Below are positions 1 to 64,000 of a stretch of DNA of 64,000 nucleotides, one piece after another (positions within the stretch are counted from its first letter, which is position 1; every line of letters starts with the position of its first letter). This DNA is from Xanthocytophaga agilis (lineage in GTDB: Bacteria > Bacteroidota > Bacteroidia > Cytophagales > 172606-1): assembly GCF_030068605.1 (NCBI RefSeq), contig NZ_JASJOU010000021.1, positions 62,001 through 126,000 of the forward strand, written 5' to 3'. The notes beneath the pieces are model-generated. The model was not told the origin of the DNA. It worked only from the letters and a program-made list of their open reading frames with translations, and made no database searches. The translations under genes and the position numbers were made by a program.

Positions 1-375
1 TTAAATCAAGAATATATTCTGCTCTTCTATCAAATTTTCCAATATAGAAACACTCCAATAGAAAATCCAGAGAGAGTAGGGTTAACGAATTTTGGGTAAG
101 GCTAAAATCACAAACACATAATGGTGGCTCATACCCTTGGGCAGAATTGTTTTTATCTGCTCGAACAGAAACTTCTATAAAGTTAATATATTCATCATCA
201 AACGGAGTAGTTATATTTAATTGTTCACCGGATTTAACAACCTGACAGAAAATCTGTCCTGCATCCACAATATGTTCATTTACCAGCAAAGCACACACCA
301 ATGGTAATAGAATAAAATAACATGGTTGTTCAATAGACAAAGAGATTGTTTTTTTGGTGCTAACAGGATATCATT
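1..375 (-). CDS. Open frame running off the left edge, unrecognised
   Basis: On the minus strand a frame of about 125 codons stays open from near 375 to the left edge, so the stop lies outside the window. The translation has ordinary protein composition, for example KSGEQLNITTPFDDEYINF and EVSVRADKNNSAQGYEPP. There is no in-frame ATG at its upstream end, only a stop near 375, so the 5' part may be lost or the gene may be a relic like the broken gene next to it. No family was recognised. Confidence 0.3.
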
Positions 376-606
376 CAAACTTAAAATACTCCCAAACTTT
401 TGTTTTATCAATGGAGATCTATTTGTGTCAGGTATGCGCTAGTACAGACTGAAATCTTCTGTAGAAACAAGCTGCCGTTTTTGATTGATAAGAAGTATGC
501 CTTCAGTTTGAGGAATCATATAAATAATTATCATTGTATCACTAGACAAACAGGACTCTGAGAATATACCTCAAAGTCCTGACCTTAAAATCCAGAGAGT
601 AATAGA

Positions 607-1320
607 CTATCCATTAACAACAATAGTATGTGTCAGCATATATCCAGAAACTATACTTCCTGAGAAAATCCCCATTTCGTTAGCATAGCCATCTCTGAAG
701 ATACTGTCATTTTTCAGTAATCTATCATGTACTCCCCGACCAACATAGTCTGGTACTGTTGTATAAAGTATTTGACACAAATCGTTAGAAAATGCTATTT
801 GTCTGATTAATACTGAAGTTCCACTTGCACTATACATGTACATGAATATGTGGCAAACGACCTCTGTACCAACCCGGAAAAATACTTGTAAAAGAAACCT
901 GTCCGTTAGAATCGTTGGCTTGCCGGCCTCTGAGCCAACTCACAGATTTCAATGCTCCATATTCGGAGTAGTTTCCTAAAGTGTTACAATGCCAGAGGTT
1001 AACTAATACTTCTGATAAGACTGCCTAGTCTGAATTTTTATTCTTAATAGTAATCTTTGCAGATAGATTAACTCCCAAACGATCTCCGAAAATGTTAGAT
1101 CTTACCAAAGAAGATAGCTTATGAATGGGGTAAGGTCCTGCTGTTTCCGTATTGGTGACAGTACAATTACTGCTAGGGTCTCCAGTTGTAGAACCTGTAG
1201 TGGAGCTTCCAGTTGTGAAGAGGGTGTCGATTCTTCTTTCTGGCAGGCTGCTACAAGTGAGGCAACTGTTAAAAAATCTAAGACAGATAAACTTCTTCTT
1301 AAAAATTCAGGTAGACTTTT
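607..1320 (-). pseudogene. Broken intradiol ring-cleavage dioxygenase-like lipoprotein
   Basis: Read on the minus strand, the pieces spell a secreted intradiol-dioxygenase-like protein. There is a lipoprotein signal ending VAAC (about 1245-1250), a Thr/Gly/Ser linker, then ETAGPYPIHKLSSLVRSNIF, LVNLWHCNTLGNYSEYG, FTSIFPGWYRGRLPHIHVHV, and a C-terminal part ending SGYMLTHTIVVNG. The ETAGPY, WHC...YS and PGWY..R..HIH blocks are hallmarks of the family, and the last Tyr and His residues would be iron ligands. It is disabled by a frameshift in the linker (near 1210), an in-frame TAG (near 1023), a frameshift right after HIHVHV (near 835) and no usable start codon. The family cleaves catechol-type rings; the role of the secreted versions is not settled. 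Confidence 0.75.
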
Positions 1321-1645
1321 TCAAGGATTACAAAAAACACCTTTTCACTTTCTGCAAATACACATATTCATGTATTGAACAGCCTTAAGTGAGCTACTAC
1401 TTTTGTGAAACCTCTGTCTAAAACAGCTTTCTCTGAATCTTAAATTGGTATGCACCTGGTCTACCATAATGGAGATGTGGACAGAATCTGAAAACTGGTT
1501 ATTAAAATCAATTTGACTCATGAAATATAACGCATTCATTAAGTGTTCGTTCATTTAGGCTATCGACAGCCGTTGTAATTGCTTCTGTTAATTTATCTCA
1601 TTCAGTTATACTCCTTTATCCTATAATCAATCCAACGAAAATTTT

Positions 1646-2452
1646 ATGAATCTTTCTGCATTTGCTCATTACCGTATTTCTTTCATTGCCTTCCTCTTCC
1701 TATTGCTTGTCATAGTAGCTTGTAAAAAAGATGATGCTCCAACAACACCATCCGTAAATACTGACTGTCAGGTAACTCGTGAAGAAGATGAGGAAGGATA
1801 TGTATTGTTTGAATACAATACTGATGAAAAGATAATTAAGGCATCCTCCTATGATAAAACAAAGAATAATGCTCTAGAAAGCACCTTATTCACTGATTAT
1901 ACCAATGGAAAGGTAGAAAAGATCCGGATTTTTTATAATGGAAAAAATTCTGGTACACCAGACATAACTGCTATGGCCACTACCAACGCCTCCGGCAAAA
2001 TTCAAACGCTGACAGCCCCCTTTTTAGGTGGTGTTTCGTCTACGGCTACTTTTACCTATACTGGTGATAATATAACTAAAATTACACGCAATGACACTCA
2101 ATTCCGCTATGAATATGATGGCAATGGCAACCTGACCAAGATCTTTTACAAAATTGGCAGCCAGGCCGAAGAATTAGTCACTGAGTATACCTACGATAAC
2201 AAACCTAATCCACATCGTACATACGTAGCTCTATTGGTTTTTGCTGTGGTATTTGGAGACATTGCGGATGTGGTGAGTTCGAATAACCCCATCAGTGAGA
2301 AGTCGTATGATGGTGAAACAGTGAGTTCGACCTCAGCTTATGCATACACTTACAACGATAAAGGTTTTCCACTTACTGTTAAACAGACCATCTCCCAATC
2401 GGGAAAGGCGGATGAAGTCATCAACTTTACTTTACAATATACTTGCAAGTAA
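1646..2452 (+). CDS. Lipoprotein with YD-like C-terminal half, unknown function
   Basis: This 268-residue protein starts with a charged segment, a hydrophobic core and a lipobox (VIVAC, Cys26), followed by KKDD, the usual start of an exported Bacteroidota lipoprotein. The mature part has repeated short strands of the type FTYTGDNITKITRN, YEYDGNGNLTKIFYK and YAYTYNDKGFPLTVK, which resemble degenerate YD/Rhs-like beta-strand repeats. No catalytic motif is visible. It stands alone between two decayed minus-strand genes and overlaps the end of the LRR relic by 26 bases. It is probably attached to the outer membrane by its lipid. Confidence 0.75.
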   Translation: MNLSAFAHYRISFIAFLFLLLVIVACKKDDAPTTPSVNTDCQVTREEDEEGYVLFEYNTDEKIIKASSYDKTKNNALESTLFTDYTNGKVEKIRIFYNGKNSGTPDITAMATTNASGKIQTLTAPFLGGVSSTATFTYTGDNITKITRNDTQFRYEYDGNGNLTKIFYKIGSQAEELVTEYTYDNKPNPHRTYVALLVFAVVFGDIADVVSSNNPISEKSYDGETVSSTSAYAYTYNDKGFPLTVKQTISQSGKADEVINFTLQYTCK

Positions 2453-3425
2453 CATACATCCGCTCCAGAAAAACTAGTTCAACCGGAATTTTTTGCAAGC
2501 AAGTACGTCCAAAATAGATATTCTCTTTTTTTTGAAAATCAGCAATTCGGGAAGGAAGTTGAGAGAGATTGCAACTACCTATGTTCAGAAATTGGAGGGT
2601 AGATGGATTGAGACAACTTAGAATCTGATCCAAATCAATCCTTCTATTACCGTTAAGAATAAGATTACTTATGTTAGGCATATAGCCAGGAAAATGGACT
2701 ATATTGTTGTCTTCAACATTTAGTATTTCCAGGTTTTCACAATTTTGGATAACAACAGGCAATTGCCCCAGATTTAGATTTTGCAGTATAAGTTTTTGCA
2801 GATTAGATAACGTTTGTAAAGTAGAATCTGTATCCGAAAATAAGATTGCTTTCCCTTTTGAGGCGGATGAACTTACCACACGCATCTCGATTTCTTTGAG
2901 ATGCGACAATTGGAACAAATTGTTTATGATCGATTTTACAGAATCCGGGAAAGGAAAACCAGAAATAATTAGCCTGAATATTTTGAGCTTCGGAATGGAA
3001 AAAATATCTCCAGAGGAAAGATACACTGGTTACTTACTTCAATAGAAAGAATCTCCAGATTAGTTAGCTGGCTGACAAATTCTGGAAAATACTTAAAATG
3101 AATAGAAAAGATAGCTTCAGGTGCTTCAGATTTGTTAATCGGGCAAGAGTATCCAGTAATTGTTCACTCTCAAGAACTTCTGAATGTATAAAATATCCAA
3201 TTGGGTTAATGATTCCACAGAACCCACTAGTTCCAGAAATCGGATATCTGCAGCTTGTGTTTGTGAAGACAATTTAAAGTCTGCCACCCTGATTGCTTTT
3301 AGAGAAGACAGCGAAACCAGTTTTTCAAACACATCACAGAATGGATGTGTTTTTTGATGAGCCCATCTGCATTGAATTTCGATTGACTCAATGCCTGAGA
3401 GTTTTTCTGCCTCTTGTGGAGTCAT
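2427..3425 (-). pseudogene. Frameshifted leucine-rich-repeat protein
   Basis: Minus-strand fragments in different frames join into one LRR protein. The first part (3425 down to about 3135) contains LSSLKAIRVADFKL and SLTQLDILYI. Then come LARLTNLKHLKL and QLTNLEILSIEV in two further frames (about 3150-3030), and a long block (3026-2427) with LSNLQKLILQNLNLGQLP, CENLEILNVEDNNIVHFP and LQFLNIGSCNLSQLPSRI. The LxxLxLxxN periodicity is clear. At least two or three frameshifts separate the blocks, so no full product can be made. The 3' block could still be translated as a 199-residue fragment. LRR proteins are interaction proteins; the partner cannot be inferred. Confidence 0.65.
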
Positions 3426-3479
3426 TATTGTGTTCTCAGAACCAAGTAGAGAGTCATATTGCGTACCAAAGATAAATTA

Positions 3480-4405
3480 AAAACCTAACTCTGGACCATC
3501 AGCGTCACAAGGTATACAAGGATGCCGGACTAAAAAATGTACCGCCGATCTCCATTGAGAATACAGGCTCATACATGTTGATCTAACAAGTTTTTAGCAG
3601 ATGTTTTTAGCTGAAAAAGTTCTTGTAATTGAATTATTATCGAAAATAAGCTTGAATGGAGGTTAAGAAATTATAAATTAACTTCTAATAGAATAGAAAT
3701 AGACTTGTTTCCATTGCTTTTTGAATTTACACATATGGAATCAACGACAAAATAAAACACTGATACATAACCAGTTAACCACTGCCTGGGCATTATTTTT
3801 GTTGCTTTTTTTATACCACTCTCAGTTGAGTGGTTGAATTATTCAAACTGTGGTGAAAACCTTGCGTTCCCTGAATGTGGGGTTTTCCTTCCAACATAGT
3901 CTTATCCTGAGAGCCGTATTAATGGTAGCTTAGCTTTTACTAAATGCTATCCTCTGAATTCTATTATTTATGGGTTGTCTTGTTGTATAATGTATAAATG
4001 TTTATACATCGGAAACCTCATCCTTTATTTTAGGTTAATGGCAAGGTTGAATACCATTAAAGTGACTTTTAACTTATTCACATTTCAAGCAATTTTATAA
4101 ACGTTATTACTCTGATATGCAAGGTTTGGGATAAACAATAACATACAAAGTTTCCTTCAGTGTACGACCATCTAAGGAATCTATCTATCTAAATCTATAT
4201 AGAAAATCTATTGGCATAATCTAATATTTTTCGAAATAGGGCTCCAGTATTGTTTTTATAGGTAAATAACTGAGAAGGCCCAAGTCCATTTATAAAATAT
4301 TGTAGCCTAAATTGTCTAATGTCTTTATAGGTTGTTGTCAATTCTATTACAAACTTGTATAAGTATTTAGAAATTGTGAACAGGTGAGTAGAGGGCTTAT
4401 CAAAC
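3480..4405. other. Gene-poor stretch
   Basis: No convincing gene was seen here. The only sizeable minus-strand frame (4195-4449, 84 codons) overlaps the inverted repeat at its 5' end and matches nothing I recognise. The sequence around 3810-3870 has weak resemblance to the spaced-repeat family described at 17858-18055, but not enough to call it. Confidence 0.4.
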
Positions 4406-4462
4406 AAAACAATCCGTAACGCTTCTCTGTTAGTCTCTATGAGAAACATTACGGATTGTTTT
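4406..4462. repeat. Long inverted repeat, hairpin-forming
   Basis: Perfect 14-bp arms (4406-4419 and 4449-4462, AAAACAATCCGTAA) with an inner 5-bp stem (TTCTC 4423-4427 with GAGAA 4441-4445). The arms end in A/T runs on both sides, so it could act as a bidirectional terminator or be the relic of a small mobile element. Confidence 0.55.
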
Positions 4463-4543
4463 TAGATCACAGATAGAGTACTTATTGCAACAACGAAATC
4501 AGATGTACACTTTTCACATATTCTTCGGGAAAGATTTGAAAAA

Positions 4544-4571
4544 ACAAACCCCTGATTTAAGGAGGGGTTGT
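4544..4571 (-). terminator. Intrinsic terminator of the T9SS cargo gene
   Basis: A CCCCT/AGGGG hairpin with one bulged base lies 24 bases past the stop codon of the minus-strand gene and is followed, in the direction of transcription, by a run of six T. Confidence 0.7.
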
Positions 4572-4594
4572 TCTGTACATAGCATAAAATATGT

Positions 4595-5893
4595 TTACTG
4601 TTTAATGATTTTGAACTGTTCGTTTTTACCCGTTTGATCGGTGATGTTAATCAGATACAACCCAGGAGCTAAAGAATTATCTTTGAATGAAATAGTCTCA
4701 TTAGCAGACGCTTTTTTCGAGAAGAGCACTCTTCCTTGCATAGACATTAGTGTTACATTAGCGTTTTGATAAGTAGGCTTAAGCTGAATAGATACTTGAT
4801 CTGAGAAAGGGTTTGGTGAAACAATGGAAGGGCTATCCAACTCATCACTGATAGCCGCTCCAGCCAAACGAGAAGACAAACTACCACCTCCAGTAGTAAA
4901 GGTAGAAGTAACAGATGTTGGTCCATAACATACAAAGCCGCCGCTCACACGTACTTCATATTTGGTATTAGGCTGTAAAGCAACAGAGGGTGTCCACTGA
5001 TTGACATTTTGACTTACATTCTGACGAATATAATCTTCTCCTTGCCAGTCTGCCGGATAACGATCAATTTCATAACTGATAAATATCCATTGAGTGCAGC
5101 CCCCATTTGGATTAGTTGAATAATTACCAAGAGTAATAGTAGGTGTAGTAGAAACATCTGTAGCACCTGTTGTAGGACTAATAAACTCAGCTGCCTTTGG
5201 AGTTGGAACAATATAGGGAACGTTGTATGTATTTTGAGCTAGTATAGTTCCTAAGGAATCAAATGTGGTAATAGTTAACTCTTTAAAATGCACTATACCC
5301 TTTTCGATCTGCGTAGCATCATATATATATGTAAAGTTAACAGGTTGTACTGCCTCGTCAGATGTTAAGGTTTTTGTATCTGCTGTATAAGGAGAACCTA
5401 CATAAAATCGTACAGTAATTTTACGGGCGTTAGGATTATTGGGGTTAACATTAAAACCAAAATATCTGTTTGTTTCATACAAAACCAAGGTATCAGCCGA
5501 ATTAATCAGAAAAGGCTTAGCTTCTACAACAGGTACATATTCTGTAAAAATAGTGTAATAGGTTTGTCCTATCACATAGCCATGGCTTCCCAATGTGCTT
5601 ACTTCAATCAGGTACTGATTACCTGGCTGCAATGGAGCATCTGCAATTAAAAACTGGTTGGTAGAGGCTGCATTCTGAGTTGCTTCATAAACAAATGTCC
5701 GAGGGTCATTTAACAGGATCTTTACTTTTACCTGTGCAGCTAATGAATCATTGGCTTGTGTTTTAATGACCAATGGTGCAGCAACGTTGACAGTTGAACG
5801 ATCAGCAGGAGAAATGACTAAAGGATCTGAAGCATAACTGGCTTGTGTCAAAAAATAGCTGAATACGAACAACAGCTTGTAAAAATGATTCAT
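4595..5893 (-). CDS. Secreted protein with T9SS C-terminal sorting domain
   Basis: This 432-residue protein has a Sec signal peptide (about residues 1-21, ending SYAS) and ends in a type A sorting domain. The PNPFSDQVSIQL motif opens the C-terminal domain (about residue 357), followed by MQGRVLFSKK, LAPGLYLINIT and a basic FKIIKQ end. Such domains direct proteins through the type IX secretion system to the cell surface. The middle is built from Ig- or fibronectin-type beta domains (for example TTPTITLGNYSTN and LQPNTKYEVRVSGG, the last typical of Fn3). No enzyme motif is visible, so an adhesive or structural surface role is likely. It is transcribed alone and ends at its own terminator. Confidence 0.85.
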   Translation of the reverse strand: MNHFYKLLFVFSYFLTQASYASDPLVISPADRSTVNVAAPLVIKTQANDSLAAQVKVKILLNDPRTFVYEATQNAASTNQFLIADAPLQPGNQYLIEVSTLGSHGYVIGQTYYTIFTEYVPVVEAKPFLINSADTLVLYETNRYFGFNVNPNNPNARKITVRFYVGSPYTADTKTLTSDEAVQPVNFTYIYDATQIEKGIVHFKELTITTFDSLGTILAQNTYNVPYIVPTPKAAEFISPTTGATDVSTTPTITLGNYSTNPNGGCTQWIFISYEIDRYPADWQGEDYIRQNVSQNVNQWTPSVALQPNTKYEVRVSGGFVCYGPTSVTSTFTTGGGSLSSRLAGAAISDELDSPSIVSPNPFSDQVSIQLKPTYQNANVTLMSMQGRVLFSKKASANETISFKDNSLAPGLYLINITDQTGKNEQFKIIKQ

Positions 5894-6399
5894 AGTATAA
5901 ATTGGTATAGGTAGATAATATAGTAGAACTGTTACTAAAGAATATTTATCTCTTAATAACTACTATGCTTGATAGTAAACAAGAAAGTGAAAAAAAATAC
6001 ATCTGTTTTGCAAATAAAATATCATACACCCAATACTCTACATTACATCTTAGCCATACTGTTATAAAGTAAAAAAACCATAAACTTCTGATTAACAACA
6101 AACAACAGATACTTCATTAGCAAATTGCAGATAAATTATAGAATAGAACCAGCACTCCTTCTAGGATTCTTTATTTTCACATTTATATTTATAATAAACC
6201 CAATTGAGGCATAGCTGCTATAGTATAAAATAAGAAGCAACTGATTAGTCCTTAAAAGAAATTATACTACTTCTTTTAAATCATACAACATATAAAACCC
6301 TTTAGTGAATAGAAACTCAGGTTACAAAAGATAACCCTCAATAATTTTCATTCACTTTGCAAGTGTGTGAAGGGCACTATACATAATCTACTTATTCAT
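5894..6399. other. Intergenic, AT-rich
   Basis: No gene was recognised. It should include the promoter of the leftward T9SS cargo gene; no clear Bacteroidota -7/-33 motif could be assigned. Confidence 0.4.
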
Positions 6400-6662
6400 G
6401 AAAAAATTTACTAAAAACCTATAGTTTGGTAGATCTGTTCCTGATACTCATTCCTATTTCCGGCTATTCTCAAAACTGGCATATTGTCACACTAGGTAAT
6501 CAGGGAAGTATTGAGTTACATTGTATAAAACAAGTGAAAGACACGGCAAACTATCAGATAATTACCTGTAGCAATGATAGCTTGAATTTCAGAATCATCA
6601 ACAAGGATGTATTTGCTCAGATAGAGATTCAACATATTATGACACAATATGAGGTAGACTAA
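6400..6662 (+). pseudogene. Fragment of a small secreted protein, probably broken
   Basis: An ATG at 6400 opens MKKFTKNL and stops at once at TAG. The same strand continues in another frame with a signal-peptide-like VDLFLILIPISGYSQ followed by a short sequence rich in strands, ending at 6662. This looks like a secreted protein whose start has been frameshifted and whose C-terminus may be missing. No family was recognised. Confidence 0.35.
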
Positions 6663-6970
6663 AGGTTGAATGGTATGCAGGAGTTAAAGTAGCCTTTTGA
6701 GAGACATTATATGGTTAGGTATTTTTCTGTCTAGTAAATGAAGGCGAACTTAAATCCAGGCATTAATCATACGAAACATACGCATCTACTTCTATGAAAA
6801 AACTTTACTACGAAATTAATTATATAAAGCTCATCACGGTATCCTACTCTATGAATTATTGCTGTATTTTAACAATAGTAGGTCTATTCATTTCAGGAAC
6901 GAAAGTGAGCCATTAATCCGGAGATTGTTTTGATCAAAAGTTCTTTTGGCTAGAAGAAACCGTAAAAAAG

Positions 6971-7048
6971 TTTTTGTATAGAATAAACCGCAACATTATT
7001 TATACATTGAGTTTACCACAAAATTTTTGTCGAGCACAATTCATAGTA
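6971..7048. repeat. Spaced degenerate repeats, copy A (28-bp period)
   Basis: Three related cores end at 6992 (GAATAAACCGCA), 7020 (GAGTTTACCACA) and 7048 (CAATTCATAGTA), exactly 28 bp apart. The first unit is preceded by TTTTTGTATA. The same spaced pattern recurs at 17858-18055 and 27826-27901. The last units here are degenerate. They lie just past the 3' end of the SDR gene. Confidence 0.5.
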
Positions 7049-7056
7049 GCAACATT

Positions 7057-7716
7057 TTACGATTCGGATAAAATGGGAGTTTTATGCAGGAAGGCATCCT
7101 CAGTGAGCTGGTCTACCATAAATTTGGCCAGCAACATTCTACTTATTTTAAAGGGCGAAGGAGTTTTGTTATAACTAACTACCAGTTTTCCCGGATTAGT
7201 AGTATTTGTGAGTCCTACAGGTCGGGCTATTACCCAATCCAGACCGGATTGCTGTACTAACTGCTCCTGTTGGTTATGATCAGCAAATACAATTTTAAAA
7301 TTGGTTAGTCGGATGACCCATCTCATAAACCAGGGAGCATACGAATAGGAATCTCCTGCCCCAACAGACGAAAGTGTAACAATGCGCCTGATACCATACT
7401 CATTCATTGCCTGTATTGCATTACCAATACTTTTTTCGAGTGTCTTCGGAGGAGTAATCATTTTAAATGAAAAGCTGTCTTTTACAGAAAGAGCACTCAA
7501 GGCACTGAGTACATAGTTACATCCAGCCATAGCTTTTTGCACATCCTCTAAATGAGTAGGTGATCCTTTGTGTATGGTTAGTCGTTCGGAAGTTATCGTA
7601 AGTTTTTCAGGATTACGTACCAATGCAGTGATGGAGTATCCCTTCTCCAAGGCATATTTGACTATTAATTGGCCTGTTCTCCCATTAGCTCCAAAAATGA
7701 GAATTCGTTTATTCAT
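7057..7716 (-). CDS. NAD(P)-binding atypical SDR (NmrA-like)
   Basis: This 219-residue protein has an N-terminal Rossmann fold with the glycine motif GANGRTG (residues 9-15) and the NAD(P)-binding continuation ITALVRNPEKL. The family's central blocks CNYVLSALSA and RRIVTLSSVGAG follow, then WVIARPVGLTN. It lacks the YxxxK catalytic pair of classical SDRs, so it belongs to the atypical NAD(P)H-binding group (NmrA / YwnB type), which act as redox sensors or flavin/quinone reductases. It is divergent from an HxlR regulator over a 186-bp gap with palindromes, a common arrangement in which HxlR controls the oxidoreductase. Confidence 0.85.
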   Translation of the reverse strand: MNKRILIFGANGRTGQLIVKYALEKGYSITALVRNPEKLTITSERLTIHKGSPTHLEDVQKAMAGCNYVLSALSALSVKDSFSFKMITPPKTLEKSIGNAIQAMNEYGIRRIVTLSSVGAGDSYSYAPWFMRWVIRLTNFKIVFADHNQQEQLVQQSGLDWVIARPVGLTNTTNPGKLVVSYNKTPSPFKISRMLLAKFMVDQLTEDAFLHKTPILSES

Positions 7717-7857
7717 AAAGATAGGTTGTTTTACTTTCCAAAGAATCCATGTGCTGCCTTTCTATTAATATCCGATAGTAAGCAGGTTACATTTTGCCTT
7801 CTCTTACTGTCGCAAAACTAGCTATCTTAGCATTTGGTTTGTAAGCGCTAAACAAGT

Positions 7858-7871
7858 AGTAAGTGCTTACT
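7858..7871. promoter_or_regulatory. Candidate HxlR operator
   Basis: AGTAAGTGCTTACT is a palindrome with 6-bp arms and a 2-bp centre, 31 bp before the HxlR start. A weaker copy (GTAAGCGCTAAAC) starts about 15 bp upstream. Its position in the divergent promoter fits autoregulation and control of the SDR gene. This is an inference; no binding data. Confidence 0.45.
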
Positions 7872-7902
7872 GATAGGTTAGTAATGGTTATTTCAAGGTC
7901 TT

Positions 7903-8241
7903 ATGTCAACTTATACCCAATGTTCAAAAGAGGATTTACGGGCGGTAAAGGATGCCCTAGATGTGCTGAATGGCAGATGGAAACTACAGATCCTGATTGC
8001 TTTATTAAATGGAAAAAGAAGATTTAAAGAGATTGCCAGGGATATAGATGGTATCAGTGACAGGATGCTCTCAAAAGAACTAAAAGAACTGGAGTCAAAT
8101 CACTTGGTAACCAGAGTAGTAATTGATGCATTCCCTCCTGTGGTAGAATACACGACCACCTCTCACGCTAAATCACTGCACAAGGTGATTCATGCCCTCA
8201 AAGAATGGGGATATTATCATAGAAAGGAGATTATTGGTTGA
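7903..8241 (+). CDS. HxlR-family transcriptional regulator
   Basis: This 112-residue protein has the compact winged-helix fold of HxlR regulators. The diagnostic DVLNGRWKLQILIALLNGKRRFKEI (here split by position: DVLNGRWK at about 19-26, then LLNGKRRF) is followed by ISDRMLSKELKELESNHLVTR, the recognition helix, and YTTTSHAKSL in the wing. The family binds as dimers and often senses reactive electrophiles or redox state through a cysteine near the N-terminus; Cys7 is in the right place. It is divergent from the SDR gene. Confidence 0.9.
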   Translation: MSTYTQCSKEDLRAVKDALDVLNGRWKLQILIALLNGKRRFKEIARDIDGISDRMLSKELKELESNHLVTRVVIDAFPPVVEYTTTSHAKSLHKVIHALKEWGYYHRKEIIG

Positions 8242-8327
8242 GGTAGTTGTGTTATCCATATTACCCATCTACTAACGGAGTTTTCCCACCCCCTCGTATT
8301 GTACTTACCTACAAAAAACTTATATAT

Positions 8328-8380
8328 ATATAGGAAAATAACATACCTAACACTTGTAGGTATATAAGATATTCCTATAT
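8328..8380. promoter_or_regulatory. Nested inverted repeats before the padR gene
   Basis: An inner palindrome ATACCTA-N7-TAGGTAT (8343-8363) lies inside an outer pair ATATAGGAA (8328-8336) / TTCCTATAT (8372-8380). They end 10 bp before the PadR start codon, where a self-repressing regulator would be expected to bind. Confidence 0.5.
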
Positions 8381-8389
8381 ATTTGACAC

Positions 8390-8728
8390 ATGAATACACA
8401 AAGCCAGAATCTCCTGAAAGGTAGCCTGTCAGTTATCATTCTGCGACTACTCGAAGACCGTGAAAAAATGTATGGTTATGAAATTACTCAAAAGGTAAAG
8501 GAATTAACCAGTGGCCAGATGCAACTCACAGAAGGAGCCTTATATCCGGCACTACATAAGCTGGAGTCAGAAGGCCTGCTGACCACTGAAACCCAGATTG
8601 TAGAAGGCAGAGCCCGCAAGTACTATTCTCTGACCAAACAAGGCAAAACTGAATCAGTGAACCGCCTGGCTGAAATGACAAACTTTCTCCAGAATCTACA
8701 AACTATCCTAACTATTAAACCTATCTGA
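8390..8728 (+). CDS. PadR-family transcriptional regulator
   Basis: This 112-residue protein shows the PadR winged-helix signature: LLKGSLSVIILRLLEDREKMYGYEI at the start, the TEGALYPALHKLESEGLL recognition region (about residues 47-64) and the wing GRARKYYSLTKQGK. The short C-terminal helix would form the dimer. The next gene begins 4 bases after its stop and encodes a membrane protein; PadR regulators in Bacteroidota are often coupled to such a target. Nested palindromes immediately upstream suggest autoregulation. Confidence 0.9.
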   Translation: MNTQSQNLLKGSLSVIILRLLEDREKMYGYEITQKVKELTSGQMQLTEGALYPALHKLESEGLLTTETQIVEGRARKYYSLTKQGKTESVNRLAEMTNFLQNLQTILTIKPI

Positions 8729-8732
8729 CCGT

Positions 8733-9398
8733 ATGGCTTTGACATCTGAGCATATCCGAAAAATAAAGGAACATCTGTCCTCTTCTCAATTGGAAGAAAA
8801 AGAGTTTTTGGCAGAAATGACAGATCATTATATTTCTGCTATTGAAACACAAATGGATAAAGGAGTCTCTTTTGAAGCTGCCTTACAACTCATAGATAAA
8901 GAATTTGGAGGCCAAATGGGTCTTATAGAATTAGAAGAAAGTTATAGACAACTGATGGGTAAAACTATACTGGGACTTTATTGGAATGAGTTCACAAGAA
9001 CTCTCACACATGTGCCTTCTTTACTTGTTTTTCTGGCAATTGGAAGCTTCTTTTTTACTGTTGCTCTCAAATCCAAAAATCCATTGAGCATAAATGACTT
9101 TATGACAGGGTTTACAGTAGGACTTAGTCTTATAAGCATGGTTTTTATAATACAAATAGGCACTCGCACTACAAAAGGAAGTTTGACACGTCGTCTGGGT
9201 ACCAAGCTTATTTTCACAGGTATTTTGTCGTTTATTGTACTGATTACAGCCAATAACAGAGGATTTGTTGAATATATTTATTCAACCCATGCACTTCTTG
9301 TCCCATTGTATTATACACTGATTTTATCCTGGTTTTTAGTAACAGTTCTTACCTGGAAACGAATGACGAAAAAACATGCTATCAGTACAGATTGGTAA
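8733..9398 (+). CDS. Membrane protein partner of the PadR regulator
   Basis: The 221-residue product has a soluble helical N-terminal domain (about residues 1-80, HIRKIKEHLSSSQLEEKEFLAEMTDHYISAIE) followed by four likely membrane helices (around 93-110, 122-140, 155-170 and 185-205). The N-terminal part resembles the short helical domains that precede membrane segments in PadR-associated membrane proteins (DUF1700-like, by resemblance only). It is co-transcribed with padR with a 4-base gap. Function unknown; likely a stress- or ligand-responsive membrane protein controlled by PadR. Confidence 0.75.
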   Translation: MALTSEHIRKIKEHLSSSQLEEKEFLAEMTDHYISAIETQMDKGVSFEAALQLIDKEFGGQMGLIELEESYRQLMGKTILGLYWNEFTRTLTHVPSLLVFLAIGSFFFTVALKSKNPLSINDFMTGFTVGLSLISMVFIIQIGTRTTKGSLTRRLGTKLIFTGILSFIVLITANNRGFVEYIYSTHALLVPLYYTLILSWFLVTVLTWKRMTKKHAISTDW

Positions 9399-9525
9399 CT
9401 GATGAACGTATAGAATTATGGACAAATAGTATAATTTGCGCCTTCTGGTTTGAAAATATTTCCGAACCTTTTTTGTGGGCTTTCCACCAAGAATCAGGCT
9501 TGTCTTTTTTCTTTACCACAATATA

Positions 9526-10206
9526 TTAATCACTCTGCGTAAACCCAAACACAGGATAGCCACTCATATCTGAAGATTGTTTGAGAAGCTTAAAGCCATT
9601 TTTCTGCATAAGACTTAGAAAATCTGCAATACTCAGCAAAGGTTTGGCACAAGTTGGATCAGAGCAAAACTCCCCTGCTCCGTGATCGTTTTTAAAGCTG
9701 TCCCGGATAAATATCCGACCTCCATGCTTTAATTTTTTGTGTAGGTCCTGAAACATAGCATCAGGTTGATTAAATACATGTATCGTAGCATTAGTATAAA
9801 TCAGATCCAAAGTCGAATCAGGTAAATTGGAATGAATAGTATCTCCGATAATTAGATGAAATTGTACCTTATCACGCAAGTTTTCAGAACCTTGCTGTGA
9901 ATAAAAGTCAACCATCTTTTCTACATTCTCTTCATTCAACACTTGTCTGTCTATATCCTGAATATAAACAGTGGCACTATCCATAAGGCTAGCCATCATC
10001 ACAGTAAAAGTACCAGAACCTGCACCCACATCTGCAAAACGCATACCCGGCTTGACTTCCATGAATTCCAGAATAGGCAAAAATGTTTTACGGATACTTT
10101 TTTTGCTCATAACTGGCCCTCCAGCATAGGGAGCTATTTTATGAGAGCAACTCGTATAGATAAAAATAGTCCATAAAACCAGGCTTCTCATCCTAAAACG
10201 AGACAT
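9526..10206 (-). CDS. Class I SAM methyltransferase with a lipoprotein-like signal
   Basis: The core is a class I methyltransferase: FADVGAGSGTF (SAM-binding motif I, about residue 60), VYIQDIDRQ (motif II acidic residue), LDLIYTNATIHVF (motif IV) and KLKHGGRIFIRD (motif VI). The N-terminus, however, is a lipoprotein signal with the lipobox IYTSC, placing Cys at residue 20 if translation starts at the second ATG (10206). The ATG at 10233 would give an unlikely long n-region; a third ATG at 10191 is also possible. An exported methyltransferase would lack SAM in the periplasm, so either it does another job or the signal acts as a membrane anchor. Substrate unknown. Confidence 0.8.
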   Translation of the reverse strand: MSRFRMRSLVLWTIFIYTSCSHKIAPYAGGPVMSKKSIRKTFLPILEFMEVKPGMRFADVGAGSGTFTVMMASLMDSATVYIQDIDRQVLNEENVEKMVDFYSQQGSENLRDKVQFHLIIGDTIHSNLPDSTLDLIYTNATIHVFNQPDAMFQDLHKKLKHGGRIFIRDSFKNDHGAGEFCSDPTCAKPLLSIADFLSLMQKNGFKLLKQSSDMSGYPVFGFTQSD

Positions 10207-10508
10207 CAAAGAGTACTGGCAGAAAAATTGCATCGGAAAGTGGTTGTGTGTTTCTCTTCAACGCCAACCTATAGATACAAATTGCATGTAATTCATTGCC
10301 ATTTTGATACATATTTGCTGATACATCCCCAAATCTGGCTGAAATCACAACTTTTCATCACCTGTCACATTATACATATATTCCCATGCAATCAAATTTA
10401 TTTTTGTAACATTACTATACAAGTACGGCTAGCCTTATTTTATACCCTTATTATTTTACCTCCAAGATATATCTTAAGAGGTATAATTAGTAATATTAAC
10501 CCATACTC

Positions 10509-10667
10509 ATGAGTCAATACCCTATCAAATTACTTAAGAAAAAGCTGGGAGCAGTTTATCCGGAAGATTTTAAAGAGTTGATCATTGTGTTGCAACAGTT
10601 AAAGAATGTGGACGAGTTATTGGTAAAATATGAAGCAGAGAAAAAGGCAGGATTATTCAGCTTTTAA
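10509..10667 (+). CDS. Small basic protein, 52 residues
   Basis: The short frame from ATG at 10509 to TAA at 10667 encodes a helical, lysine-rich peptide (MSQYPIKLLKKKLG..., then EDFKELIIVLQQLKNVDELL). The composition and amphipathic pattern look coding, but it is short and no family was recognised. It could be a remnant or a small DNA- or protein-binding peptide. Confidence 0.4.
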   Translation: MSQYPIKLLKKKLGAVYPEDFKELIIVLQQLKNVDELLVKYEAEKKAGLFSF

Positions 10668-10938
10668 AACAAGAAGGAGAGTTACAAAAATAAAGTTGCA
10701 ATAATTTCAATTTGGACAGCATGCTACCTTTGTTGGTTCAGGATTACAGCTTCTTATAGTCTGACTGCTGTACTGTTTGTATCGACCCAAATAAAAAAGC
10801 AATACAGAGTTAAAACATCTGTTAACAGAAAAGAAATGGCTACTAAAGAAGGTATACTACTGTGTCAAGAATAATGTTCAAATAGTATTGAGTCACTAGA
10901 ATCTCAATCGCAAATACAACTAAATAAAGAAGCACTAT

Positions 10939-11139
10939 ATGTGTTTCAGGAAAGTCAGAATCTTTAATACTCTGTACAGCAGAAAATATGACAAACAGAT
11001 TAGAGATATCTCTGCTCATCTATTACAAACCCTTATGTCTTCCCACAGGTCTGGAAATATTCGGGAAATGGAACACTTAATTGAACGATGTGTACTTTTG
11101 TGCGAAACAGACACGATTGACCACTTACCTAATTATTAA
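10939..11139 (+). pseudogene. C-terminal fragment of a sigma-54 activator
   Basis: The 66-codon frame contains LMSSHRSGNIREMEHLIERCVLL followed by DTIDHLP. This matches the end of the AAA+ domain of NtrC-type response regulators, where PGNxRELxHxIERxVLL is diagnostic; here PG has become SG. The N-terminal receiver and most of the ATPase are absent, as is a C-terminal HTH. It is a relic. Confidence 0.6.
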
Positions 11140-11496
11140 TTTTAATTCAACAAATTTTTAAACATCCCCACCACAACAAAATGGAATAGTAAAAACGATG
11201 AAATAGCACAGACAGCTGATTAGTAACCAAATCTGATATTGTCTGTAAGGTTGTTTATCTTGCAGGAGTTTCCAGGAAAGGATTTGGATTTTACTATATT
11301 TTACCTTATGTTTTGACTTTGGTGCGAACAGATTGATAGAATATAGACAGAAAAGGGCACAATAATGTATACAAAGCAATCTTTTTTAAGACTCTATGAA
11401 AAAGTTGGTAAAGTTGTAAAGGCTCATTCATTATATAGAATAAATTGCTCTTAGAGTACATCTGAGAGATAATATAATAGTTACAAACCACACAAG
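11140..11496. other. Intergenic with no recognised gene
   Basis: No gene is supported between the sigma-54 relic and the carbonic anhydrase promoter region. Confidence 0.4.
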
Positions 11497-11516
11497 AAGC
11501 CTTTCATGAAAGGCTT
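11497..11516. promoter_or_regulatory. 20-bp perfect palindrome upstream of carbonic anhydrase
   Basis: AAGCCTTTCATGAAAGGCTT reads identically on both strands and ends 50 bp before the carbonic anhydrase ATG. With no loop it suits a dimeric repressor site better than a hairpin terminator, though either is possible. Confidence 0.4.
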
Positions 11517-11566
11517 AACAAGGCGGTTTTGCTTTCTATAAATCAACCACTATAAATTAACTTATT

Positions 11567-12208
11567 ATGGCATTGTACGATGAAATCTTTGAGAACAACC
11601 GCAAATGGGTTTTAGAAAAAAAAGCCAGTCAAACCGATTTTTTTGAACACCTTTCCAAGGGACAATCCCCTGAGATACTTTACATAGGTTGCAGTGACAG
11701 CCGCGTGACTGCCGAAGAACTGACCGGCACCCAGCCCGGGCAGATGTTTGTTCACCGCAATATTGCCAACCTGGTTCCTAACAACGACAACAGTTCGCAA
11801 TCGGTGGTTGCCTATGCAGTAGAATACCTGAAGGTTAAACACATTGTGGTCTGTGGCCATTATTTCTGCGGCGGTGTGAAAGCAGCTATGGAAAGTAAGG
11901 ATTTGGGTGTGCTTAATGCCTGGCTTCGCAATATTCGGGATGTGTATCGATTACATAAAGATGAACTCAATGCCATTGAAGATCCGGATCAACGTTACAA
12001 TCGACTCGTTGAGATTAATGTGGAAGAGCAATGTATCAATGTGCTAAAAATGGCAGTGGTTCAAAAATCGTATCTGAAAAACCAATACCCACAAATTCAC
12101 GGTTGGGTCTTTGATGTCTCTACCGGTCGGCTGATTGATTTGAAGTTTAACTTACCCAAAATGCTTGCTTCCATTCAGGAAATATATGATCTGACCCAGG
12201 AAATCTAA
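11567..12208 (+). CDS. Beta-class carbonic anhydrase
   Basis: This 213-residue enzyme interconverts CO2 and bicarbonate. The zinc ligands are visible: Cys42 in CSDSR, with the Asp44/Arg46 dyad, and His98 and Cys101 in HYFCGG. Also typical are GQMFVHRNIANLV and the C-terminal HGWVFDVSTGRL. Length and motifs match the plant-type beta class. The next gene, 42 bp downstream on the same strand, is a bestrophin-like channel, so the two probably work together in bicarbonate supply or pH control. Base composition in both genes is visibly richer in G+C than in the neighbours, which may mean transfer. A 20-bp palindrome lies 50 bp upstream. Confidence 0.95.
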   Translation: MALYDEIFENNRKWVLEKKASQTDFFEHLSKGQSPEILYIGCSDSRVTAEELTGTQPGQMFVHRNIANLVPNNDNSSQSVVAYAVEYLKVKHIVVCGHYFCGGVKAAMESKDLGVLNAWLRNIRDVYRLHKDELNAIEDPDQRYNRLVEINVEEQCINVLKMAVVQKSYLKNQYPQIHGWVFDVSTGRLIDLKFNLPKMLASIQEIYDLTQEI

Positions 12209-12250
12209 TCTTTTGTTTTATAGTTATGCGATCAGTTACGTTACTAAACT

Positions 12251-13171
12251 ATGTTATTAAACCGGCCGATTTCCATTGGGTATTTCATTAATTTAATCAA
12301 ATATGATATCCTTGTCATTTTCGCTTATAGCAGCCTTTCATTGATTGTCCATCATTACAAGTTTCTGCATGATGTATCGATTCCCATTTCCATAGCGGCA
12401 ATCATTGGGACACTTATCTCACTTTTGCTTGCATTTAGAACATCGCAGTCGTATGAACGCTGGTGGGAAGCACGCATCATCTGGGGAAGCATTGTCAATG
12501 ACAGCCGTACCTTGATTCGTCAGCTCAGGCAATTTCTCCCTGAAGACGAATTGGCGAAGGCACAGATAGATCAACACATACTCAGTTTTAAAGACCGACA
12601 GATTATATGGGTTTATGCATTAGGAGAATCGCTGCGCAAACTGCCGTTTTCCGGTCAGGTAACTGCTTATCTGGACAAGCACAGGCTTTTGGACAAAAAC
12701 AAGCTGCCAAGCAGCAATATTCCTAATTTACTACTGGAAAAGCATTCGGAAGAGTTAAAACAGGTAGCCAATCACTACAAGCTGGATCCCAACAAACAGG
12801 TCCAGCTTGACTCAACCTTAGTCAGGTTAACCGATGCGATGGGAAAATGTGAACGTATTAAAAACACGGTTTTTCCCAAATCCTATAGTGTGCTGATTCA
12901 TTTTATCATTTATGTTTTCCTGACTGCATTACCCTTTGGGCTGGAAGAGGTGGGTGACATACCCGAAATGGTAGTAACCATGTTGATTCCACTGCTTTTT
13001 ATCATGATCGAAAAGACGGCTATTCTCTTGCAGGACCCCTTTGAGAACCGCCCTACCGATACACCGATGACAGCCATTGCGGTAACGATTGAAAACAACC
13101 TCAATCAGATAACAGACAGTGAGACAGCTCCAAAACAACTGGTTGATGATGACAAATATTATAGTATGTAA
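12251..13171 (+). CDS. Bestrophin-like (RFP-TM/UPF0187) anion channel
   Basis: The 306-residue protein has the bestrophin family layout: membrane helices near the N-terminus (about 20-40 and 45-62), the highly conserved block LLAFRTSQSYERWWEAR, a helical cytosolic part, and further helices (about 215-260) with LPFGLEE and LIPLLFIMIEKTA. C-terminally it has DPFENRPTDTPM, matching the family's conserved DPF motif. Bacterial bestrophins form pentameric channels for anions or cations; in algae the homologues carry bicarbonate toward a carbonic anhydrase. The pairing with the upstream carbonic anhydrase gene makes bicarbonate the most plausible substrate here (inference). Confidence 0.9.
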   Translation: MLLNRPISIGYFINLIKYDILVIFAYSSLSLIVHHYKFLHDVSIPISIAAIIGTLISLLLAFRTSQSYERWWEARIIWGSIVNDSRTLIRQLRQFLPEDELAKAQIDQHILSFKDRQIIWVYALGESLRKLPFSGQVTAYLDKHRLLDKNKLPSSNIPNLLLEKHSEELKQVANHYKLDPNKQVQLDSTLVRLTDAMGKCERIKNTVFPKSYSVLIHFIIYVFLTALPFGLEEVGDIPEMVVTMLIPLLFIMIEKTAILLQDPFENRPTDTPMTAIAVTIENNLNQITDSETAPKQLVDDDKYYSM

Positions 13172-13497
13172 ACAATTAGTAGGCAAATAGTGTTGCGATA
13201 CTAATGCTGCAATATCAGTGTTAGTGGCCTACATTAAAAGTTTGGCACAAAAGTTAATCGTTAATACAACAGGTCACTTATAATCAAATTTTTTATGTCT
13301 TATTTTTTGATTTATCTTATATAGCAAGCAGCAGACCTGAACTCCATTAATCAAGATATACTATTTTAATGGAGGACAAGGCTCGTCCACCAAATTCTCA
13401 TTGAGTTTCCGTCTTTTTGATCAGGCAAAAAGACGGGCGTAAACATTCGCGAAAGGCTAGAACAATGAATAAGAGTGTAAAAAAGAAAACAATCCCC
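13172..13497. other. Intergenic, convergent genes
   Basis: Space between the bestrophin gene and the leftward ECF operon. An interrupted C/T-rich and A-rich repeat-like stretch (AAAAGACGG) at 13410-13437 may form a terminator. No gene is supported. Confidence 0.3.
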
Positions 13498-14124
13498 TTA
13501 TTCCTGCATAGAAGCACCAGTCTCATACTCACTCAAAATCGCCTTTATCTGAGCCAGAGGCTGGACAAAACTCTTACGATTTTCAGCCCGTATAGCTAAA
13601 TAACAGGATAAAAGCGTAATCAGATACGTGATCGCTGCACCCAAAGGGAAACTCTGAACGCCTCCGGGTACATAAATGGCAAATACCAGAAACATAGCAA
13701 TGGCTGAAATCAGTGGAATCAGAAACAATTCATATCTTTTTTTAAAGCGGAAAAAGCTTTCCAGCAAGGATTGCTTTTCAAGCAAATACTTGTGGATAGA
13801 AGACGTTTCTTTGCAGAGAACAGAGGTACCAGCAAAACGTTTGAATTTTTTAAGCAGCATTATTGTAAAGGGAATGTAAAGTAATATACCAGTCAGGCTG
13901 AGCAGCAGAATAGGAGTAGCAAACCAGTATCGGATCACCAAATGCCCGCACATGGCATATATCAGAATCTGAAGTGCAAAAGATGCCCAGAAATACTGCA
14001 TCGAAGACTTGGTATGCTGATTGACCCGCCTTTTAATCACTTTCTGAAAAGCTAGTTCATCATATGGGATGGATTCAGAAAATGAATGCCCCCATTGTTT
14101 CTTAAATTCATCAAGAGTTGACAT
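13498..14124 (-). CDS. Membrane protein co-encoded with ECF sigma factor
   Basis: A 208-residue protein with two pairs of likely membrane helices (about 44-62 and 68-88, then 135-155 and 163-180) and a short soluble N-terminus. Its start overlaps the end of the sigma factor gene by 14 bp, so the two are translationally linked. The position is that of an anti-sigma factor or sensor, but there is no zinc-binding ASD motif, so the function as anti-sigma is inferred from context only. Confidence 0.75.
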   Translation of the reverse strand: MSTLDEFKKQWGHSFSESIPYDELAFQKVIKRRVNQHTKSSMQYFWASFALQILIYAMCGHLVIRYWFATPILLLSLTGILLYIPFTIMLLKKFKRFAGTSVLCKETSSIHKYLLEKQSLLESFFRFKKRYELFLIPLISAIAMFLVFAIYVPGGVQSFPLGAAITYLITLLSCYLAIRAENRKSFVQPLAQIKAILSEYETGASMQE

Positions 14125-14647
14125 AATTCGTAACGTTATTTTTTTTTAGTTGTTCTTCCAGTTCTTTTTTAATCCTGACCAGGCGCACACTTACATTGGA
14201 TCGGGTAAGGCCTGTAATGGCTGCGATTTCTTCATAACTCATCTCATCCAGATACAAAAGCACAATAGCTTTGTTTAAGGAAGACAGCGTTCCGATTGCT
14301 CGAAAAAGCTGTTGAATGCTTTCTTCCAGTTGATCTGGGCCCTGTTCTGCAATTCCATAGTGCCTCAATGAAATGCGTTCGTCTTGTGTTTGTTTATGTT
14401 TACGACGCCACCCCAAGGCTGTATTAAGGCATACCTGATACATCCAGGTAGAGAATTTCGAACGACCATCAAATCCTGGATAGGATTTCCATAGCTGGTA
14501 CATCATCTCCTGCAGCATATCTGCCCGTTCATCTGTGTCTTCAAAGTAGATGCGACATACTTTATGAGCGATTCCTATATTTTCATTGATATGCTGAATA
14601 AATTGGGTATCTACAGGTGTTTTCATTCGCTGTATTGTTTCATGCAT
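14111..14647 (-). CDS. ECF-type RNA polymerase sigma factor
   Basis: This 178-residue protein has region 2 (DERADMLQEMMYQLWKSYPGFDGRSKFSTWMYQVCLNTA, about residues 39-80) and region 4 (LSSLNKAIVLLYLDEMSYEEIAAITGLTRSNVSVRLVRIKKELEE, about 120-168, with the HTH). Such factors direct RNA polymerase to a small regulon and are usually held by a membrane anti-sigma factor. It overlaps the following membrane-protein gene by 14 bases. Confidence 0.9.
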   Translation of the reverse strand: MHETIQRMKTPVDTQFIQHINENIGIAHKVCRIYFEDTDERADMLQEMMYQLWKSYPGFDGRSKFSTWMYQVCLNTALGWRRKHKQTQDERISLRHYGIAEQGPDQLEESIQQLFRAIGTLSSLNKAIVLLYLDEMSYEEIAAITGLTRSNVSVRLVRIKKELEEQLKKNNVTNYVNS

Positions 14648-15081
14648 TTATCAATTAGTTGCAGAGAGGTCTGAAAAACTACATTATCTATGATTTTTTT
14701 CATTGGAAGTTAGCAGTATCTACCAGAAAAGCAGAAGAAAAGCCTCATACTCTTATAACTCTTGATCCCCACCTAAATTCAAGGCTAAGCAAAAGTGGAA
14801 AACCCGCAGTATAGGACGATAGAGATTGCTCTTCCATGTGGCAAGGTGTAAATCCTTTCAATGATCTATAATGAAGAAACCGGTTGTATTCCAGTCGTCA
14901 AATTGTATTCCAGTCGCCAAACCTCTGAAGCATTTACCAACCAGAATACCCAAACGCTTAAAAGAATAATTAAAGATTACTGTCAAAGATCTAAACTTAC
15001 GACCAGCAAAAAGTTGACCCGGGACAAAGTTTATACTTGAGGTCTGATTTTTCTTAGGGTACCTCTTTTTCTAGCTGATGG
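14648..15081. other. Intergenic with a 19-bp tandem duplication
   Basis: No gene was seen. At 14884-14902 and 14903-14921 the sequence TTGTATTCCAGTCGTCAAA is repeated directly with one change (T to C). The rest looks like decayed sequence. Confidence 0.5.
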
Positions 15082-15408
15082 TTGGCTGACCGATTGCGTA
15101 ACACCTCAGCTCAGATGGGCGTTTACGGTGCAGGTTCAAACCATCTTCCTTGTACATTTAAAGGAAACACCAAAAAGGAGAGCAAACTAGGCACATCTAT
15201 ATTGGGGAATGCTGAAAAAATATATGATCGTCCAAAACTATTGGCAGTGAGAAAGGAAATACATTATGTTTACAAAGAGATTGTGTTCGTTGCTGATTGT
15301 AAATGCACGGATTTGTCAACGCCAAAAGATATAGTCAATAAACTACCAATAAGAGAAATTTGGATTGCTAGAAAGTTCGGGTACAACAAGATTATTACCA
15401 TTTACTAA
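15082..15408 (+). pseudogene. Truncated tandem copy of the following secreted-protein gene
   Basis: From about codon 27 the frame matches the C-terminal half of the next gene: GNTKKESKLGTSILGNAEKI against GKTEKDIKLETSILGDAYIK, then IHYVYKEIVFVADCKC against IFYVCKKIQFVSRCNC, and KLPIREIWIARKFG against KLPIQEIWIAKTFK. The signal peptide and first half are missing and replaced by unrelated sequence. It is a 5'-truncated paralogue left by tandem duplication. Confidence 0.6.
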
Positions 15409-15481
15409 TCCCTAACGCCTCTTATTGTAAATCAGGAGTGTTTTTATATTTCTCCAGTACTTAAAAAATAGAAACCAAAAA

Positions 15482-15997
15482 ATGAGACTAATACTAATCC
15501 TTCTACTAATGCTTCCCTTAACCTCATGGGCTCAAGACGATCTGACATTATATCCTGGCAAAGGCGTGGGAACAGTAAAACTAAACAAAACAACGGAAAA
15601 TGAATTAAGAAAAATTTATGGGACTAACTTTACCTTAGATACAAGTTACAATAACTATCTGCTAGATTATTCAGTTCTAGGGTTAAAGTTTAAAATCAAT
15701 CCTGAAACTCATAAGGTAACAGTTGTTATTGCCTATGGAAACTTTCAGGGTAAAACTGAAAAGGATATTAAGTTAGAGACATCTATACTAGGTGATGCAT
15801 ACATAAAATATCGTCGTCGGTATATAATGCAGGGAAAAAATGAGATATTTTATGTATGCAAAAAAATACAGTTTGTTTCACGATGCAATTGCAATAATAT
15901 GTTGAAAATTACTGAAAACGAGGCAGATAAATTACCTATACAGGAAATATGGATTGCTAAAACTTTCAAATTGGGACCTGTAATTAACATAGAATAA
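15482..15997 (+). CDS. Small secreted protein, duplicated family
   Basis: The 171-residue product has a signal peptide (MRLILILLLMLPLTSWAQ, cleavage after AWQ-type end at about 18) and a mature part beginning DDLTLYPGKGVGTVKLNKTT. A CNCNN segment near residue 137 is shared with the truncated copy upstream as CKCTD. No catalytic motif was recognised. The pattern LxPGKGVGxVKL...T..xLxxxYG, followed by a calculation-like KFKINPETHKVTVVIAYG, resembles small Bacteroidota proteins of unknown function. Confidence 0.7.
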   Translation: MRLILILLLMLPLTSWAQDDLTLYPGKGVGTVKLNKTTENELRKIYGTNFTLDTSYNNYLLDYSVLGLKFKINPETHKVTVVIAYGNFQGKTEKDIKLETSILGDAYIKYRRRYIMQGKNEIFYVCKKIQFVSRCNCNNMLKITENEADKLPIQEIWIAKTFKLGPVINIE

Positions 15998-16171
15998 GCA
16001 ACTAAAAAACGAACTACTTTCTACCCAAAGAACACACTGTTTTTTATCCTGTAAATTTGTAATTCCCCCTAACAAAGTTGAGTAACATTTTAAATATTTA
16101 CTTTATTCTCAAATAAAGGAATCTTATATTTACCACTAGCTGTCAATCCCTTAACAATCATCTATACCTCT

Positions 16172-16837
16172 ATGAAAACAACTACCATTGGATTGTTTTT
16201 ATGTGTGTCTATGTTATTTTCCTGTAAGGAAGATCCTGGAAAAAGCGGAGTACAGGTACAAAACCTTTTTCCCAAGGGAGGCCCAAGTGGCACATTGGTT
16301 ACGCTACATGGAAAGATGTTTGGAAAGGTCAAAGAGGACCTGGAAATTAAATTTAATGGGAGTGACATACCTGCTACCATTGTTTCTGTTACAGAAACAG
16401 AGATAACCCTTCAGGTGCCACCCAATGCCGCGTCCGGCTGGCATACACTAAAACGAAGGGGGTACATAGAAAACTCGTTTGGCTTTTCTATACTTCCAGC
16501 TCCTCTACCTTATATCACTAAAATAAGTCCGGAAAGTGGCAAGGTAGGAGATATTATTACCATTCATGGCAAGTACTTTGCCACCAGTAAAGCACAACAC
16601 AGACTAAGTTTCCACGATTCTACCAGTGCAACCGGAGCTTTGCTGGATCTACGTCCGGAAGAAAGTCCTTCAGCTCCTTTTTCCGAAATAGTATTTGCTA
16701 CCACAGATTCAGTTGGTGTAAGAATTCCTCCCAGAGTGGGTACTGGCTATATCATGATGTATATGGATTATACAGACACAGGAACGTTTACAAATTATTT
16801 CACCATCAGTACACCTGTAGTCACAATAGTAAAATAA
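16172..16837 (+). CDS. Lipoprotein with two IPT/TIG domains
   Basis: A 221-residue lipoprotein with lipobox MLFSC (Cys18). Two IPT/TIG immunoglobulin-like domains follow: VQNLFPKGGPSGTLVTLHGKMFG (about 28-50) and ITKISPESGKVGDIITIHGKYF (about 114-135), each with the P..G..G..VTI.G..F signature. Such domains occur in surface glycan-binding proteins and adhesins of Bacteroidota. No SusC/SusD pair lies near, so a polysaccharide-utilisation role is not supported. It is likely surface-exposed or periplasmic. Confidence 0.85.
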   Translation: MKTTTIGLFLCVSMLFSCKEDPGKSGVQVQNLFPKGGPSGTLVTLHGKMFGKVKEDLEIKFNGSDIPATIVSVTETEITLQVPPNAASGWHTLKRRGYIENSFGFSILPAPLPYITKISPESGKVGDIITIHGKYFATSKAQHRLSFHDSTSATGALLDLRPEESPSAPFSEIVFATTDSVGVRIPPRVGTGYIMMYMDYTDTGTFTNYFTISTPVVTIVK

Positions 16838-16852
16838 GGCAAAACTCTGGCT

Positions 16853-17773
16853 CTACTGAAAGGACTGTCGAAACTCCAGTGGAGACTGATTGGTTTTGCT
16901 TTTGAAGAGTTTATTAAATGACTGAGGGTATTCAAACCCCAGTTGGTAGGCTACTTCACTCACAGACAATGCTGTAGTAGACAAGATAGTCTTTGCCTTT
17001 TCGATGAGTTTATTGTGAATATGCTGTTGTGTACTCTGTCCGGTGTGAGCCCGAAGCATATCACTTAGATAACTAGCCGACACATGCAATTGATCCGCTA
17101 CATACTTTACTGTAGGCAGGCCTGACTTTTCCAGTTCAACACTAGCAAAGTAGACATCAAGGAGTGTTTCCAGTTTGATCAGTAAGTCGTTATTGGCCAG
17201 TTTGCGGGTGATAAATTGTCGGTTATAAAACCGGTTGCAGTAAGTAAGCAGCAAATCAATATTAGATACTATCAGTTCCTGAGTAAAATGATCCATATTG
17301 GTGTCTATCTCACGTTCGATATTGGCTACTAACTGCATGATAGCCTGCTCTTCCTGTTCGGATAAATGCAGGGCTTCATAGGCAGCGTAGGAGAAAAATC
17401 CATAGGACTTAATCTTACTGGCTAGTGGATAGGATTGCAGAAAATCCGGATGAATTATCAACATAAATCCTTCCAGACTGGTAGGTGTATCGGGATCAAT
17501 AGTGATTACTTGCTGAGGAGCAACAAACGTCATCATACCTTCATCAAAGTCATAGTATTGTTGCCCATATTTAATCTTTCCCTGATAATTTTTCTTGAGA
17601 GCAATGTGGTAAAAATTATAGGATATTGATCTGGGAACAGTTGTTCCGGTTGATGCCATGTCTTCAAATCTGATTACACTGACCAATGGATGCTTTGGCT
17701 TTTTCAAACCTAGCAGATGGTGCATCTCTGATATAGACAGGATCGGTTTGGGAGGAGTGACAGGCTGCTTCAT
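16853..17773 (-). CDS. AraC-family transcriptional regulator
   Basis: This 306-residue protein has an N-terminal cupin-like sensor (FYHIALKKNYQGKIKYGQQYYDFDEGMMTFVAPQQ) and a C-terminal AraC HTH pair: VKYVADQLHVSASYLSDMLRAHTGQSTQQHIHNKLIEKAK and LSVSEVAYQLGFEYPQSFNKLFKSKTNQSPLEFRQ. The second helix-turn-helix carries the usual GF...FNKLFK signature. It probably controls the aldo/keto reductase gene on the same strand upstream of it (18095), a frequent pairing in this phylum, though the intergenic gap is 320 bp and contains the spaced repeats. Confidence 0.9.
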   Translation of the reverse strand: MKQPVTPPKPILSISEMHHLLGLKKPKHPLVSVIRFEDMASTGTTVPRSISYNFYHIALKKNYQGKIKYGQQYYDFDEGMMTFVAPQQVITIDPDTPTSLEGFMLIIHPDFLQSYPLASKIKSYGFFSYAAYEALHLSEQEEQAIMQLVANIEREIDTNMDHFTQELIVSNIDLLLTYCNRFYNRQFITRKLANNDLLIKLETLLDVYFASVELEKSGLPTVKYVADQLHVSASYLSDMLRAHTGQSTQQHIHNKLIEKAKTILSTTALSVSEVAYQLGFEYPQSFNKLFKSKTNQSPLEFRQSFQ

Positions 17774-17857
17774 AGAAACAAAAGATTGAAATCGTAAAGG
17801 TACATGAGTAATGCCAGAGTTTAGTTTTACCCGGATGCTTTGGACTTAATTTTTTTC

Positions 17858-18055
17858 TGCGCATAGTTCACGGCAGGGCTCCTGAATAAATCCAGATAGA
17901 TTGTCTCTCCCTTAAAGAACATTTTGATCAGAACTCACGGCAGTTTTGTGTTTGCGCATAACTCACGGCAAAACTTTTTTTGATCGGAATAAACCGCAAC
18001 ATCCAAGTTTGAGCGAAATTCACGGCAAACACTCAGTTGTCGTGAATTTCGCTCA
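17858..18055. repeat. Spaced degenerate repeats, copy B (28-29 bp period)
   Basis: Cores of the type GCGCATAACTCACGGCA or GATCGGAATAAACCGCA end at 17875, 17942, 17970, 17998 and 18027. The last four are 28, 28 and 29 bp apart. The final unit forms a perfect 15-bp inverted repeat with the next stretch (TGAGCGAAATTCACG 18010-18024, CGTGAATTTCGCTCA 18041-18055), loop 16 bases. It sits between the AraC and aldo/keto reductase genes. Related sets occur at 6971 and 27826. Confidence 0.6.
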
Positions 18056-18094
18056 GGTGCTTTCTAAAATACACTATTCTGGTATGTACTATCT

Positions 18095-19093
18095 TTATTC
18101 GACCATTGTCATAGATACGGAATCGTACCGGTCACCTGTTTGAGTACCTAGCGGAATAATCGCTTCCAGTCTTTGTAACTCCTCTGATGACAGAGCTATA
18201 TCAGTAGCAGCAATATTCTGTTCAATATACTTTACCTTCTTGGTTCCCGGAATCGGGACAGCACCTTTGGCAATAGTCCAGGCAATGGCTAGTTGTGCCG
18301 TAGTAATGCCTTTTTCAGCAGCAATGGCTTCAATCTCTTCCAGCAAACGTATGTTTTTCTGAAACTGTTCCCCCTGATATTTGGGTATATGTCTTCGGAA
18401 ATCATCTTCCGGAAAATCGTCAGGGGATTTGATTTGTCCTGAAAGAAATCCTCTTCCTAGTGGAGAATAGGCTATAAATCCAATGCCTAATCCTTGGATT
18501 GTAGCCAGAATACCAGCTTCCTCAACAGTCCGTTCAAATAACGAATACTCTGTCTGCAAAGCTGTGATCGGATGGACTGCATGTGCTTTGCGAATAGTTT
18601 CCGAACCAACTTCCGACAGACCCAGGTATTTTACCTTGCCTTCTTTGACTAGTTCTGCCATTGCTTCGACCGTTTCTTCGATAGGTGTATCTTTGTCTAG
18701 GCGATGCAGATAGTACAAGTCAATATAGTCGATACCCAGGTTCTGGAGAGACCGTTCAATGGCCTTTTTCACATAGGCTTTTTTTCCATTGATACGCCAG
18801 GTCATTTGTTCGTTGTCATCAATCTCAAAACCAAACTTGGTAGCAATGATGTACTTATCCCGATTGCCTTTGATGGCTTTTGCAAGCAGTCGTTCGTTGA
18901 GTAATGGTCCATACAGATCGGCGGTATCCAGAAAGTTTCCACCTAGCTCCAATGAACGATGTATAGTAGCAATAGACTCTTTTTCGTCAGCCTTGCCGTA
19001 AATGTCTCCACCTGCTATGGGAGTCATTCCCATACATCCTAACCCAATGGCGGGAACTATTAATCCCTGACTACCTAATTTTACGTGTTTCAT
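18095..19093 (-). CDS. Aldo/keto reductase
   Basis: A reductase of the AKR superfamily, using NADPH to reduce carbonyl groups. The catalytic tetrad is visible: Asp in LDTADLYG, its Tyr, Lys in IATKFGF and His in YLHRLD. The end VPIPGTKKVKYIEQNIAA is the NADPH-binding site. The start MKHVKLGSQGLIVPAIGLGCMGM at 19093 fits the family; the longer frame from 19129 adds 12 unrelated residues. Length 332 residues, as usual for the YajO/YghZ-like group. It lies upstream of an AraC regulator on the same strand. Confidence 0.9.
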   Translation of the reverse strand: MKHVKLGSQGLIVPAIGLGCMGMTPIAGGDIYGKADEKESIATIHRSLELGGNFLDTADLYGPLLNERLLAKAIKGNRDKYIIATKFGFEIDDNEQMTWRINGKKAYVKKAIERSLQNLGIDYIDLYYLHRLDKDTPIEETVEAMAELVKEGKVKYLGLSEVGSETIRKAHAVHPITALQTEYSLFERTVEEAGILATIQGLGIGFIAYSPLGRGFLSGQIKSPDDFPEDDFRRHIPKYQGEQFQKNIRLLEEIEAIAAEKGITTAQLAIAWTIAKGAVPIPGTKKVKYIEQNIAATDIALSSEELQRLEAIIPLGTQTGDRYDSVSMTMVE

Positions 19094-19278
19094 AATGATG
19101 GTATGTGTTAACATGAAAAGATGATACAAAGGTGAAAAAATGCAGATCTTTACATGTATCCAGAATACGGCAAGTCTAATCCAAATCGCGGGTTAAGCAG
19201 TATGGGAGGAATCACGGAGAAAGGGTAAGACTGCTATTATGTCCAACGCTTAGGGGAAAAGACTAGCTGATGATCTTA

Positions 19279-19746
19279 TCAGACACGAAGGAGTTCAAAC
19301 AGATACTTGCTCTTAGGAGCAAAATGGATTTCGACAACATCACTAACCGCAAAGGCTTTCCAATCTTCAAAAGATACATCAAATCTATAGTTGAGAATAG
19401 TCAGAAAATACATAGGGTCATCGCCTGATGGTGTCCCCTCTTTATTTTCTATTCGCGCCTTTATTACTATCTTCTGGCACTTCTTCATGCCCTGTTTGAT
19501 TGGATCATCGGGGTTTTCTGAACTAACATAATACGTTATTCCTAAAACAAGTATGAACAATGCTCCTAAATGCCACATAATAGACCGTTCCCAAAAGCCT
19601 AAACAGATAAAAAGTATAAAAAAGAAAATGCTAATAGAGATCTCAAGTAGAGATACACGAGTCATATCTTTGAGTATCTCAATCTCTTCTTCTGTCATAG
19701 GCCGCAGATACTTCTGAGTGACTATTCGTCCATCAAGTTCTGTCAT
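19279..19746 (-). CDS. Two-helix membrane protein of unknown function
   Basis: A 155-residue protein with an acidic N-terminus (MTEEEIEILKDMTRV), two membrane helices (about 31-50 and 57-75) and a C-terminal cytosolic part with DVVEIHFAPKSKYLFEL, a beta-strand pattern reminiscent of small beta-barrel domains that follow such helices. No family was recognised. It stands 63 bp downstream of the histidine kinase gene on the same strand. Confidence 0.65.
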   Translation of the reverse strand: MTELDGRIVTQKYLRPMTEEEIEILKDMTRVSLLEISISIFFFILFICLGFWERSIMWHLGALFILVLGITYYVSSENPDDPIKQGMKKCQKIVIKARIENKEGTPSGDDPMYFLTILNYRFDVSFEDWKAFAVSDVVEIHFAPKSKYLFELLRV

Positions 19747-19809
19747 ACGTAGGTATTTCCAGATTTTGTTTATGGTATATCCGCAAGCAATTTACTTCTT
19801 TTTAAGAAA

Positions 19810-21081
19810 TCAGGACGTCAATACCAGGGAGGCGGATAAAGTAGATTGTTCCAGATTCAAATTTGCTTTTTTATCAGGAATAAAAATTTCAAAGATGGTT
19901 CCATGGTTCGGCTGGGAGGTAATTTTCATCTCCCCTTTCAGGCTGTCAACCAGATGTTTTACCAGGGCCAACCCAAAGCCATAGCCCTGCTCACCTTGTG
20001 TACCATTGGTCGAAACGCCTTCTCCCTCCAGAATGGATTGAACTTTATCTGCTGGCATTCCAATCCCTGTATCCTGTACTGTAAAATGCAGTATATTTTC
20101 TTCCGACCCTGATTTTACATTCAAACCTACACTTACTTTGCCTCCTATTGGCGTAAATTTCATAGAATTGGAAATCAAATTACCAATGATCTGTAAAAGC
20201 TTGTTTTTGGGAAACGGAATAACTTCGGTCTGATAGTGGGTAGTGATTACAAAATCAATACCTTTATTAACTGCCTGTGGTGTATAAAGTTTTTCCAGTT
20301 TATCTTTTAAGGTAAGCTGATTAAATTGATGTGCCTCAACGCTTGCCTGATTTCTCTTTGCTGTTTCTGTACTCAAGATTTCGTTTGCCAGCTCCAGAAT
20401 AGAATTTCCACTTTTATGAATTATCGAAATAAAATTCAGTACAGTTGCCAATGTGGTTTTATCACCTTGTTCACAGATGATCCCAGCCAGACCTATAATA
20501 CCTCCGATCGGACCTCTGATGTCATGAGCTACCCGTAGTTTGCTTTCGATGGCTTCATTCATAGTTGCCTGCAACGTATGAATAAGTTTATATGTTTGCA
20601 AACGGTTAACGATCTCACCTGCAATAATTTTTAGCATTTCTACTTTTTCAGGAGAGAGAGGTTTGGTTTCTTTATCCAGTACACACAAAGAGCCAATATG
20701 GTTACCAGTTGCTGTCTTCAGCGGAATACCCAGATAGTACCGTAGTCCCAGCTCACCAGACACATATCCTTTATCTTTGAAACGATCATCAGCAGATAGA
20801 TCTTTGATTTCCAGTTTTTCCTCCTCCACCAAGGTATATTGACAGACAACCTCCTGACGAGGAAGTTGTTCAATTGCCAACCCATGATTGGCAATAGTCC
20901 ATGACGTATAGCTATCAATCAGATTGATGAGTGAAATATTTGTACCTGCTACCTTGGCAGCCAAAGTTGTCAGCTCTTTAAACTGATCTTGAAGACTACT
21001 ATAATCCAGATCCAATTCTGAAAGCTCGATGATTCTTTCCATTTCATTGGCAGGTATGGGAGGCTGTGCAGAGTGCATCAT
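19810..21081 (-). CDS. GAF-domain sensor histidine kinase
   Basis: The 423-residue protein is cytosolic. A GAF domain (about 30-165; FKELTTLAAKVAGTNISLINLID, LGLRYYLGIPLKTATG, GSLCVLD) is followed by a HisKA-type dimerisation helix with the phospho-acceptor His186 in RVAHDIRGPIGGI and a HATPase domain: N box NLISNSMKF, G1 DTGIGMP, G2 GYGFGLALV. No response regulator lies next to it, so it is an orphan kinase. GAF ligand unknown. Confidence 0.9.
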   Translation of the reverse strand: MMHSAQPPIPANEMERIIELSELDLDYSSLQDQFKELTTLAAKVAGTNISLINLIDSYTSWTIANHGLAIEQLPRQEVVCQYTLVEEEKLEIKDLSADDRFKDKGYVSGELGLRYYLGIPLKTATGNHIGSLCVLDKETKPLSPEKVEMLKIIAGEIVNRLQTYKLIHTLQATMNEAIESKLRVAHDIRGPIGGIIGLAGIICEQGDKTTLATVLNFISIIHKSGNSILELANEILSTETAKRNQASVEAHQFNQLTLKDKLEKLYTPQAVNKGIDFVITTHYQTEVIPFPKNKLLQIIGNLISNSMKFTPIGGKVSVGLNVKSGSEENILHFTVQDTGIGMPADKVQSILEGEGVSTNGTQGEQGYGFGLALVKHLVDSLKGEMKITSQPNHGTIFEIFIPDKKANLNLEQSTLSASLVLTS

Positions 21082-21526
21082 ACATAGAGGAGATTTTAGT
21101 GTTAATGAATGCTGAACACAGATTGTAGGCAGAATGCAGGATTTCAGAAGTAAAGATACTAGTAATCAATTGCTTATACGTGTAATAAGTACCCTATTTA
21201 TTACAGAGGTATTGACAAGGCTACTTTGTATAATTTTAGAATTTATCAAGCTTCTCCTTGTGTTATAGACTTGTGATTAGGAGTTTTGTATTCAAAGATC
21301 CGGTCAATCAACCAGATATTTAGTTGACTATATGTAATAAGCCTCTATAGTGAAGGAATGTGTTCCAATGTTATTGAAAACACAGACTTTGTAAGGGGGA
21401 TTGGGTTGGTTGCATATGCTTTGTTTGTATACTACAGATGATCAATAACTTAGTAGTATAACAAGAAATATAACCGACAAGCGTCAAGTGTAACCCGACC
21501 CGAATTTTGGAGGTTAGAAGTGCAAC
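21082..21526. other. Intergenic, no gene seen
   Basis: AT-rich spacer between the leftward histidine kinase and the mobile-element relic. Nothing identifiable. Confidence 0.4.
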
Positions 21527-21930
21527 CTATCTGAGACTGTGGTGTTTGTCTTTGTCGCACAGTATCCAGAATCTCCAACTCGTTTTACCTAATAGCTTAA
21601 CAGGCTTACCATTGTTGTTATCAAAACCAAACGACTTCATAACCCGGCCAATCTTATCTGGACTTAGATTTTTGTAGGAGCTATAGAATTGAAGAAAGTT
21701 ACCAATCGTCGTAGCCGACACAAAGACGATGCCCTGACTGCATTTCGTAAAGTGTCGGATAATCAATTACTCTTCTTTTGAACGTAATCGGTATTCTTCG
21801 GTTACCTCATTGATTCGTTGCATTTCCTCGTCGGTCATGTCAGTATCAATGCCTTTTATATACAGGTGATCCGCTTCTTTCAGACTTCGTATTTGTATAC
21901 CGCAAATGTCCCAGTTGATGCCCTATGTCA
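21527..21930 (-). pseudogene. C-terminal relic of a mobile-element primase/helicase-like protein
   Basis: One minus-strand frame runs through WDICGIQIRSLKEADHLYIK and DMTDEEMQRINEVTEEYRL, meets a TAA near 21770, and continues LIIRHFTKC...FVSATTIGNFLQFY...RVMKSFGF...TSWRFWIL. The pattern (HFxxC..., T.I...L......IGR.MK.LGF......R.W.L) resembles the C-terminal end of VapE/VirE-type primase-helicases of mobile elements. The rest of the protein is missing. The family call is by resemblance and uncertain; that it is a relic is clear. Confidence 0.4.
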
Positions 21931-22041
21931 CTTTATCATTCCAAAACGTCTGTTTCCGCTTGTATCTCTATTAGTAATCTTACATCTCCTTGTCATCACG
22001 GGAACAAATCCGTATTATGCGATCTCATTTAGTGAATAGTG

Positions 22042-23133
22042 ATGTATCAATCAAAAGCAGAGTCGTCCCTTTTAAAAACTACCCAGCATTTTGCCATTTT
22101 GGATGGCCTTAGAGGTATAGCCGCAATAGCAGTGGTTATCTTTCATTTTATGGAAATAATCTTTCCAGATCCCAGCAAGAATTTTATTGCTCACGCCTAT
22201 CTGGCTGTTGATTTCTTTTTCTGTTTGTCGGGCTTTGTAATTGCCTACGCTTATGATCAGAGACTACCGCAAATAAGCATTGCCACATTCTTTAAGTTAC
22301 GACTTATTCGCTTACATCCTCTGGTACTCATTGGTTCGGTTATTGGATTACTTAGTTTTATATTTGATCCGTTTAGCAATTTGTTCGATAAATACTCAGG
22401 CCAATCAGTGTTGTTGTTTGTTACATCCTGCCTGATGATCCCCTATCCGATTGTAGGGGAACGGTTTTTCAATCTCTTTCACCTCAATCCTCCCTCCTGG
22501 TCGTTGTTTTGGGAGTATGTTGCCAATATTGCATATGCGTTTATTCTTGTCAGGTTACCTAATAAAATAATCTGGGTTTTAGTCATTATTTCAGCAGTAG
22601 CTATTGTCTATGAATCCTATATTTCTGGTTCTTTAATTGTAGGCTGGAGTGGCGATAACATTTTAGGTGGAGCCATACGTGTTTCTTATTCCTTTATCAT
22701 AGGCATACTGGTATATCGTTCCAAATGGATAATTCAATCCCGCCTCGGACTTATTCCAGTAGGGATATTGCTGATGCTTAGCTTTTTGGCACCCTTTGTG
22801 AAGAGTGTCAACTGGCTTGTAGATCCTCTGATTGTACTGTTTTATTTTCCTTTTCTGGTCGCATTAGGAGCGGGTGCACGTTTATCTTCTACCCTTACCA
22901 AAGTCTGTAATTTTGCAGGTGAAATCTCCTATCCTTTGTATATGACTCACTATCCTTTTATGTGGATATTTCTGAGTTATGTAGAAGCTAAAAAACCCAC
23001 ATTTGATCAGATGATACTTATTGCGGTGGTGGGTACTGTGCTACTAATTGTATGGGCTTATCTCATTATGATCCTGCTCGACATTCCGTTTCGCACCTAT
23101 TTGAAGAATAAGCTAATAAAACGTCTGGCGTAA
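22042..23133 (+). CDS. Acyltransferase 3 family membrane protein
   Basis: A polytopic membrane protein of 363 residues with about ten helices. The family's N-terminal signature LDGLRGIAAIAVVIFHF (catalytic His in the first helix) and FFCLSGFVIAYAY are present, then FFKLRLIRLHPL with the conserved Arg residues, and C-terminal GEISYPLYMTHYPF. Such enzymes transfer acetyl or other acyl groups to sugars of surface polysaccharides. The GTG three bases upstream (22039) is an alternative start; ATG 22042 is more likely. It stands alone, without neighbouring glycosyltransferases. Confidence 0.9.
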   Translation: MYQSKAESSLLKTTQHFAILDGLRGIAAIAVVIFHFMEIIFPDPSKNFIAHAYLAVDFFFCLSGFVIAYAYDQRLPQISIATFFKLRLIRLHPLVLIGSVIGLLSFIFDPFSNLFDKYSGQSVLLFVTSCLMIPYPIVGERFFNLFHLNPPSWSLFWEYVANIAYAFILVRLPNKIIWVLVIISAVAIVYESYISGSLIVGWSGDNILGGAIRVSYSFIIGILVYRSKWIIQSRLGLIPVGILLMLSFLAPFVKSVNWLVDPLIVLFYFPFLVALGAGARLSSTLTKVCNFAGEISYPLYMTHYPFMWIFLSYVEAKKPTFDQMILIAVVGTVLLIVWAYLIMILLDIPFRTYLKNKLIKRLA

Positions 23134-23278
23134 TACGTTCATGAAAGTATAATAGAAAAATGCTGATGTTTGACGAATCCTGCTTCATCCCAATGTCAAC
23201 ACAGTTCAAACTCGGGAAGACGACTGGCAAATCTTGCCTGGAGTTTCATAAATAGCAGGAACTAATCTTCATTACAGA

Positions 23279-23327
23279 AAACAAATCGCCTACTGCGCAG
23301 AAATATTGCACAGTAGGCGATTTGTTT
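23279..23327 (+). terminator. Strong hairpin terminator
   Basis: Perfect 17-bp arms (23279-23295 and 23311-23327) around a 15-base loop, arms containing AAATCGCCTACTG. The 3' arm ends in TTTGTTTT. It closes the acyltransferase transcript and separates it from the next genes. Confidence 0.75.
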
Positions 23328-23449
23328 TGAAACGGATTTAGGAAATAAGGTTAGACAACGCAGAATATATAAAGCAAATGATTTGCCTGACTTCTTACAC
23401 TCCGTTTCAAAAACATACGTATTGCATACAAAACACAACTATAAAAACT

Positions 23450-23953
23450 ATGAATGAAAAACATGTAGAATGCCTGCTGATGAAGAACTCTGTTGAAATG
23501 TTAACCGATTTCTTTATGGTACTATCGGATGGGTATAATCCGGCGTTGATTTATGTAACATTAACCTTGGACCGAAATCTGGATGAAAGAGAATATTTTG
23601 TACTCCCTAAGCATTTGGGAGGAAATAACGAGCAAGAAAATCGACGTCACTTTGAATACATTAATGAGACAAAAACACCTGTTTCATCTGTATCTAAACG
23701 AATCATTGAAAACTTTCAATGGTGTCTGGACCATCTAATTATATGTAATCAGGCACCAACTCTTTTTCAAAGCAACTATCATATGGATAATTTACATCAA
23801 GTCATCCAAAAGGTTCAGAATCAGATTATTCATATTGTTGAAGACTGGCAGGCTACTACTCATGAGTATTACATTAGTTATGAGCAGCGGTTTTTATGTA
23901 TTCAGGGACAGGGCCAATCGCTTATGCTCAATTTTGGCTGTTATATTCATTAA
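23450..23953 (+). CDS. Uncharacterised protein, first of a three-gene run
   Basis: A 167-residue soluble protein with the start MNEKHVECLLMKN chosen because the 24 codons upstream in the longer frame (from 23378) look non-coding. It is rich in aromatic residues, with FFMVLSDGYNPALIYVTLTL and YYISYEQRFLCIQGQG. No family was recognised. The compact acidic, aromatic-rich character is common among immunity-like proteins. The next gene starts 33 bp later. Confidence 0.65.
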   Translation: MNEKHVECLLMKNSVEMLTDFFMVLSDGYNPALIYVTLTLDRNLDEREYFVLPKHLGGNNEQENRRHFEYINETKTPVSSVSKRIIENFQWCLDHLIICNQAPTLFQSNYHMDNLHQVIQKVQNQIIHIVEDWQATTHEYYISYEQRFLCIQGQGQSLMLNFGCYIH

Positions 23954-23986
23954 CATCTCATTTTGTTACTACCTCATACATCATTT

Positions 23987-24778
23987 ATGAAATGGACGAT
24001 CAGTGCATACAGTAAACTTCCCGGCAATCCAACTGGACATGTTCCTTTTCTGGAAAGAGAATTACAGACTTACCTGGTTACACATGACTATCAACTTCCC
24101 TATAACTCAAAACAGATAATCAGTGAGGCAAAGGTTCAGTATGAATATGTGATAACAAATCGTCAGTATGTTATGGAAATAGAAATCCATAGTAGTACAT
24201 GGAAGCCATTTGTCAATAGAGAGTATCCACAAATTGTAGTGCTTATAGAAGATTTCTTTAAGCTATCCAGTAATTACTGGTATTATCTGGAAACATTAAC
24301 TCCTACAGAGTCAGAAGCTATTGAACTTCTTGGCCGAACAATAGAACCATTGATGATAAAGGAAAGAATTGATCAGGTTGATCTAACAATCCCTCCAATA
24401 GTTCCTCACATCGAAGTAATAGGTATATATTACAATCAGCAAACAGATATTTATTCAGGAACATCTGTCCATTACAAAGACGTTACAGACTTTTGGATAT
24501 CGTATATCGCCTGGATAAGTAATGGTCAAGTTGAACAGAATAATCTAGCCTTACTCCAAAATGCTACTTATTTCAATAGTTTTTTCTATGGAAGCTGTAT
24601 TCCTGTACCTCTGACAGAGGTTGCTGGCAAAATAGTGGAGATTCAACACTTTGTCAAAGATTTTGATCCAAATGCCATCAAAGGATGTTTGCTGATGCGG
24701 AAAGACTGGTATGACAATGTTTATCTTTTTGATCTGGGATCAAAATACATTGTACACAATTGGTGGACAGGAGAGTAA
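23987..24778 (+). CDS. Uncharacterised protein, second of the run
   Basis: The 263-residue product starts at ATG 23987 (MKWTISAYSKLPGNPTGHVP); a TTG 24 bases upstream would add eight odd residues. It contains two beta-rich segments, YEYVITNRQYVMEIEIHSS and IPPIVPHIEVIGIYYNQQ, and a C-terminal GCLLMRKDWYDNVYLFDLG. No signal peptide or membrane helix. The family is unknown to me. It lies between two other unrecognised genes on the same strand. Confidence 0.65.
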   Translation: MKWTISAYSKLPGNPTGHVPFLERELQTYLVTHDYQLPYNSKQIISEAKVQYEYVITNRQYVMEIEIHSSTWKPFVNREYPQIVVLIEDFFKLSSNYWYYLETLTPTESEAIELLGRTIEPLMIKERIDQVDLTIPPIVPHIEVIGIYYNQQTDIYSGTSVHYKDVTDFWISYIAWISNGQVEQNNLALLQNATYFNSFFYGSCIPVPLTEVAGKIVEIQHFVKDFDPNAIKGCLLMRKDWYDNVYLFDLGSKYIVHNWWTGE

Positions 24779-24853
24779 AATGAAACAGTGGTATTTCCCA
24801 GCCAGCCTCAATTACAACCCATATAAAAAGACATACTATTCAATAATAGAGTC

Positions 24854-25303
24854 ATGCCAGATCCAGAAACGACCATCACACAGTTTATAGCTAACTTTGT
24901 TCTTAAAGAAAGAAAAGAACGAAGTCTTTTTGAGTTGTCAACTCCCAAACGAAGGCCATCTTTTATAAGAAGATTTAACCATACATGGGAGAATGTAGTA
25001 CAGATAAAATACCTGCATAAGATCGAAAAAGAGTTTACCTATCCCGAAGATATTCAGGAGTTGCTTGGCTTTAAAGAGAAAGAGACGTGTTATGTAATTT
25101 CTCATTATGAGGAGGTAGATAATCAGATATTGACATTTACAGAGTCATTCGATGCTATATATGGGCGAGGATTTGCCTCAATCATTATGAATTTATCTGC
25201 CACTACTATCTATCTTGAAACCGAACAAGTACAAGGGCCACCCGACCGGTTCATAGGCAAGAGAATCGACAAACAACAGATTACTTATAGATCGCATGCT
25301 TGA
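24854..25303 (+). CDS. Uncharacterised protein, third of the run
   Basis: A 149-residue soluble protein with a strongly basic segment near the N-terminus (FVLKERKERSLFELSTPKRRPSFIRRFNHTWENV) and an acidic, beta-rich second half. The RRPSFIRRFNHTWE patch followed by HYEEVDNQ and GRGFASIIMN reminds me of small Bacteroidota proteins often found beside immunity genes, but I cannot name the family. Confidence 0.6.
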   Translation: MPDPETTITQFIANFVLKERKERSLFELSTPKRRPSFIRRFNHTWENVVQIKYLHKIEKEFTYPEDIQELLGFKEKETCYVISHYEEVDNQILTFTESFDAIYGRGFASIIMNLSATTIYLETEQVQGPPDRFIGKRIDKQQITYRSHA

Positions 25304-25440
25304 AACATTAGTTTGAGCATTCAGTTTGATTCATTGTGAACTAAGCATCTGATTGATACTAGTAGAATTTTCTAGCTTTAAGTAACTTACATCTTTTAAT
25401 AAAGATGTATATATGGTTGAATAGTAGCCTTTTGAATAGA

Positions 25441-26541
25441 ATGATCAGGTATTGGATAACCATTTTGTATTTTCTGGAAATAGTATGCTGTCTGGCTCAA
25501 AACCGTACTACAGAATACGGACTTAAAGTGGGTAAATGGATAGAAAAAGAGATGAATAATGAAGAGTTAGAAATACATACAGGTAATTATAAAATAATTC
25601 AAGCGAGTGCCTATATTATTACAGATACCCTAGATAGTAATATATTTGGTATAGCTTATCCAGAACACGAAAGGATACCCTATCTTTCAATTGAGGGAAA
25701 ATACGAGAACTTCATTTCAGTAAAGGATGGTACTTGGGAGACCCACGATTCTTCGGGCACTGTATATAACCGCATGTTATGGCAGGATGGATTAAATATT
25801 GAATCAGCCTCTTTCAATTCTGATGGAGATACTACAAATTATTATTATTATGACTTTCAGAATGACAGACATTACAGTTGCTATTATAGGGAGGGAGAAT
25901 GCTACCTGAAAGAATATGATCCATACGGAGAAAGAGTGAGAAGATACTATCCCAATCGCAACCTAATCATCCCGGAAGCTGAGCCTGAAATTGATATAAT
26001 GTTGCTTGAGAATAACATAGGAACATATCCATTAAAGTTGTCTAGTAAAAGTGCTCTGAAAATTCTTTCGATTACATCCGGATCTGGCATAGTTGAGATA
26101 ATTCCTCACATTAATTCTTATCCAATTTCTATATCTCCAAATCAGGAAGCTGAATTTACATTAAAGTTTATTGCAGAACCTGAAAACATCATATATGCGT
26201 TGAGTGACACTCTTACTATACAGACACTGGATAATGACCGTATGGTTTCATATGATATTTATTGCACAATATTTCCTGTCCATATCCATGGAGGTAATCT
26301 TGAAAGTTTGGAAACAATAACATTAAGTAGAGTTAAAGACAAATACCTCCTACTTGCCCCTCTAGGTACAGAAACAGATGCCTACCTTATTTATAAAGGT
26401 AATAGACGAAGATATCACACCTTCATGGGGATGGAAACATTTATAAAGATAGATATCAGAGATTTGTCAGACGGTACTTATCCTTTAAGTATTTCGAGTT
26501 GTAATGATGGCAAAGATATATTCCTCAGAATTGTCAAATAA
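25441..26541 (+). CDS. Secreted beta-rich protein of unknown function
   Basis: The start at 25441 gives MIRYWITILYFLEIVCCLAQ, a signal peptide; the ATG at 25405 would put 12 residues before it. The 366-residue protein contains MORN-like or toxin-antitoxin-like strands early (GTWETHDSSGTVYNRMLWQDG, YYYYDFQNDRHYSCYYREGE) and then an Ig-like domain (GSGIVEIIPHINSYPISISPNQEAEFTLKF). It ends with a strand pattern close to GTYPLSI...IFLRIVK, which is similar to T9SS C-terminal domains, though without the PNP motif. Probably exported. Confidence 0.65.
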   Translation: MIRYWITILYFLEIVCCLAQNRTTEYGLKVGKWIEKEMNNEELEIHTGNYKIIQASAYIITDTLDSNIFGIAYPEHERIPYLSIEGKYENFISVKDGTWETHDSSGTVYNRMLWQDGLNIESASFNSDGDTTNYYYYDFQNDRHYSCYYREGECYLKEYDPYGERVRRYYPNRNLIIPEAEPEIDIMLLENNIGTYPLKLSSKSALKILSITSGSGIVEIIPHINSYPISISPNQEAEFTLKFIAEPENIIYALSDTLTIQTLDNDRMVSYDIYCTIFPVHIHGGNLESLETITLSRVKDKYLLLAPLGTETDAYLIYKGNRRRYHTFMGMETFIKIDIRDLSDGTYPLSISSCNDGKDIFLRIVK

Positions 26542-26571
26542 ATTTCAGAAGTTATTCTTAAATAAGAGAAT

Positions 26572-26620
26572 TTTAACCAACCACACCACAAAGAATTACA
26601 GAAAGTCATGGTTGGTTAAA
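26572..26620. terminator. Hairpin between convergent genes
   Basis: Perfect 12-bp arms TTTAACCAACCA (26572-26583) and its complement (26609-26620) around a 25-base loop, between two convergent genes. It may terminate both. Confidence 0.55.
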
Positions 26621-26632
26621 TCCTGAATAGAT

Positions 26633-27601
26633 TCATTTCCAGTTTTGCTTATCCATTATTCCTTTCAGTCGGGCTCTTTCATCTTCCATTTTATCACTTA
26701 AGCCCAGCTGATCAATGATGTGATAGCTGTTTACCACTGCGTCTTTGAACCAGGGCATTTCTTTGCTTACATGTAATAACTTGGCAAACCCCTTCATTAC
26801 CTCATTGTTTTGGATTAGATAAAAGGCATGTTCAGTCCGAAAATGTGGACTATAGTAAAATTCTTCTACTGCCCAATCCCAAACCTCTGGTTTTACATTT
26901 TTATCGCTTTTAAGCCAGCCAATTGCATAGATAGGTGAGTTAACAATATCTCCATCAAAACCAAGTAGATCCTGTAATGGTAAGCTCATAGGCTGGTCTT
27001 TAGGTAGCTTTTCTGCTAAAATTTCCTGATACAACTCGTGTGCTTTGTCGTGATTGCCCATCACATGCAGTGTATCAGCTAAGATGCGTTTGCTTCTGAT
27101 TGAAGTGCTATCCAGTCCAAGCGCTTTCTGGCAATTACGTTCTGCTTCTTCGTAATAAGTTAAGATAAAATTTGTTCGTGCCAATGCATTCCAGAAGTTC
27201 GGGTCCTGTTCATCAGCCTCTTGCTTGTGTTCTGTGGCAATCTGTAATGCACGTTGAGGATATCTGTCATCATTGAATCTCTCAATTACTTGCCACAAGG
27301 CCAGTTGATTTCCAATCTGAGAGTCTAATAACCTATAAATGATACCTCGCCTGTCTGCCAGCGATTTTACGGTTTTCCATTCGTTAAACTGTTCCGGAAA
27401 GCCTACTGCAAATGGAATCACTTCATTTGTTTCGGTATGACGTGCCCGAATGTTAACCTGCACTCCTGGTTGTGAGATATATCTTGCAGTTGTAGCAATT
27501 ATCTCATTTTCAAAGCTATCTATCTCAACTTGTAGCTGCAGATCCAGCTGGTTGCTTTCAGGTTTATCTTTTCTATTTTTCAAAAAATCAAAAATTCCCA
27601 T
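26633..27601 (-). CDS. TPR protein of unknown function
   Basis: This 322-residue soluble protein begins MGIFDFLKNRKDKPES, a common start for cytosolic Bacteroidota proteins. The middle has tetratricopeptide-type helices: NFWNALARTNFILTYYEEAERNCQKALGLDST (about 140-170) and RILADTLHVMGNHDKAHELYQEILAE (about 173-198). The remaining part is helical. TPRs mediate protein binding, and the partner is not predictable. It is transcribed alone toward the hairpin. Confidence 0.7.
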   Translation of the reverse strand: MGIFDFLKNRKDKPESNQLDLQLQVEIDSFENEIIATTARYISQPGVQVNIRARHTETNEVIPFAVGFPEQFNEWKTVKSLADRRGIIYRLLDSQIGNQLALWQVIERFNDDRYPQRALQIATEHKQEADEQDPNFWNALARTNFILTYYEEAERNCQKALGLDSTSIRSKRILADTLHVMGNHDKAHELYQEILAEKLPKDQPMSLPLQDLLGFDGDIVNSPIYAIGWLKSDKNVKPEVWDWAVEEFYYSPHFRTEHAFYLIQNNEVMKGFAKLLHVSKEMPWFKDAVVNSYHIIDQLGLSDKMEDERARLKGIMDKQNWK

Positions 27602-27825
27602 GTGTTAGTAATGGTTTGTTTTCAGGCAAATTTGATGAAGCAGTTAAATCGTCTGAAAGCTATGACTTTTTTTACAGAGATAGCAAATATGTATTGTTTG
27701 TATTAATTTTACCATAGTACCTACCTATGCTCATGATAAACTCTGCACAGTCGTATATCATACGCATAATTCTATGCATAAAAAATTTGATAGGTTTGTA
27801 TGCCCGGCTCTTCTCAAAGTAATTT

Positions 27826-27901
27826 TTGCATAGAATAAACCGTAAGATTGGTATGTGATTGGAATTCACCGCAAAAATTCTCACGCGCATAATTAAGGTC
27901 A
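27826..27901. repeat. Spaced degenerate repeats, copy C (28-29 bp period)
   Basis: Cores end at 27844 (GAATAAACCGTA), 27873 (GGAATTCACCGCA) and 27901 (GCGCATAATTAAGGTCA), 29 and 28 bp apart, led by TTTTTGCATA. The last unit repeats the GCGCATAA element of copy B at 17858-18055. It lies in a gene-free stretch upstream of the TPR gene. Confidence 0.55.
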
Positions 27902-28067
27902 CAAACAAAGACTAAATACAACTATGCACATAAGATCTATTTCAATTGCTTATGTCTTTTCAATTGTTAGAAAGACACTGTTATATCCTTTAACTCTTCA
28001 GATAGAAAGCAAAAATGCAGACAAAAACATATGTTTGTTTAAAACAAAAGTATCTTCTACTATTTAC
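27902..28067. other. Intergenic, nothing recognised
   Basis: AT-rich spacer between the repeats and the decayed gene pair. Confidence 0.3.
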
Positions 28068-28484
28068 TTATTCTATCTGCATCTTTTCATAGGGTAAAAC
28101 ACCATCATCAAACAAATCTAATTGCAAATCTGATTCTGTAGTGAGATAAAAAACATCTTTAAGGATTTTCGAAATTAATTCTCCTGCATAATAGATACGT
28201 TTCCCTACATCCATCATACTATAGAGTGCAGGTGTAGCAGGGCTCTGATTTTCTATAGGCTGGGCAAATTGATATAAAACTTGGTTTAAGCGCTTTCCTG
28301 TTCTGAAGTCAGGCTTTTAACTGAAATGTAGATAGCTAATCCAAAATTAGTGTCTTGTTCAGAATCACAGAATTCGGTAAAATGAGCTCTATACATTATC
28401 TGAATTACCATTTTCTCTTTTATTTTGATTTTCAAAAAGAAGGACTTATTGTAAGGCTCCACATTAAATGTATAAACAATATGT
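28068..28484 (-). pseudogene. Decayed gene with frameshift, unknown family
   Basis: Minus-strand reading gives YTFNVEPYNKSFFLKIKIKE, MYRAHFTEFCDSEQDTNF and GLAIYISVKS in one frame, then after a frameshift (near 28312) PDFRTGKRLNQVLYQFAQP, YSMMDVGKRIYYAGELISKI and FDDGVLPYEKMQIE to the stop at 28068. The quality of both halves shows this was a real protein. Its upstream end meets the end of the next decayed gene, which suggests they were overlapping genes of one operon. Confidence 0.55.
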
Positions 28485-28760
28485 CATATCCTGCAGCCTT
28501 TTGACCGGTTTTCCCCTTGGATAATTTCTATAATAAATACCTTCTTTTCTATCTCTATTATGCCGCAACATGACAGCGGCCTGCTTTGAATACGGCCAGC
28601 CAAGTAATGTGCCAACCAACAAAATGCTTATATAGACTGTTCACTGAGGAATCCTGCCAAGTAATAAAAGAGAAAGTATACAACATATCACTGAAACAAA
28701 AGACAATGCCATAAGTCCCACTTTAGCATATGTATATAAGAAATAAAGCACTTTATTCAT
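28465..28760 (-). pseudogene. Small two-helix membrane protein with in-frame TGA
   Basis: From ATG (28760) the minus strand reads MNKVLYFLYTYAKVGLMAL...LLLLGRIPQ, a TGA at 28641-28643, then TVYISILLVGTLLGWPYSKQ and RDRKEGIYYRNYPRGKPVKR to TAA at 28465. Two membrane helices flank the stop. The frame is otherwise intact over 98 codons, so a single nonsense change disables it. It overlaps the following relic by about 20 bases. Confidence 0.5.
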
Positions 28761-29155
28761 TTATATACTCCTTTTAGTATGATCCCGTGATACTTGTTTG
28801 TTTAACTTGATGATACACTCCTGATTTATAGTAATTAACGTACATATTCTTCATTAAAAAATTTATAGATATATCTCTATAAATTTAGTAGGAAATAATT
28901 GTAAATGTATTAATCCTCTTTTACATTTGTTTTATCCTCTAATTAATGCCCACCAACTTAATTAGATGCTCCTGATTCCCGGGGCATAGGCAATTATTGA
29001 TCTGATCAGACAGTCTATAAAGCCTGTCAGTGAATGCTAAACTTTTTTTGAATACCCAAAAGCAAATTTGAAAGCACCAACTCAAATAGAGTTTATTCTA
29101 CTCGTTTTGTTTGAATTGTGTGGTTGATTGATTCACATTTTTATCTGTACTCCGT
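28761..29155. other. Intergenic between divergent units
   Basis: Contains the likely promoter of the rhodanese-thioredoxin gene. A poly-A/T-rich stretch with TCTATAAATTT (about 28870-28886) is seen, with no further structure. Confidence 0.3.
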
Positions 29156-29872
29156 ATGAAACAAATCCTACTTACTCTGTTTGTAGTGGTTCTATTACCA
29201 TTTGGAACACCACTTTATGCCCAATCAGGCAATAAACCCGAACAGCTCACACTAGATGCCTTTGAGCAAAAATTGCTAAATACAGCACATCCCCAAATCT
29301 TGGATGTTCGTACACCTGCTGAATTTGCAGAAAATCACCTGAAAGGAGCTGTAAACCTAAGTGTAGCTGACTCTATTGGCTTTAAGAAGGGAGTTAGCCT
29401 GCTTGATAAGCAACAACCCGTTTTTGTGTATTCCATTAACAATGGACGTAGTGGTCAGGTCGCAAAACAATTACGCACTCAAGGCTTCTCTAGTGTGTAT
29501 GAGTTACCAGGAGGTATAGCCCATTGGTTGGGTGCTGGTAAACCTGTAGAAACAAAAGTAGGTAAAGGACTAGCTCAACAGGAGTATAATCAACTGGTAG
29601 CATCGAATGAACTGGTACTGGTAGAAGTTGGCTCTAAATATTGTGGGGGTTGTAAAAAGCTGGCACCTGTGGTAGATACAGTGGTTAATGAACATGCGTC
29701 TACCTTGAAACTTGTTAAGATTGAATTATATGACAACCGGCAGTTGGCAAGCCAGCTTCAAATTGAGTCTGTACCTACTCTAATCTTATATAAAAATAAC
29801 AAGCCTGTCTGGAGACAATCAGGTGGGATCACGAAACCAGAAATTGAGCAGGCTCTAAACAAAGCATTGTAA
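29156..29872 (+). CDS. Secreted rhodanese-thioredoxin fusion; rhodanese lacks its cysteine
   Basis: A signal peptide (ending LYAQ, about residue 23) precedes a rhodanese-like domain (about 30-135: ILDVRTPAEFAENHLKGAVNL, PVFVYSINNGRSGQVAKQL, VYELPGGIAHW) and a thioredoxin domain (about 145-238) with the redox motif YCGGCKKLAP and the cis-proline VPTL. In a working rhodanese the loop after VFVY carries a catalytic Cys (usually CxxGxRS), and here the matching loop is SINNGRSG with no Cys. The domain therefore probably binds rather than transfers sulfur. The product would act in the periplasm on disulfides. Confidence 0.9.
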   Translation: MKQILLTLFVVVLLPFGTPLYAQSGNKPEQLTLDAFEQKLLNTAHPQILDVRTPAEFAENHLKGAVNLSVADSIGFKKGVSLLDKQQPVFVYSINNGRSGQVAKQLRTQGFSSVYELPGGIAHWLGAGKPVETKVGKGLAQQEYNQLVASNELVLVEVGSKYCGGCKKLAPVVDTVVNEHASTLKLVKIELYDNRQLASQLQIESVPTLILYKNNKPVWRQSGGITKPEIEQALNKAL

Positions 29873-29893
29873 TCGAATCTCTTACTAGTAAAT

Positions 29894-29947
29894 AATCACC
29901 CTATTTGAATGAGTCAATTCCTTCCTATAGGGCGATTTGTTATGTAT
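29894..29947 (+). terminator. Hairpin after the rhodanese-thioredoxin gene
   Basis: AATCACCCTAT (29894-29904) pairs with ATAGGGCGATT (29937-29947) with one mismatch, then TGTTATGT follows. It lies between convergent genes. Confidence 0.45.
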
Positions 29948-29965
29948 TTAATAGAAGCTACACAA

Positions 29966-30382
29966 TTAACTTTCATCATCCAGGTGATGCCATTCATGAG
30001 AACACTCTCCTTTGCACCACTTTTCCCGACGAAGTGTATCCGAAGCCTTAAAGATACTGAGCATAACAATAAATGATTTGCGGTATTCTGTAGCAGGAAG
30101 TTTACTTATCTTTTGAAATGCCAATGAAAGATTGTTCTTCTGAAAGATAACTACAGGAGTCATCGTTTTTTTTATAGGTGCCTCGTCAATTCCCTGTGCT
30201 ATCGTTTCAGGTGTAGGACCTGATTGAGACAGATAAAACATTATATGATATGTAGCTTTTTTCTGTTGTTCCTCATTCAAAGAATCATACCATTGAATAC
30301 CATCTTCTAAAGGCAGTTTATTCTGCGCAATCTTGTTTAATAAAAGTTCTTCGGGAGATAACATATCTACACGCTTTTCCAA
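29966..30382 (-). CDS. DUF5958 family protein
   Basis: This 138-residue protein matches the DUF5958 pattern as I remember it: SPEELLLNKIAQNKLPLEDGIQWY near the start, a central PVVIFQ...LPATEYRKSFIVMLSIFKASDTLRRE and a C-terminal CKGECSHEWHHLD. The family is common in Bacteroidota and has no known function; the CxxxCxHxWHH end could bind a metal (inference). It may start at the second Met (MLSPEE) six codons in. Confidence 0.7.
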   Translation of the reverse strand: MEKRVDMLSPEELLLNKIAQNKLPLEDGIQWYDSLNEEQQKKATYHIMFYLSQSGPTPETIAQGIDEAPIKKTMTPVVIFQKNNLSLAFQKISKLPATEYRKSFIVMLSIFKASDTLRREKWCKGECSHEWHHLDDES

Positions 30383-30454
30383 AACTCAAATTCTCATTAA
30401 TATATATCTTATAAAACTACTTTGTCGTCTGATAAATAAAAACAAACTTCTGGT

Positions 30455-30737
30455 AAACATTCATAGAATATATCTCAAATAACAGAGTAAAACATTCTGT
30501 TCTGCAAAGCAGCCAATTTCCAAAGAAGTCAAACCACTTATTCAGGGCAGTTCATGCCAATCAGAACACACTATTGGATCTAAAGATAGATGGTCATGAA
30601 TATGATGCAATCTTGGAAGGGATAGAAGTCTGCTTAGAGAAATTCTCACACTCGACCCTGACAATATTAAGGCACAGATAATATTTGGAAAATTCTGTCT
30701 GGATCGTGGGGACAATCTGGAAGAGAGCAATGAATAA
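30455..30737 (+). pseudogene. TPR-like fragment with frameshift
   Basis: A plus-strand frame without start reads SNHLFRAVHANQNTLLDLKID and YDAILEGIEVCL, then after a shift by one base LTLDPDNIKAQIIFGKFCLDRGDNLEESN to TAA at 30737. The LDPDNIKAQIxFGKF pattern is that of tetratricopeptide repeats. It is a remnant. Confidence 0.4.
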
Positions 30738-30932
30738 TGCAAGTCTCATGCTAGTCTTCGTCCAACTAAATTTGATAGATCTTAGAAAGTGTTGATGAGA
30801 GAAGTATCTCATCAAATAGCTTGTCACGTTAGTGACAATAGGTTCCAGAATTAAAAAGATCAGATAGTTTTACCCACTTTTCCAAAAGCAAAAAACATTT
30901 AAATTTGGGAAGACACTTTTAACACTTCCTTC

Positions 30933-31964
30933 ATGAAACATTTTTTGCTAGCTATCACTACAGTATTTTATTTTTCATTCCTGACTAATCTAAAGGCTCA
31001 GGAACAAACCTTTTCCAATCCTTTACTACCTTCAGGAGCTGACCCGTATAGCACTTATTATAAAGGCTATTACTACTATTCAAACAGTATAGGAGGTGAC
31101 CGTTTGCAATTGCGAAAAACCAAAAACTTAGCCAATTTAAAGCAAGGTGAAACAAAAATCATCTGGCAACCACCCATAAATACTAAACATTCAAAAGAAT
31201 TATGGGCTCCTGAAGTACATCACATAAACGGAAAGTGGTATGTTTATTATGCAGCGGATGATGGCGATAACAACAATCACCGAATGTATGTGATAGAGAA
31301 CAGTTCAGAAGATCCTTTTCAGGGAGAATGGAAATTTAAAGGCAAACTTGCTACACCTTCTGATAAATGGGCTATTGATGGAGATGTGTTCTCTTACGAA
31401 AATCAGCTATATATGATCTGGTCTGGATGGGAAGGTGATAAAAACGGCCAGCAAGATATCTACATAGCTAGAATGAAAAATCCGTATACTCTGGAAGGTG
31501 AACGGGTAAAGATCTCCTCTCCTACCCTTGAGTGGGAAAGAAGATGGCAGGGAGGTCCTGAGGTATATGTAAACGAGGGTCCACAGTTCCTTCAACATGG
31601 TGACAAGGTATTTATTGTCTACTCTGCTAGTGGTTGCTGGACAGATCACTATTCTCTGGGTTTGCTAGAACTGCAAGGCCACGATTTACTCAATCCGGAT
31701 CAATGGAAGAAGCATCCTCAACCTATATTCACAACTTCAGAAGAAAACGGAGTATATAGTCCTGCACATAACTCATTTTTCACCTCTCCCGATGGAAAAG
31801 AAGATTGGATACTCTATCATGCTAATGACAATCCGGGTGATGGTTGTGGAGGAAAACGATCTCCTCGTATGCAGAAATTTACATGGAATGCAGACGGCAC
31901 TCCCAATCTGGGCATTCCGGTTTCTATAAAAGAGGAGCTACAGGCACCTTCTGAAAGCAAATAG
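30933..31964 (+). CDS. Glycoside hydrolase family 43
   Basis: A 343-residue secreted enzyme with signal peptide (about 1-22, ending LKAQ) and a five-bladed beta-propeller of GH43. The three acidic catalytic residues are in place: Asp37 in SGADPYS (general base), Asp149 in WAIDGDVF (pKa modulator) and Glu215 in VNEGPQFL (acid). WAPEVHHINGKWYVYYAA is typical. The family includes arabinofuranosidases and xylosidases that debranch plant hemicellulose. Substrate cannot be fixed here. It is 109 bp upstream of an M28 peptidase gene on the same strand. Confidence 0.9.
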   Translation: MKHFLLAITTVFYFSFLTNLKAQEQTFSNPLLPSGADPYSTYYKGYYYYSNSIGGDRLQLRKTKNLANLKQGETKIIWQPPINTKHSKELWAPEVHHINGKWYVYYAADDGDNNNHRMYVIENSSEDPFQGEWKFKGKLATPSDKWAIDGDVFSYENQLYMIWSGWEGDKNGQQDIYIARMKNPYTLEGERVKISSPTLEWERRWQGGPEVYVNEGPQFLQHGDKVFIVYSASGCWTDHYSLGLLELQGHDLLNPDQWKKHPQPIFTTSEENGVYSPAHNSFFTSPDGKEDWILYHANDNPGDGCGGKRSPRMQKFTWNADGTPNLGIPVSIKEELQAPSESK

Positions 31965-32073
31965 ATTAGACCAAAAGACCAATACTATTTTGATACAAAT
32001 GACATCTGTATCAGAAAACATCTTTTATTTTCCGGCCAATTATATGTGTCACTTATCCAAATTCTGATAATAT

Positions 32074-33738
32074 ATGAAATATCGAATTCTTATTTTAGGC
32101 TGTGTTGCAGGCATTGCTTTAACTGGCTGCAGCCAGAAAACAACAGAATCCCCTACAGGAGGGGATGGACTATCAGCCTTTAGTGCAGATAGTCTTGGTA
32201 AAAATATCAGTGTATTAGCCTCTGATGACTTTCAGGGACGTAAACCCTTTACTGAAGGGGAAACTAAAACTGTACAGTTTTTGGAGCAGAAATTTGCTGC
32301 TATGGGCTTAGAGCCTGGGAATGGCAATAGTTATGTACAGGATGTGCCAATGGTAAACATAGCTACAGAAGCATCACCAAGTATGCAGGTACAAGGGACT
32401 AAAGGAAGTTTTGAGTTGAAAGGTTTTACTGACTATGTAATCTGGACTGAGAAAACAGATTCGGTGATTTCATTAAATAAAGACGAATTAGTTTTCGCTG
32501 GATATGGTGTAGTAGCTCCCGAATATAACTGGAATGACTATGCAGGCCTGGACGCCAAAGGCAAAATTGTACTGGTCATGGTAAATGATCCTGGTTTTAG
32601 GGTAGACCAACGTTTGTTTAAAGGAGATACAATGACATATTATGGACGCTGGACCTACAAATTTGAAGAAGCTGCCCGGCAAGGAGCTAAGGGATGTCTG
32701 ATTATTCATACTACCAAAGGAGCTAGCTACCCTTTCAGCGTTGTGCAAAATAATTGGAATGGTTCACGTCTACGCCTTGATGACAGAGGAAAAGAACAAA
32801 AATATTGTTCAACAGTGGGCTGGGTAACACAACAAACCGCTCAACGTCTGCTTTCAGCAGCAGGGAAAGATACAACCTTGTATGCTCAAGCTAATAAACC
32901 TGGATTTAAACCTGTTCCTTTGGGGGTGAAGTTATCAACCAGCATCAAGGTAAAAGCGACCTTTAATAAATCACATAACGTAATCGCAAAGATTACAGGT
33001 TCTAAACATCCCGATGAATATATTATCTATACGGCTCACTGGGATCACCTGGGGATTGGTAAACCTGATGAAACAGGTGATTCGATTTACAATGGTGCCC
33101 TGGATAATGCCAGTGCAACAGCAGGATTGTTTGAACTGGCAAGAGGTTTTAAAAGTCTCGCTGATAAACCTACCCGAACGGTAGTATTCCTGTCTGTTAC
33201 AGCAGAAGAACAAGGGTTGTGGGGTTCAGCCTATTATGCACTAAATCCAGTCTACCCGCTAAATAAAACAGTTGCCAACATCAACATGGATGTACTTAAC
33301 TCCTATGGGAAAACTAAAGATATAGTTATAGTAGGACGTAACCAGTCTCAATTGGAAGATTACCTGAAGGAAGCAGCCGAAAAAAAAGATCGCGTGATAT
33401 CATTTGAAACGCATCCGGAATCTGGATATTATTATCGTTCTGATCACTTTAATTTTGCCAAAGCAGGTGTGCCCGCTCTATATATCAACAATGGTATAGA
33501 TGTGGTTGATAAAGGTAAAGAGTATGGACAACAGAAGGCAGATGAATATACAAAACAACACTACCATCGCCCTTCGGATGAATACAATGCAGCTACATGG
33601 AACTTAGAAGGAGCCATTGGTGATCTGCAGCTGTTATTTGAAGTAGGCAAACGCTTGACCTCAGAAGAAAAATGGCCCGAGTGGAAACAAGGATCTGAAT
33701 TTAAAGCTATTCGTGATAAATCAATAGCAAATCCATAA
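32074..33738 (+). CDS. M28-family zinc aminopeptidase, lipoprotein
   Basis: This 554-residue lipoprotein has the lipobox ALTGC (Cys19). A protease-associated domain precedes the M28 catalytic domain (about 300-540), where the two-zinc site is visible: His/Asp in AHWDHLG, Asp in GALDNAS, Glu-Glu in TAEEQGLWG, Asp in NINMDVLN and a His in QHYHRPSDEY. Such enzymes remove N-terminal residues from peptides outside the cytoplasm. The preceding GH43 gene may be in the same transcript. It ends at a strong hairpin. Confidence 0.9.
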   Translation: MKYRILILGCVAGIALTGCSQKTTESPTGGDGLSAFSADSLGKNISVLASDDFQGRKPFTEGETKTVQFLEQKFAAMGLEPGNGNSYVQDVPMVNIATEASPSMQVQGTKGSFELKGFTDYVIWTEKTDSVISLNKDELVFAGYGVVAPEYNWNDYAGLDAKGKIVLVMVNDPGFRVDQRLFKGDTMTYYGRWTYKFEEAARQGAKGCLIIHTTKGASYPFSVVQNNWNGSRLRLDDRGKEQKYCSTVGWVTQQTAQRLLSAAGKDTTLYAQANKPGFKPVPLGVKLSTSIKVKATFNKSHNVIAKITGSKHPDEYIIYTAHWDHLGIGKPDETGDSIYNGALDNASATAGLFELARGFKSLADKPTRTVVFLSVTAEEQGLWGSAYYALNPVYPLNKTVANINMDVLNSYGKTKDIVIVGRNQSQLEDYLKEAAEKKDRVISFETHPESGYYYRSDHFNFAKAGVPALYINNGIDVVDKGKEYGQQKADEYTKQHYHRPSDEYNAATWNLEGAIGDLQLLFEVGKRLTSEEKWPEWKQGSEFKAIRDKSIANP

Positions 33739-33749
33739 CCTATCATATC

Positions 33750-33795
33750 AGATTACACACTAACATTCAATTGATCGGATGTTAGTGTGTAATCT
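33750..33795 (+). terminator. Hairpin between peptidase and the par operon
   Basis: Perfect 17-bp arms (33750-33766, 33779-33795) with a 12-base loop (arm AGATTACACACTAACAT), between convergent genes. The end lacks a long T-run but the stability is high; likely bidirectional. Confidence 0.65.
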
Positions 33796-33830
33796 GGAAT
33801 CAAGAACTTGTAGTCAAAAGACACTCACAT

Positions 33831-34370
33831 TTAGAACTCAAGCTCTAAACCTGAGTCTGGTATTGGTGGATAATCTTTTTTATCACTCATAAAACGGATC
33901 AGCAGATTTTCGACAACATAACTTGCACCTTGCTTCTTCTGACGTAGTCCTTCCCAATAGATCATCCGTTGCAGATGCTCCATTACATCCTGTGAAAGAT
34001 AAAAAGTATAGTTGCTTCTCTCTACCGCTTGTTTTCCAACATTATCCTTTACACTTGTATCCTTTCTGGGGATGGCTTTTGAATTTACCTCAGCTTCTTT
34101 AGCTTTCACAGCCTCCGGCTTAGTTTTCGATATAGTCGAAGCTGTGTTTTTACCAGTGTTTTTGACAGAGTTCACATCTTCTATTGTCTTCTCCCCTCCC
34201 CCTTCACTATTTTGTGTGTCTCCATCTGTTGGTTTAGTAGCTACGGATGATCCAGTCAATGCTTCACGATTTAATTTCTCTTCTTCTTCTGCCAATTCGA
34301 GCAGTGTCTTACCTTTTGTAGCCAAAGGTGTGTTTTTAAGCGATTCAGAGATAAGATCTTTTTTATTCAT
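33831..34370 (-). CDS. Small ParB-like partner of ParA
   Basis: The 179-residue product overlaps the end of parA by 8 bases, as partner genes usually do. The first 110 residues are low-complexity, rich in Lys, Glu, Thr and Ser (SVATKPTDGDTQNSEGGGEK...), and probably disordered. The C-terminal 65 residues are ordered and start YTFYLSQDVMEHLQRMIYWEGLRQKKQGASYVVENLLIRFM, the strand-helix-helix pattern of ribbon-helix-helix DNA-binding proteins. Such small partners bind the centromere and activate ParA. Classical ParB domains are absent. The function is inferred from position. Confidence 0.75.
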   Translation of the reverse strand: MNKKDLISESLKNTPLATKGKTLLELAEEEEKLNREALTGSSVATKPTDGDTQNSEGGGEKTIEDVNSVKNTGKNTASTISKTKPEAVKAKEAEVNSKAIPRKDTSVKDNVGKQAVERSNYTFYLSQDVMEHLQRMIYWEGLRQKKQGASYVVENLLIRFMSDKKDYPPIPDSGLELEF

Positions 34371-35133
34371 GGCGAGTCAGGATTTCTTTAGTGAGGGATA
34401 AATAATCAACTGCACCGTTACAATTTCCATCATATTCAAAAATAGATTGTCCTTTCATAGGCGAATCGCCCAACGCCGTACATGTACGAATATAAGTAGA
34501 GAAAACCTTTTCTCCCAAGGCACTATCCCTGATAGCATCTGCAAATCCTTTCTTGGTGTTATTTCGTTCTTTCGCATTGTATTGAATAATAACAATACCC
34601 AACAACTCAATGTTTTCATTTACCTCCTGCTGAATCTTTGTCAGATACTCATCCAGTGTAGAAATACCCACATAAGAGAAATAGGCAGTCTGATAAGGAA
34701 CCAACAAATCCGTAGCTGTAGACATCGCATTCTTGGTATAAATTCCCAGGTTAGGACCACAATCAATCAGAATATAATCATACACATTAGCCTCTCGGAT
34801 AGGCTTTAACGCTTTGTAAAGCAGCAGTTCACGCAAAGATTTTTCATTTAGAGTTGAAATTACACTATCCATAATCGGATGAGCAGGAATCAAATCCATT
34901 CCCAGTGCAGGAACAACCACCTCCTTCAGCGAGTGTAACCCCAACAATAGGCTTGCCAGGTTATTTTCAGAAAAACTTGTTTCTAACCGAAAAGAAATGG
35001 TCAGGTTGGCCTGAGGATCGGCATCTATAAGCAATACCTTTTTTCCCAGATCACGCAGGGCAGCACCTACGTTCAAAGTTGTGGTAGTTTTCCCTACCCC
35101 ACCCTTCATGTTGGCAACAGCTATGGTTCTCAT
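34363..35133 (-). CDS. parA: ParA-family partition ATPase
   Basis: A 256-residue ParA protein with the deviant Walker A box KGGVGKTTT (residues about 10-18, MKGGVGKTT), Walker A' DADPQANLT (about 39-47) and Walker B IDCGPNLGI (about 123-131). ParA dimers on the nucleoid pull plasmids or chromosomes apart. The short N-terminus, with no extra HTH domain, makes it type Ib or chromosomal-like, so autoregulation would be done by the small partner. The gene lies upstream of that partner, with an AT-rich, palindrome-rich 1.3 kb tract before it. No conserved chromosomal neighbours such as gidA/gidB are seen, so plasmid-type partition is more likely than chromosomal. Confidence 0.9.
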   Translation of the reverse strand: MRTIAVANMKGGVGKTTTTLNVGAALRDLGKKVLLIDADPQANLTISFRLETSFSENNLASLLLGLHSLKEVVVPALGMDLIPAHPIMDSVISTLNEKSLRELLLYKALKPIREANVYDYILIDCGPNLGIYTKNAMSTATDLLVPYQTAYFSYVGISTLDEYLTKIQQEVNENIELLGIVIIQYNAKERNNTKKGFADAIRDSALGEKVFSTYIRTCTALGDSPMKGQSIFEYDGNCNGAVDYLSLTKEILTRHE

Positions 35134-36430
35134 TCTGATGTTGTGGTTTATATTGTTTAGTTATCCTTGTATATTATTTTTTTCATTTCTTATGAATGTA
35201 CCTTCTCTTCTTACTACTTCTTTTTACGGCTTAACAGAGATAGACTTTTCAATTTAGAATGTACAAGTAGTACTTAAACATGTTTTACATATATATTCTA
35301 TCATATACTCAACTACGAATCTTTCAAGGCTCATTCACTCAATACGTATTACACACCAATAGATTAAATAGTAAATTAATACTTATTCATTCAATATAGA
35401 TAAAAGCAAGTAGTATTCACTGATTTTATAAGTACTTTTTGCACATTCAGTTTATAAATATAAAAAGCATGAACATACACTAAATCTTCATTCAGTATTT
35501 TTAAAATCTCTACATATACATGCAATACACCTACAATAAAGCAACAAATATTTAATAAATCAGCATGCATAGTATATATATTCAGCAAATATATACATAA
35601 TTAACATAGACATATTACATATACACATAATAAATAAATATTCACTTACTAAGCAAGCAATTAATAACTATGCAAACAATAAAAAATAGCACAATATATA
35701 ACTACTAATTACACAATATTTAAATATACATTAAAAAATAATTTAATCAATTAATCTTTATTAAATCACTAATCATTCAATAAATATAAAATAAGCATTC
35801 ATATAACAACTAAATGAACAATTAAACAATGAAAAAATACTCATTTAAATATTACCTTAATAAACATTTAAGAATTAAACATTTATACAATATCTATCAT
35901 ATAATAATTAAATAATTATTGTATGATATTACATTAACAAAACAACTAAACTTAACATCGTGTATTTAACTAATAATTAATCTATAAATGTTTATTAACA
36001 TACTATTTATTGCATCAACAATTATTTAATAATAAAATATTCACATAATTTATATTCATACATTAGTGACTATAAGACAACTACATATTACGTATACATT
36101 GTTACATTGAGTAGGTAAAAATTAAATACGTATAAATAACACATTGAAAAAATGTAGAGTAAGTCAATGTATGAATAAAAAGTCAAGATGAGGAGAATGT
36201 ATTAATACGCGGATAGCGCATAAAACAAGACACTTATAGAATAGTCATTTACTGCATACACATGATTAAAATGTATATGCAATAAATAGTCACTAATCTA
36301 TTCATCGAATAAAGATTAAATATGAATAAATGACACATTAAATAAATATAAAATAAGTTAATGTAGAATGGCAACAAAAAAGAGGAGGAGATATGTTAGT
36401 ATTGATAGCTTTGTTTAATATCCTAATCTG
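35134..36430. other. AT-rich palindrome-rich tract (candidate centromere/partition region)
   Basis: About 1.3 kb of extremely AT-rich sequence with no gene. It contains a near-perfect 34-bp palindrome (arms 35895-35910 and 35913-35928, one mismatch), a perfect 12-bp inverted pair ATTAGTGACTAT (36062-36073) / ATAGTCACTAAT (36286-36297), and two imperfect direct copies of about 85 bp (36121-36205 and 36315-36402). The position directly upstream of parA is where a type-Ib partition centromere is expected. An A/T-rich unwinding region is another possibility. Confidence 0.5.
36121..36405. repeat. Two imperfect direct repeats of about 85-90 bp
   Basis: The copies begin ATTAAATACGTATAAATAAC (36121) and ATTAAATATGAATAAATGAC (36315) and stay alignable through CACATT, AAAATGTAG/AAATATAAA, AGTCAATG/AGTTAATG to GAGGAGAATGTATTAAT / GAGGAGATATGTTAGTAT. 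They are 194 bp apart at the upstream end of the AT-rich tract. Each copy ends with a purine-rich patch. Their function may be centromere-like. Confidence 0.5.
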
Positions 36431-36437
36431 AACTAAC

Positions 36438-36602
36438 ATGAGTGAAATTGTTATTGCTCAAAACCTATTACTTAAATATCTTAATTATCATTGCAACTGG
36501 GTACAATGTAACTTTGCGACTGCTCGTCCTGCCCAGTTTCGTGAACAGCAGCTAGTAGCTATGCTGAAGGCATTTGGCATTGTTCCTTCATTGGATAAAT
36601 AA
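36438..36602 (+). CDS. Small protein, 54 residues, unknown
   Basis: From ATG 36438 to TAA 36602 the frame encodes a 54-residue peptide, with LLLKYLNYHCNWVQCNF then PAQFREQQLVAMLKAFGIVP. Composition is protein-like. It starts 10 bp before a decayed gene and directly after the AT-rich tract. It might be a small regulator of the neighbouring gene, or a remnant. Confidence 0.4.
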   Translation: MSEIVIAQNLLLKYLNYHCNWVQCNFATARPAQFREQQLVAMLKAFGIVPSLDK

Positions 36603-36611
36603 ATAAATAAT

Positions 36612-37880
36612 GTGACAGTATCAAATGATTTGGTACAGACGGAAATAAATTCAGATAGGAATTCTTTTCGAGGTTGGCTAAATAAAGTTTTTGGTCCAAA
36701 AGAACTGAGGCTCGCAGTTTCTGATGAAGATGAAGAGCTTGCACATCAACGAGCTGAGGATATGAAGCGAATAGCCATCCTTCATTATTTTACAAAAAAC
36801 ACATTTCTGGCGGAAAGAGATATAAAGACTTATGTACCTCTTATGGATCAGGCAATTGATGTTGTCAGGAAAGAGCTTACATCGCTAAACGAAACAGATA
36901 TGCGTTTTCCCAAACATTATGAAGTGAGTTGGTTGTATGGTAAATTATTAAGTTTCCGAATGGAGATGTATAATGTCACTTACCCGTGGGGTGGTATGCT
37001 TGAAGGATTCTCTGTTGGGTACTGGTATAGTCGTATAATATACTGACTACTGAGGTTCAGAAGCAAATCATACCTCATCTTGCTATCATTGATCATGTAC
37101 TGTACTTTGTCAGATTATAGACCCTTGCAATCAGCAGATTGCGATGAGTGATCTTATGGAGAAATATAGATATCCTGATGTTGATCTGGATGATATAGAT
37201 AGGGAGTGGAGAATTGGTAGAGTTAGGTTTGCATATGAGTGATGTTTTGTTAGTATTTAATAGCTACTCTGTTTTAAAGTATGGCGACAACATTCCCTCA
37301 GTTCTCAAAAACGTGGTATTTTTTTGCTTACCATCAGTTCGTCCAGCTGAAAACACATATGAATCTTTTGATTATGAAGTATTACTATCATTAAATACTG
37401 AAAAATTGGATGGTTCGCTGCAGTGGTTACAAGCTATTGCCAATGGTCCTCAACAATGGTCCTCAACGCAGATCCCTGAATCTCCCTCTAGAAATGGCTG
37501 CATGGGAGAAAACTAGGGAAAAAAGCAAGGAACTTCCACCTTCTTTTCTGAAAATGGAGTACAATTGAGCAACAAGCATCTATGAGAAAATTAGTGTTGT
37601 CTTCTTCTTTTATAACCGCTATGCAGAGTTTCAACAGCTACATACTTACACTGTTATGTCTGATCCTGAAGTGGATGCTGATGAGGATACAGAAAAAATG
37701 ATTGAAGAGGTAGACGCATGCTCTCATACATTTCTTTATGAATGCGTACCTGATTTTGAATGCTTCTTATATAGAGTATGGCTTGAAGGAGATATCTGTT
37801 ATGCTATGTCTAAATTATACAAAGGACAGGAACTTACTCCTGAACAGAAAGAATATTTACATTTTTATGAACAAGCCTAA
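36612..37880 (+). pseudogene. Decayed gene of unknown family, several disruptions
   Basis: One former protein of roughly 410 residues can be pieced together from several frames. The first block opens at GTG 36612 and runs to about 37040 (ending VGYWYSR), then TTEVQKQIIPHLAIIDHVLYFV, then SDLMEKYRYPDVDLDDIDREW (from 37144) and SDVLLVFNSYSVLKYGDN (from 37235). A 13-bp tandem duplication (37441-37453 and 37454-37466, CAATGGTCCTCAA) shifts the frame; removing one copy lets the reading continue as QRRSLNLPLEMAAWEKTREK. A TGA at 37566-37568 is met, and the same frame then continues to 37880 with ISVVFFFYNRYAEFQQLH. The identity is unknown. Confidence 0.65.
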
Positions 37881-37926
37881 TGAACAGAGTATTAGACGCT
37901 AATCTATGGGATGATATCCATAATTA

Positions 37927-38919
37927 TCATTTTATTACATCCATCAGGTTATATACTACTGCACCACGGTAGGTATTACGAAGGAGAAAAATAGCATTTT
38001 GTCGGGGTTCGTACGAATAAATAATACCAGATGGAAAGTCAAAGCCATTCTCGAAGATGTAGAAAAATACCCTGTTGATTCCATAAGTTGGTAAATCTAC
38101 AATTGCTTCCCGTATCAATTTTAAATCTGCACTAAAGAAAAATATATGATCAATTTTTGTAATGTAATTATGGGTTTTAAATATGAACTGATCGTCAATT
38201 TTGCCTAAAAACCAGGCTCGGTCATATTCTGACAGTTCAAGCTTGTTTCTCTTTATGGGCTGCAGTGTGTCCAAGGGAAGTTGATAAAAATAGTTATCAA
38301 TTCCATATAACAGGATTTTATCTTCAGCTATCTCAAAATTAGTATTTTCGTAATCGTATTGAATAGGATAGGATACCATATTGCCACTAGTATCGGTTAT
38401 AGCTAACCCATTGTATGTATTATTCTCTGTTGTACTGGTATCTCTAGTAAAATAATCCGTAATCAGAAGATGATTTGCTGTTATTCGAATATGTCCATTA
38501 AAATTTGCAGTTGATATTAGGGTACTATTTCCTAGTAAATCGACATGAAATATTTTTCCATAAGAGATACACATGAGTCCATTTTCATCTGAAACCATAT
38601 CATAGACTCCTGTTATATCTTTATCCAGGCTTTTCCAGTGAATTTTATTCAGCAAGGTTCCTTTAGAATTAAAAAGTAAGATAGTAGTATCATCAGGTAC
38701 ATAATATCCTCCTTTGTTGTCAGACCTAAACACAAGAGGAAAGTTTTTTCTGAAGTTATAAGATAAGAGTACTGGCTTGGCTGTGGGATGTGAAGGGGAT
38801 ATCGGCTGTTGTATAGTATTCTGGTTTGTAGGCTTCTTCTCAGTGGTGGTTTCTGAGCCACAGCCTGTTAAAATGTATAGACATGCAACTACAAAAAAAC
38901 CGTAACAATAATTAGACAT
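37927..38919 (-). CDS. Lipoprotein, beta-propeller-like
   Basis: A 330-residue lipoprotein with lipobox ILTGC (about Cys20) followed by a Thr/Pro-rich linker. The remainder consists of repeated beta strands with short acidic turns (DTTILLFNSKGTLLNKIHW, GKIFHVDLLGNSTLIST, GLAITDTSGNMVSYPI), which resembles a 6-bladed propeller of the NHL/6-bladed-beta-propeller type. No catalytic residues were recognised. It is the first complete gene after the decayed locus and ends convergently with it. Confidence 0.7.
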   Translation of the reverse strand: MSNYCYGFFVVACLYILTGCGSETTTEKKPTNQNTIQQPISPSHPTAKPVLLSYNFRKNFPLVFRSDNKGGYYVPDDTTILLFNSKGTLLNKIHWKSLDKDITGVYDMVSDENGLMCISYGKIFHVDLLGNSTLISTANFNGHIRITANHLLITDYFTRDTSTTENNTYNGLAITDTSGNMVSYPIQYDYENTNFEIAEDKILLYGIDNYFYQLPLDTLQPIKRNKLELSEYDRAWFLGKIDDQFIFKTHNYITKIDHIFFFSADLKLIREAIVDLPTYGINRVFFYIFENGFDFPSGIIYSYEPRQNAIFLLRNTYRGAVVYNLMDVIK

Positions 38920-39347
38920 AACAAAGGACTCGTATTTTTTAGAAAAGTAAAATCTGATGACAAGTTAGACAATAAAAGATTCTGTACTGATATAAGTTGT
39001 ACTATTTCTACAGAATATATTAAGCAAGAAAAAATAGCAGGTTGATAAGAATAAACATGTATCTGTAATTAGCTAAATGATGCAAATAAGTTAATACGGT
39101 ACCACCAACAGGAGTGCGGCCTACTGGTGCCAAGTCAAGGATTTACCGGATTCAAACACTGGTTCTGGTATGCAAAGAAGCAGAAGGATTTAATGTAGCT
39201 TCAGACAGAAGAGAACTATGGACAGCACCATTTGATGCTATAGCATGGGTTGTTTTACAGTAACCTCACTTTATATCTTATTCTGGGTTATCAGCATTTT
39301 TAAAAATATAGATGACCCAGGTTTATCTATTCCTGTTATGGTGAATT
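38920..39347. pseudogene. Short plus-strand gene relic
   Basis: A plus-strand frame from about 39090 to TAA at 39263 reads TGVRPTGAKSRIYRIQTLVL then CKEAEGFNVASDRRELWTAPFDAIAWVVLQ. It looks like the C-terminal end of a real protein, but has no start codon. The family is unknown. The rest of the interval shows nothing. Confidence 0.35.
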
Positions 39348-39357
39348 TCAGCACCGC

Positions 39358-40269
39358 TTATTTCGGATGCTGGTATACCCGTACATAATCCACTTCAAAA
39401 CGCGCTGGAAAGGTAGTTGCCGTTGGGTCTCCTCCGTTGTCTCCTCCCAAAGCAAGATTGAGTAAGATATAATGGGGTTGTTGAAATGGGTTTTTGCCAC
39501 TTCCATCTCCATTGATGGTTTCATTGAGAAGTACTTCATTGAGGAGTTCATTGTCAACATAAAGCTGTATAGCAGTCTCATCCCAGTCCATGCGCCAGAC
39601 ATGAAACTTTTCAGCCCAATGGTTATCTGTAAAAGTAGATAGCTGTTTTTTAGTGGTCCTCCATTTGGCACTATACCGCTTGTTTGTTCCCCAAGCTACA
39701 TTGGCGAGTAACATATCTCTATAATACTCCATAATGTCTATTTCTCCATTAGATGGCCATTCACCAGCAACACCTAGCGTCCAGAAAGCTGGCCACAGAC
39801 CCGGATGGGTATCGATTTTAGCCCGCATTTCAAAACGTCCATACTGAAAACTATATAGTCCCTGCGTGTTGAGGCTGGATGCTGTGTATTCAATGGTTTT
39901 GCGACTAGTCCTCCATTCGGTACTACCTGCCTTATAGGACGGATTAAGCATTCTTTCTTTCCGCGCTTCAATAATAAGCATGCCCTTTTCACAACGCGCA
40001 TTCTCGGGTTGATACCATTGCAGTTCATGATTACGAACAAACCCCTGTTCAAACTTCCAGTTCTTTGGGTTAGGAGCACCTTCCTGATTGAATTCATCCG
40101 CCCATACCAAATGCCACGTTGTATCATTTGGTATATATAGCTGGTTTATAGGCAGTAAATGAATAGGAGAGGAGGGAGGAGTTATTGTATGCTCTCCATT
40201 TGAATCGGGTGTATAGATTTTCGCTCCACTAAGTAGGATTGCCAGCAGTAAAAAAACTGATTTTTTCAT
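39358..40269 (-). CDS. Secreted glycoside hydrolase family 16
   Basis: A secreted enzyme of 303 residues counted from ATG 40269 (signal peptide MKKSVFLLLAILLSGAK; the frame is open upstream to 40302 but the extra 11 residues are not signal-like). The catalytic motif ExDxxE is visible as EIDIME (Glu176 nucleophile, Asp178, Glu181 acid/base). The family-typical blocks HLVWADEF at the start of the domain, RFEMRAK, GLWPAFWTLG and FHVWRMDWD are present, ending VDYVRVYQ. GH16 enzymes cut beta-1,3/1,4-glucans, laminarin or galactans. Confidence 0.92.
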   Translation of the reverse strand: MKKSVFLLLAILLSGAKIYTPDSNGEHTITPPSSPIHLLPINQLYIPNDTTWHLVWADEFNQEGAPNPKNWKFEQGFVRNHELQWYQPENARCEKGMLIIEARKERMLNPSYKAGSTEWRTSRKTIEYTASSLNTQGLYSFQYGRFEMRAKIDTHPGLWPAFWTLGVAGEWPSNGEIDIMEYYRDMLLANVAWGTNKRYSAKWRTTKKQLSTFTDNHWAEKFHVWRMDWDETAIQLYVDNELLNEVLLNETINGDGSGKNPFQQPHYILLNLALGGDNGGDPTATTFPARFEVDYVRVYQHPK

Positions 40270-40716
40270 AAAGGTGAAGGCTGTGAAATTATGATTTATC
40301 AATAACAGGAAAATACTTTACAAAAGTAATAGTTTGTCTAGTAACAGATGGTAGATTTTTCGGCAATGGAAGGGGGCAAATTTGGTAGAACACATTGATT
40401 TCTGCTCTTTTTATTTATTTCCTTCTAAAAGAAACTTCCCTCCACGACGGATACTTGTGACAAATAGAGTAATCCATGTTTTCTGAGAGAAAATACGCTC
40501 CAAAAGTAAATGCTAACAGTCTTGTCCTAGGCTTCTTGCAGTAAGACAGTAGGGGAGGGGGTAGCAGTTTCTTTACGTTATTAGCATTAGATGTCCACTT
40601 TATCTAGCCTCAGATTATCTTCAATTTCACGGTTTTAAGGAAAAAGTTATAAAATAAGAAACCCTCAGCCTATATAATAGCCAAGGGTAATAGTATATAC
40701 TCTATGAAACTGATAA
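40270..40716. other. Intergenic, no gene seen
   Basis: Spacer between GH16 and the AhpD-like gene (both on the minus strand); it holds the GH16 promoter and the downstream end of the next unit. No clear structure. Confidence 0.3.
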
Positions 40717-41157
40717 TTAATGTAAAATCTCCAGATGTGTGCTCACAGCAATTCGGTTCCAAGCATTAATACTGACTACAACCATGATCAACTGGGCAAT
40801 ATAACTTTCACCAAATAGGTCCTTTGCCTTCTGATAGGTTTCTTCTGTAAGTCCACGCTGATGAATAAGTGTTACCTCTTCCGCAATTGCTAGAATAACC
40901 TTTTCTTCTTCTGTAAATACATCAGCCTCTTTCCATGCATTCAGCAGAAAAATCCGTTGGGCAGATTCACCATTCTTAAGTGCATCTTTGGTATGCATAT
41001 CAATACAGAATGCACAGCCATTCATTTGAGAAGCTCTGATTTTAATTAATTCCTTATGTGTTTTGGCTACCTGTGTAGATGCCAGATAAGTTTCTAAACC
41101 ATACATTGCCTTCCATGCAGCCGGCTGAGCTTCTTGTATTTTCACTCGTGTTTCCAT
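40717..41157 (-). CDS. AhpD-like carboxymuconolactone decarboxylase family protein
   Basis: A 146-residue protein of the AhpD/CMD-like fold. The redox motif CAFCIDMH (about residues 48-55) is intact, with the following MHTKDALKNGE and the conserved LIKIRASQMNGC before it. Such proteins act as peroxidase partners or alkylhydroperoxidases. A Crp/Fnr regulator lies 176 bp upstream on the same strand, a frequent pairing for redox-responsive genes. Confidence 0.9.
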   Translation of the reverse strand: METRVKIQEAQPAAWKAMYGLETYLASTQVAKTHKELIKIRASQMNGCAFCIDMHTKDALKNGESAQRIFLLNAWKEADVFTEEEKVILAIAEEVTLIHQRGLTEETYQKAKDLFGESYIAQLIMVVVSINAWNRIAVSTHLEILH

Positions 41158-41332
41158 TGTTTTGATGTGTTATAATGAATGATTTTATTACATTACAAAG
41201 GTCACGATACAGAGGATAAAAAAACTTAAGCTGGTTTAAGAAAGGTGATTTATTGAAAATATGTGAGAATCTCGTCTTTTTCAGTAGGCTAAATATGAAC
41301 CAATTTTAATGTATTGGCTAAAGAGCTGGCTA

Positions 41333-41926
41333 TCATATAGTTTTAACTCTTTCTTTATGCTTCTTTCTGCGGAGTTCGCTTAAATATTCAGGGGTAAAGC
41401 CCAGAAATGAAGCGAGAATTTTTTGAGGTATACGTTGAATAAATTCTGGATATTTGCCGCTAAAATAGTCATAAAACGTTTCTTTAGACATTGTAAACAG
41501 GTACTTAACCCGTAGAAGAGACGCTGCATAGGCACGTTGGTGAATGTTTTTAAAGTATCGTTCCAGTTGAGGCACTTCCACCAAGAGTTTTTCCAACTTT
41601 TCCTGTTGAATCTGCATAATTTGTGTTTTTTCAATAGTCTGGATGCTAAACTCAGATAATCCGCCTCTCTGAAATGCCATCAAATCAGTCATCCACCAGT
41701 TTTCAATGGCAAACTGTATTGTTTGTTCCATACCCTTCTCGTCAATGAAATACATTCTAAGACTACCTTGTACCACAAAATATAACTGCTCACAGGGCTG
41801 ACCTTCCCGGACCAGATGTTCTTTCTTATTGTATTCGTGGTAGTTGAAATAGTTCAAAATCTTTTCCGATTCTTCAACTGAAAGAGTGACATTTTTGATA
41901 ATATGACAGATAAGTGGATGGTCCAT
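41333..41926 (-). CDS. Crp/Fnr-family transcriptional regulator
   Basis: The start MDHPLICHIIKN at 41926 gives a 197-residue protein, the usual length; the longer frame (from 42025) adds 33 residues without family similarity. A cyclic-nucleotide-binding-like beta-barrel (HLVREGQPCEQLYFVVQGSLRMYFIDEKG) is followed by a long helix (about 100-130) and a C-terminal HTH (QKILASFLGFTPEYLSELRRKK). The nucleotide-binding motif is incomplete, so it probably senses something else. It may regulate the AhpD-like gene downstream. Confidence 0.85.
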   Translation of the reverse strand: MDHPLICHIIKNVTLSVEESEKILNYFNYHEYNKKEHLVREGQPCEQLYFVVQGSLRMYFIDEKGMEQTIQFAIENWWMTDLMAFQRGGLSEFSIQTIEKTQIMQIQQEKLEKLLVEVPQLERYFKNIHQRAYAASLLRVKYLFTMSKETFYDYFSGKYPEFIQRIPQKILASFLGFTPEYLSELRRKKHKERVKTI

Positions 41927-42186
41927 AATAAGGCGTATTTGAGAGTCAGGTATACAAACCGGACAGAAAGCGATTGTAGTAATACATTGTAATTGTTCAG
42001 CACTATCAGTCAAAGATAGTTTCAAGATTTGCTCTCTGGATTATTTCATACAGATAATTTTCGCTGGTCTGTATTTTACCTGAAACTCTATTTTACAAAA
42101 GACGGGTTGTCTTTGTTTATTTACAATGCATTGGTTGCAAATAAGAATGTACCTACCAGACGTTTTTCAGGTAATTACTAACCCTT

Positions 42187-42608
42187 TCAAGATCTTCCAA
42201 TTTCTTTTCTAACTTCAATTGTAACTTTTGTTGTATTATCATCTTTGGTAAATACATTTGTCCAAAGAGATCTGGGATGAGTTGCGTCTACATTGCTTTA
42301 TTCATCACAGAAGCCATCCAACGCCGAAAATTTCTGGAAGGGAGTAATTTGCTTGTAGTATGCTATGACCTATTCTTTTTCTCCTTCGGGTCCAAAAATA
42401 GTATACAGCCAGTAACTTCCTTCTTGAAACTCCAGCTATTTAGTAACCGCTTTCCACGGTTTAGGATACCATCACTGATCTAGCAATTTGCTGTTTGTCC
42501 ACGCATCCCATACTTTATTAAGTGGAGCATCAAAGATATGCGTTACATCGATTTTGTTCCCATATTTGTCAATTGTAAAGTCGATTGCTAACTGGATAAA
42601 ACGCTGGT
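42187..42608 (-). pseudogene. SRPBCC/AHSA1-like protein with four in-frame stops
   Basis: One minus-strand frame over roughly 130 codons shows a complete START-like protein: DKYGNKIDVTHIFDAPLNKVWDAWT, WYPKPWKAVTK, LEFQEGSYWLYTIFGPEGEKE, VIAYYKQITPFQKFSALDGFC, SLWTNVFTKDDNTTKVTIEV. It is broken by TGA, TAG, TAG and TAA codons but by no frameshift until the end (a further TGA near 42188). Aligned with intact relatives, the first TGA replaces a Trp. The AHSA1-type fold binds hydrophobic ligands. The upstream start is not recovered. Confidence 0.7.
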
Positions 42609-43008
42609 TTCATAATGCTTTGAATTGATCCAGCCATTATTGAATGTCTTGAACCTTTGTGGTTTTCTAAATAAATAGCTTGTCTGCTACTGTCAAAATC
42701 TTCAAGAATAGCATTAGACGTCATGCATTACCTACACGGGCATCAGCAATAAAATAGTCACATGACCGGGTATTACAGTCTGGGTTTCAGGTAGTATTTA
42801 CTATTGCTTTACTAGGACTGGATAAATTTCTTGCTAAAGAATAGTAATGTTAATCATTGAAAAACAAAAATACAACCAAGCACGAAAAGGTCTCGTGTTT
42901 TTTATTATCTCATATTATTCAGTTATTGGACAAACCTTTATTACAAATTCTTCCCCAAGAAACCTTATCACTTTTATAAGTTTTCTTTTGTCTTCAGTAA
43001 CCACTATA
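42609..43008. other. Intergenic with short relics
   Basis: On the minus strand a frame MTSNAILEDFDSSRQAIYLENH... (about 42730-42610) and on the plus strand FQVVFTIALLGLDKFLAKE to 42841 look like fragments of genes, but neither is long enough to name. Otherwise unremarkable. Confidence 0.3.
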
Positions 43009-44223
43009 TTATTTTTCTTTAACTACATACCAAATATTATCAATCTTTTGTCTTTCAAAGCCATTATCCAGATAAATCTCTTTAACCCAGGCGGCAAAGT
43101 CCAATGAAGTACGTTTGCGTTTTACAGAATTCTCATGCATTTCAATCAATTCCGTTTCTGAATACGATACAATCTCATAAGATGGAGTAGGAGAGGAGGG
43201 AACCTTTGTTTTTTTCAAAAATTCAGATTTGAATTTACGATCTTCAATCCAACGAATCAACTGTCCACCAGGAGAGGCTATTTTATCTTTGTCCTTTGAG
43301 GTAGTTAGCTTATGTAATAAGAACCATACAAAGGCCTCTGAAGCTTCAAAACCATCAGTATCCATATATAAGGCATCAGAGATACGCCTTATACCTTTAG
43401 CATCAATAGGGAGAGCTTCAAGGGCGTCAATAAGTTTTGCAGAAATTCGTAGTGGTTCAAGAGGTAAAACGGTAACAGAACCACTTCGGCGGATAAATGT
43501 CCAAGCCAATGTTTTGTTTCCCTGTTTAACAGGATCACCAAACTCAAAAGCACAATCTGTCTTATCAATCTCAGGTTTAACAACCTTTTCAAGGATATGG
43601 CGTTTAATATCTTTCGGATTAGGATAAGATTTGATATCCTTTAGTAAGCAATTACGACATTCTTCAACTGTAATTTGAATCTTAACTGTATCTGAAACTG
43701 TACTAGTTTTTGCCATACGGGATTCTTCGTAACGAAATCGTGCACGAAGCATCCAGTAAAAACGTACAGTACGCTCATCTTTAAACATTTTGAGCGTAGC
43801 CAGATCAGCTGGAGTATAATTATCAATCAGATTAAGTAGATATTCTTTTACATCAGGATGAAACTGGCATAAAAGAAATCCTGTACCACTATCATGGTCA
43901 CATTTATCTACAATAGAGCGAAGACGGAACCGTTTCCTATTTGGGTTCATGGGATCAACAGGAGCAATATCGATTACCTGTGATTTTAAAGCAACTGCAG
44001 CTTTTTTTAGGTGTTCATAACTATCGCCATCCTTACGTGGCAAAATCTCGGAGAGGGGAATACGCCATAAAGGGAATTCAGTATCTGTCCGGTTAATGCG
44101 TTCAAGCATTGAAATAAAGATTTTGCTTTCAACGCTCCCCATTGCAAATGGAGCAAAAATAAGATTATTATGCTGGCGAACCTCCTTGGGTTTGGCAGAA
44201 AAAATTTCTAACTGCTGTTCCAT
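43009..44223 (-). CDS. Replication initiator protein, Rep_3 (RepB-like) family
   Basis: The 404-residue protein (ATG 44223, MEQQLEIFSAKPKEV; the frame is open to 44262 but the added 13 residues look non-coding) resembles Rep_3 initiators. A first winged helix spans FAPFAMGSVESKIFISMLERI to ILPRKDGDSYEHLKKAAVALKSQVI, and a second spans YTPADLATLKMFKDERTVRFYWMLRARFRYEE. Such proteins bind iterons to open plasmid origins. Iteron-like repeats start 640 bp upstream. The C-terminal part (after about 270) is a helical extension. It is longer than typical Rep_3 proteins. It could also act as a repressor of its own promoter. Confidence 0.8.
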   Translation of the reverse strand: MEQQLEIFSAKPKEVRQHNNLIFAPFAMGSVESKIFISMLERINRTDTEFPLWRIPLSEILPRKDGDSYEHLKKAAVALKSQVIDIAPVDPMNPNRKRFRLRSIVDKCDHDSGTGFLLCQFHPDVKEYLLNLIDNYTPADLATLKMFKDERTVRFYWMLRARFRYEESRMAKTSTVSDTVKIQITVEECRNCLLKDIKSYPNPKDIKRHILEKVVKPEIDKTDCAFEFGDPVKQGNKTLAWTFIRRSGSVTVLPLEPLRISAKLIDALEALPIDAKGIRRISDALYMDTDGFEASEAFVWFLLHKLTTSKDKDKIASPGGQLIRWIEDRKFKSEFLKKTKVPSSPTPSYEIVSYSETELIEMHENSVKRKRTSLDFAAWVKEIYLDNGFERQKIDNIWYVVKEK

Positions 44224-44865
44224 GGAGCTAAAGTAAACAAATACTAGGAAAAACAAAAACAAAAAATTCCCAGTACTCTCTTATATAACCTGTCTAAATT
44301 TATTTTAGAGATTGTCTTCCATAATTAATAAATGCTGCTAAGGCATTTAGCATTACATATGAGAGATGGATTCTCCTAATTTTCAGTGAGTAATCTATGA
44401 TTATGTGTCTCTAAATACACTTGGACAGTTATACAATCGGATTGTTGATCATCTTTACAACTATTCTGGATACTTTCTTAGTAAAAGTTGTCAATATTCT
44501 TGATTCTTGGAGAGAAGCTTCTGTCTGCACCTAATTACTCGTGAACTATTTTTTACAATGACATTGTAGTATGTCTGATCGACAAAGAAAGAGGGTTTTA
44601 TTTACAACATTTTTCCTTTGGGCATTATCCAAATCATTTTTGTTAGCATGCATAGTTGAGTGGCTAAAATTCATAGCACTTGTCTAGCCACGGTGAATTA
44701 TGTAAAAGCGCTAATGTGCTGTACATATTTATTCACCCATATGAACCAGCAGAGGGGTAAGCATTCTAGTATAATCTAACATCAGAATGATACCTATGGA
44801 TTATGAGTATATAATAGTAAATCACTAGTCTTTAGATATGTTCAACCATTATTTAGCTTTTTTGT
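44224..44865. other. Leader region between rep gene and iterons
   Basis: About 640 bp without a gene, AT-rich, containing the leftward promoter of the first rep gene. Near 44650-44705 the sequence contains TGAGTGGCTAAAATTCA and CCACGGTGAATTATG, loosely like the reversed 28-bp repeat family, but this is weak. Confidence 0.4.
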
Positions 44866-46007
44866 ACTGGGAGAGATTCCACGAAACAATAATGTTCTTA
44901 GGTTGACGTAAATGAAAAAGAATAAAAGCTTCGTGTATTTTCTCCCAATATTTCGTGCTTTTCCTCCCAGTTCGTGGAATTTATCCTAGTACAAGAAATA
45001 ACAACGTGTATTCTCTCCTATAGCAACGTGTATTTTCTCCTAGTAACCCTAATATGTTCGTGGTTTTTCTCCTATTCCTTCGTGCCTTCTCTCCTAGCAT
45101 ATACATATAAATAACTTATAATCAAGTACTTAGTCTGGTCTAATTAGATAAACTAGAAAAGAACTAGACTAACTTAGCCTTAACCAAAAAGGGTTTGGGT
45201 TAAAAAAATAGAACAACTGGGAGAAAAACCACGAACTTTAATACAAATTTGAAGAAAAATCTAAACTAGAGTTAGAATCCCCCTTTTTGCGCGTGCCCCC
45301 CTTATAGCTTTAGATAAAACAGAGCTAGATTAGTAAATCTATAACTTTCAGAATAGTATTCTATCTGCCTTAAAATTAGATCATTATTGAATTTTAAGAA
45401 GTCTGAATTGTAGATCAACAACGAGATAACTTTTTTGTTATTATCGAATTACTTGTTTTGCGAAGCACAAACTAGGAGAGATTCCACGAACGCAAAAAGT
45501 TTTTATGGCTAAAAAAAAATACAAGGCTATCTCTATGAAGATCTTTAGTAAACTAGTTTTGATAATAACTATCTGATTATGAGTTGCTTATTGTGAAAGC
45601 TGATTTTTAAGCTATTCTGGAATTTCTCCCATTACTTCGTGTATTTTCTCCCAGTTGGTTCGTGGTTTTTCTCCTAGTAGTCGTAATGACTGATTTTTTA
45701 GTAGAGTAAAGAAGGACTTTTACTCACTTGAACTTTGCATTTTATATATTCTAATTAAATGGAATTTCGTGGTTTTTCTCCCAGTATTGAATTTAAGACA
45801 ATTTTATTTACTAAAGTTTATTTGTAAGAAGCATTATTACTCTAAGAGAATACTTTTTTCATTTCTCAGCTTTATTCGGTAATTGATATTTTGGATGTAC
45901 TAGGAGAAAAACCACGAACCAACTGGGAGAAAATACACGAAGTAATGGGAGAAAATACACGAGAGCAAGGTTTGTTCAATTATGAGTACTGGGAGAAAAG
46001 CCACGAA
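44866..46007. repeat. Cluster of about 18 iteron-like repeats (candidate origin of replication)
   Basis: The unit is TTCGTGTATTTTCTCCCAGT with G/T and T/C variants, about 20 bp. Forward copies begin near 44930, 44952, 44971, 45003, 45025, 45057, 45079, 45615 (degenerate), 45636, 45659 and 45766. Reverse copies (ACTGGGAGAAAATACACGAA type) begin near 44866, 45216, 45471, 45899, 45922, 45943 and 45988. The core GTG...TTT.CTCC is the most constant. The copies in a group lie 19-33 bp apart, near the 20-22 bp typical for iterons. The region lies between two Rep_3-type genes, so it is the best candidate for the origin. Confidence 0.85.
45623..45954. repeat. Perfect 56-bp inverted repeat within the iteron cluster
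   Basis: 45623-45678 is the exact reverse complement of 45899-45954. Each arm holds two full iterons and part of a third. The spacer is 220 bp and contains one further iteron (45766) and AT-rich sequence. The exact identity of long arms suggests recent duplication-inversion or selection to keep two mirrored initiator-binding blocks. Confidence 0.9.
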
Positions 46008-46026
46008 GCTTATTCTTAAAACAATC

Positions 46027-46320
46027 TTAAAGGAAAGACAAACAAATAACTCGGTCTAATTGCACTTTGTTATCAAATTGAGTGAAGTATCCGAGAATCA
46101 AGTCAAAATTTGGTAAAAATTCACTTATGAATATAAATTCGAATTTCTCATCTAAAAATTTAGCTACTGGAAGATGGTGTTTTTTGTTCTCTATAGCTGG
46201 CAACACTGGCAGAATTCCAATCAAAATTAGAGTGGTGGTTCTTTCTAAAGTCTTCTTATCTATATTTAGCGAGAAGATTATTACTGCTAATTTTTTAAAA
46301 TGCTTATAATCAGATTTTTA
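46027..46320 (-). CDS. Open frame beside the iterons, uncertain
   Basis: A minus-strand frame of about 97 codons (from just after a TAA near 46317 to the stop at 46027) reads YKHFKKLAVIIFSLNIDKK, KFLDEKFEFIFISEFLPNFD, LILGYFTQFDNKVQLDRV. It contains ATG only at codon 33 (46224). The composition is protein-like but no start or family was found. It may be a relic or a small gene with an alternative start. Confidence 0.3.
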
Positions 46321-46400
46321 TAATTTTTTTATATTTATTAATATTTGTAAGATATTAATAACCAACTGTTTATAACTTGAATATTTGTTAGAAAGATTTT
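46310..46400. other. Very AT-rich stretch next to the iterons (candidate unwinding element)
   Basis: Almost pure A/T for about 90 bp, with repeated TTTTTATAATTTTTTTATATT-like runs, starting 300 bp from the last iteron. Origins of this type place an A+T-rich DNA-unwinding element beside the iterons. The sequence also encodes the start of the frame above, so this is only a candidate. Confidence 0.35.
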
Positions 46401-46464
46401 ATCAACCGAAAAAGCACAAGTAGTCACCTAAGAAAATATAAAGGACACATTTTAGGTTGCGTTA

Positions 46465-46480
46465 ATAAAGTGCACTTTAT
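46465..46480. promoter_or_regulatory. 16-bp perfect palindrome
   Basis: ATAAAGTGCACTTTAT reads the same on both strands, in a gene-free stretch between the iterons and the transposase relic. It could be an operator; no target gene is evident. Confidence 0.35.
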
Positions 46481-46799
46481 ATTAGATTGAAATAACAAAT
46501 CCAGGATAGGAGTGAATAGATAGGGCAGAGCCATTAATAAGCAGCCTATTTGAGAAGACTAATTTTGCAATCAACCTTGGATATTTATATTAAACTAAAC
46601 AGTCACTCTATGTAAACCCTGATCCCAAAACGTTTTATCAACAATAGTTTTATTATTCTGATAGGTCTTAAGTAAATCTAGTCCTTTACGAAAGAACTAT
46701 ACGCTTTATACTATAATTCTTAGTTTTAATATTTTTCACCTTGATTGCTTGTCATCGGAGAAAAAGCAAAAGGATTAGCAACAGAACAATCAACCTTTT

Positions 46800-47420
46800 A
46801 TCTTCTATAAGCATTGTAGATGAGTTGTTTCCGAATCAAAACCACACTTTTTCATGTTCTGGAGCAATACCTTAATATTCACCTACTACGTAGTAGATAG
46901 TACCCAATTCTTCGGAGGCCGTAATACCGATTGAAAACAAAATATCTTTTTATAGCGTTTGGGCTTTCGGTCTAATAATTGTTCTACCAATGGGGTCTGT
47001 CCATTGCATAAGATGAACAAATGATGTTTAACGCAGAAAAAACAATAACTGATCCAATAAACTTTCCTTACGACTGTTTGCCTACAAATTCCCGATCTGC
47101 AATTAATAGCGCTATCCGGTCTTTGCCTACCAAACCTGTGTATTTGCCAGCGAGCTTCTACAGAAGAATTCTCACTGCTGTTTTCAAACAACTTTCAGCA
47201 GAGTGGAATGACTACCTGTACAGTCTTTGCTGTTAGTATCAGGACCTGATATTTGTTAGAGTTTTATTCGGTTGTGTCTAAGTATAAGACTATTTTTTCT
47301 TTGGGAGTAAATAAGTATAGAAGCAGAGACACTTGATCATAATTAAGTCCGATATCTTTGAAAAAAGCCTAATCAATGGATTCATTACTTTGCTGATTAT
47401 TGAAATGAGTTGCTTACTGC
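46800..47420 (-). pseudogene. Degenerate IS4-type transposase
   Basis: On the minus strand, shifting between frames, the sequence spells YLFTPKEKIVLYLDTTE (first catalytic Asp), then NKYQVLILTAKTVQVVIPL, LAGKYTGLVGKDRIALLIADREFVGKQ (second Asp, the ADREF block typical of IS4-type enzymes), and downstream the relic of the C-terminal part. Several in-frame stops and shifts prevent expression, and no inverted repeats or target duplication were identified. Confidence 0.6.
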
Positions 47421-47883
47421 ACTAAGCTGTACTTTTGTACTCTTGAATTGAAAATGAGATTTTAAAAGAGATTAATCCGGGACCATGCGGTAGCCATAAA
47501 AGTGGTAACTAAGTACCTAAAATGCTAAATCAGACCAACAGGGCATATTAGTAGATCAAAAGAAGTAGAGTTGCTAATTAAGATATGTTCAAAATTAGAA
47601 AATGTGGATAATTAATATTAAGCCGATTGTTCCTCTATTATCTTTTAAAAAAGTTGCTGTTTGTGTTGAGAATAGCACGTTAAGTGATTGGTACGTATTG
47701 TAATTTGTAAGGTAGAGGTATCAGTGAAACTTTTATTTACCATTAGGGTATTGATCGAAGTATACCTACTTCGCAGTTCATTAGATCAAAGTGGAATCTG
47801 CTTTCGGCTGAGAATTATAATTTGTTGGTCTTGTTTCTTGAAGTGGAAGATGATTAAAATTTGTGGCTTTATTTTAGTTTTCT
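47421..47883. other. Intergenic before the second rep gene
   Basis: No full gene. A plus-strand frame near 47748-47858 (GIDRSIPTSQFIRSKWNLLS... to TAA) looks like a relic. The DnaA-box-like site at 47603 is listed separately. Confidence 0.35.
47603..47611 (-). promoter_or_regulatory. Perfect DnaA-box-like site
   Basis: TGTGGATAA, the reverse complement of the consensus TTATCCACA, at 384 bp before the second rep gene. A single 9-mer match in this AT-rich sequence can occur by chance, but plasmid origins often carry one DnaA box near the rep gene. Confidence 0.45.
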
Positions 47884-47913
47884 ACTACGACTACGAAATT
47901 TCGTAGTCGTAGT
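47884..47913. promoter_or_regulatory. 30-bp perfect palindrome upstream of second rep gene
   Basis: The arms are ACTACGACTACGAAA and TTTCGTAGTCGTAGT, 15 bp each with no loop. Within it, the CTACGA trinucleotide-like pattern is duplicated. It ends 81 bp before the ATG of the second rep gene. Looplessness and position suggest a dimer operator, for example for autorepression by Rep, rather than a terminator. Confidence 0.65.
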
Positions 47914-47994
47914 CGTTAATATTCTTGAAAAGAAACTTGTGCAAAAGACATAAATGTGACATTTTTGATATAAGTATTAAAGTTATATAAGTGT

Positions 47995-48801
47995 ATGGCA
48001 AAGATGAATACTAGCAAAAGGCAGAATAAAGCTCAGCAACTTCCCTTATTTTTACCCAAACAATCTATACAGGGTTCGGGTAGTGGAGAAATTGAAGGTA
48101 GTATAGATGACATTGATAGTGAAGAGATCAAACAGTTTAATAATTTGGTGATTGCACAACATGATATGAACCTATATGAAAGACGAATTTTTATATCAGT
48201 CCTTAAAAATTTGCCCGAGATAAATGCAGAAGATCCTATTCAAAAGGATAGCTTTTCAGTATGGGTCAATATTCACCAGCTTATAGGAGAAAGTGAATTA
48301 GCAGGACAATCTGCTTTTTCAGAACTGAAAAAGGCAACTCAGCTACTTATTAAGCATATATGCAAAATAGATATGGGTAATCGCGTTCTGCAAATCGCAT
48401 TACTCAGTTCGGCAGAATACTACAAACGAGAGGGAAAAATAGAACTTCGGTTTGATGTCAAATTATTACCATATCTACTACGTATTAAGAATGAATTTGA
48501 ACCTCAATATCTTTCTGAGTTAATGCAGTTTCAGAGTCGATATTCTCAATGTTTTTATGAATTGTTTAAGCGAGAATCTCGTAAGGGTTCTGTAGTTTAT
48601 ATAGAGTTAGTAAGACTGAGAACTTTATTAGGAATAGAAGAGATTTATGAACGTTATAATGATTTAAAACGAAAGGTAATCTATCAGGCCCAAAAAGATC
48701 TTGTACACTATGCGGATGTCGCATTCAGATTCGAAGAGAAAAAAGTAAAAGGAAAAGTTGAAGGTATCTATTTTTATTTAAATCAAATGTTAGGCGGATA
48801 A
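47995..48801 (+). CDS. Second replication initiator-like protein, Rep_3 (RepB-like) family
   Basis: A 268-residue protein with a low-complexity basic head (MAKMNTSKRQNKAQQLPLFLPK) and two winged helices typical of Rep_3 initiators: KQFNNLVIAQHDMNLYERRIFISVLKNLPE to LIKHICKIDM (first), and LSELMQFQSRYSQCFYELFKRE to LVRLRTLLGIEEIYERYNDLKRKVI (second, with the conserved YSxxxYELFK-type segment). The length fits plasmid Rep proteins. The 30-bp palindrome 81 bp upstream is a likely regulatory site. It shares the NNLVIA.....E.RIFIS pattern with the Rep at 43.0-44.2 kb, so two different initiators flank the iterons. Confidence 0.85.
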   Translation: MAKMNTSKRQNKAQQLPLFLPKQSIQGSGSGEIEGSIDDIDSEEIKQFNNLVIAQHDMNLYERRIFISVLKNLPEINAEDPIQKDSFSVWVNIHQLIGESELAGQSAFSELKKATQLLIKHICKIDMGNRVLQIALLSSAEYYKREGKIELRFDVKLLPYLLRIKNEFEPQYLSELMQFQSRYSQCFYELFKRESRKGSVVYIELVRLRTLLGIEEIYERYNDLKRKVIYQAQKDLVHYADVAFRFEEKKVKGKVEGIYFYLNQMLGG

Positions 48802-49264
48802 TTAATGAAAAGTTGACATATATTTACACTTCATTATTGTATAATTAATGGATTATGTGTATATGTCCCTTGTATTCATCGCCAAAGCTATGGACAAATT
48901 GGCTTATGATACCTAGGTAACACTAGATCATAGTCAGATGAGTCATTGAACCGAGATGCTGGGAGTTTTCGCGATGAATTACACAATTTCTATATTTAAA
49001 AGCTAAAGTTAGATCTAATGAAGGTTTATCTTTGTTCGATCTAATCAAGAAGCCTGTGAGGAAGTTATGCGGAATCAATCCAGCTTTGCTTATCTAGTTT
49101 ACTGATATTCAAGCTTATGCCCGCCAAGCGGAAGAGCTATTGCCATTTTTTAATACCGCAGATTTTTCTAGAGACTTAGCTGTGATTTATCCAGTCTCAA
49201 ATTTGAGTTAGTATCATTGCTCTCTTCATAGTATAGAGGCACTACTGTTACCTGGATTAGACAT
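48802..49264. pseudogene. Relic with one in-frame stop, unknown
   Basis: A plus-strand frame from about 49010 reads EGLSLFDLIKKPVRKLCGIN, meets TAG near 49098, and continues FTDIQAYARQAEELLPFFNT to a stop at about 49211. It looks like the remains of a gene, with no family recognised. The rest of the stretch is plain. Confidence 0.3.
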
Positions 49265-49906
49265 TCATCTGATGTTAGACAAGTAATAATGCCATAGCAT
49301 CATGCAGGCTATTGATCGGAACGGTTTCCATTTTTCACTAATTTTGAGAATTTCTTCTTTCGAAGCAGATGAAGCAAGTTGTTTCAGAGACTTTAATGCA
49401 TTGCTTGCTGCTAGATCACCCATCGGAAAAATATCTGCGCGTTTAAGTGCAAACATTAAATATACATCAATGGTCCAATTTCCAATGCCTTTCAAACCTA
49501 TAAGTGATTGACGCACCTGATTGTTGGACATTTTTGCAAATTGTTCAAGAAGAATCTTTTTGTCTTTGACTTCCTGAGCTAGACCTCTTATATAACCTAT
49601 TTTCTGCCGGCTGACAAAACAAGCTTTCATCTGTTCGTCAGTAAGGAGAAGAACAGTTTCCGGCATGATCCTCTGTGTTTTCTCCTTAAGTTTGTTTAAA
49701 GCAGCTAAGGCAGAGGCCAACGAAACTTGTTGCTCAAGGATAATATGTACAAGTGTTTCAAATGTATTTTCCCTTGTCCACATTGGAGGATAACCATTGA
49801 TATCCAAAATTGTTCTCAGATCCTTATCCTGATCTGCTAAGTACTCACATAGCTGGTGATAATTCTGAAGGTTGAAAGTTATTGATTCTTCTACAGAGGG
49901 TATCAT
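49265..49906 (-). CDS. DNA-3-methyladenine glycosylase-like (HhH-GPD)
   Basis: This 213-residue protein is an AlkA-like base excision glycosylase. The helix-hairpin-helix is at LIGLKGIGNWTIDVYLM (about 137-153), with the catalytic Asp in the following PMGDLAASNAL. The upstream helices TFETLVHIILEQQVSLASALAALNKLKEK are the family's conserved EQQ segment. It removes alkylated bases. It is transcribed alone, with no alkA/ada partner nearby. Confidence 0.9.
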   Translation of the reverse strand: MIPSVEESITFNLQNYHQLCEYLADQDKDLRTILDINGYPPMWTRENTFETLVHIILEQQVSLASALAALNKLKEKTQRIMPETVLLLTDEQMKACFVSRQKIGYIRGLAQEVKDKKILLEQFAKMSNNQVRQSLIGLKGIGNWTIDVYLMFALKRADIFPMGDLAASNALKSLKQLASSASKEEILKISEKWKPFRSIACMMLWHYYLSNIR

Positions 49907-50378
49907 TTTCTTTTGTAATCATTTTTATATGTATATTCCACAAAAAATAGTATAATGTACAGATTTAATAATAACAAAAGTGGATTTGGCTAAGTTCTCT
50001 TTTTTATTCTAGTCAAATTTTTACAACAAAAATGAAACACATGTATAAGTGGAAGATTAGTTCACTCTTTAGTCATGAGTGGATATCTGACTTATGACCA
50101 TAGCAATAGAAAATAGATGTAAAAAATAATAACATATATATGTAATAATATCATTCGTTTTGTAATTTATGTTATGTTAAGTAGAAAACGATAAGATAAA
50201 AATGTCGATGTTTCAGAATCATTTCTCAGTTCCTTTAAAAACTGCATGGGTGAAATATATCTTGTCAATCCACTTATCAAGTCGTCAGAGGACACTTTGA
50301 ATATATAGCTGGAAAATGGGCGAAAGCGTATAAATGCAGCAATTAGAATGGAGACTGCAAATTATTAGATTGTAATTG
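49907..50378. other. Intergenic, no gene seen
   Basis: A spacer of about 470 bp between the glycosylase and the AraC gene, both leftward, with a purine-rich stretch. Nothing identifiable. Confidence 0.3.
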
Positions 50379-51242
50379 TTAAAATTGGCGATTTGCTTTG
50401 TATTCTCCAGGCGTTTGACAGGTATTTTTTTTAAATATCCGGTAGAAATACGAGATAGTTTCAAATCCGGTCTCAGCAGCAATTTCAGAAAAGGGAAAAT
50501 CTGTAGTTATAAGTAGAAACTGCGCTCTTTCAATACGTTTTTGCTGAATATATGACAAAGGTCTCTCACCTGTATACTGGTAAAACAATCTCGAGAAATA
50601 ATCCGAATTAAGACTAACCCGTTCAGCCAGATCTTCTACTGTCAGTGGCAATTGCAGATGTGTCTGAATATAACGAATTGTCTGAAGAACCTTTGATGGT
50701 ATGTTGGCTGCATTAACCGGTTGGTAATTTTCTAGTCCCAAAAAACGGGCCAGAAACTGCAAAAGAATCCCTTGTGTTTCGACATAGGCACATAATGGTA
50801 ACAACTGATTCTTTTCCTGAAACCCCTTCAAAATAGGTTGTTTTTCGTATTCTTTCGGATTATCTGAACTTTGTAATCCCCGGTTTGGATTTAGCTTTAG
50901 TATTCGTTGAAAAAGGATATAATCTGTGTCAATGGCCGGAATCTTAAAAATTTTGCGGTTTGAGTCGAATAAAGATGTCCCATCAGCACTCTCTTCCATA
51001 AAATGCAAATAATACTGATTCAGATAGTTTGTACAAAAGTGATTACAAATTGTAAAGCTGGGAATCAAATACAAATACCCACTTTCAAGGGAATATTCCT
51101 TTGATGCATTAAAAACCGACCCTTCTCCCTGAACTATCAGATACAATCTGTAAAATGGACTAATAACATTTTGGTAGTTCCAGCTTTTATTCAATTTGAC
51201 ATAATCTGCATTTAGTAAAGAAAAGTTCGATTTCAAGGTCAT
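50379..51242 (-). CDS. AraC-family regulator, likely for the fucosidase gene
   Basis: A 287-residue protein with a ligand-binding N-terminus (YRLYLIVQGEGSVFNASKEYSLESGYLYLIP, a cupin-type segment) and the C-terminal double HTH: LTVEDLAERVSLNSDYFSRLFYQYTGERPLSYIQQKRIERAQ and FPFSEIAAETGFETISYFYRIFKKNTCQTPGEYK. It is divergent from the GH29 fucosidase gene, with 309 bp between, so it probably controls it in response to a sugar. Confidence 0.88.
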   Translation of the reverse strand: MTLKSNFSLLNADYVKLNKSWNYQNVISPFYRLYLIVQGEGSVFNASKEYSLESGYLYLIPSFTICNHFCTNYLNQYYLHFMEESADGTSLFDSNRKIFKIPAIDTDYILFQRILKLNPNRGLQSSDNPKEYEKQPILKGFQEKNQLLPLCAYVETQGILLQFLARFLGLENYQPVNAANIPSKVLQTIRYIQTHLQLPLTVEDLAERVSLNSDYFSRLFYQYTGERPLSYIQQKRIERAQFLLITTDFPFSEIAAETGFETISYFYRIFKKNTCQTPGEYKANRQF

Positions 51243-51551
51243 TTGTAACAGAAAGACAGTTTTAGAAACAGACTCATGTTTAGTAAAGATAAGTAGAAAG
51301 TCGGATTTGTATATAGTAATGTCTTATTTGTATACCAGAAAGCACCAAACCCCATCTATCTTTGTGAGAGTAAGTTGTCCTATGTCCAATCTCAAACAAT
51401 CCATAGGACGCACCTTTTGGTAAACTTGTCTTCTCCAACTGTCAGACCCTATGTCTGGTATGATCAAGAGAATACAGTATATATCATTATGTGAGAATAG
51501 TAGGACAGTAATTAAATAGTTTATATAGTTAAGAAGTTAATCATCTGGAAA
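51243..51551. promoter_or_regulatory. Divergent promoter region of AraC and GH29
   Basis: Shared regulatory region. No repeat matching a known AraC operator could be assigned by eye. AT-rich stretch CAGTATATATCATT (about 51475-51490) is a plausible promoter feature. Confidence 0.35.
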
Positions 51552-53192
51552 ATGAAACGAAGAAGTGTCATTAAAAAACTGTCAGGAATAGTTCCCTTTA
51601 TAGGAATGGCTCAGCCTCTTCAGGTTAAAGCAACGAATCTATTGCAAAAAGATTCTATTGCGAAAGGACCTTTTAAACCAAATTGGGAGTCTCTGCAACA
51701 ATACAAAGTACCCAAATGGTACACTGATGCAAAGTTTGGCATATGGGCTCACTGGGGTCCACAATGTCAACCAGAAGCTGGAGACTGGTATGCAAGAGAA
51801 ATGTATATGGAAGGTACCTATAAATATAAATTTCATCTGGAAAAATATGGACACCCTTCCAAGTTTGGATTCAAGGATGTAATTCATGAATGGAAAGCTG
51901 AAAATTGGGATCCTGAAGCGCTTATGAAGTTGTATAAACAAGCGGGAGCACAATACTTTGTTGCCCTGGCAAATCACCATGATAATCTGGATTTGTTTAA
52001 AAGTAAATATCAATCATGGAATTCACTAAAAGTTGGTCCAAAGAGAGATATCATTGGTGAATGGGAGAAGGCAGCCCGCAAAGCTGGCTTGTACTTTGGA
52101 GTCAGCGTCCATGCGGCCCATGCCTGGAGCTGGTTTGAAACGACACAGCGTTCCGATAAGTCCGGGCCTTATGCAGGAGTAGCCTATGATGGAAAGCTTT
52201 CGGCTGAAGAAGGAAAAGGAAAATGGTGGCAAGGATTAGACCCTCAGGAATTATATGCCCAGAATCACCCTTTAAGTGTAAACAGTCTGGATAATGGTCA
52301 AATCCATAAGCAATGGAATTGGGGAAACGGAGTGTCTGTGCCGAATAAAGCATACTGTGAAAAATTCTTTCTGAGAACTATCGATCTGATTGATAACTAT
52401 TCTCCGGATCTGGTTTATTTCGATGACACCGTTTTGCCTCTTTGGCCTATCAGTGACGCTGGGTTACGAATTGCCGCGCACCTATATAACAAAAGTATCC
52501 ACGAAAAAGGATCTTTGCAGGCAGTTATCAACGGGAAGATCCTTGATGAAAAACAACGCCAGTGTATGGTTTGGGATATAGAACGAGGTCAGAGCAATAC
52601 CATAGAGCGTTTTAGCTGGCAGACTGATACGTGTATTGGAGGATGGCATTATGATAGATCTTTATATGAAAGGCATGGTTATAAAAGTGCCCGTACAGTT
52701 ATCCATACATTAATAGATGTAGTTAGTAAAAATGGTAACCTTTTATTAAGTGTTCCTATTCGTGGAGACGGTACAATTGACTCAGATGAACGGGCAATAG
52801 TAGAAGAGATAGGGCAATGGATGCAGAAGAACAGTGAATCTATTTACCAAACTAAGCCTTGGAAGATTTTTGGAGAAGGACCAGCTATGGATCAGGCGGC
52901 GCCCCTCAATGCTCAGGGATTCAATGAGGGCAAAGGTAAACCTTTCACTAGTGAAGATGTCCGTTTTGCTATCAAAGGAGATATTCTCTATGCAACTCTT
53001 CTAGGCTGGCCTCAGACAGGAAAAGTCTCAATCAAAAGCCTTATACCCTCTGCATTCAGACAAATACAAAAAATCACCTTGATAGGTACAGGGGAAGAAC
53101 TTGTATTTGAACAAAATCAGGATGGGACACATATAACTTTTCCTGAATCAAAGCCTGATTTATCCTATGCGAATGTATTGAAGATAAGTTAA
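51552..53192 (+). CDS. Alpha-L-fucosidase-like, glycoside hydrolase family 29
   Basis: A 546-residue protein with a basic N-terminus (MKRRSVIKKLSGIVPF, possibly a Tat-like or lipoprotein-free signal). The GH29 TIM barrel is seen from WYTDAKFGIWAHWGP (about 56-70), AGAQYFVALANHHDN (about 131-145) and GLYFGVSVHA. The nucleophile is Asp291 in LVYFDDTVLP; the family usually has WFDG there. The C-terminal region has a beta-sandwich. GH29 enzymes remove terminal fucose from glycans. Confidence 0.9.
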   Translation: MKRRSVIKKLSGIVPFIGMAQPLQVKATNLLQKDSIAKGPFKPNWESLQQYKVPKWYTDAKFGIWAHWGPQCQPEAGDWYAREMYMEGTYKYKFHLEKYGHPSKFGFKDVIHEWKAENWDPEALMKLYKQAGAQYFVALANHHDNLDLFKSKYQSWNSLKVGPKRDIIGEWEKAARKAGLYFGVSVHAAHAWSWFETTQRSDKSGPYAGVAYDGKLSAEEGKGKWWQGLDPQELYAQNHPLSVNSLDNGQIHKQWNWGNGVSVPNKAYCEKFFLRTIDLIDNYSPDLVYFDDTVLPLWPISDAGLRIAAHLYNKSIHEKGSLQAVINGKILDEKQRQCMVWDIERGQSNTIERFSWQTDTCIGGWHYDRSLYERHGYKSARTVIHTLIDVVSKNGNLLLSVPIRGDGTIDSDERAIVEEIGQWMQKNSESIYQTKPWKIFGEGPAMDQAAPLNAQGFNEGKGKPFTSEDVRFAIKGDILYATLLGWPQTGKVSIKSLIPSAFRQIQKITLIGTGEELVFEQNQDGTHITFPESKPDLSYANVLKIS

Positions 53193-53488
53193 CCGTGATT
53201 TAATCTTGTTATTTTCTGCTAGCAACAAAAATAGTTACTGGACGAAAAGAACAAGGTTATCCAAACAGAAGAACCAGATTCTATACACTTTAGATCCATT
53301 TCAGACCCTGTTCAAGAGTTGAAAAAATAACTCGCTGGGTTTGAATACTTAGCTTCGGTATAAGTTATAAGGAACTTCGTTGATGGACTTGTTAGCTGCT
53401 AAACTACCAACTATATTTATCAGTTAAATGGCAAAACATTTCACCACCATACTGGATAAATCACTTTAACCCAAATCTTCTCAAAGTC
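53193..53488. other. Intergenic, no gene seen
   Basis: Short spacer between GH29 and the SnoaL-like gene, on the same strand. No hairpin of note. Confidence 0.3.
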
Positions 53489-53992
53489 ATGAAACTAACA
53501 CCTTTCAGAATTATTGTATCCCTTTTGATATTACTATCTGCTTTTCAGGTGCAGGCACAGACTCCTGTAACCAGTGCAGCCGATCCCGAAAAATTATTTA
53601 CCAGTTCTGACACCAGATTACACAAAAACAAACAGGTCGTCTATCATATAGTAAAAGACCTGTTGGAATGTAATCATTGGGAGCTTGCAGACAAATACAT
53701 CGCAGAAGATTACATACAGCACAATCCGAATGCAGCTAATGGCAGAGAAGCAGTAGTGAAATTTTTCACCAACGTTTTAAAGGTGAAACCCTCTCCTATA
53801 CCTGACAAAATGAAAAGTAAAGTAGTATCTGTGGTTGCAGAAGGAGATCTGGTAACTGTAGCCTTTGTTAAAGAAGAAAAGAATCCAAACGATCCTGGCA
53901 AGACCTACACCACTACCTGGTTTGACCAGTGGCGTATAGTAAATGGCAAAGCGGTAGAGCATTGGGATGGGGCAACATTATTTGCCAAGTAA
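53489..53992 (+). CDS. Secreted SnoaL-like protein
   Basis: A 167-residue protein with a signal peptide (about 1-24, ending QVQAQ) and a SnoaL-like NTF2-fold domain: VVYHIVKDLLECNHWELADKYIAEDYIQHNPNAANGREAVVKFF and the strands VVAEGDLVTVAFV, TYTTTWFDQWRIVNGKAVEHWDG. Such domains act as isomerases/cyclases or as ligand carriers. The role here is unknown. The domain is complete. Confidence 0.88.
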   Translation: MKLTPFRIIVSLLILLSAFQVQAQTPVTSAADPEKLFTSSDTRLHKNKQVVYHIVKDLLECNHWELADKYIAEDYIQHNPNAANGREAVVKFFTNVLKVKPSPIPDKMKSKVVSVVAEGDLVTVAFVKEEKNPNDPGKTYTTTWFDQWRIVNGKAVEHWDGATLFAK

Positions 53993-54204
53993 AACATAAG
54001 TTAGAACCAGAGAAAGCTATACATCTACAGTACAGCTATTTACTATTTAGCGAAAAAGTCTGTCTACATATACTTACTCTGTTTCTAATTGTGTTGGTAA
54101 GCACTCAGTAATATATGTTGATTATTCTTGAACAATTCACATACCTTACTGATTACTTTCTCTTATCATTAGCTTGTTTTTATCCACTACCTTTCAAAAC
54201 ACTT

Positions 54205-56310
54205 TTAGAAAAATAATTCATTTTCACCAAGAAAGCTTCCTATCATACGTATCAGCTCGCTTCCAAAGTCTGTTGCCTTTAGCTGACCAAAATTTTTTAT
54301 TTGTGATAACTGACTTAATGATCGGGGTAGTTTCTTGGAAATTTCTCGTAAAACTGAATCTGACAGTATAGTATATTCTGGTACATCTCGTTGTAATGCT
54401 ATTTCTTTACGCCAACTAACCAATTGTTCATAAAGGACAGGATTTGTAATTTCGACTTCCTTAGGCTGCGTTTTTTGTGCAGAGTTATGTGATACAGGTT
54501 GATAGGTAATAACTATCTGCTTTACTGCATCCAAAATATTCTTAAAGGAGGATGCAGCTGGCAAGTGAGTAAATGCTGTTATCTTTTCATCCAGGGCAAC
54601 CAATAAGTGATTCATAACCGGGTATATATCCAAAGAAAGGTCGTCCAGACTCTGGTCTGCATACATCTCATGAACTATTTGCCTTAACATAGTAACTTTT
54701 GCCAGGAAATACGCTGCTGCTTTTCGTAGGCGATTCAGAATAACTTCTGACTGCCAAATAGTAGCATAACTGGGATCAGCAAGTAGAATTGACAAATCCT
54801 GTTTGACAAATTTGTTAGCCACCTGTATAACCTCCTGATTTAGTGTTTTATTTGCATTTGTTGCTTTACTCTCAGAGAGATCATTTTCAATTAAAATACT
54901 TTGAAACAGTTTAAACGATTGGCTTATAAGCGAAAAATCAAATAAGTCGATCAACTGTTGCTTGTCTGTTTCAGTGATAACTTTATCTAAAAAATCCATA
55001 TCCGGCTTTTCATCCAGCGCTTTCTTCATAAAACGGACAATGAGTGGATCACAGATTATATTCTGCTGCCGAACAGGATCTTTCAAAATGAGACCTTCCA
55101 AACTTCGGCAACGGCTAAGTGCCACATACGTTTGACCATGAGCAAAGGCGGAATTGACATCGATGACTGCCTTTTCAAAGCTTAGCCCCTGACTTTTATG
55201 AATAGTAATAGCCCATGAAAGCCGTAAAGGAAACTGGGTAAATGAACCAGTATTAGACTCATTAATCTGACCTTCTGTTTCCGAGAGTGAATATTTCACA
55301 TTGTGCCATATTTCCGGATTGACAATAAATTCTGAACCATCATCCAGAAAAGTTATCCAGATACGTCCCTGCTCAATACGGGCAATACGACCAGACCGGC
55401 CATTATAATATTGCCTTTTTCCAGATGTGTCATTTTTGATGAACATAACATGAGCTCCTTCTTTGAGCACCAACTCCTCTTCCGCTGGATAAGCTTCTCT
55501 GGGAAAATCTCCTGTAATGACTGCCTTAAAAATGTGTGCTTCCCCTTCTAATTCTTCCAATCGCATCTGGTTAATATCACTTACCAGTTTATTGTGGGTA
55601 GAAAGAGTAATGTGGTCTTTTACCTGATCAGCATTGAGTGTAGCAGAATACCGAGTATTCAACACGGCGAGTAAATCGGTAGAAACATTCCCGCTTCGGA
55701 TACTATTGAGAATTTCAATAAAGGCCGGATTATTTTGTCTATATACCTTGTCTAACTCAAAGGTTAAAAAAGGAGATTGTTTAAAAATACGGCTATTAAA
55801 AAAATAGGGACCTTCATAAAACGATGACAATACCGGCCAGTCATTCTGGTAAACAGGTGGTAACTGATAGGGATCTCCTATCATTAACAGCTGAACACCA
55901 CCAAAGGGTCTGGTAGAGCCTCTCACCTGACAAAGGACAGAGTGTATATAATCCAGTATATCCGCTCTGACCATACTTATTTCATCAATGATAAGCAAGT
56001 CCAGACATTTCAATAACTTTGCCTTTTCCTGATTAATCTGTTTGATTGAAGTTGTAGTAAAGGCTTTTTCCTGATTGGAAGGCAGTAACGGACCAAAAGG
56101 AACTTGAAAGAAGGAATGTAATGTTACCCCACCTGCATTAATAGCTGCAATAGCAGTCGGTGCGACAACTGCCATACTTTTTGATACATTTGCCCGGATG
56201 TGATGTAGAAAAGTAGTTTTGCCACTACCAGCCTTACCCGTTAGGAAAATAGGTTGGTCTGTATTTTCAATAAATCTGAGAATAAGTTCATGAATCTGAT
56301 CTAATATCAT
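54205..56310 (-). CDS. PIF1-like helicase with C-terminal HRDC domain
   Basis: A 701-residue ATP-dependent helicase. Walker A is GKAGSGKT (residues 25-32), motif Ia PTAIAAINAGG, Walker B LLIIDEIS (about 107-114), motif III GDPYQLPP and the C-terminal motifs SWAITIHKSQGLSFEKAVID and TYVALSRCRSLEGLIL. The last 80 residues (LYEQLVSWRKEIALQRDVPEYTILSDSVLREISKKLPRSLSQL, then LIRMIGSFLG) form an HRDC domain, as in RecQ proteins, which aids nucleic-acid binding. PIF1-type enzymes unwind DNA at forks and G-quadruplexes. It stands alone. Confidence 0.92.
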   Translation of the reverse strand: MILDQIHELILRFIENTDQPIFLTGKAGSGKTTFLHHIRANVSKSMAVVAPTAIAAINAGGVTLHSFFQVPFGPLLPSNQEKAFTTTSIKQINQEKAKLLKCLDLLIIDEISMVRADILDYIHSVLCQVRGSTRPFGGVQLLMIGDPYQLPPVYQNDWPVLSSFYEGPYFFNSRIFKQSPFLTFELDKVYRQNNPAFIEILNSIRSGNVSTDLLAVLNTRYSATLNADQVKDHITLSTHNKLVSDINQMRLEELEGEAHIFKAVITGDFPREAYPAEEELVLKEGAHVMFIKNDTSGKRQYYNGRSGRIARIEQGRIWITFLDDGSEFIVNPEIWHNVKYSLSETEGQINESNTGSFTQFPLRLSWAITIHKSQGLSFEKAVIDVNSAFAHGQTYVALSRCRSLEGLILKDPVRQQNIICDPLIVRFMKKALDEKPDMDFLDKVITETDKQQLIDLFDFSLISQSFKLFQSILIENDLSESKATNANKTLNQEVIQVANKFVKQDLSILLADPSYATIWQSEVILNRLRKAAAYFLAKVTMLRQIVHEMYADQSLDDLSLDIYPVMNHLLVALDEKITAFTHLPAASSFKNILDAVKQIVITYQPVSHNSAQKTQPKEVEITNPVLYEQLVSWRKEIALQRDVPEYTILSDSVLREISKKLPRSLSQLSQIKNFGQLKATDFGSELIRMIGSFLGENELFF

Positions 56311-56674
56311 AGCTGTAGATATTCAAAGAAGTTGCCTTGTACAATTTTAAATAGGCTGTCACAACCCAACATATCCCTTTGTCTCCTTTATGAAATAATG
56401 TAGACAATCTCTTAATTGTATGTATTTTATCGTTTTGTCTGCTTGTATATCTTCCATCCTGGTAGGAGACTACCTAACCAACCGCGAAATAAGCTCATTT
56501 AATTTTTAGTTTCATTTTATTTAAGCAATATTCCTTTGTAACAAACATTTCATTTTGGGGAATGCAATTGTTCCATAAGAAATTCTTGAATATATTGAAA
56601 TTGTTTAGACTGCTTTTATAAAGCAGTGAAGGTATATTTTAGTAGTTATTTTTTAGTTAATCAGCTAGCAACCA
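56311..56674. other. Intergenic between divergent genes
   Basis: Holds the promoters of the helicase (leftward) and the immunity-like genes (rightward). Otherwise no recognisable structure. Confidence 0.35.
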
Positions 56675-57298
56675 GTGAAACAGGAAATCATAAACCGTAT
56701 ACAACAATTGGGAGGGAATACGGAAAGAGTAAAAGGTCATTCATTAAAGGACGATATTTTGTCAATTACTTTTAACACTGTTCTATACCAACGACCCATA
56801 GATACTCCATGGCAAAAGGCAGAAGAAACTGAGCCTATTATAGGAATTGGAAGCTACATAAATGCAAACCAGGAACTTTTTCAGCAGAATAAGCAAGCTT
56901 TTTATGATAAGATAATCGATCACTACTATCGTATTATACAGGAAGGACATGGGCAGGCGTTCTGGAGCCCGCAATTATTTACCCCATTTAGAGAAGGTAC
57001 GGATGATTTCACTGAATGGAATGATTGGTTTCAGGAAGAGGAAATAGATCTAAGTGAAGTTGTAAAGCTTACAAATGTTTCAGAACCCGATTTTATAGCC
57101 TTACTACATAGTTATGGTTTTCCTGATAGCTATTATATCTGCCTGTCAGACCCTGATCCGGAAAATCCTACCTTGTTTGGAACAGATCATGAAGTTTTCT
57201 TTTCAGAAGTAACAAATGAAGGTAGTCTTGAGGATTTTTTAAATGCTTGCCTTACCAAAGAAGAGTTAATAGAACTGATAAGAAAACGCATGGAATAG
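56675..57298 (+). CDS. Uncharacterised protein beside a SUKH gene
   Basis: A 207-residue acidic protein starting at GTG 56675 (MKQEIINRIQQLGGN). It has a long N-terminal beta-rich part (LSITFNTVLYQRPIDTPWQK, IGIGSYINANQELFQ), a WSPQLFTPFREGTDDF segment and an acidic C-terminus. No family was recognised; the acidic aromatic-rich character and the adjacent SUKH gene suggest an immunity-type protein (inference). The GTG start is unusual in the window. Confidence 0.55.
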   Translation: MKQEIINRIQQLGGNTERVKGHSLKDDILSITFNTVLYQRPIDTPWQKAEETEPIIGIGSYINANQELFQQNKQAFYDKIIDHYYRIIQEGHGQAFWSPQLFTPFREGTDDFTEWNDWFQEEEIDLSEVVKLTNVSEPDFIALLHSYGFPDSYYICLSDPDPENPTLFGTDHEVFFSEVTNEGSLEDFLNACLTKEELIELIRKRME

Positions 57299-57410
57299 CA
57301 ATTTTATTTTTCTATAGTGAAGAAACTACCAAGAAAACAATATAGATACACCCACTCATGCAAAAGAACTCTTAGTAATGAATTACAATACTAAATAACC
57401 AGCCATAGGG

Positions 57411-58130
57411 ATGATAGTTGTACCCGACTTAGTAAAGAGATTTTTAGAAGAGCCAGTTCTGGCGGAAAGCATGTGTCTTCCTCAAAACTATCCTAAACCG
57501 GATACGTTTGAGTGTTTTCAGGCAGGCTACAGGTATGATACTATCACACATAAGAGTTTAGTAGGAACTAATGAGGGGGATTTTAACAAGAACTGGTATG
57601 TAATCTGTTCCAACTACTTTGATGACCCTTTTTATGTGGACTTTTCAGAGAATGACAAGGAATTTCCGGTATATTTTTCATGGCATGGAGCCGGTAACTG
57701 GATGCCTGTAAAAGTAGCAGAAACATTATCAGAATTTTCTAATTTCCTGACAATCATCAAGAATATAGAAGCTGACTCACAACAAGCAGTAAAATATCTT
57801 GAAGAACATAGTGATCTTACCAATGAATTCTGGAAGGAGGTCTATGTGGAATATCTGGAAAAAGCTGAGGAACCTATTAATGAACTGCAAATAACAGACA
57901 AATCTGAATGGATTAAAGGAAAGGTCATTATCACAGACATTGGAAAAGATAAACTGAAGTTAATTCAATTCATCAAGGATCAATTGAACCTAACACCTCA
58001 ACAGGCATTAGTCGTAAGTAAACAGGGAGAAATCGAATACAAAGAAGGGTATTTGGCCCACTTGAAACACATAGTTAACCAATTAAAGGCAATGGGTGCT
58101 ACTGCTATATTCAGGCCCGACCCAGTTTAA
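57411..58130 (+). CDS. SUKH (SMI1/KNR4)-type protein with L7/L12-like C-terminus
   Basis: A 239-residue protein. Residues about 30-110 have the SUKH fold signature: KSLVGTNEGDFNKNWYVICSNYFDDPFYVDF then YFSWHGAGNWMPVKVAETLSEFS. After a helical linker, residues about 165-239 (KVIITDIGKDKLKLIQFIKDQLNLTPQQALVVSKQ, then LKHIVNQLKAMGATAIF) resemble the C-terminal domain of ribosomal protein L7/L12. SUKH proteins are immunity proteins against polymorphic toxins. No toxin gene is visible in the window, so it is an orphan immunity gene. Confidence 0.7.
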   Translation: MIVVPDLVKRFLEEPVLAESMCLPQNYPKPDTFECFQAGYRYDTITHKSLVGTNEGDFNKNWYVICSNYFDDPFYVDFSENDKEFPVYFSWHGAGNWMPVKVAETLSEFSNFLTIIKNIEADSQQAVKYLEEHSDLTNEFWKEVYVEYLEKAEEPINELQITDKSEWIKGKVIITDIGKDKLKLIQFIKDQLNLTPQQALVVSKQGEIEYKEGYLAHLKHIVNQLKAMGATAIFRPDPV

Positions 58131-58774
58131 TGAGGCATTGGTTTTATACTCAGACTTCGTGTAAATGTGTGAAGTTAGTCAATATCTAACTTTGTATCAG
58201 GAGAAGTTTTTCTGGTAGTGGCAAAATGATCTGAAAGATATAAGAGGCCAAGACTGGCCTCTTATATGCTACGAGTCCTTGTTATTATCAACGTTTATTC
58301 CACAACACGCTTTGTGGCAAAACCAGTCTTTGTCTGTTACGCATTTTTGCAATTGCAGGCTGAATGAAAACCTACAATTGCAAACTCATGTAAACAACTT
58401 TAGAGAACTAAAATTACTAGGTCGCAAAGTAGAAAGTTAAAGTCATACCAGATGGCTGATAGGTCAGACAAAAAAGTGGACATATAACTAAAAGTGGACT
58501 ATTGAGACAAAGATGAGTGTCATTACCTGCTAGCTATTTTTCTAAATACACTATAATCCTTTACTGTATCTTCAATCAAACAATTTTGTAGAAATAGAAG
58601 TCATCTTTGGTATGAACTCATAATTAATCCCAGATAGAACTTTATTAGCAGTTATAAATAAATGATGAACTTTACTACTGCTATTTTGGGTTTACCAAAA
58701 AACAACCAATATATTTCTTCTTTAGCTACTGTTTTAAAATTTTAGCAGTAGATTTGCAGTTTCGAAAAAAGACC
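58131..58774. other. Intergenic upstream of purL
   Basis: About 640 bp without a gene. It holds a hairpin at 58238-58267 and the purL promoter. Nothing resembling a purine riboswitch was recognised. Confidence 0.4.
58238..58267 (+). terminator. Hairpin downstream of the SUKH gene
   Basis: Arms ATATAAGAGGCCA and TGGCCTCTTATAT, 13 bp each, loop AGAC. No T-run follows, so it may be a terminator of a different kind or a processing site. Confidence 0.5.
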
Positions 58775-61700
58775 ATGATTTATTTCTTTCTAAGTCAACC
58801 TGCGACCGTTTACACTTTACAAGTAAAACGGCAACTTTCTGCAACTGATATCCAAAAACTTGAATGGCTCTTTGGCGGAGCCAGCCTCCAGCAAAAAGAA
58901 GCACTTGAGGGATTTTATGTTGGCCCAAGAGCTGCCATGGTGACTCCCTGGAGTACCAATGCAGTGGAAATCACCCAAAACATGGGACTGACAGATATCG
59001 TCAGAATTGAGGAGTTCAAAAAAGTAGATGAAGACTTTGCAGACTTTGATCCTATGCTTTCCAGAAAGTATAGTGGGCTTGATCAGCAAATCTATACGAT
59101 CAATATAACACCGGAACCTGTTCTTGAAATAACAGATATTGCAGCCTACAATAAACAGGAAGGACTTTCTCTGAGTGAGGACGAGGTAGAATACCTTAAC
59201 TCTCTTGCTGTCAGACTTGGAAGACCTCTCACCGATTCAGAGGTCTTTGGTTTTTCTCAGGTAAACTCCGAACATTGCCGTCATAAGATCTTCAATGGAA
59301 GATTTATTATAGATGGAGAAGAAAAACCTGTTTCTCTTTTTAAATTAATTCGTAAAACCTCTGAGGAAAATCCAAACGAAATCGTTTCTGCCTATAAAGA
59401 TAATGTGGCCTTTATCAAAGGACCTGTTGTCGAGCAGTTTGCTCCCGGCCGTTCGGATGTTCCCGATTATTATACAACATCTGATTTTGAATCCGTAATA
59501 TCCCTGAAAGCAGAAACTCACAACTTCCCTACTACAGTAGAACCGTTTAATGGGGCTGCTACGGGTTCAGGAGGTGAGATCCGCGACAGACTTGCTGGTG
59601 GACAAGGGTCTCTCCCACTGGCAGGAACCGCCATTTATATGACAGCTCTTTCTCGTTTGGCAGAGGATCGTCCATGGGAACGTAGTGTGGAAGAAAGAAA
59701 GTGGCTATACCAAACTCCAATGGATATTCTGATTAAGGCATCTAATGGAGCTACTGACTTCGGAAATAAGTTTGGCCAACCACTTATTACGGGTTCGGTT
59801 TTAACATTTGAACATCAGGAAGATGGCCGTAAACTGGGTTATGACAAAGTAATAATGCTGGCCGGTGGTATTGGTTATGGCAAAGCCAATCAGGCTAAAA
59901 AACATAAACCTAACCCTGGAGATAAAATCGTTCTTCTGGGTGGAGACAACTATCGTATTGGCATGGGTGGTGCAGCTGTATCTTCTGCCGATACAGGGGA
60001 ACATGGTAGTGGTATTGAACTCAATGCCGTTCAGCGTTCTAATCCAGAAATGCAGAAACGAGTTGCCAATACGATACGCGCTATTGTAGAAAGCGATAAT
60101 AATACCATCATTTCTATTCACGATCATGGTGCAGGCGGTCACTTAAACTGTCTTTCTGAACTTGTAGAAGAAACCGGAGGTAAAATTGACCTCAGTAAGC
60201 TACCTGTTGGGGATCCTACCCTTTCTGCAAAAGAAATTATCGGAAACGAATCGCAGGAACGGATGGGATTGGTTGTCAGTGAAAAAGATATAGAAACACT
60301 ACAAAAAATAGCTGATAGAGAACGTTCTCCTATGTATGTTGTAGGAAATGTGACTGGCGATCATCGGTTTACTTTTCAATCAGAAACCAGTGGAGCTAAA
60401 CCTATAGATCTTGAACTGAAGGATATGTTTGGCAATTCACCAAAGCTGGTAATGGAAGATCGCACAGTGAAAAAAACCTATCAGCCTATAACATATGATC
60501 AAAGTAAATTCAACGAATACCTCGAACAAGTACTTCAGCTGGAAGCTGTAGCTTGTAAGGATTGGTTAACAAACAAAGTTGACCGATGTGTAGGTGGCCG
60601 GGTAGCCAAACAACAATGTGCAGGACCTTTGCAGTTACCTTTGAATAACTGTGGCGTAATGGCACTGGATTTTCAAGGCAAAGATGGAATTGCTACATCA
60701 GTAGGACATTCGCCACTTTCTGCACTGATTGATCCGGCAGCAGGTAGCCGTAATGCCATTGCAGAAGCATTGTCAAATATTGTGTGGGCTCCTATCAAAA
60801 GTGGATTAAAAGGTGTGTCCCTATCCGCAAACTGGATGTGGGCCTGTAAGAATGAAGGAGAAGATGCTCGCCTGTACAAAGCAGTGGAAGCCTGTTCGGA
60901 ATTTGCCATTAAGCTGGGAATCAATATTCCTACAGGGAAAGACTCACTTTCCATGAAGCAGAAATACAAGAATGATGAAGTAATTGCTCCAGGTACTGTG
61001 ATTATTTCTGCTGTAGGTCATTGCAATGATATTACACAGGTAGTTGAACCGGTACTACAGAAAAATGAAGGTGCCATATACTACATTAACCTTTCAGCAG
61101 ATACCTATAAATTAGGTGGTTCTTCATTTGCCCAAATAGTGAACCGGATTGGAAATGAAGCACCTGATGTAGTAGACGCAGCTCAATTTAAGAAGGCTTT
61201 TGATACAATTCAGGAGCTGATTAAAGCAGAACTGATCCAGGCAGGACACGATATTGGAAGTGGAGGATTGATTACCACCCTACTGGAACTATGTTTTGCT
61301 GATCGTGATCTGGGTGCAGAACTTGATCTGAGCAGTCTGGGTGAAAAAGATTTGATTAAATTACTTTTCTCAGAAAATATTGGTATTGTTTTTCAAGCAA
61401 CAGAAGGAGAAGAAAAACGTATTGAAGCTACTCTCAGTGCAGCTAATGTTTCATATCATAAAATTGGTCGTGTAACCTCTCTGCCTAACCTGGTAATCAC
61501 AGTAGAAGGAGCACAAACAGTGCAATTGGATATTAATCAACTGCGTGATGTATGGTTTAAAACCTCTTATCTGCTTGACCAAAAACAAAGTGGTCCTGTA
61601 AAGGCAAAAGAGCGGTTTGATAATTACAAAAACCAGCCACTACACTATACTTTTCCATCTCAATTTGATGGAAAGAAGCCAGTGATTGATCCTACAGTTC

Positions 61701-62479
61701 CTCGTCCGAAAGCAGCTATTATTCGTGAAAAAGGAAGTAATTCTGAACGCGAACTTGCCAATGCTCTCTACCTTGCAGGTTTTGACGTGAAGGACGTACA
61801 TATGACTGATTTGATATCTGGCCGTGAAACGCTGGAAGACATTCAGTTTATTGGTGCTGTTGGTGGTTTTTCTAACTCTGACGTTTTAGGATCTGCTAAA
61901 GGATGGGCGGGAGCATTCTTGTATAATGAAAAAGCGAAAATGGCTTTAGAGAACTTCTTTAACCGTCCGGATACCTTATCAGTAGGTGTTTGTAATGGGT
62001 GTCAGTTGTTTATAGAGCTAGGTCTAATCAATAAAGACCATGCAGAGAAACCTAAAATGCTACACAACAAAAGTGGCAAACACGAAAGTATCTTTACCTC
62101 ATTAACAATACAGAAAAATAAATCTGTAATGTTGTCAACATTGGAAGGAGCTACACTTGGTGTATGGGTATCGCATGGAGAAGGAAGATTCCAGCTACCA
62201 TACCAGGAAGATAAGTATCAGATTGTTGCCAAGTATGCCTATGAAAACTATCCAGCGAGTCCGAACGATTCAGACTTTAATACAGCTATGTTGTGTGATG
62301 AAACAGGCCGCCATCTGGTCATGATGCCACACATTGAGCGTTCATTGTTCCAATGGCACTGGGCAAATTATCCAAAAGGCCGCAAAGATGAAGTAAGTCC
62401 ATGGATGGAAGCATTTGTGAATGCAAAAAAATGGATAGATGTAGTGAATGCACAAAAAGTTAAACAGGAAGTTTATTAA
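58775..62479 (+). CDS. purL: Phosphoribosylformylglycinamidine synthase, single-chain
   Basis: A 1,234-residue long-form FGAM synthase, the fourth step of purine synthesis, converting FGAR and glutamine to FGAM with ATP. The start at ATG 58775 gives MIYFFLSQPATVYTLQVKRQ; the frame is open from a TTG 21 bases upstream. Visible are the N-terminal PurS-like part, FSQVNSEHCRHKIFN, AETHNFPTTVEPFNGAATGSGGEIRD, GDNYRIGMGG and the glutaminase domain with the catalytic cysteine in SVGVCNGCQLF and HGEGRF. It is a core metabolic gene and sits alone, with no other pur genes adjacent. Confidence 0.97.
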   Translation: MIYFFLSQPATVYTLQVKRQLSATDIQKLEWLFGGASLQQKEALEGFYVGPRAAMVTPWSTNAVEITQNMGLTDIVRIEEFKKVDEDFADFDPMLSRKYSGLDQQIYTINITPEPVLEITDIAAYNKQEGLSLSEDEVEYLNSLAVRLGRPLTDSEVFGFSQVNSEHCRHKIFNGRFIIDGEEKPVSLFKLIRKTSEENPNEIVSAYKDNVAFIKGPVVEQFAPGRSDVPDYYTTSDFESVISLKAETHNFPTTVEPFNGAATGSGGEIRDRLAGGQGSLPLAGTAIYMTALSRLAEDRPWERSVEERKWLYQTPMDILIKASNGATDFGNKFGQPLITGSVLTFEHQEDGRKLGYDKVIMLAGGIGYGKANQAKKHKPNPGDKIVLLGGDNYRIGMGGAAVSSADTGEHGSGIELNAVQRSNPEMQKRVANTIRAIVESDNNTIISIHDHGAGGHLNCLSELVEETGGKIDLSKLPVGDPTLSAKEIIGNESQERMGLVVSEKDIETLQKIADRERSPMYVVGNVTGDHRFTFQSETSGAKPIDLELKDMFGNSPKLVMEDRTVKKTYQPITYDQSKFNEYLEQVLQLEAVACKDWLTNKVDRCVGGRVAKQQCAGPLQLPLNNCGVMALDFQGKDGIATSVGHSPLSALIDPAAGSRNAIAEALSNIVWAPIKSGLKGVSLSANWMWACKNEGEDARLYKAVEACSEFAIKLGINIPTGKDSLSMKQKYKNDEVIAPGTVIISAVGHCNDITQVVEPVLQKNEGAIYYINLSADTYKLGGSSFAQIVNRIGNEAPDVVDAAQFKKAFDTIQELIKAELIQAGHDIGSGGLITTLLELCFADRDLGAELDLSSLGEKDLIKLLFSENIGIVFQATEGEEKRIEATLSAANVSYHKIGRVTSLPNLVITVEGAQTVQLDINQLRDVWFKTSYLLDQKQSGPVKAKERFDNYKNQPLHYTFPSQFDGKKPVIDPTVPRPKAAIIREKGSNSERELANALYLAGFDVKDVHMTDLISGRETLEDIQFIGAVGGFSNSDVLGSAKGWAGAFLYNEKAKMALENFFNRPDTLSVGVCNGCQLFIELGLINKDHAEKPKMLHNKSGKHESIFTSLTIQKNKSVMLSTLEGATLGVWVSHGEGRFQLPYQEDKYQIVAKYAYENYPASPNDSDFNTAMLCDETGRHLVMMPHIERSLFQWHWANYPKGRKDEVSPWMEAFVNAKKWIDVVNAQKVKQEVY

Positions 62480-62501
62480 TCCGGTTTAATTGAACATACA
62501 T

Positions 62502-62537
62502 AATAACAAAGCCTCCGAAATTGGAGGCTTTGTTATT
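62502..62537 (+). terminator. Intrinsic terminator of purL
   Basis: Perfect 15-bp arms (62502-62516 and 62523-62537) around a 6-base loop (arm AATAACAAAGCCTCC). It lies 22 bases after the stop and is followed by TTTA. Confidence 0.85.
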
Positions 62538-62652
62538 TTATCTATCCCCACCTCTGACATTATGTATAAGAAGCAAAGAGTTAGTAGATTCTCCATGTAG
62601 ATCACTACTTTTGACAAAGCATATTACTATTACTTGCTAACATCTTATTTCT

Positions 62653-63675
62653 ATGCTTAGCCGTCGTGCATTTGTTGTACCCAAAGCTGGTTCACTGAAA
62701 AACTTATATATACAGGAACAAACCCTCCCATTGCCTGATTCAGATCAGGTAACCATTGCAGTGAAGGCAATTGGACTCAATTATGCAGATATCTTTGCCA
62801 TCAAGGGTCTTTATAGTGCTACACCAAAAGGGGCTTTTGTACCTGGATTGGAGTATGCAGGTGAAGTAGTACAGGTAGGAAGTGAAGTTACACATCTAAA
62901 GGTAGGAGACAAAATCATGGGAGTAACCCGATTTGGCTCTTATACAACACGCCTGAATATAGACGCCCGTTATGTCATGCCTTTACCAGAAGGATGGACT
63001 TTTGCAGAGGGAGCCGCATTTCCGGTACAGGTACTTACAGCCTATTATGCATTAGTGCCACTGGGAGCTTTAAAAAACGGACAAACTGTTTTAATTCATA
63101 GTGCAGCAGGAGGAGTTGGCATTCTGGCAAATCGAATTGCTAAACGTCTGGGAGCATATACAATTGGTGTAGTAGGGAACGCCTCCAAACTGGAACTATT
63201 ACATAAGGAAGGGTACGACGGTGCAGTAATACGTTCCACTCAATTTAAAAATGATGTACAAAAAGCTCTTCAGGGACGCGAACTAAATATTGTGCTGGAA
63301 ACAACCGGAAGTAAATACTTTTACTGGAGTTATGAATTGCTGGCGTCTCAAGGTCGTTTAATTGCCTATGGATCAGCACAGTTTACCACACAAGGAAATA
63401 GACCTAATTATTTTAAACTAGTTTGGCGATATTTGTTTCGTCCACGACTTTCTCCCCTCAAAATGATCCCTCAGAATAAATCCTTAATGGCATTTAATCT
63501 GATCTGGATTTATGAGAAGGCAGAACTAATGCAAGAGTTATTGGCAGAAATCAATGTATTGAAACTCCCTCCTCCTTTGATTGGTCATACCTTCCCTTTT
63601 GAACAACTGCCACAGGCATTACAATTCTTCCAGACGGGAAAGACTATTGGAAAAATAATTGTAGAAGTCAGCTAA
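62653..63675 (+). CDS. MDR-family quinone oxidoreductase / zinc-independent dehydrogenase
   Basis: A 340-residue medium-chain dehydrogenase/reductase. The N-terminal catalytic domain has LNYADIFAIKGLYS and GLEYAGEVVQVGSEVTHLKVGDKIMG; the Rossmann domain has VLIHSAAGGVGILANRIAKRLGA (NADPH binding, AxxGxxG) and the C-terminal GHTFPFEQLPQALQFFQTGKTIGKIIVE. The zinc ligands of alcohol dehydrogenases are absent, so it belongs to the quinone oxidoreductase group. It is next to a DUF92 gene 7 bases downstream. Confidence 0.92.
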   Translation: MLSRRAFVVPKAGSLKNLYIQEQTLPLPDSDQVTIAVKAIGLNYADIFAIKGLYSATPKGAFVPGLEYAGEVVQVGSEVTHLKVGDKIMGVTRFGSYTTRLNIDARYVMPLPEGWTFAEGAAFPVQVLTAYYALVPLGALKNGQTVLIHSAAGGVGILANRIAKRLGAYTIGVVGNASKLELLHKEGYDGAVIRSTQFKNDVQKALQGRELNIVLETTGSKYFYWSYELLASQGRLIAYGSAQFTTQGNRPNYFKLVWRYLFRPRLSPLKMIPQNKSLMAFNLIWIYEKAELMQELLAEINVLKLPPPLIGHTFPFEQLPQALQFFQTGKTIGKIIVEVS

Positions 63676-63682
63676 GCTCTCT

Positions 63683-64000
63683 ATGCAACTATCCACTCAA
63701 ATACAATACATACTTGTTCTCCTGATTCTATTGACAGGAATGATCCTGAGCATAAAGGCACAAAAACTCACTACTCCGGCTGCCATTACGGGAGGCTTGC
63801 TTGGGTTTCTTGTCTTTCTGGGAGCTGGCTTTCCAGGACTGATTATGATGGCAAGTTTTTTTGTAATGGGAACTCTGGCAACTTCTTGGGGATCGGCCTA
63901 CAAAGCCTCTATGGGTTTGGCAGAGGAAAATAAAGGTCGCCGAAAAGCTTCACAAGTTATTGCCAACGCAGGAGTTGGAGGAATTCTGGGACTTCTAAGC
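63683..64000 (+). CDS. DUF92/TMEM19-like membrane protein, partial
   Basis: The gene starts at ATG 63683, seven bases after the previous stop, and runs off the right edge. The visible 106 residues contain membrane helices (YILVLLILLTGMILSI, about 9-24; TPAAITGGLLGFLVFLGAG, about 31-49; and FFVMGTLATSWG) and the conserved GTLATSWGSAYK. The pattern fits the DUF92 family (TMEM19-like), some members of which are phytol-related kinases or CDP-archaeol-type enzymes. Substrate unknown here. Confidence 0.8.
   Translation, partial: MQLSTQIQYILVLLILLTGMILSIKAQKLTTPAAITGGLLGFLVFLGAGFPGLIMMASFFVMGTLATSWGSAYKASMGLAEENKGRRKASQVIANAGVGGILGLLS

Follow-up and report, generated by a model that had tools for sequence, protein, structure and literature searches.

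The best-described system that resembles the locus reported here is the origin oriS of the F plasmid with its initiator RepE, a Rep_3 protein with two winged-helix domains. As described in PMC13028717, four iterons lie in oriS and five more in incC, and opposed repeats located before the rep gene serve autorepression. Our locus lies within a stretch of DNA of 64,000 nucleotides (the window), which corresponds to positions 62001-126000 of contig C21 in a draft genome of 9.77 Mb and 66 contigs (G000). Like F, it combines iterons and a Rep_3 protein with two winged-helix domains, here called Rep A, and it possesses opposed half-sites before the rep gene in a layout similar to that outlined for F (PMC13028717). 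In contrast to the divided set of F, the 16 iterons of the window form one array, and the C-terminal part of Rep A, past about residue 245, falls outside the Pfam match, in which it differs from RepE.

Plasmids of Spirosoma and Hymenobacter, such as those of S. oryzicola (NZ_CP089539) and H. tibetensis (NZ_CP094670), provide a second comparison. They encode a long Rep_3 protein, usually of about 400 aa, and carry iterons upstream of rep with periods of about 20-22 bp, and parA is often close, all of which resembles the arrangement in the window. However, their Rep proteins are only 25-33% identical to Rep A and their iterons have other sequences. The array of the window is also distinct in that it has both orientations and is spread across 1.1 kb. 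Flammeovirga is a further relative among the Cytophagales. Its second chromosomes possess plasmid-type ParA/ParB and RepA as well as rRNA genes, have a GC content near that of the main chromosome and are more plastic (PMC8653839). Going by this description, the replicon proposed below is alike in being a second replicon with plasmid-type Rep and Par functions, rRNA genes and chromosome-like GC. The Flammeovirga second chromosomes are 1.4-2.2 Mb, however, and the passages that describe their RepA do not assign it to a family (PMC8653839). Finally, Rep_3 replicons with an rRNA operon, some of them with parAB, are represented by the rrn plasmids of Persicobacteraceae and others, likewise Cytophagales (PMC10645730). 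As described there, those plasmids are small and hold all of the rRNA operons, whereas in G000 other contigs also have operon edges.

Based on the current evidence, we propose, with a probability of roughly 0.72, that a plasmid-derived secondary replicon of a Xanthocytophaga species has its origin of replication at the array in the window, with Rep A as the initiator. This is a joint figure for two components, a Rep A origin and its location on a separate secondary replicon. Taken by itself, the first component, that the array is a real and selected Rep_3 iteron origin belonging to Rep A, is highly probable. As an origin, it is of the ordinary Rep_3 iteron kind known from plasmids such as those of Spirosoma and Hymenobacter. 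The coordinates of the features discussed are collected in Table 1.

Table 1. Features of the replication and partition region and of purL, in window coordinates.
Feature	Position	Strand	Basis or remark
179-aa ORF, possible DNA-binding partner of ParA	33831..34370	-	Position only; overlaps the end of parA
ParA-type ATPase	34363..35133	-	Pfam AAA_31, E 5.4e-48
Non-coding AT-rich tract, candidate centromere	35140..36480		Upstream of parA
Rep A, Rep_3 initiator, 404 aa from ATG at 44223	43009..44223	-	Pfam, profile match, ortholog
Two opposed half-iterons, candidate operator	44242..44275		18 bp upstream of the rep A start
Iteron array, 16 copies and 2 decayed	44866..46007	both	Pattern matches; 17 copies on the sister contig
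Stretch similar in both species, not iteron	45139..45188		Inside the array; read by eye in the alignment
Element with two C tracts, similar in both species	45272..45305		Inside the array; read by eye in the alignment
Candidate unwinding element, 87% AT	46291..46390		Most AT-rich 100 bp starting in 44201-48000
Perfect 30-bp palindrome, possible operator or terminator	47884..47913		Upstream of rep B
Rep B, second Rep_3 protein, 268 aa	47995..48801	+	Rep3_N and Rep3_C above Pfam cut-offs
purL, long form, 1241 aa	58754..62479	+	Only purL detected in G000; TTG start as listed mechanically

The initial annotation described about 18 copies of a 20-bp unit in both orientations. A pattern search recovered the array at exactly the coordinates given there, with 16 copies of the unit TTCGTGNNTTTTCTCCYAGT at up to 2 mismatches, nine on the plus strand and seven on the minus strand. 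Between 44200 and 46400, seven copies are exact, ten have at most 1 mismatch and all 16 have at most 2. The earlier count is explained by two further, decayed copies at 45003-45022 and 45614-45633, each of which has 5 mismatches, and the one at 45003 has a good copy at the equivalent place in Xanthocytophaga flavus. When up to 3 mismatches were allowed over the whole 64-kb window, there were 16 matches, every one inside the array. Dinucleotide shuffles of the window gave a mean of 0.12 matches and a maximum of 2, and none of the 100 shuffles reached 16.

The sister species X. flavus YF14B1 (genome G006) provides further evidence that the array is maintained. Its contig C62, of 392,576 bases compared to 166,136 for C21, possesses 17 units when up to 3 mismatches are allowed (G006:C62:236582-237810) in a layout closely like that of the window, and these adjoin an ortholog of Rep A. 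Measured from the first unit, and with the decayed unit at 45003 counted, the first ten units of the two species occupy positions that differ by no more than one base, while the later ones are displaced by up to about 100 bp. In the alignment of the window with C62, 295 of 319 iteron columns (92.5%) are identical as opposed to 882 of 1832 other columns (48%), with gaps scored as differences. For an alignment of the array only, the corresponding values are 90.3 and 57.1%. None of 1210 shifted masks of the array reached 90.3%, although the margin is narrow because the best mask reached 89.3%. The array, its spacing, the half-iteron block and Rep A are thus all kept in the sister species while the DNA between the iterons has diverged, which upholds the original suggestion of a plasmid-type iteron origin.

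These repeats might instead be binding sites of some other regulator, or a mobile repeat, and two sites outside the array, an exact one on C15 and a second on C2 that has 1 mismatch, could be read in that way. The remaining ten sites of G000 at up to 1 mismatch, however, are all within the array, and both the half-iteron block and the similar arrays beside related plasmid rep genes fit an origin. An explanation without an origin is therefore extremely improbable.

Rep A matches the Pfam families Rep3_N (E 1.4e-17) and Rep3_C (E 1.8e-4), both above the cut-offs, and a profile of its family matches the chains of F RepE and R6K Pi in their structures. The ortholog on C62 is 96% identical, with a dN of 0.022 and a dS of 0.64. 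Judged by the resulting dN/dS of about 0.035 (NG86), Rep A is under strong purifying selection. Relatives of Rep A occur on 133 of 72,556 plasmid records, most commonly in Priestia (42) and Hymenobacter (34), and among the 30 plasmid matches listed all are less than 35% identical to it. The half-iteron block in front of rep A is identical to that of C62 at 34 of 34 bases. By analogy with the layout reported for the F plasmid (PMC13028717), the opposed half-iterons are proposed to be the autorepression operator of rep A, and Rep A is proposed to be the cognate initiator of the array.

The initial annotation placed the array between two different Rep_3 initiators, and both genes are indeed Rep_3 by Pfam. 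However, the second is not adjacent to the array, since about 2 kb separate the last iteron from Rep B. The idea of two initiators at one origin also fared poorly in other respects. A search of C62 for an ortholog of Rep B returned a weak match to Rep A alone, no iteron family was found beside Rep B in 46100-49400, and the half-iterons stand at the start of Rep A instead. Because Rep B has neither an ortholog on C62 nor iterons nearby, the origin was assigned to Rep A. A dual-initiator origin, used by Rep A together with Rep B, would agree with the presence of Rep_3 proteins on either side of the array and with Emticicia plasmid pEMTOL02, where a relative of Rep B (43% identical) lies beside a longer Rep_3 gene with an array. 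Still, C62 keeps the array yet has no Rep B ortholog, Rep B itself is without an iteron family, and only one of three relatives of Rep B examined has an array nearby, which is of another sequence (L222, but not L018 or L224). Joint action of both proteins at the array is accordingly very unlikely, and Rep A remains the preferred initiator.

Relatives of Rep B that are 39-46% identical were found in genomes G001, G002 and G004, and one of them, in G004, is interrupted by stops. Rep B is probably an acquired or orphan gene. In Emticicia pEMTOL02 (L115, positions 3741-5926), two Rep_3 genes lie end to end and the longer one adjoins the iteron array, so an arrangement with two Rep genes is found elsewhere too.

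An AT-rich stretch had initially been noted alongside the array. The most AT-rich 100 bp of the region (87% AT) begin at 46291, past the distal end of the array. In the sister region on C62, the most AT-rich 100 bp (89% AT, at G006:C62:236411) are likewise found just past the distal end. DnaA boxes are a feature of Rep_3 iteron origins, although they are absent from some members. No exact DnaA box is present in the array or in the sister region. The only exact box in 44200-48000 is at 47603-47611, upstream of rep B and about 1.6 kb from the array. A switch in GC skew had been suggested as a check of the origin, and here the species disagree: in C21 the sign of the mean skew switches at the array (from -0.020 to +0.014), but in C62 it does not (from +0.021 to +0.018). 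Within the window, the minimum of the cumulative GC skew is near 36 kb, at the G-poor tract upstream of parA.

From the array, gene families, conservation, operator-like sequence, composition and synteny observed, we infer a working origin on its own molecule, with binding, repression, unwinding, autonomy and partition as follows. If Rep A behaves like RepE of the F plasmid, its monomers would bind the iterons. The bound protein would help to open the AT-rich stretch at 46291-46390 and bring in the replication machinery of the host. As a dimer, Rep A would act at the opposed half-iterons in front of its own gene, 18 bp from the start, and repress it, and copy number may be limited by titration together with pairing of Rep-bound arrays. 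Segregation of the replicon would depend on the parA region and the G-poor tract.

The parA gene is about 9.7 kb from the array, and its product is 34% identical to a ParA of a Hymenobacter plasmid that is encoded next to a related Rep. The 179-aa ORF that follows parA matched nothing in Pfam or NCBIfam, and a comparison with the ORF at the equivalent place on the Hymenobacter plasmid gave no real similarity (E 0.75); neither the Pfam and NCBIfam searches nor the comparison with that plasmid identified a ParB partner. The tract upstream of parA, which may serve as a centromere, is 78% AT, and G on the plus strand falls as low as about 3%. It is 75-96% identical to C62 in steps of 150 bp and includes a 16-bp inverted repeat (94%) at 35895-35928. 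No perfect palindromes with arms of at least 9 and loops of at most 8 bases occur in C21 95001-100000.

Several properties of C21 and C62 bear on the type of replicon that possesses this origin. Their composition is close to that of the chromosome, for which the reference was a single 398-kb stretch of contig C2 that holds dnaA, so that regional variation may affect these comparisons. The GC content is 39.3% in C21, 39.7% in C62 and 39.1% in the chromosome stretch, and the dinucleotide distances are 24.4 and 25.8, respectively, compared to 21.4 within the chromosome stretch. In contrast, alignments with C62 cover only 28.5% of C21, whereas those with C11 of the sister cover 92% of the chromosome stretch. 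The GC skew is steady along the chromosome stretch, with a mean of -0.058 (-0.061 in its sister counterpart), but the mean is -0.007 in C21 and +0.020 in C62. Contigs C28 and C29 of G000 also align with C62. For these aligned fractions and contig matches, alignments of at least 500 bases were kept, as for the block described next. A 22-kb block of C21 (G000:C21:40042-61620) is 96% identical to part of a different large contig in the sister (G006:C22:593087-614671), so part of C21 is possibly chromosomal or has moved between replicons.

No end overlap that would close C21 or C62 was found among alignments of at least 800 bases, and since both assemblies are drafts, a separate molecule is an interpretation. 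At their edges, C21 and C62 each enter a 16S gene, of which they include the first 105 bases, and a 5S gene marks the end of C28, which would fit an rRNA operon located between C21 and C28. The chromosome contig C2 also ends at an rRNA operon, and with operon edges on other contigs the putative operon at C21 would not be the sole one. These assignments are based on contig edges because a whole-genome search for 16S (RF00177) gave matches in none of three genomes, even the one-contig G005, and was taken as uninformative. One 5S locus of G005 shows 576 N.

These observations leave some room for an old plasmid that integrated into the main chromosome, in which Rep A and the iterons would survive as a remnant or as an additional origin that is seldom used. 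The draft state of the assemblies, in which neither C21 nor C62 closes, allows for this, as do the 16S edges shared in kind with the chromosome contig C2, the 22-kb block on another large sister contig and the lack of a GC-skew switch at the array in C62. However, a remnant is hard to reconcile with the purifying selection on Rep A and with iterons that are kept while their spacers drift. Moreover, conservation is far lower and the GC skew weaker in C21 and C62 than in the sampled chromosome stretch, and parA and the conserved non-coding tract have been retained. Integration is thus an unlikely explanation, and a separate secondary replicon is preferred.

The cargo of this secondary replicon is also of interest. 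In G006, purL was detected on C62 alone, as it was on C21 alone in G000. Three other genomes of the family yielded only shorter best matches to this purL, at 25-35% identity, so the form of the enzyme may have been exchanged in Xanthocytophaga. Chromids are recognized by the criteria quoted in PMC12456017. In regard to composition, the GC content and dinucleotide signature are near those of the chromosome, and replication and partition are of the plasmid type, with Rep_3, iterons and ParA. Candidate core genes are the only purL detected and the 16S start at the contig edge. Overall, C21 appears to belong to a secondary replicon of plasmid descent and is a chromid candidate, and the replicon may also carry genes on which the cell depends.

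Both contigs also contain four tRNA-Leu genes in a row, with anticodons TAA, CAA, TAG and CAG (G000:C21:149440-149833 and G006:C62:175298-175692). Two of the four are only 75 nt, which is short for a tRNA-Leu. The cluster was considered as essential cargo and rejected, as the anticodons TAA, TAG and CAA were found on other contigs in 20 chosen stretches outside C21.

In Vibrio, crtS couples the firing of a replicon to the rest of the genome. By analogy, C21 could belong to an indispensable second chromosome, with the only purL and its own rRNA operon, whose firing is coupled through Rep A to iterons elsewhere in the genome. Such coupling is hardly plausible. The surroundings of the outside sites L004, L012 and L101 have no mutual blastn similarity, so none of them stands at a place conserved between both species, and a conserved regulatory site was rejected. 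L012 and L101 are surrounded by genes that we take, by eye, to be phage-like. L004 is the exact copy of the array iteron on C15 (G000:C15:122601-122620).

All ten further Rep_3 loci examined (L111-L115, L002, L019, L022, L017 and L020) have an iteron array next to rep, each with a sequence of its own. Two of these, L002 (G000:C15:139880-143314) and L019 (G006:C13:132076-136254), are orthologs with 98% identity between the two species and represent another conserved Rep_3 gene. Their iterons are of the CGGCTGTTTNNCTCACCTA type, unlike TTCGTGNNTTTTCTCCYAGT. With this additional conserved gene and its own iterons, Xanthocytophaga seems to maintain two or more Rep_3 replicons.

A literature search, judged from titles, found taxonomic work on Xanthocytophaga but no report on any replicon of the genus. 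The two-species map makes the array a clean test object, in which the positions of the iterons are fixed while the DNA between them drifts. The setting is a Rep_3 replicon in the Cytophagales, in a soil bacterium, which seemingly carries an rRNA operon and the only purL and is kept in two species. It would bear on the transition from plasmid to chromosome and on the link reported between Rep_3 plasmids and rRNA operons (PMC10645730).
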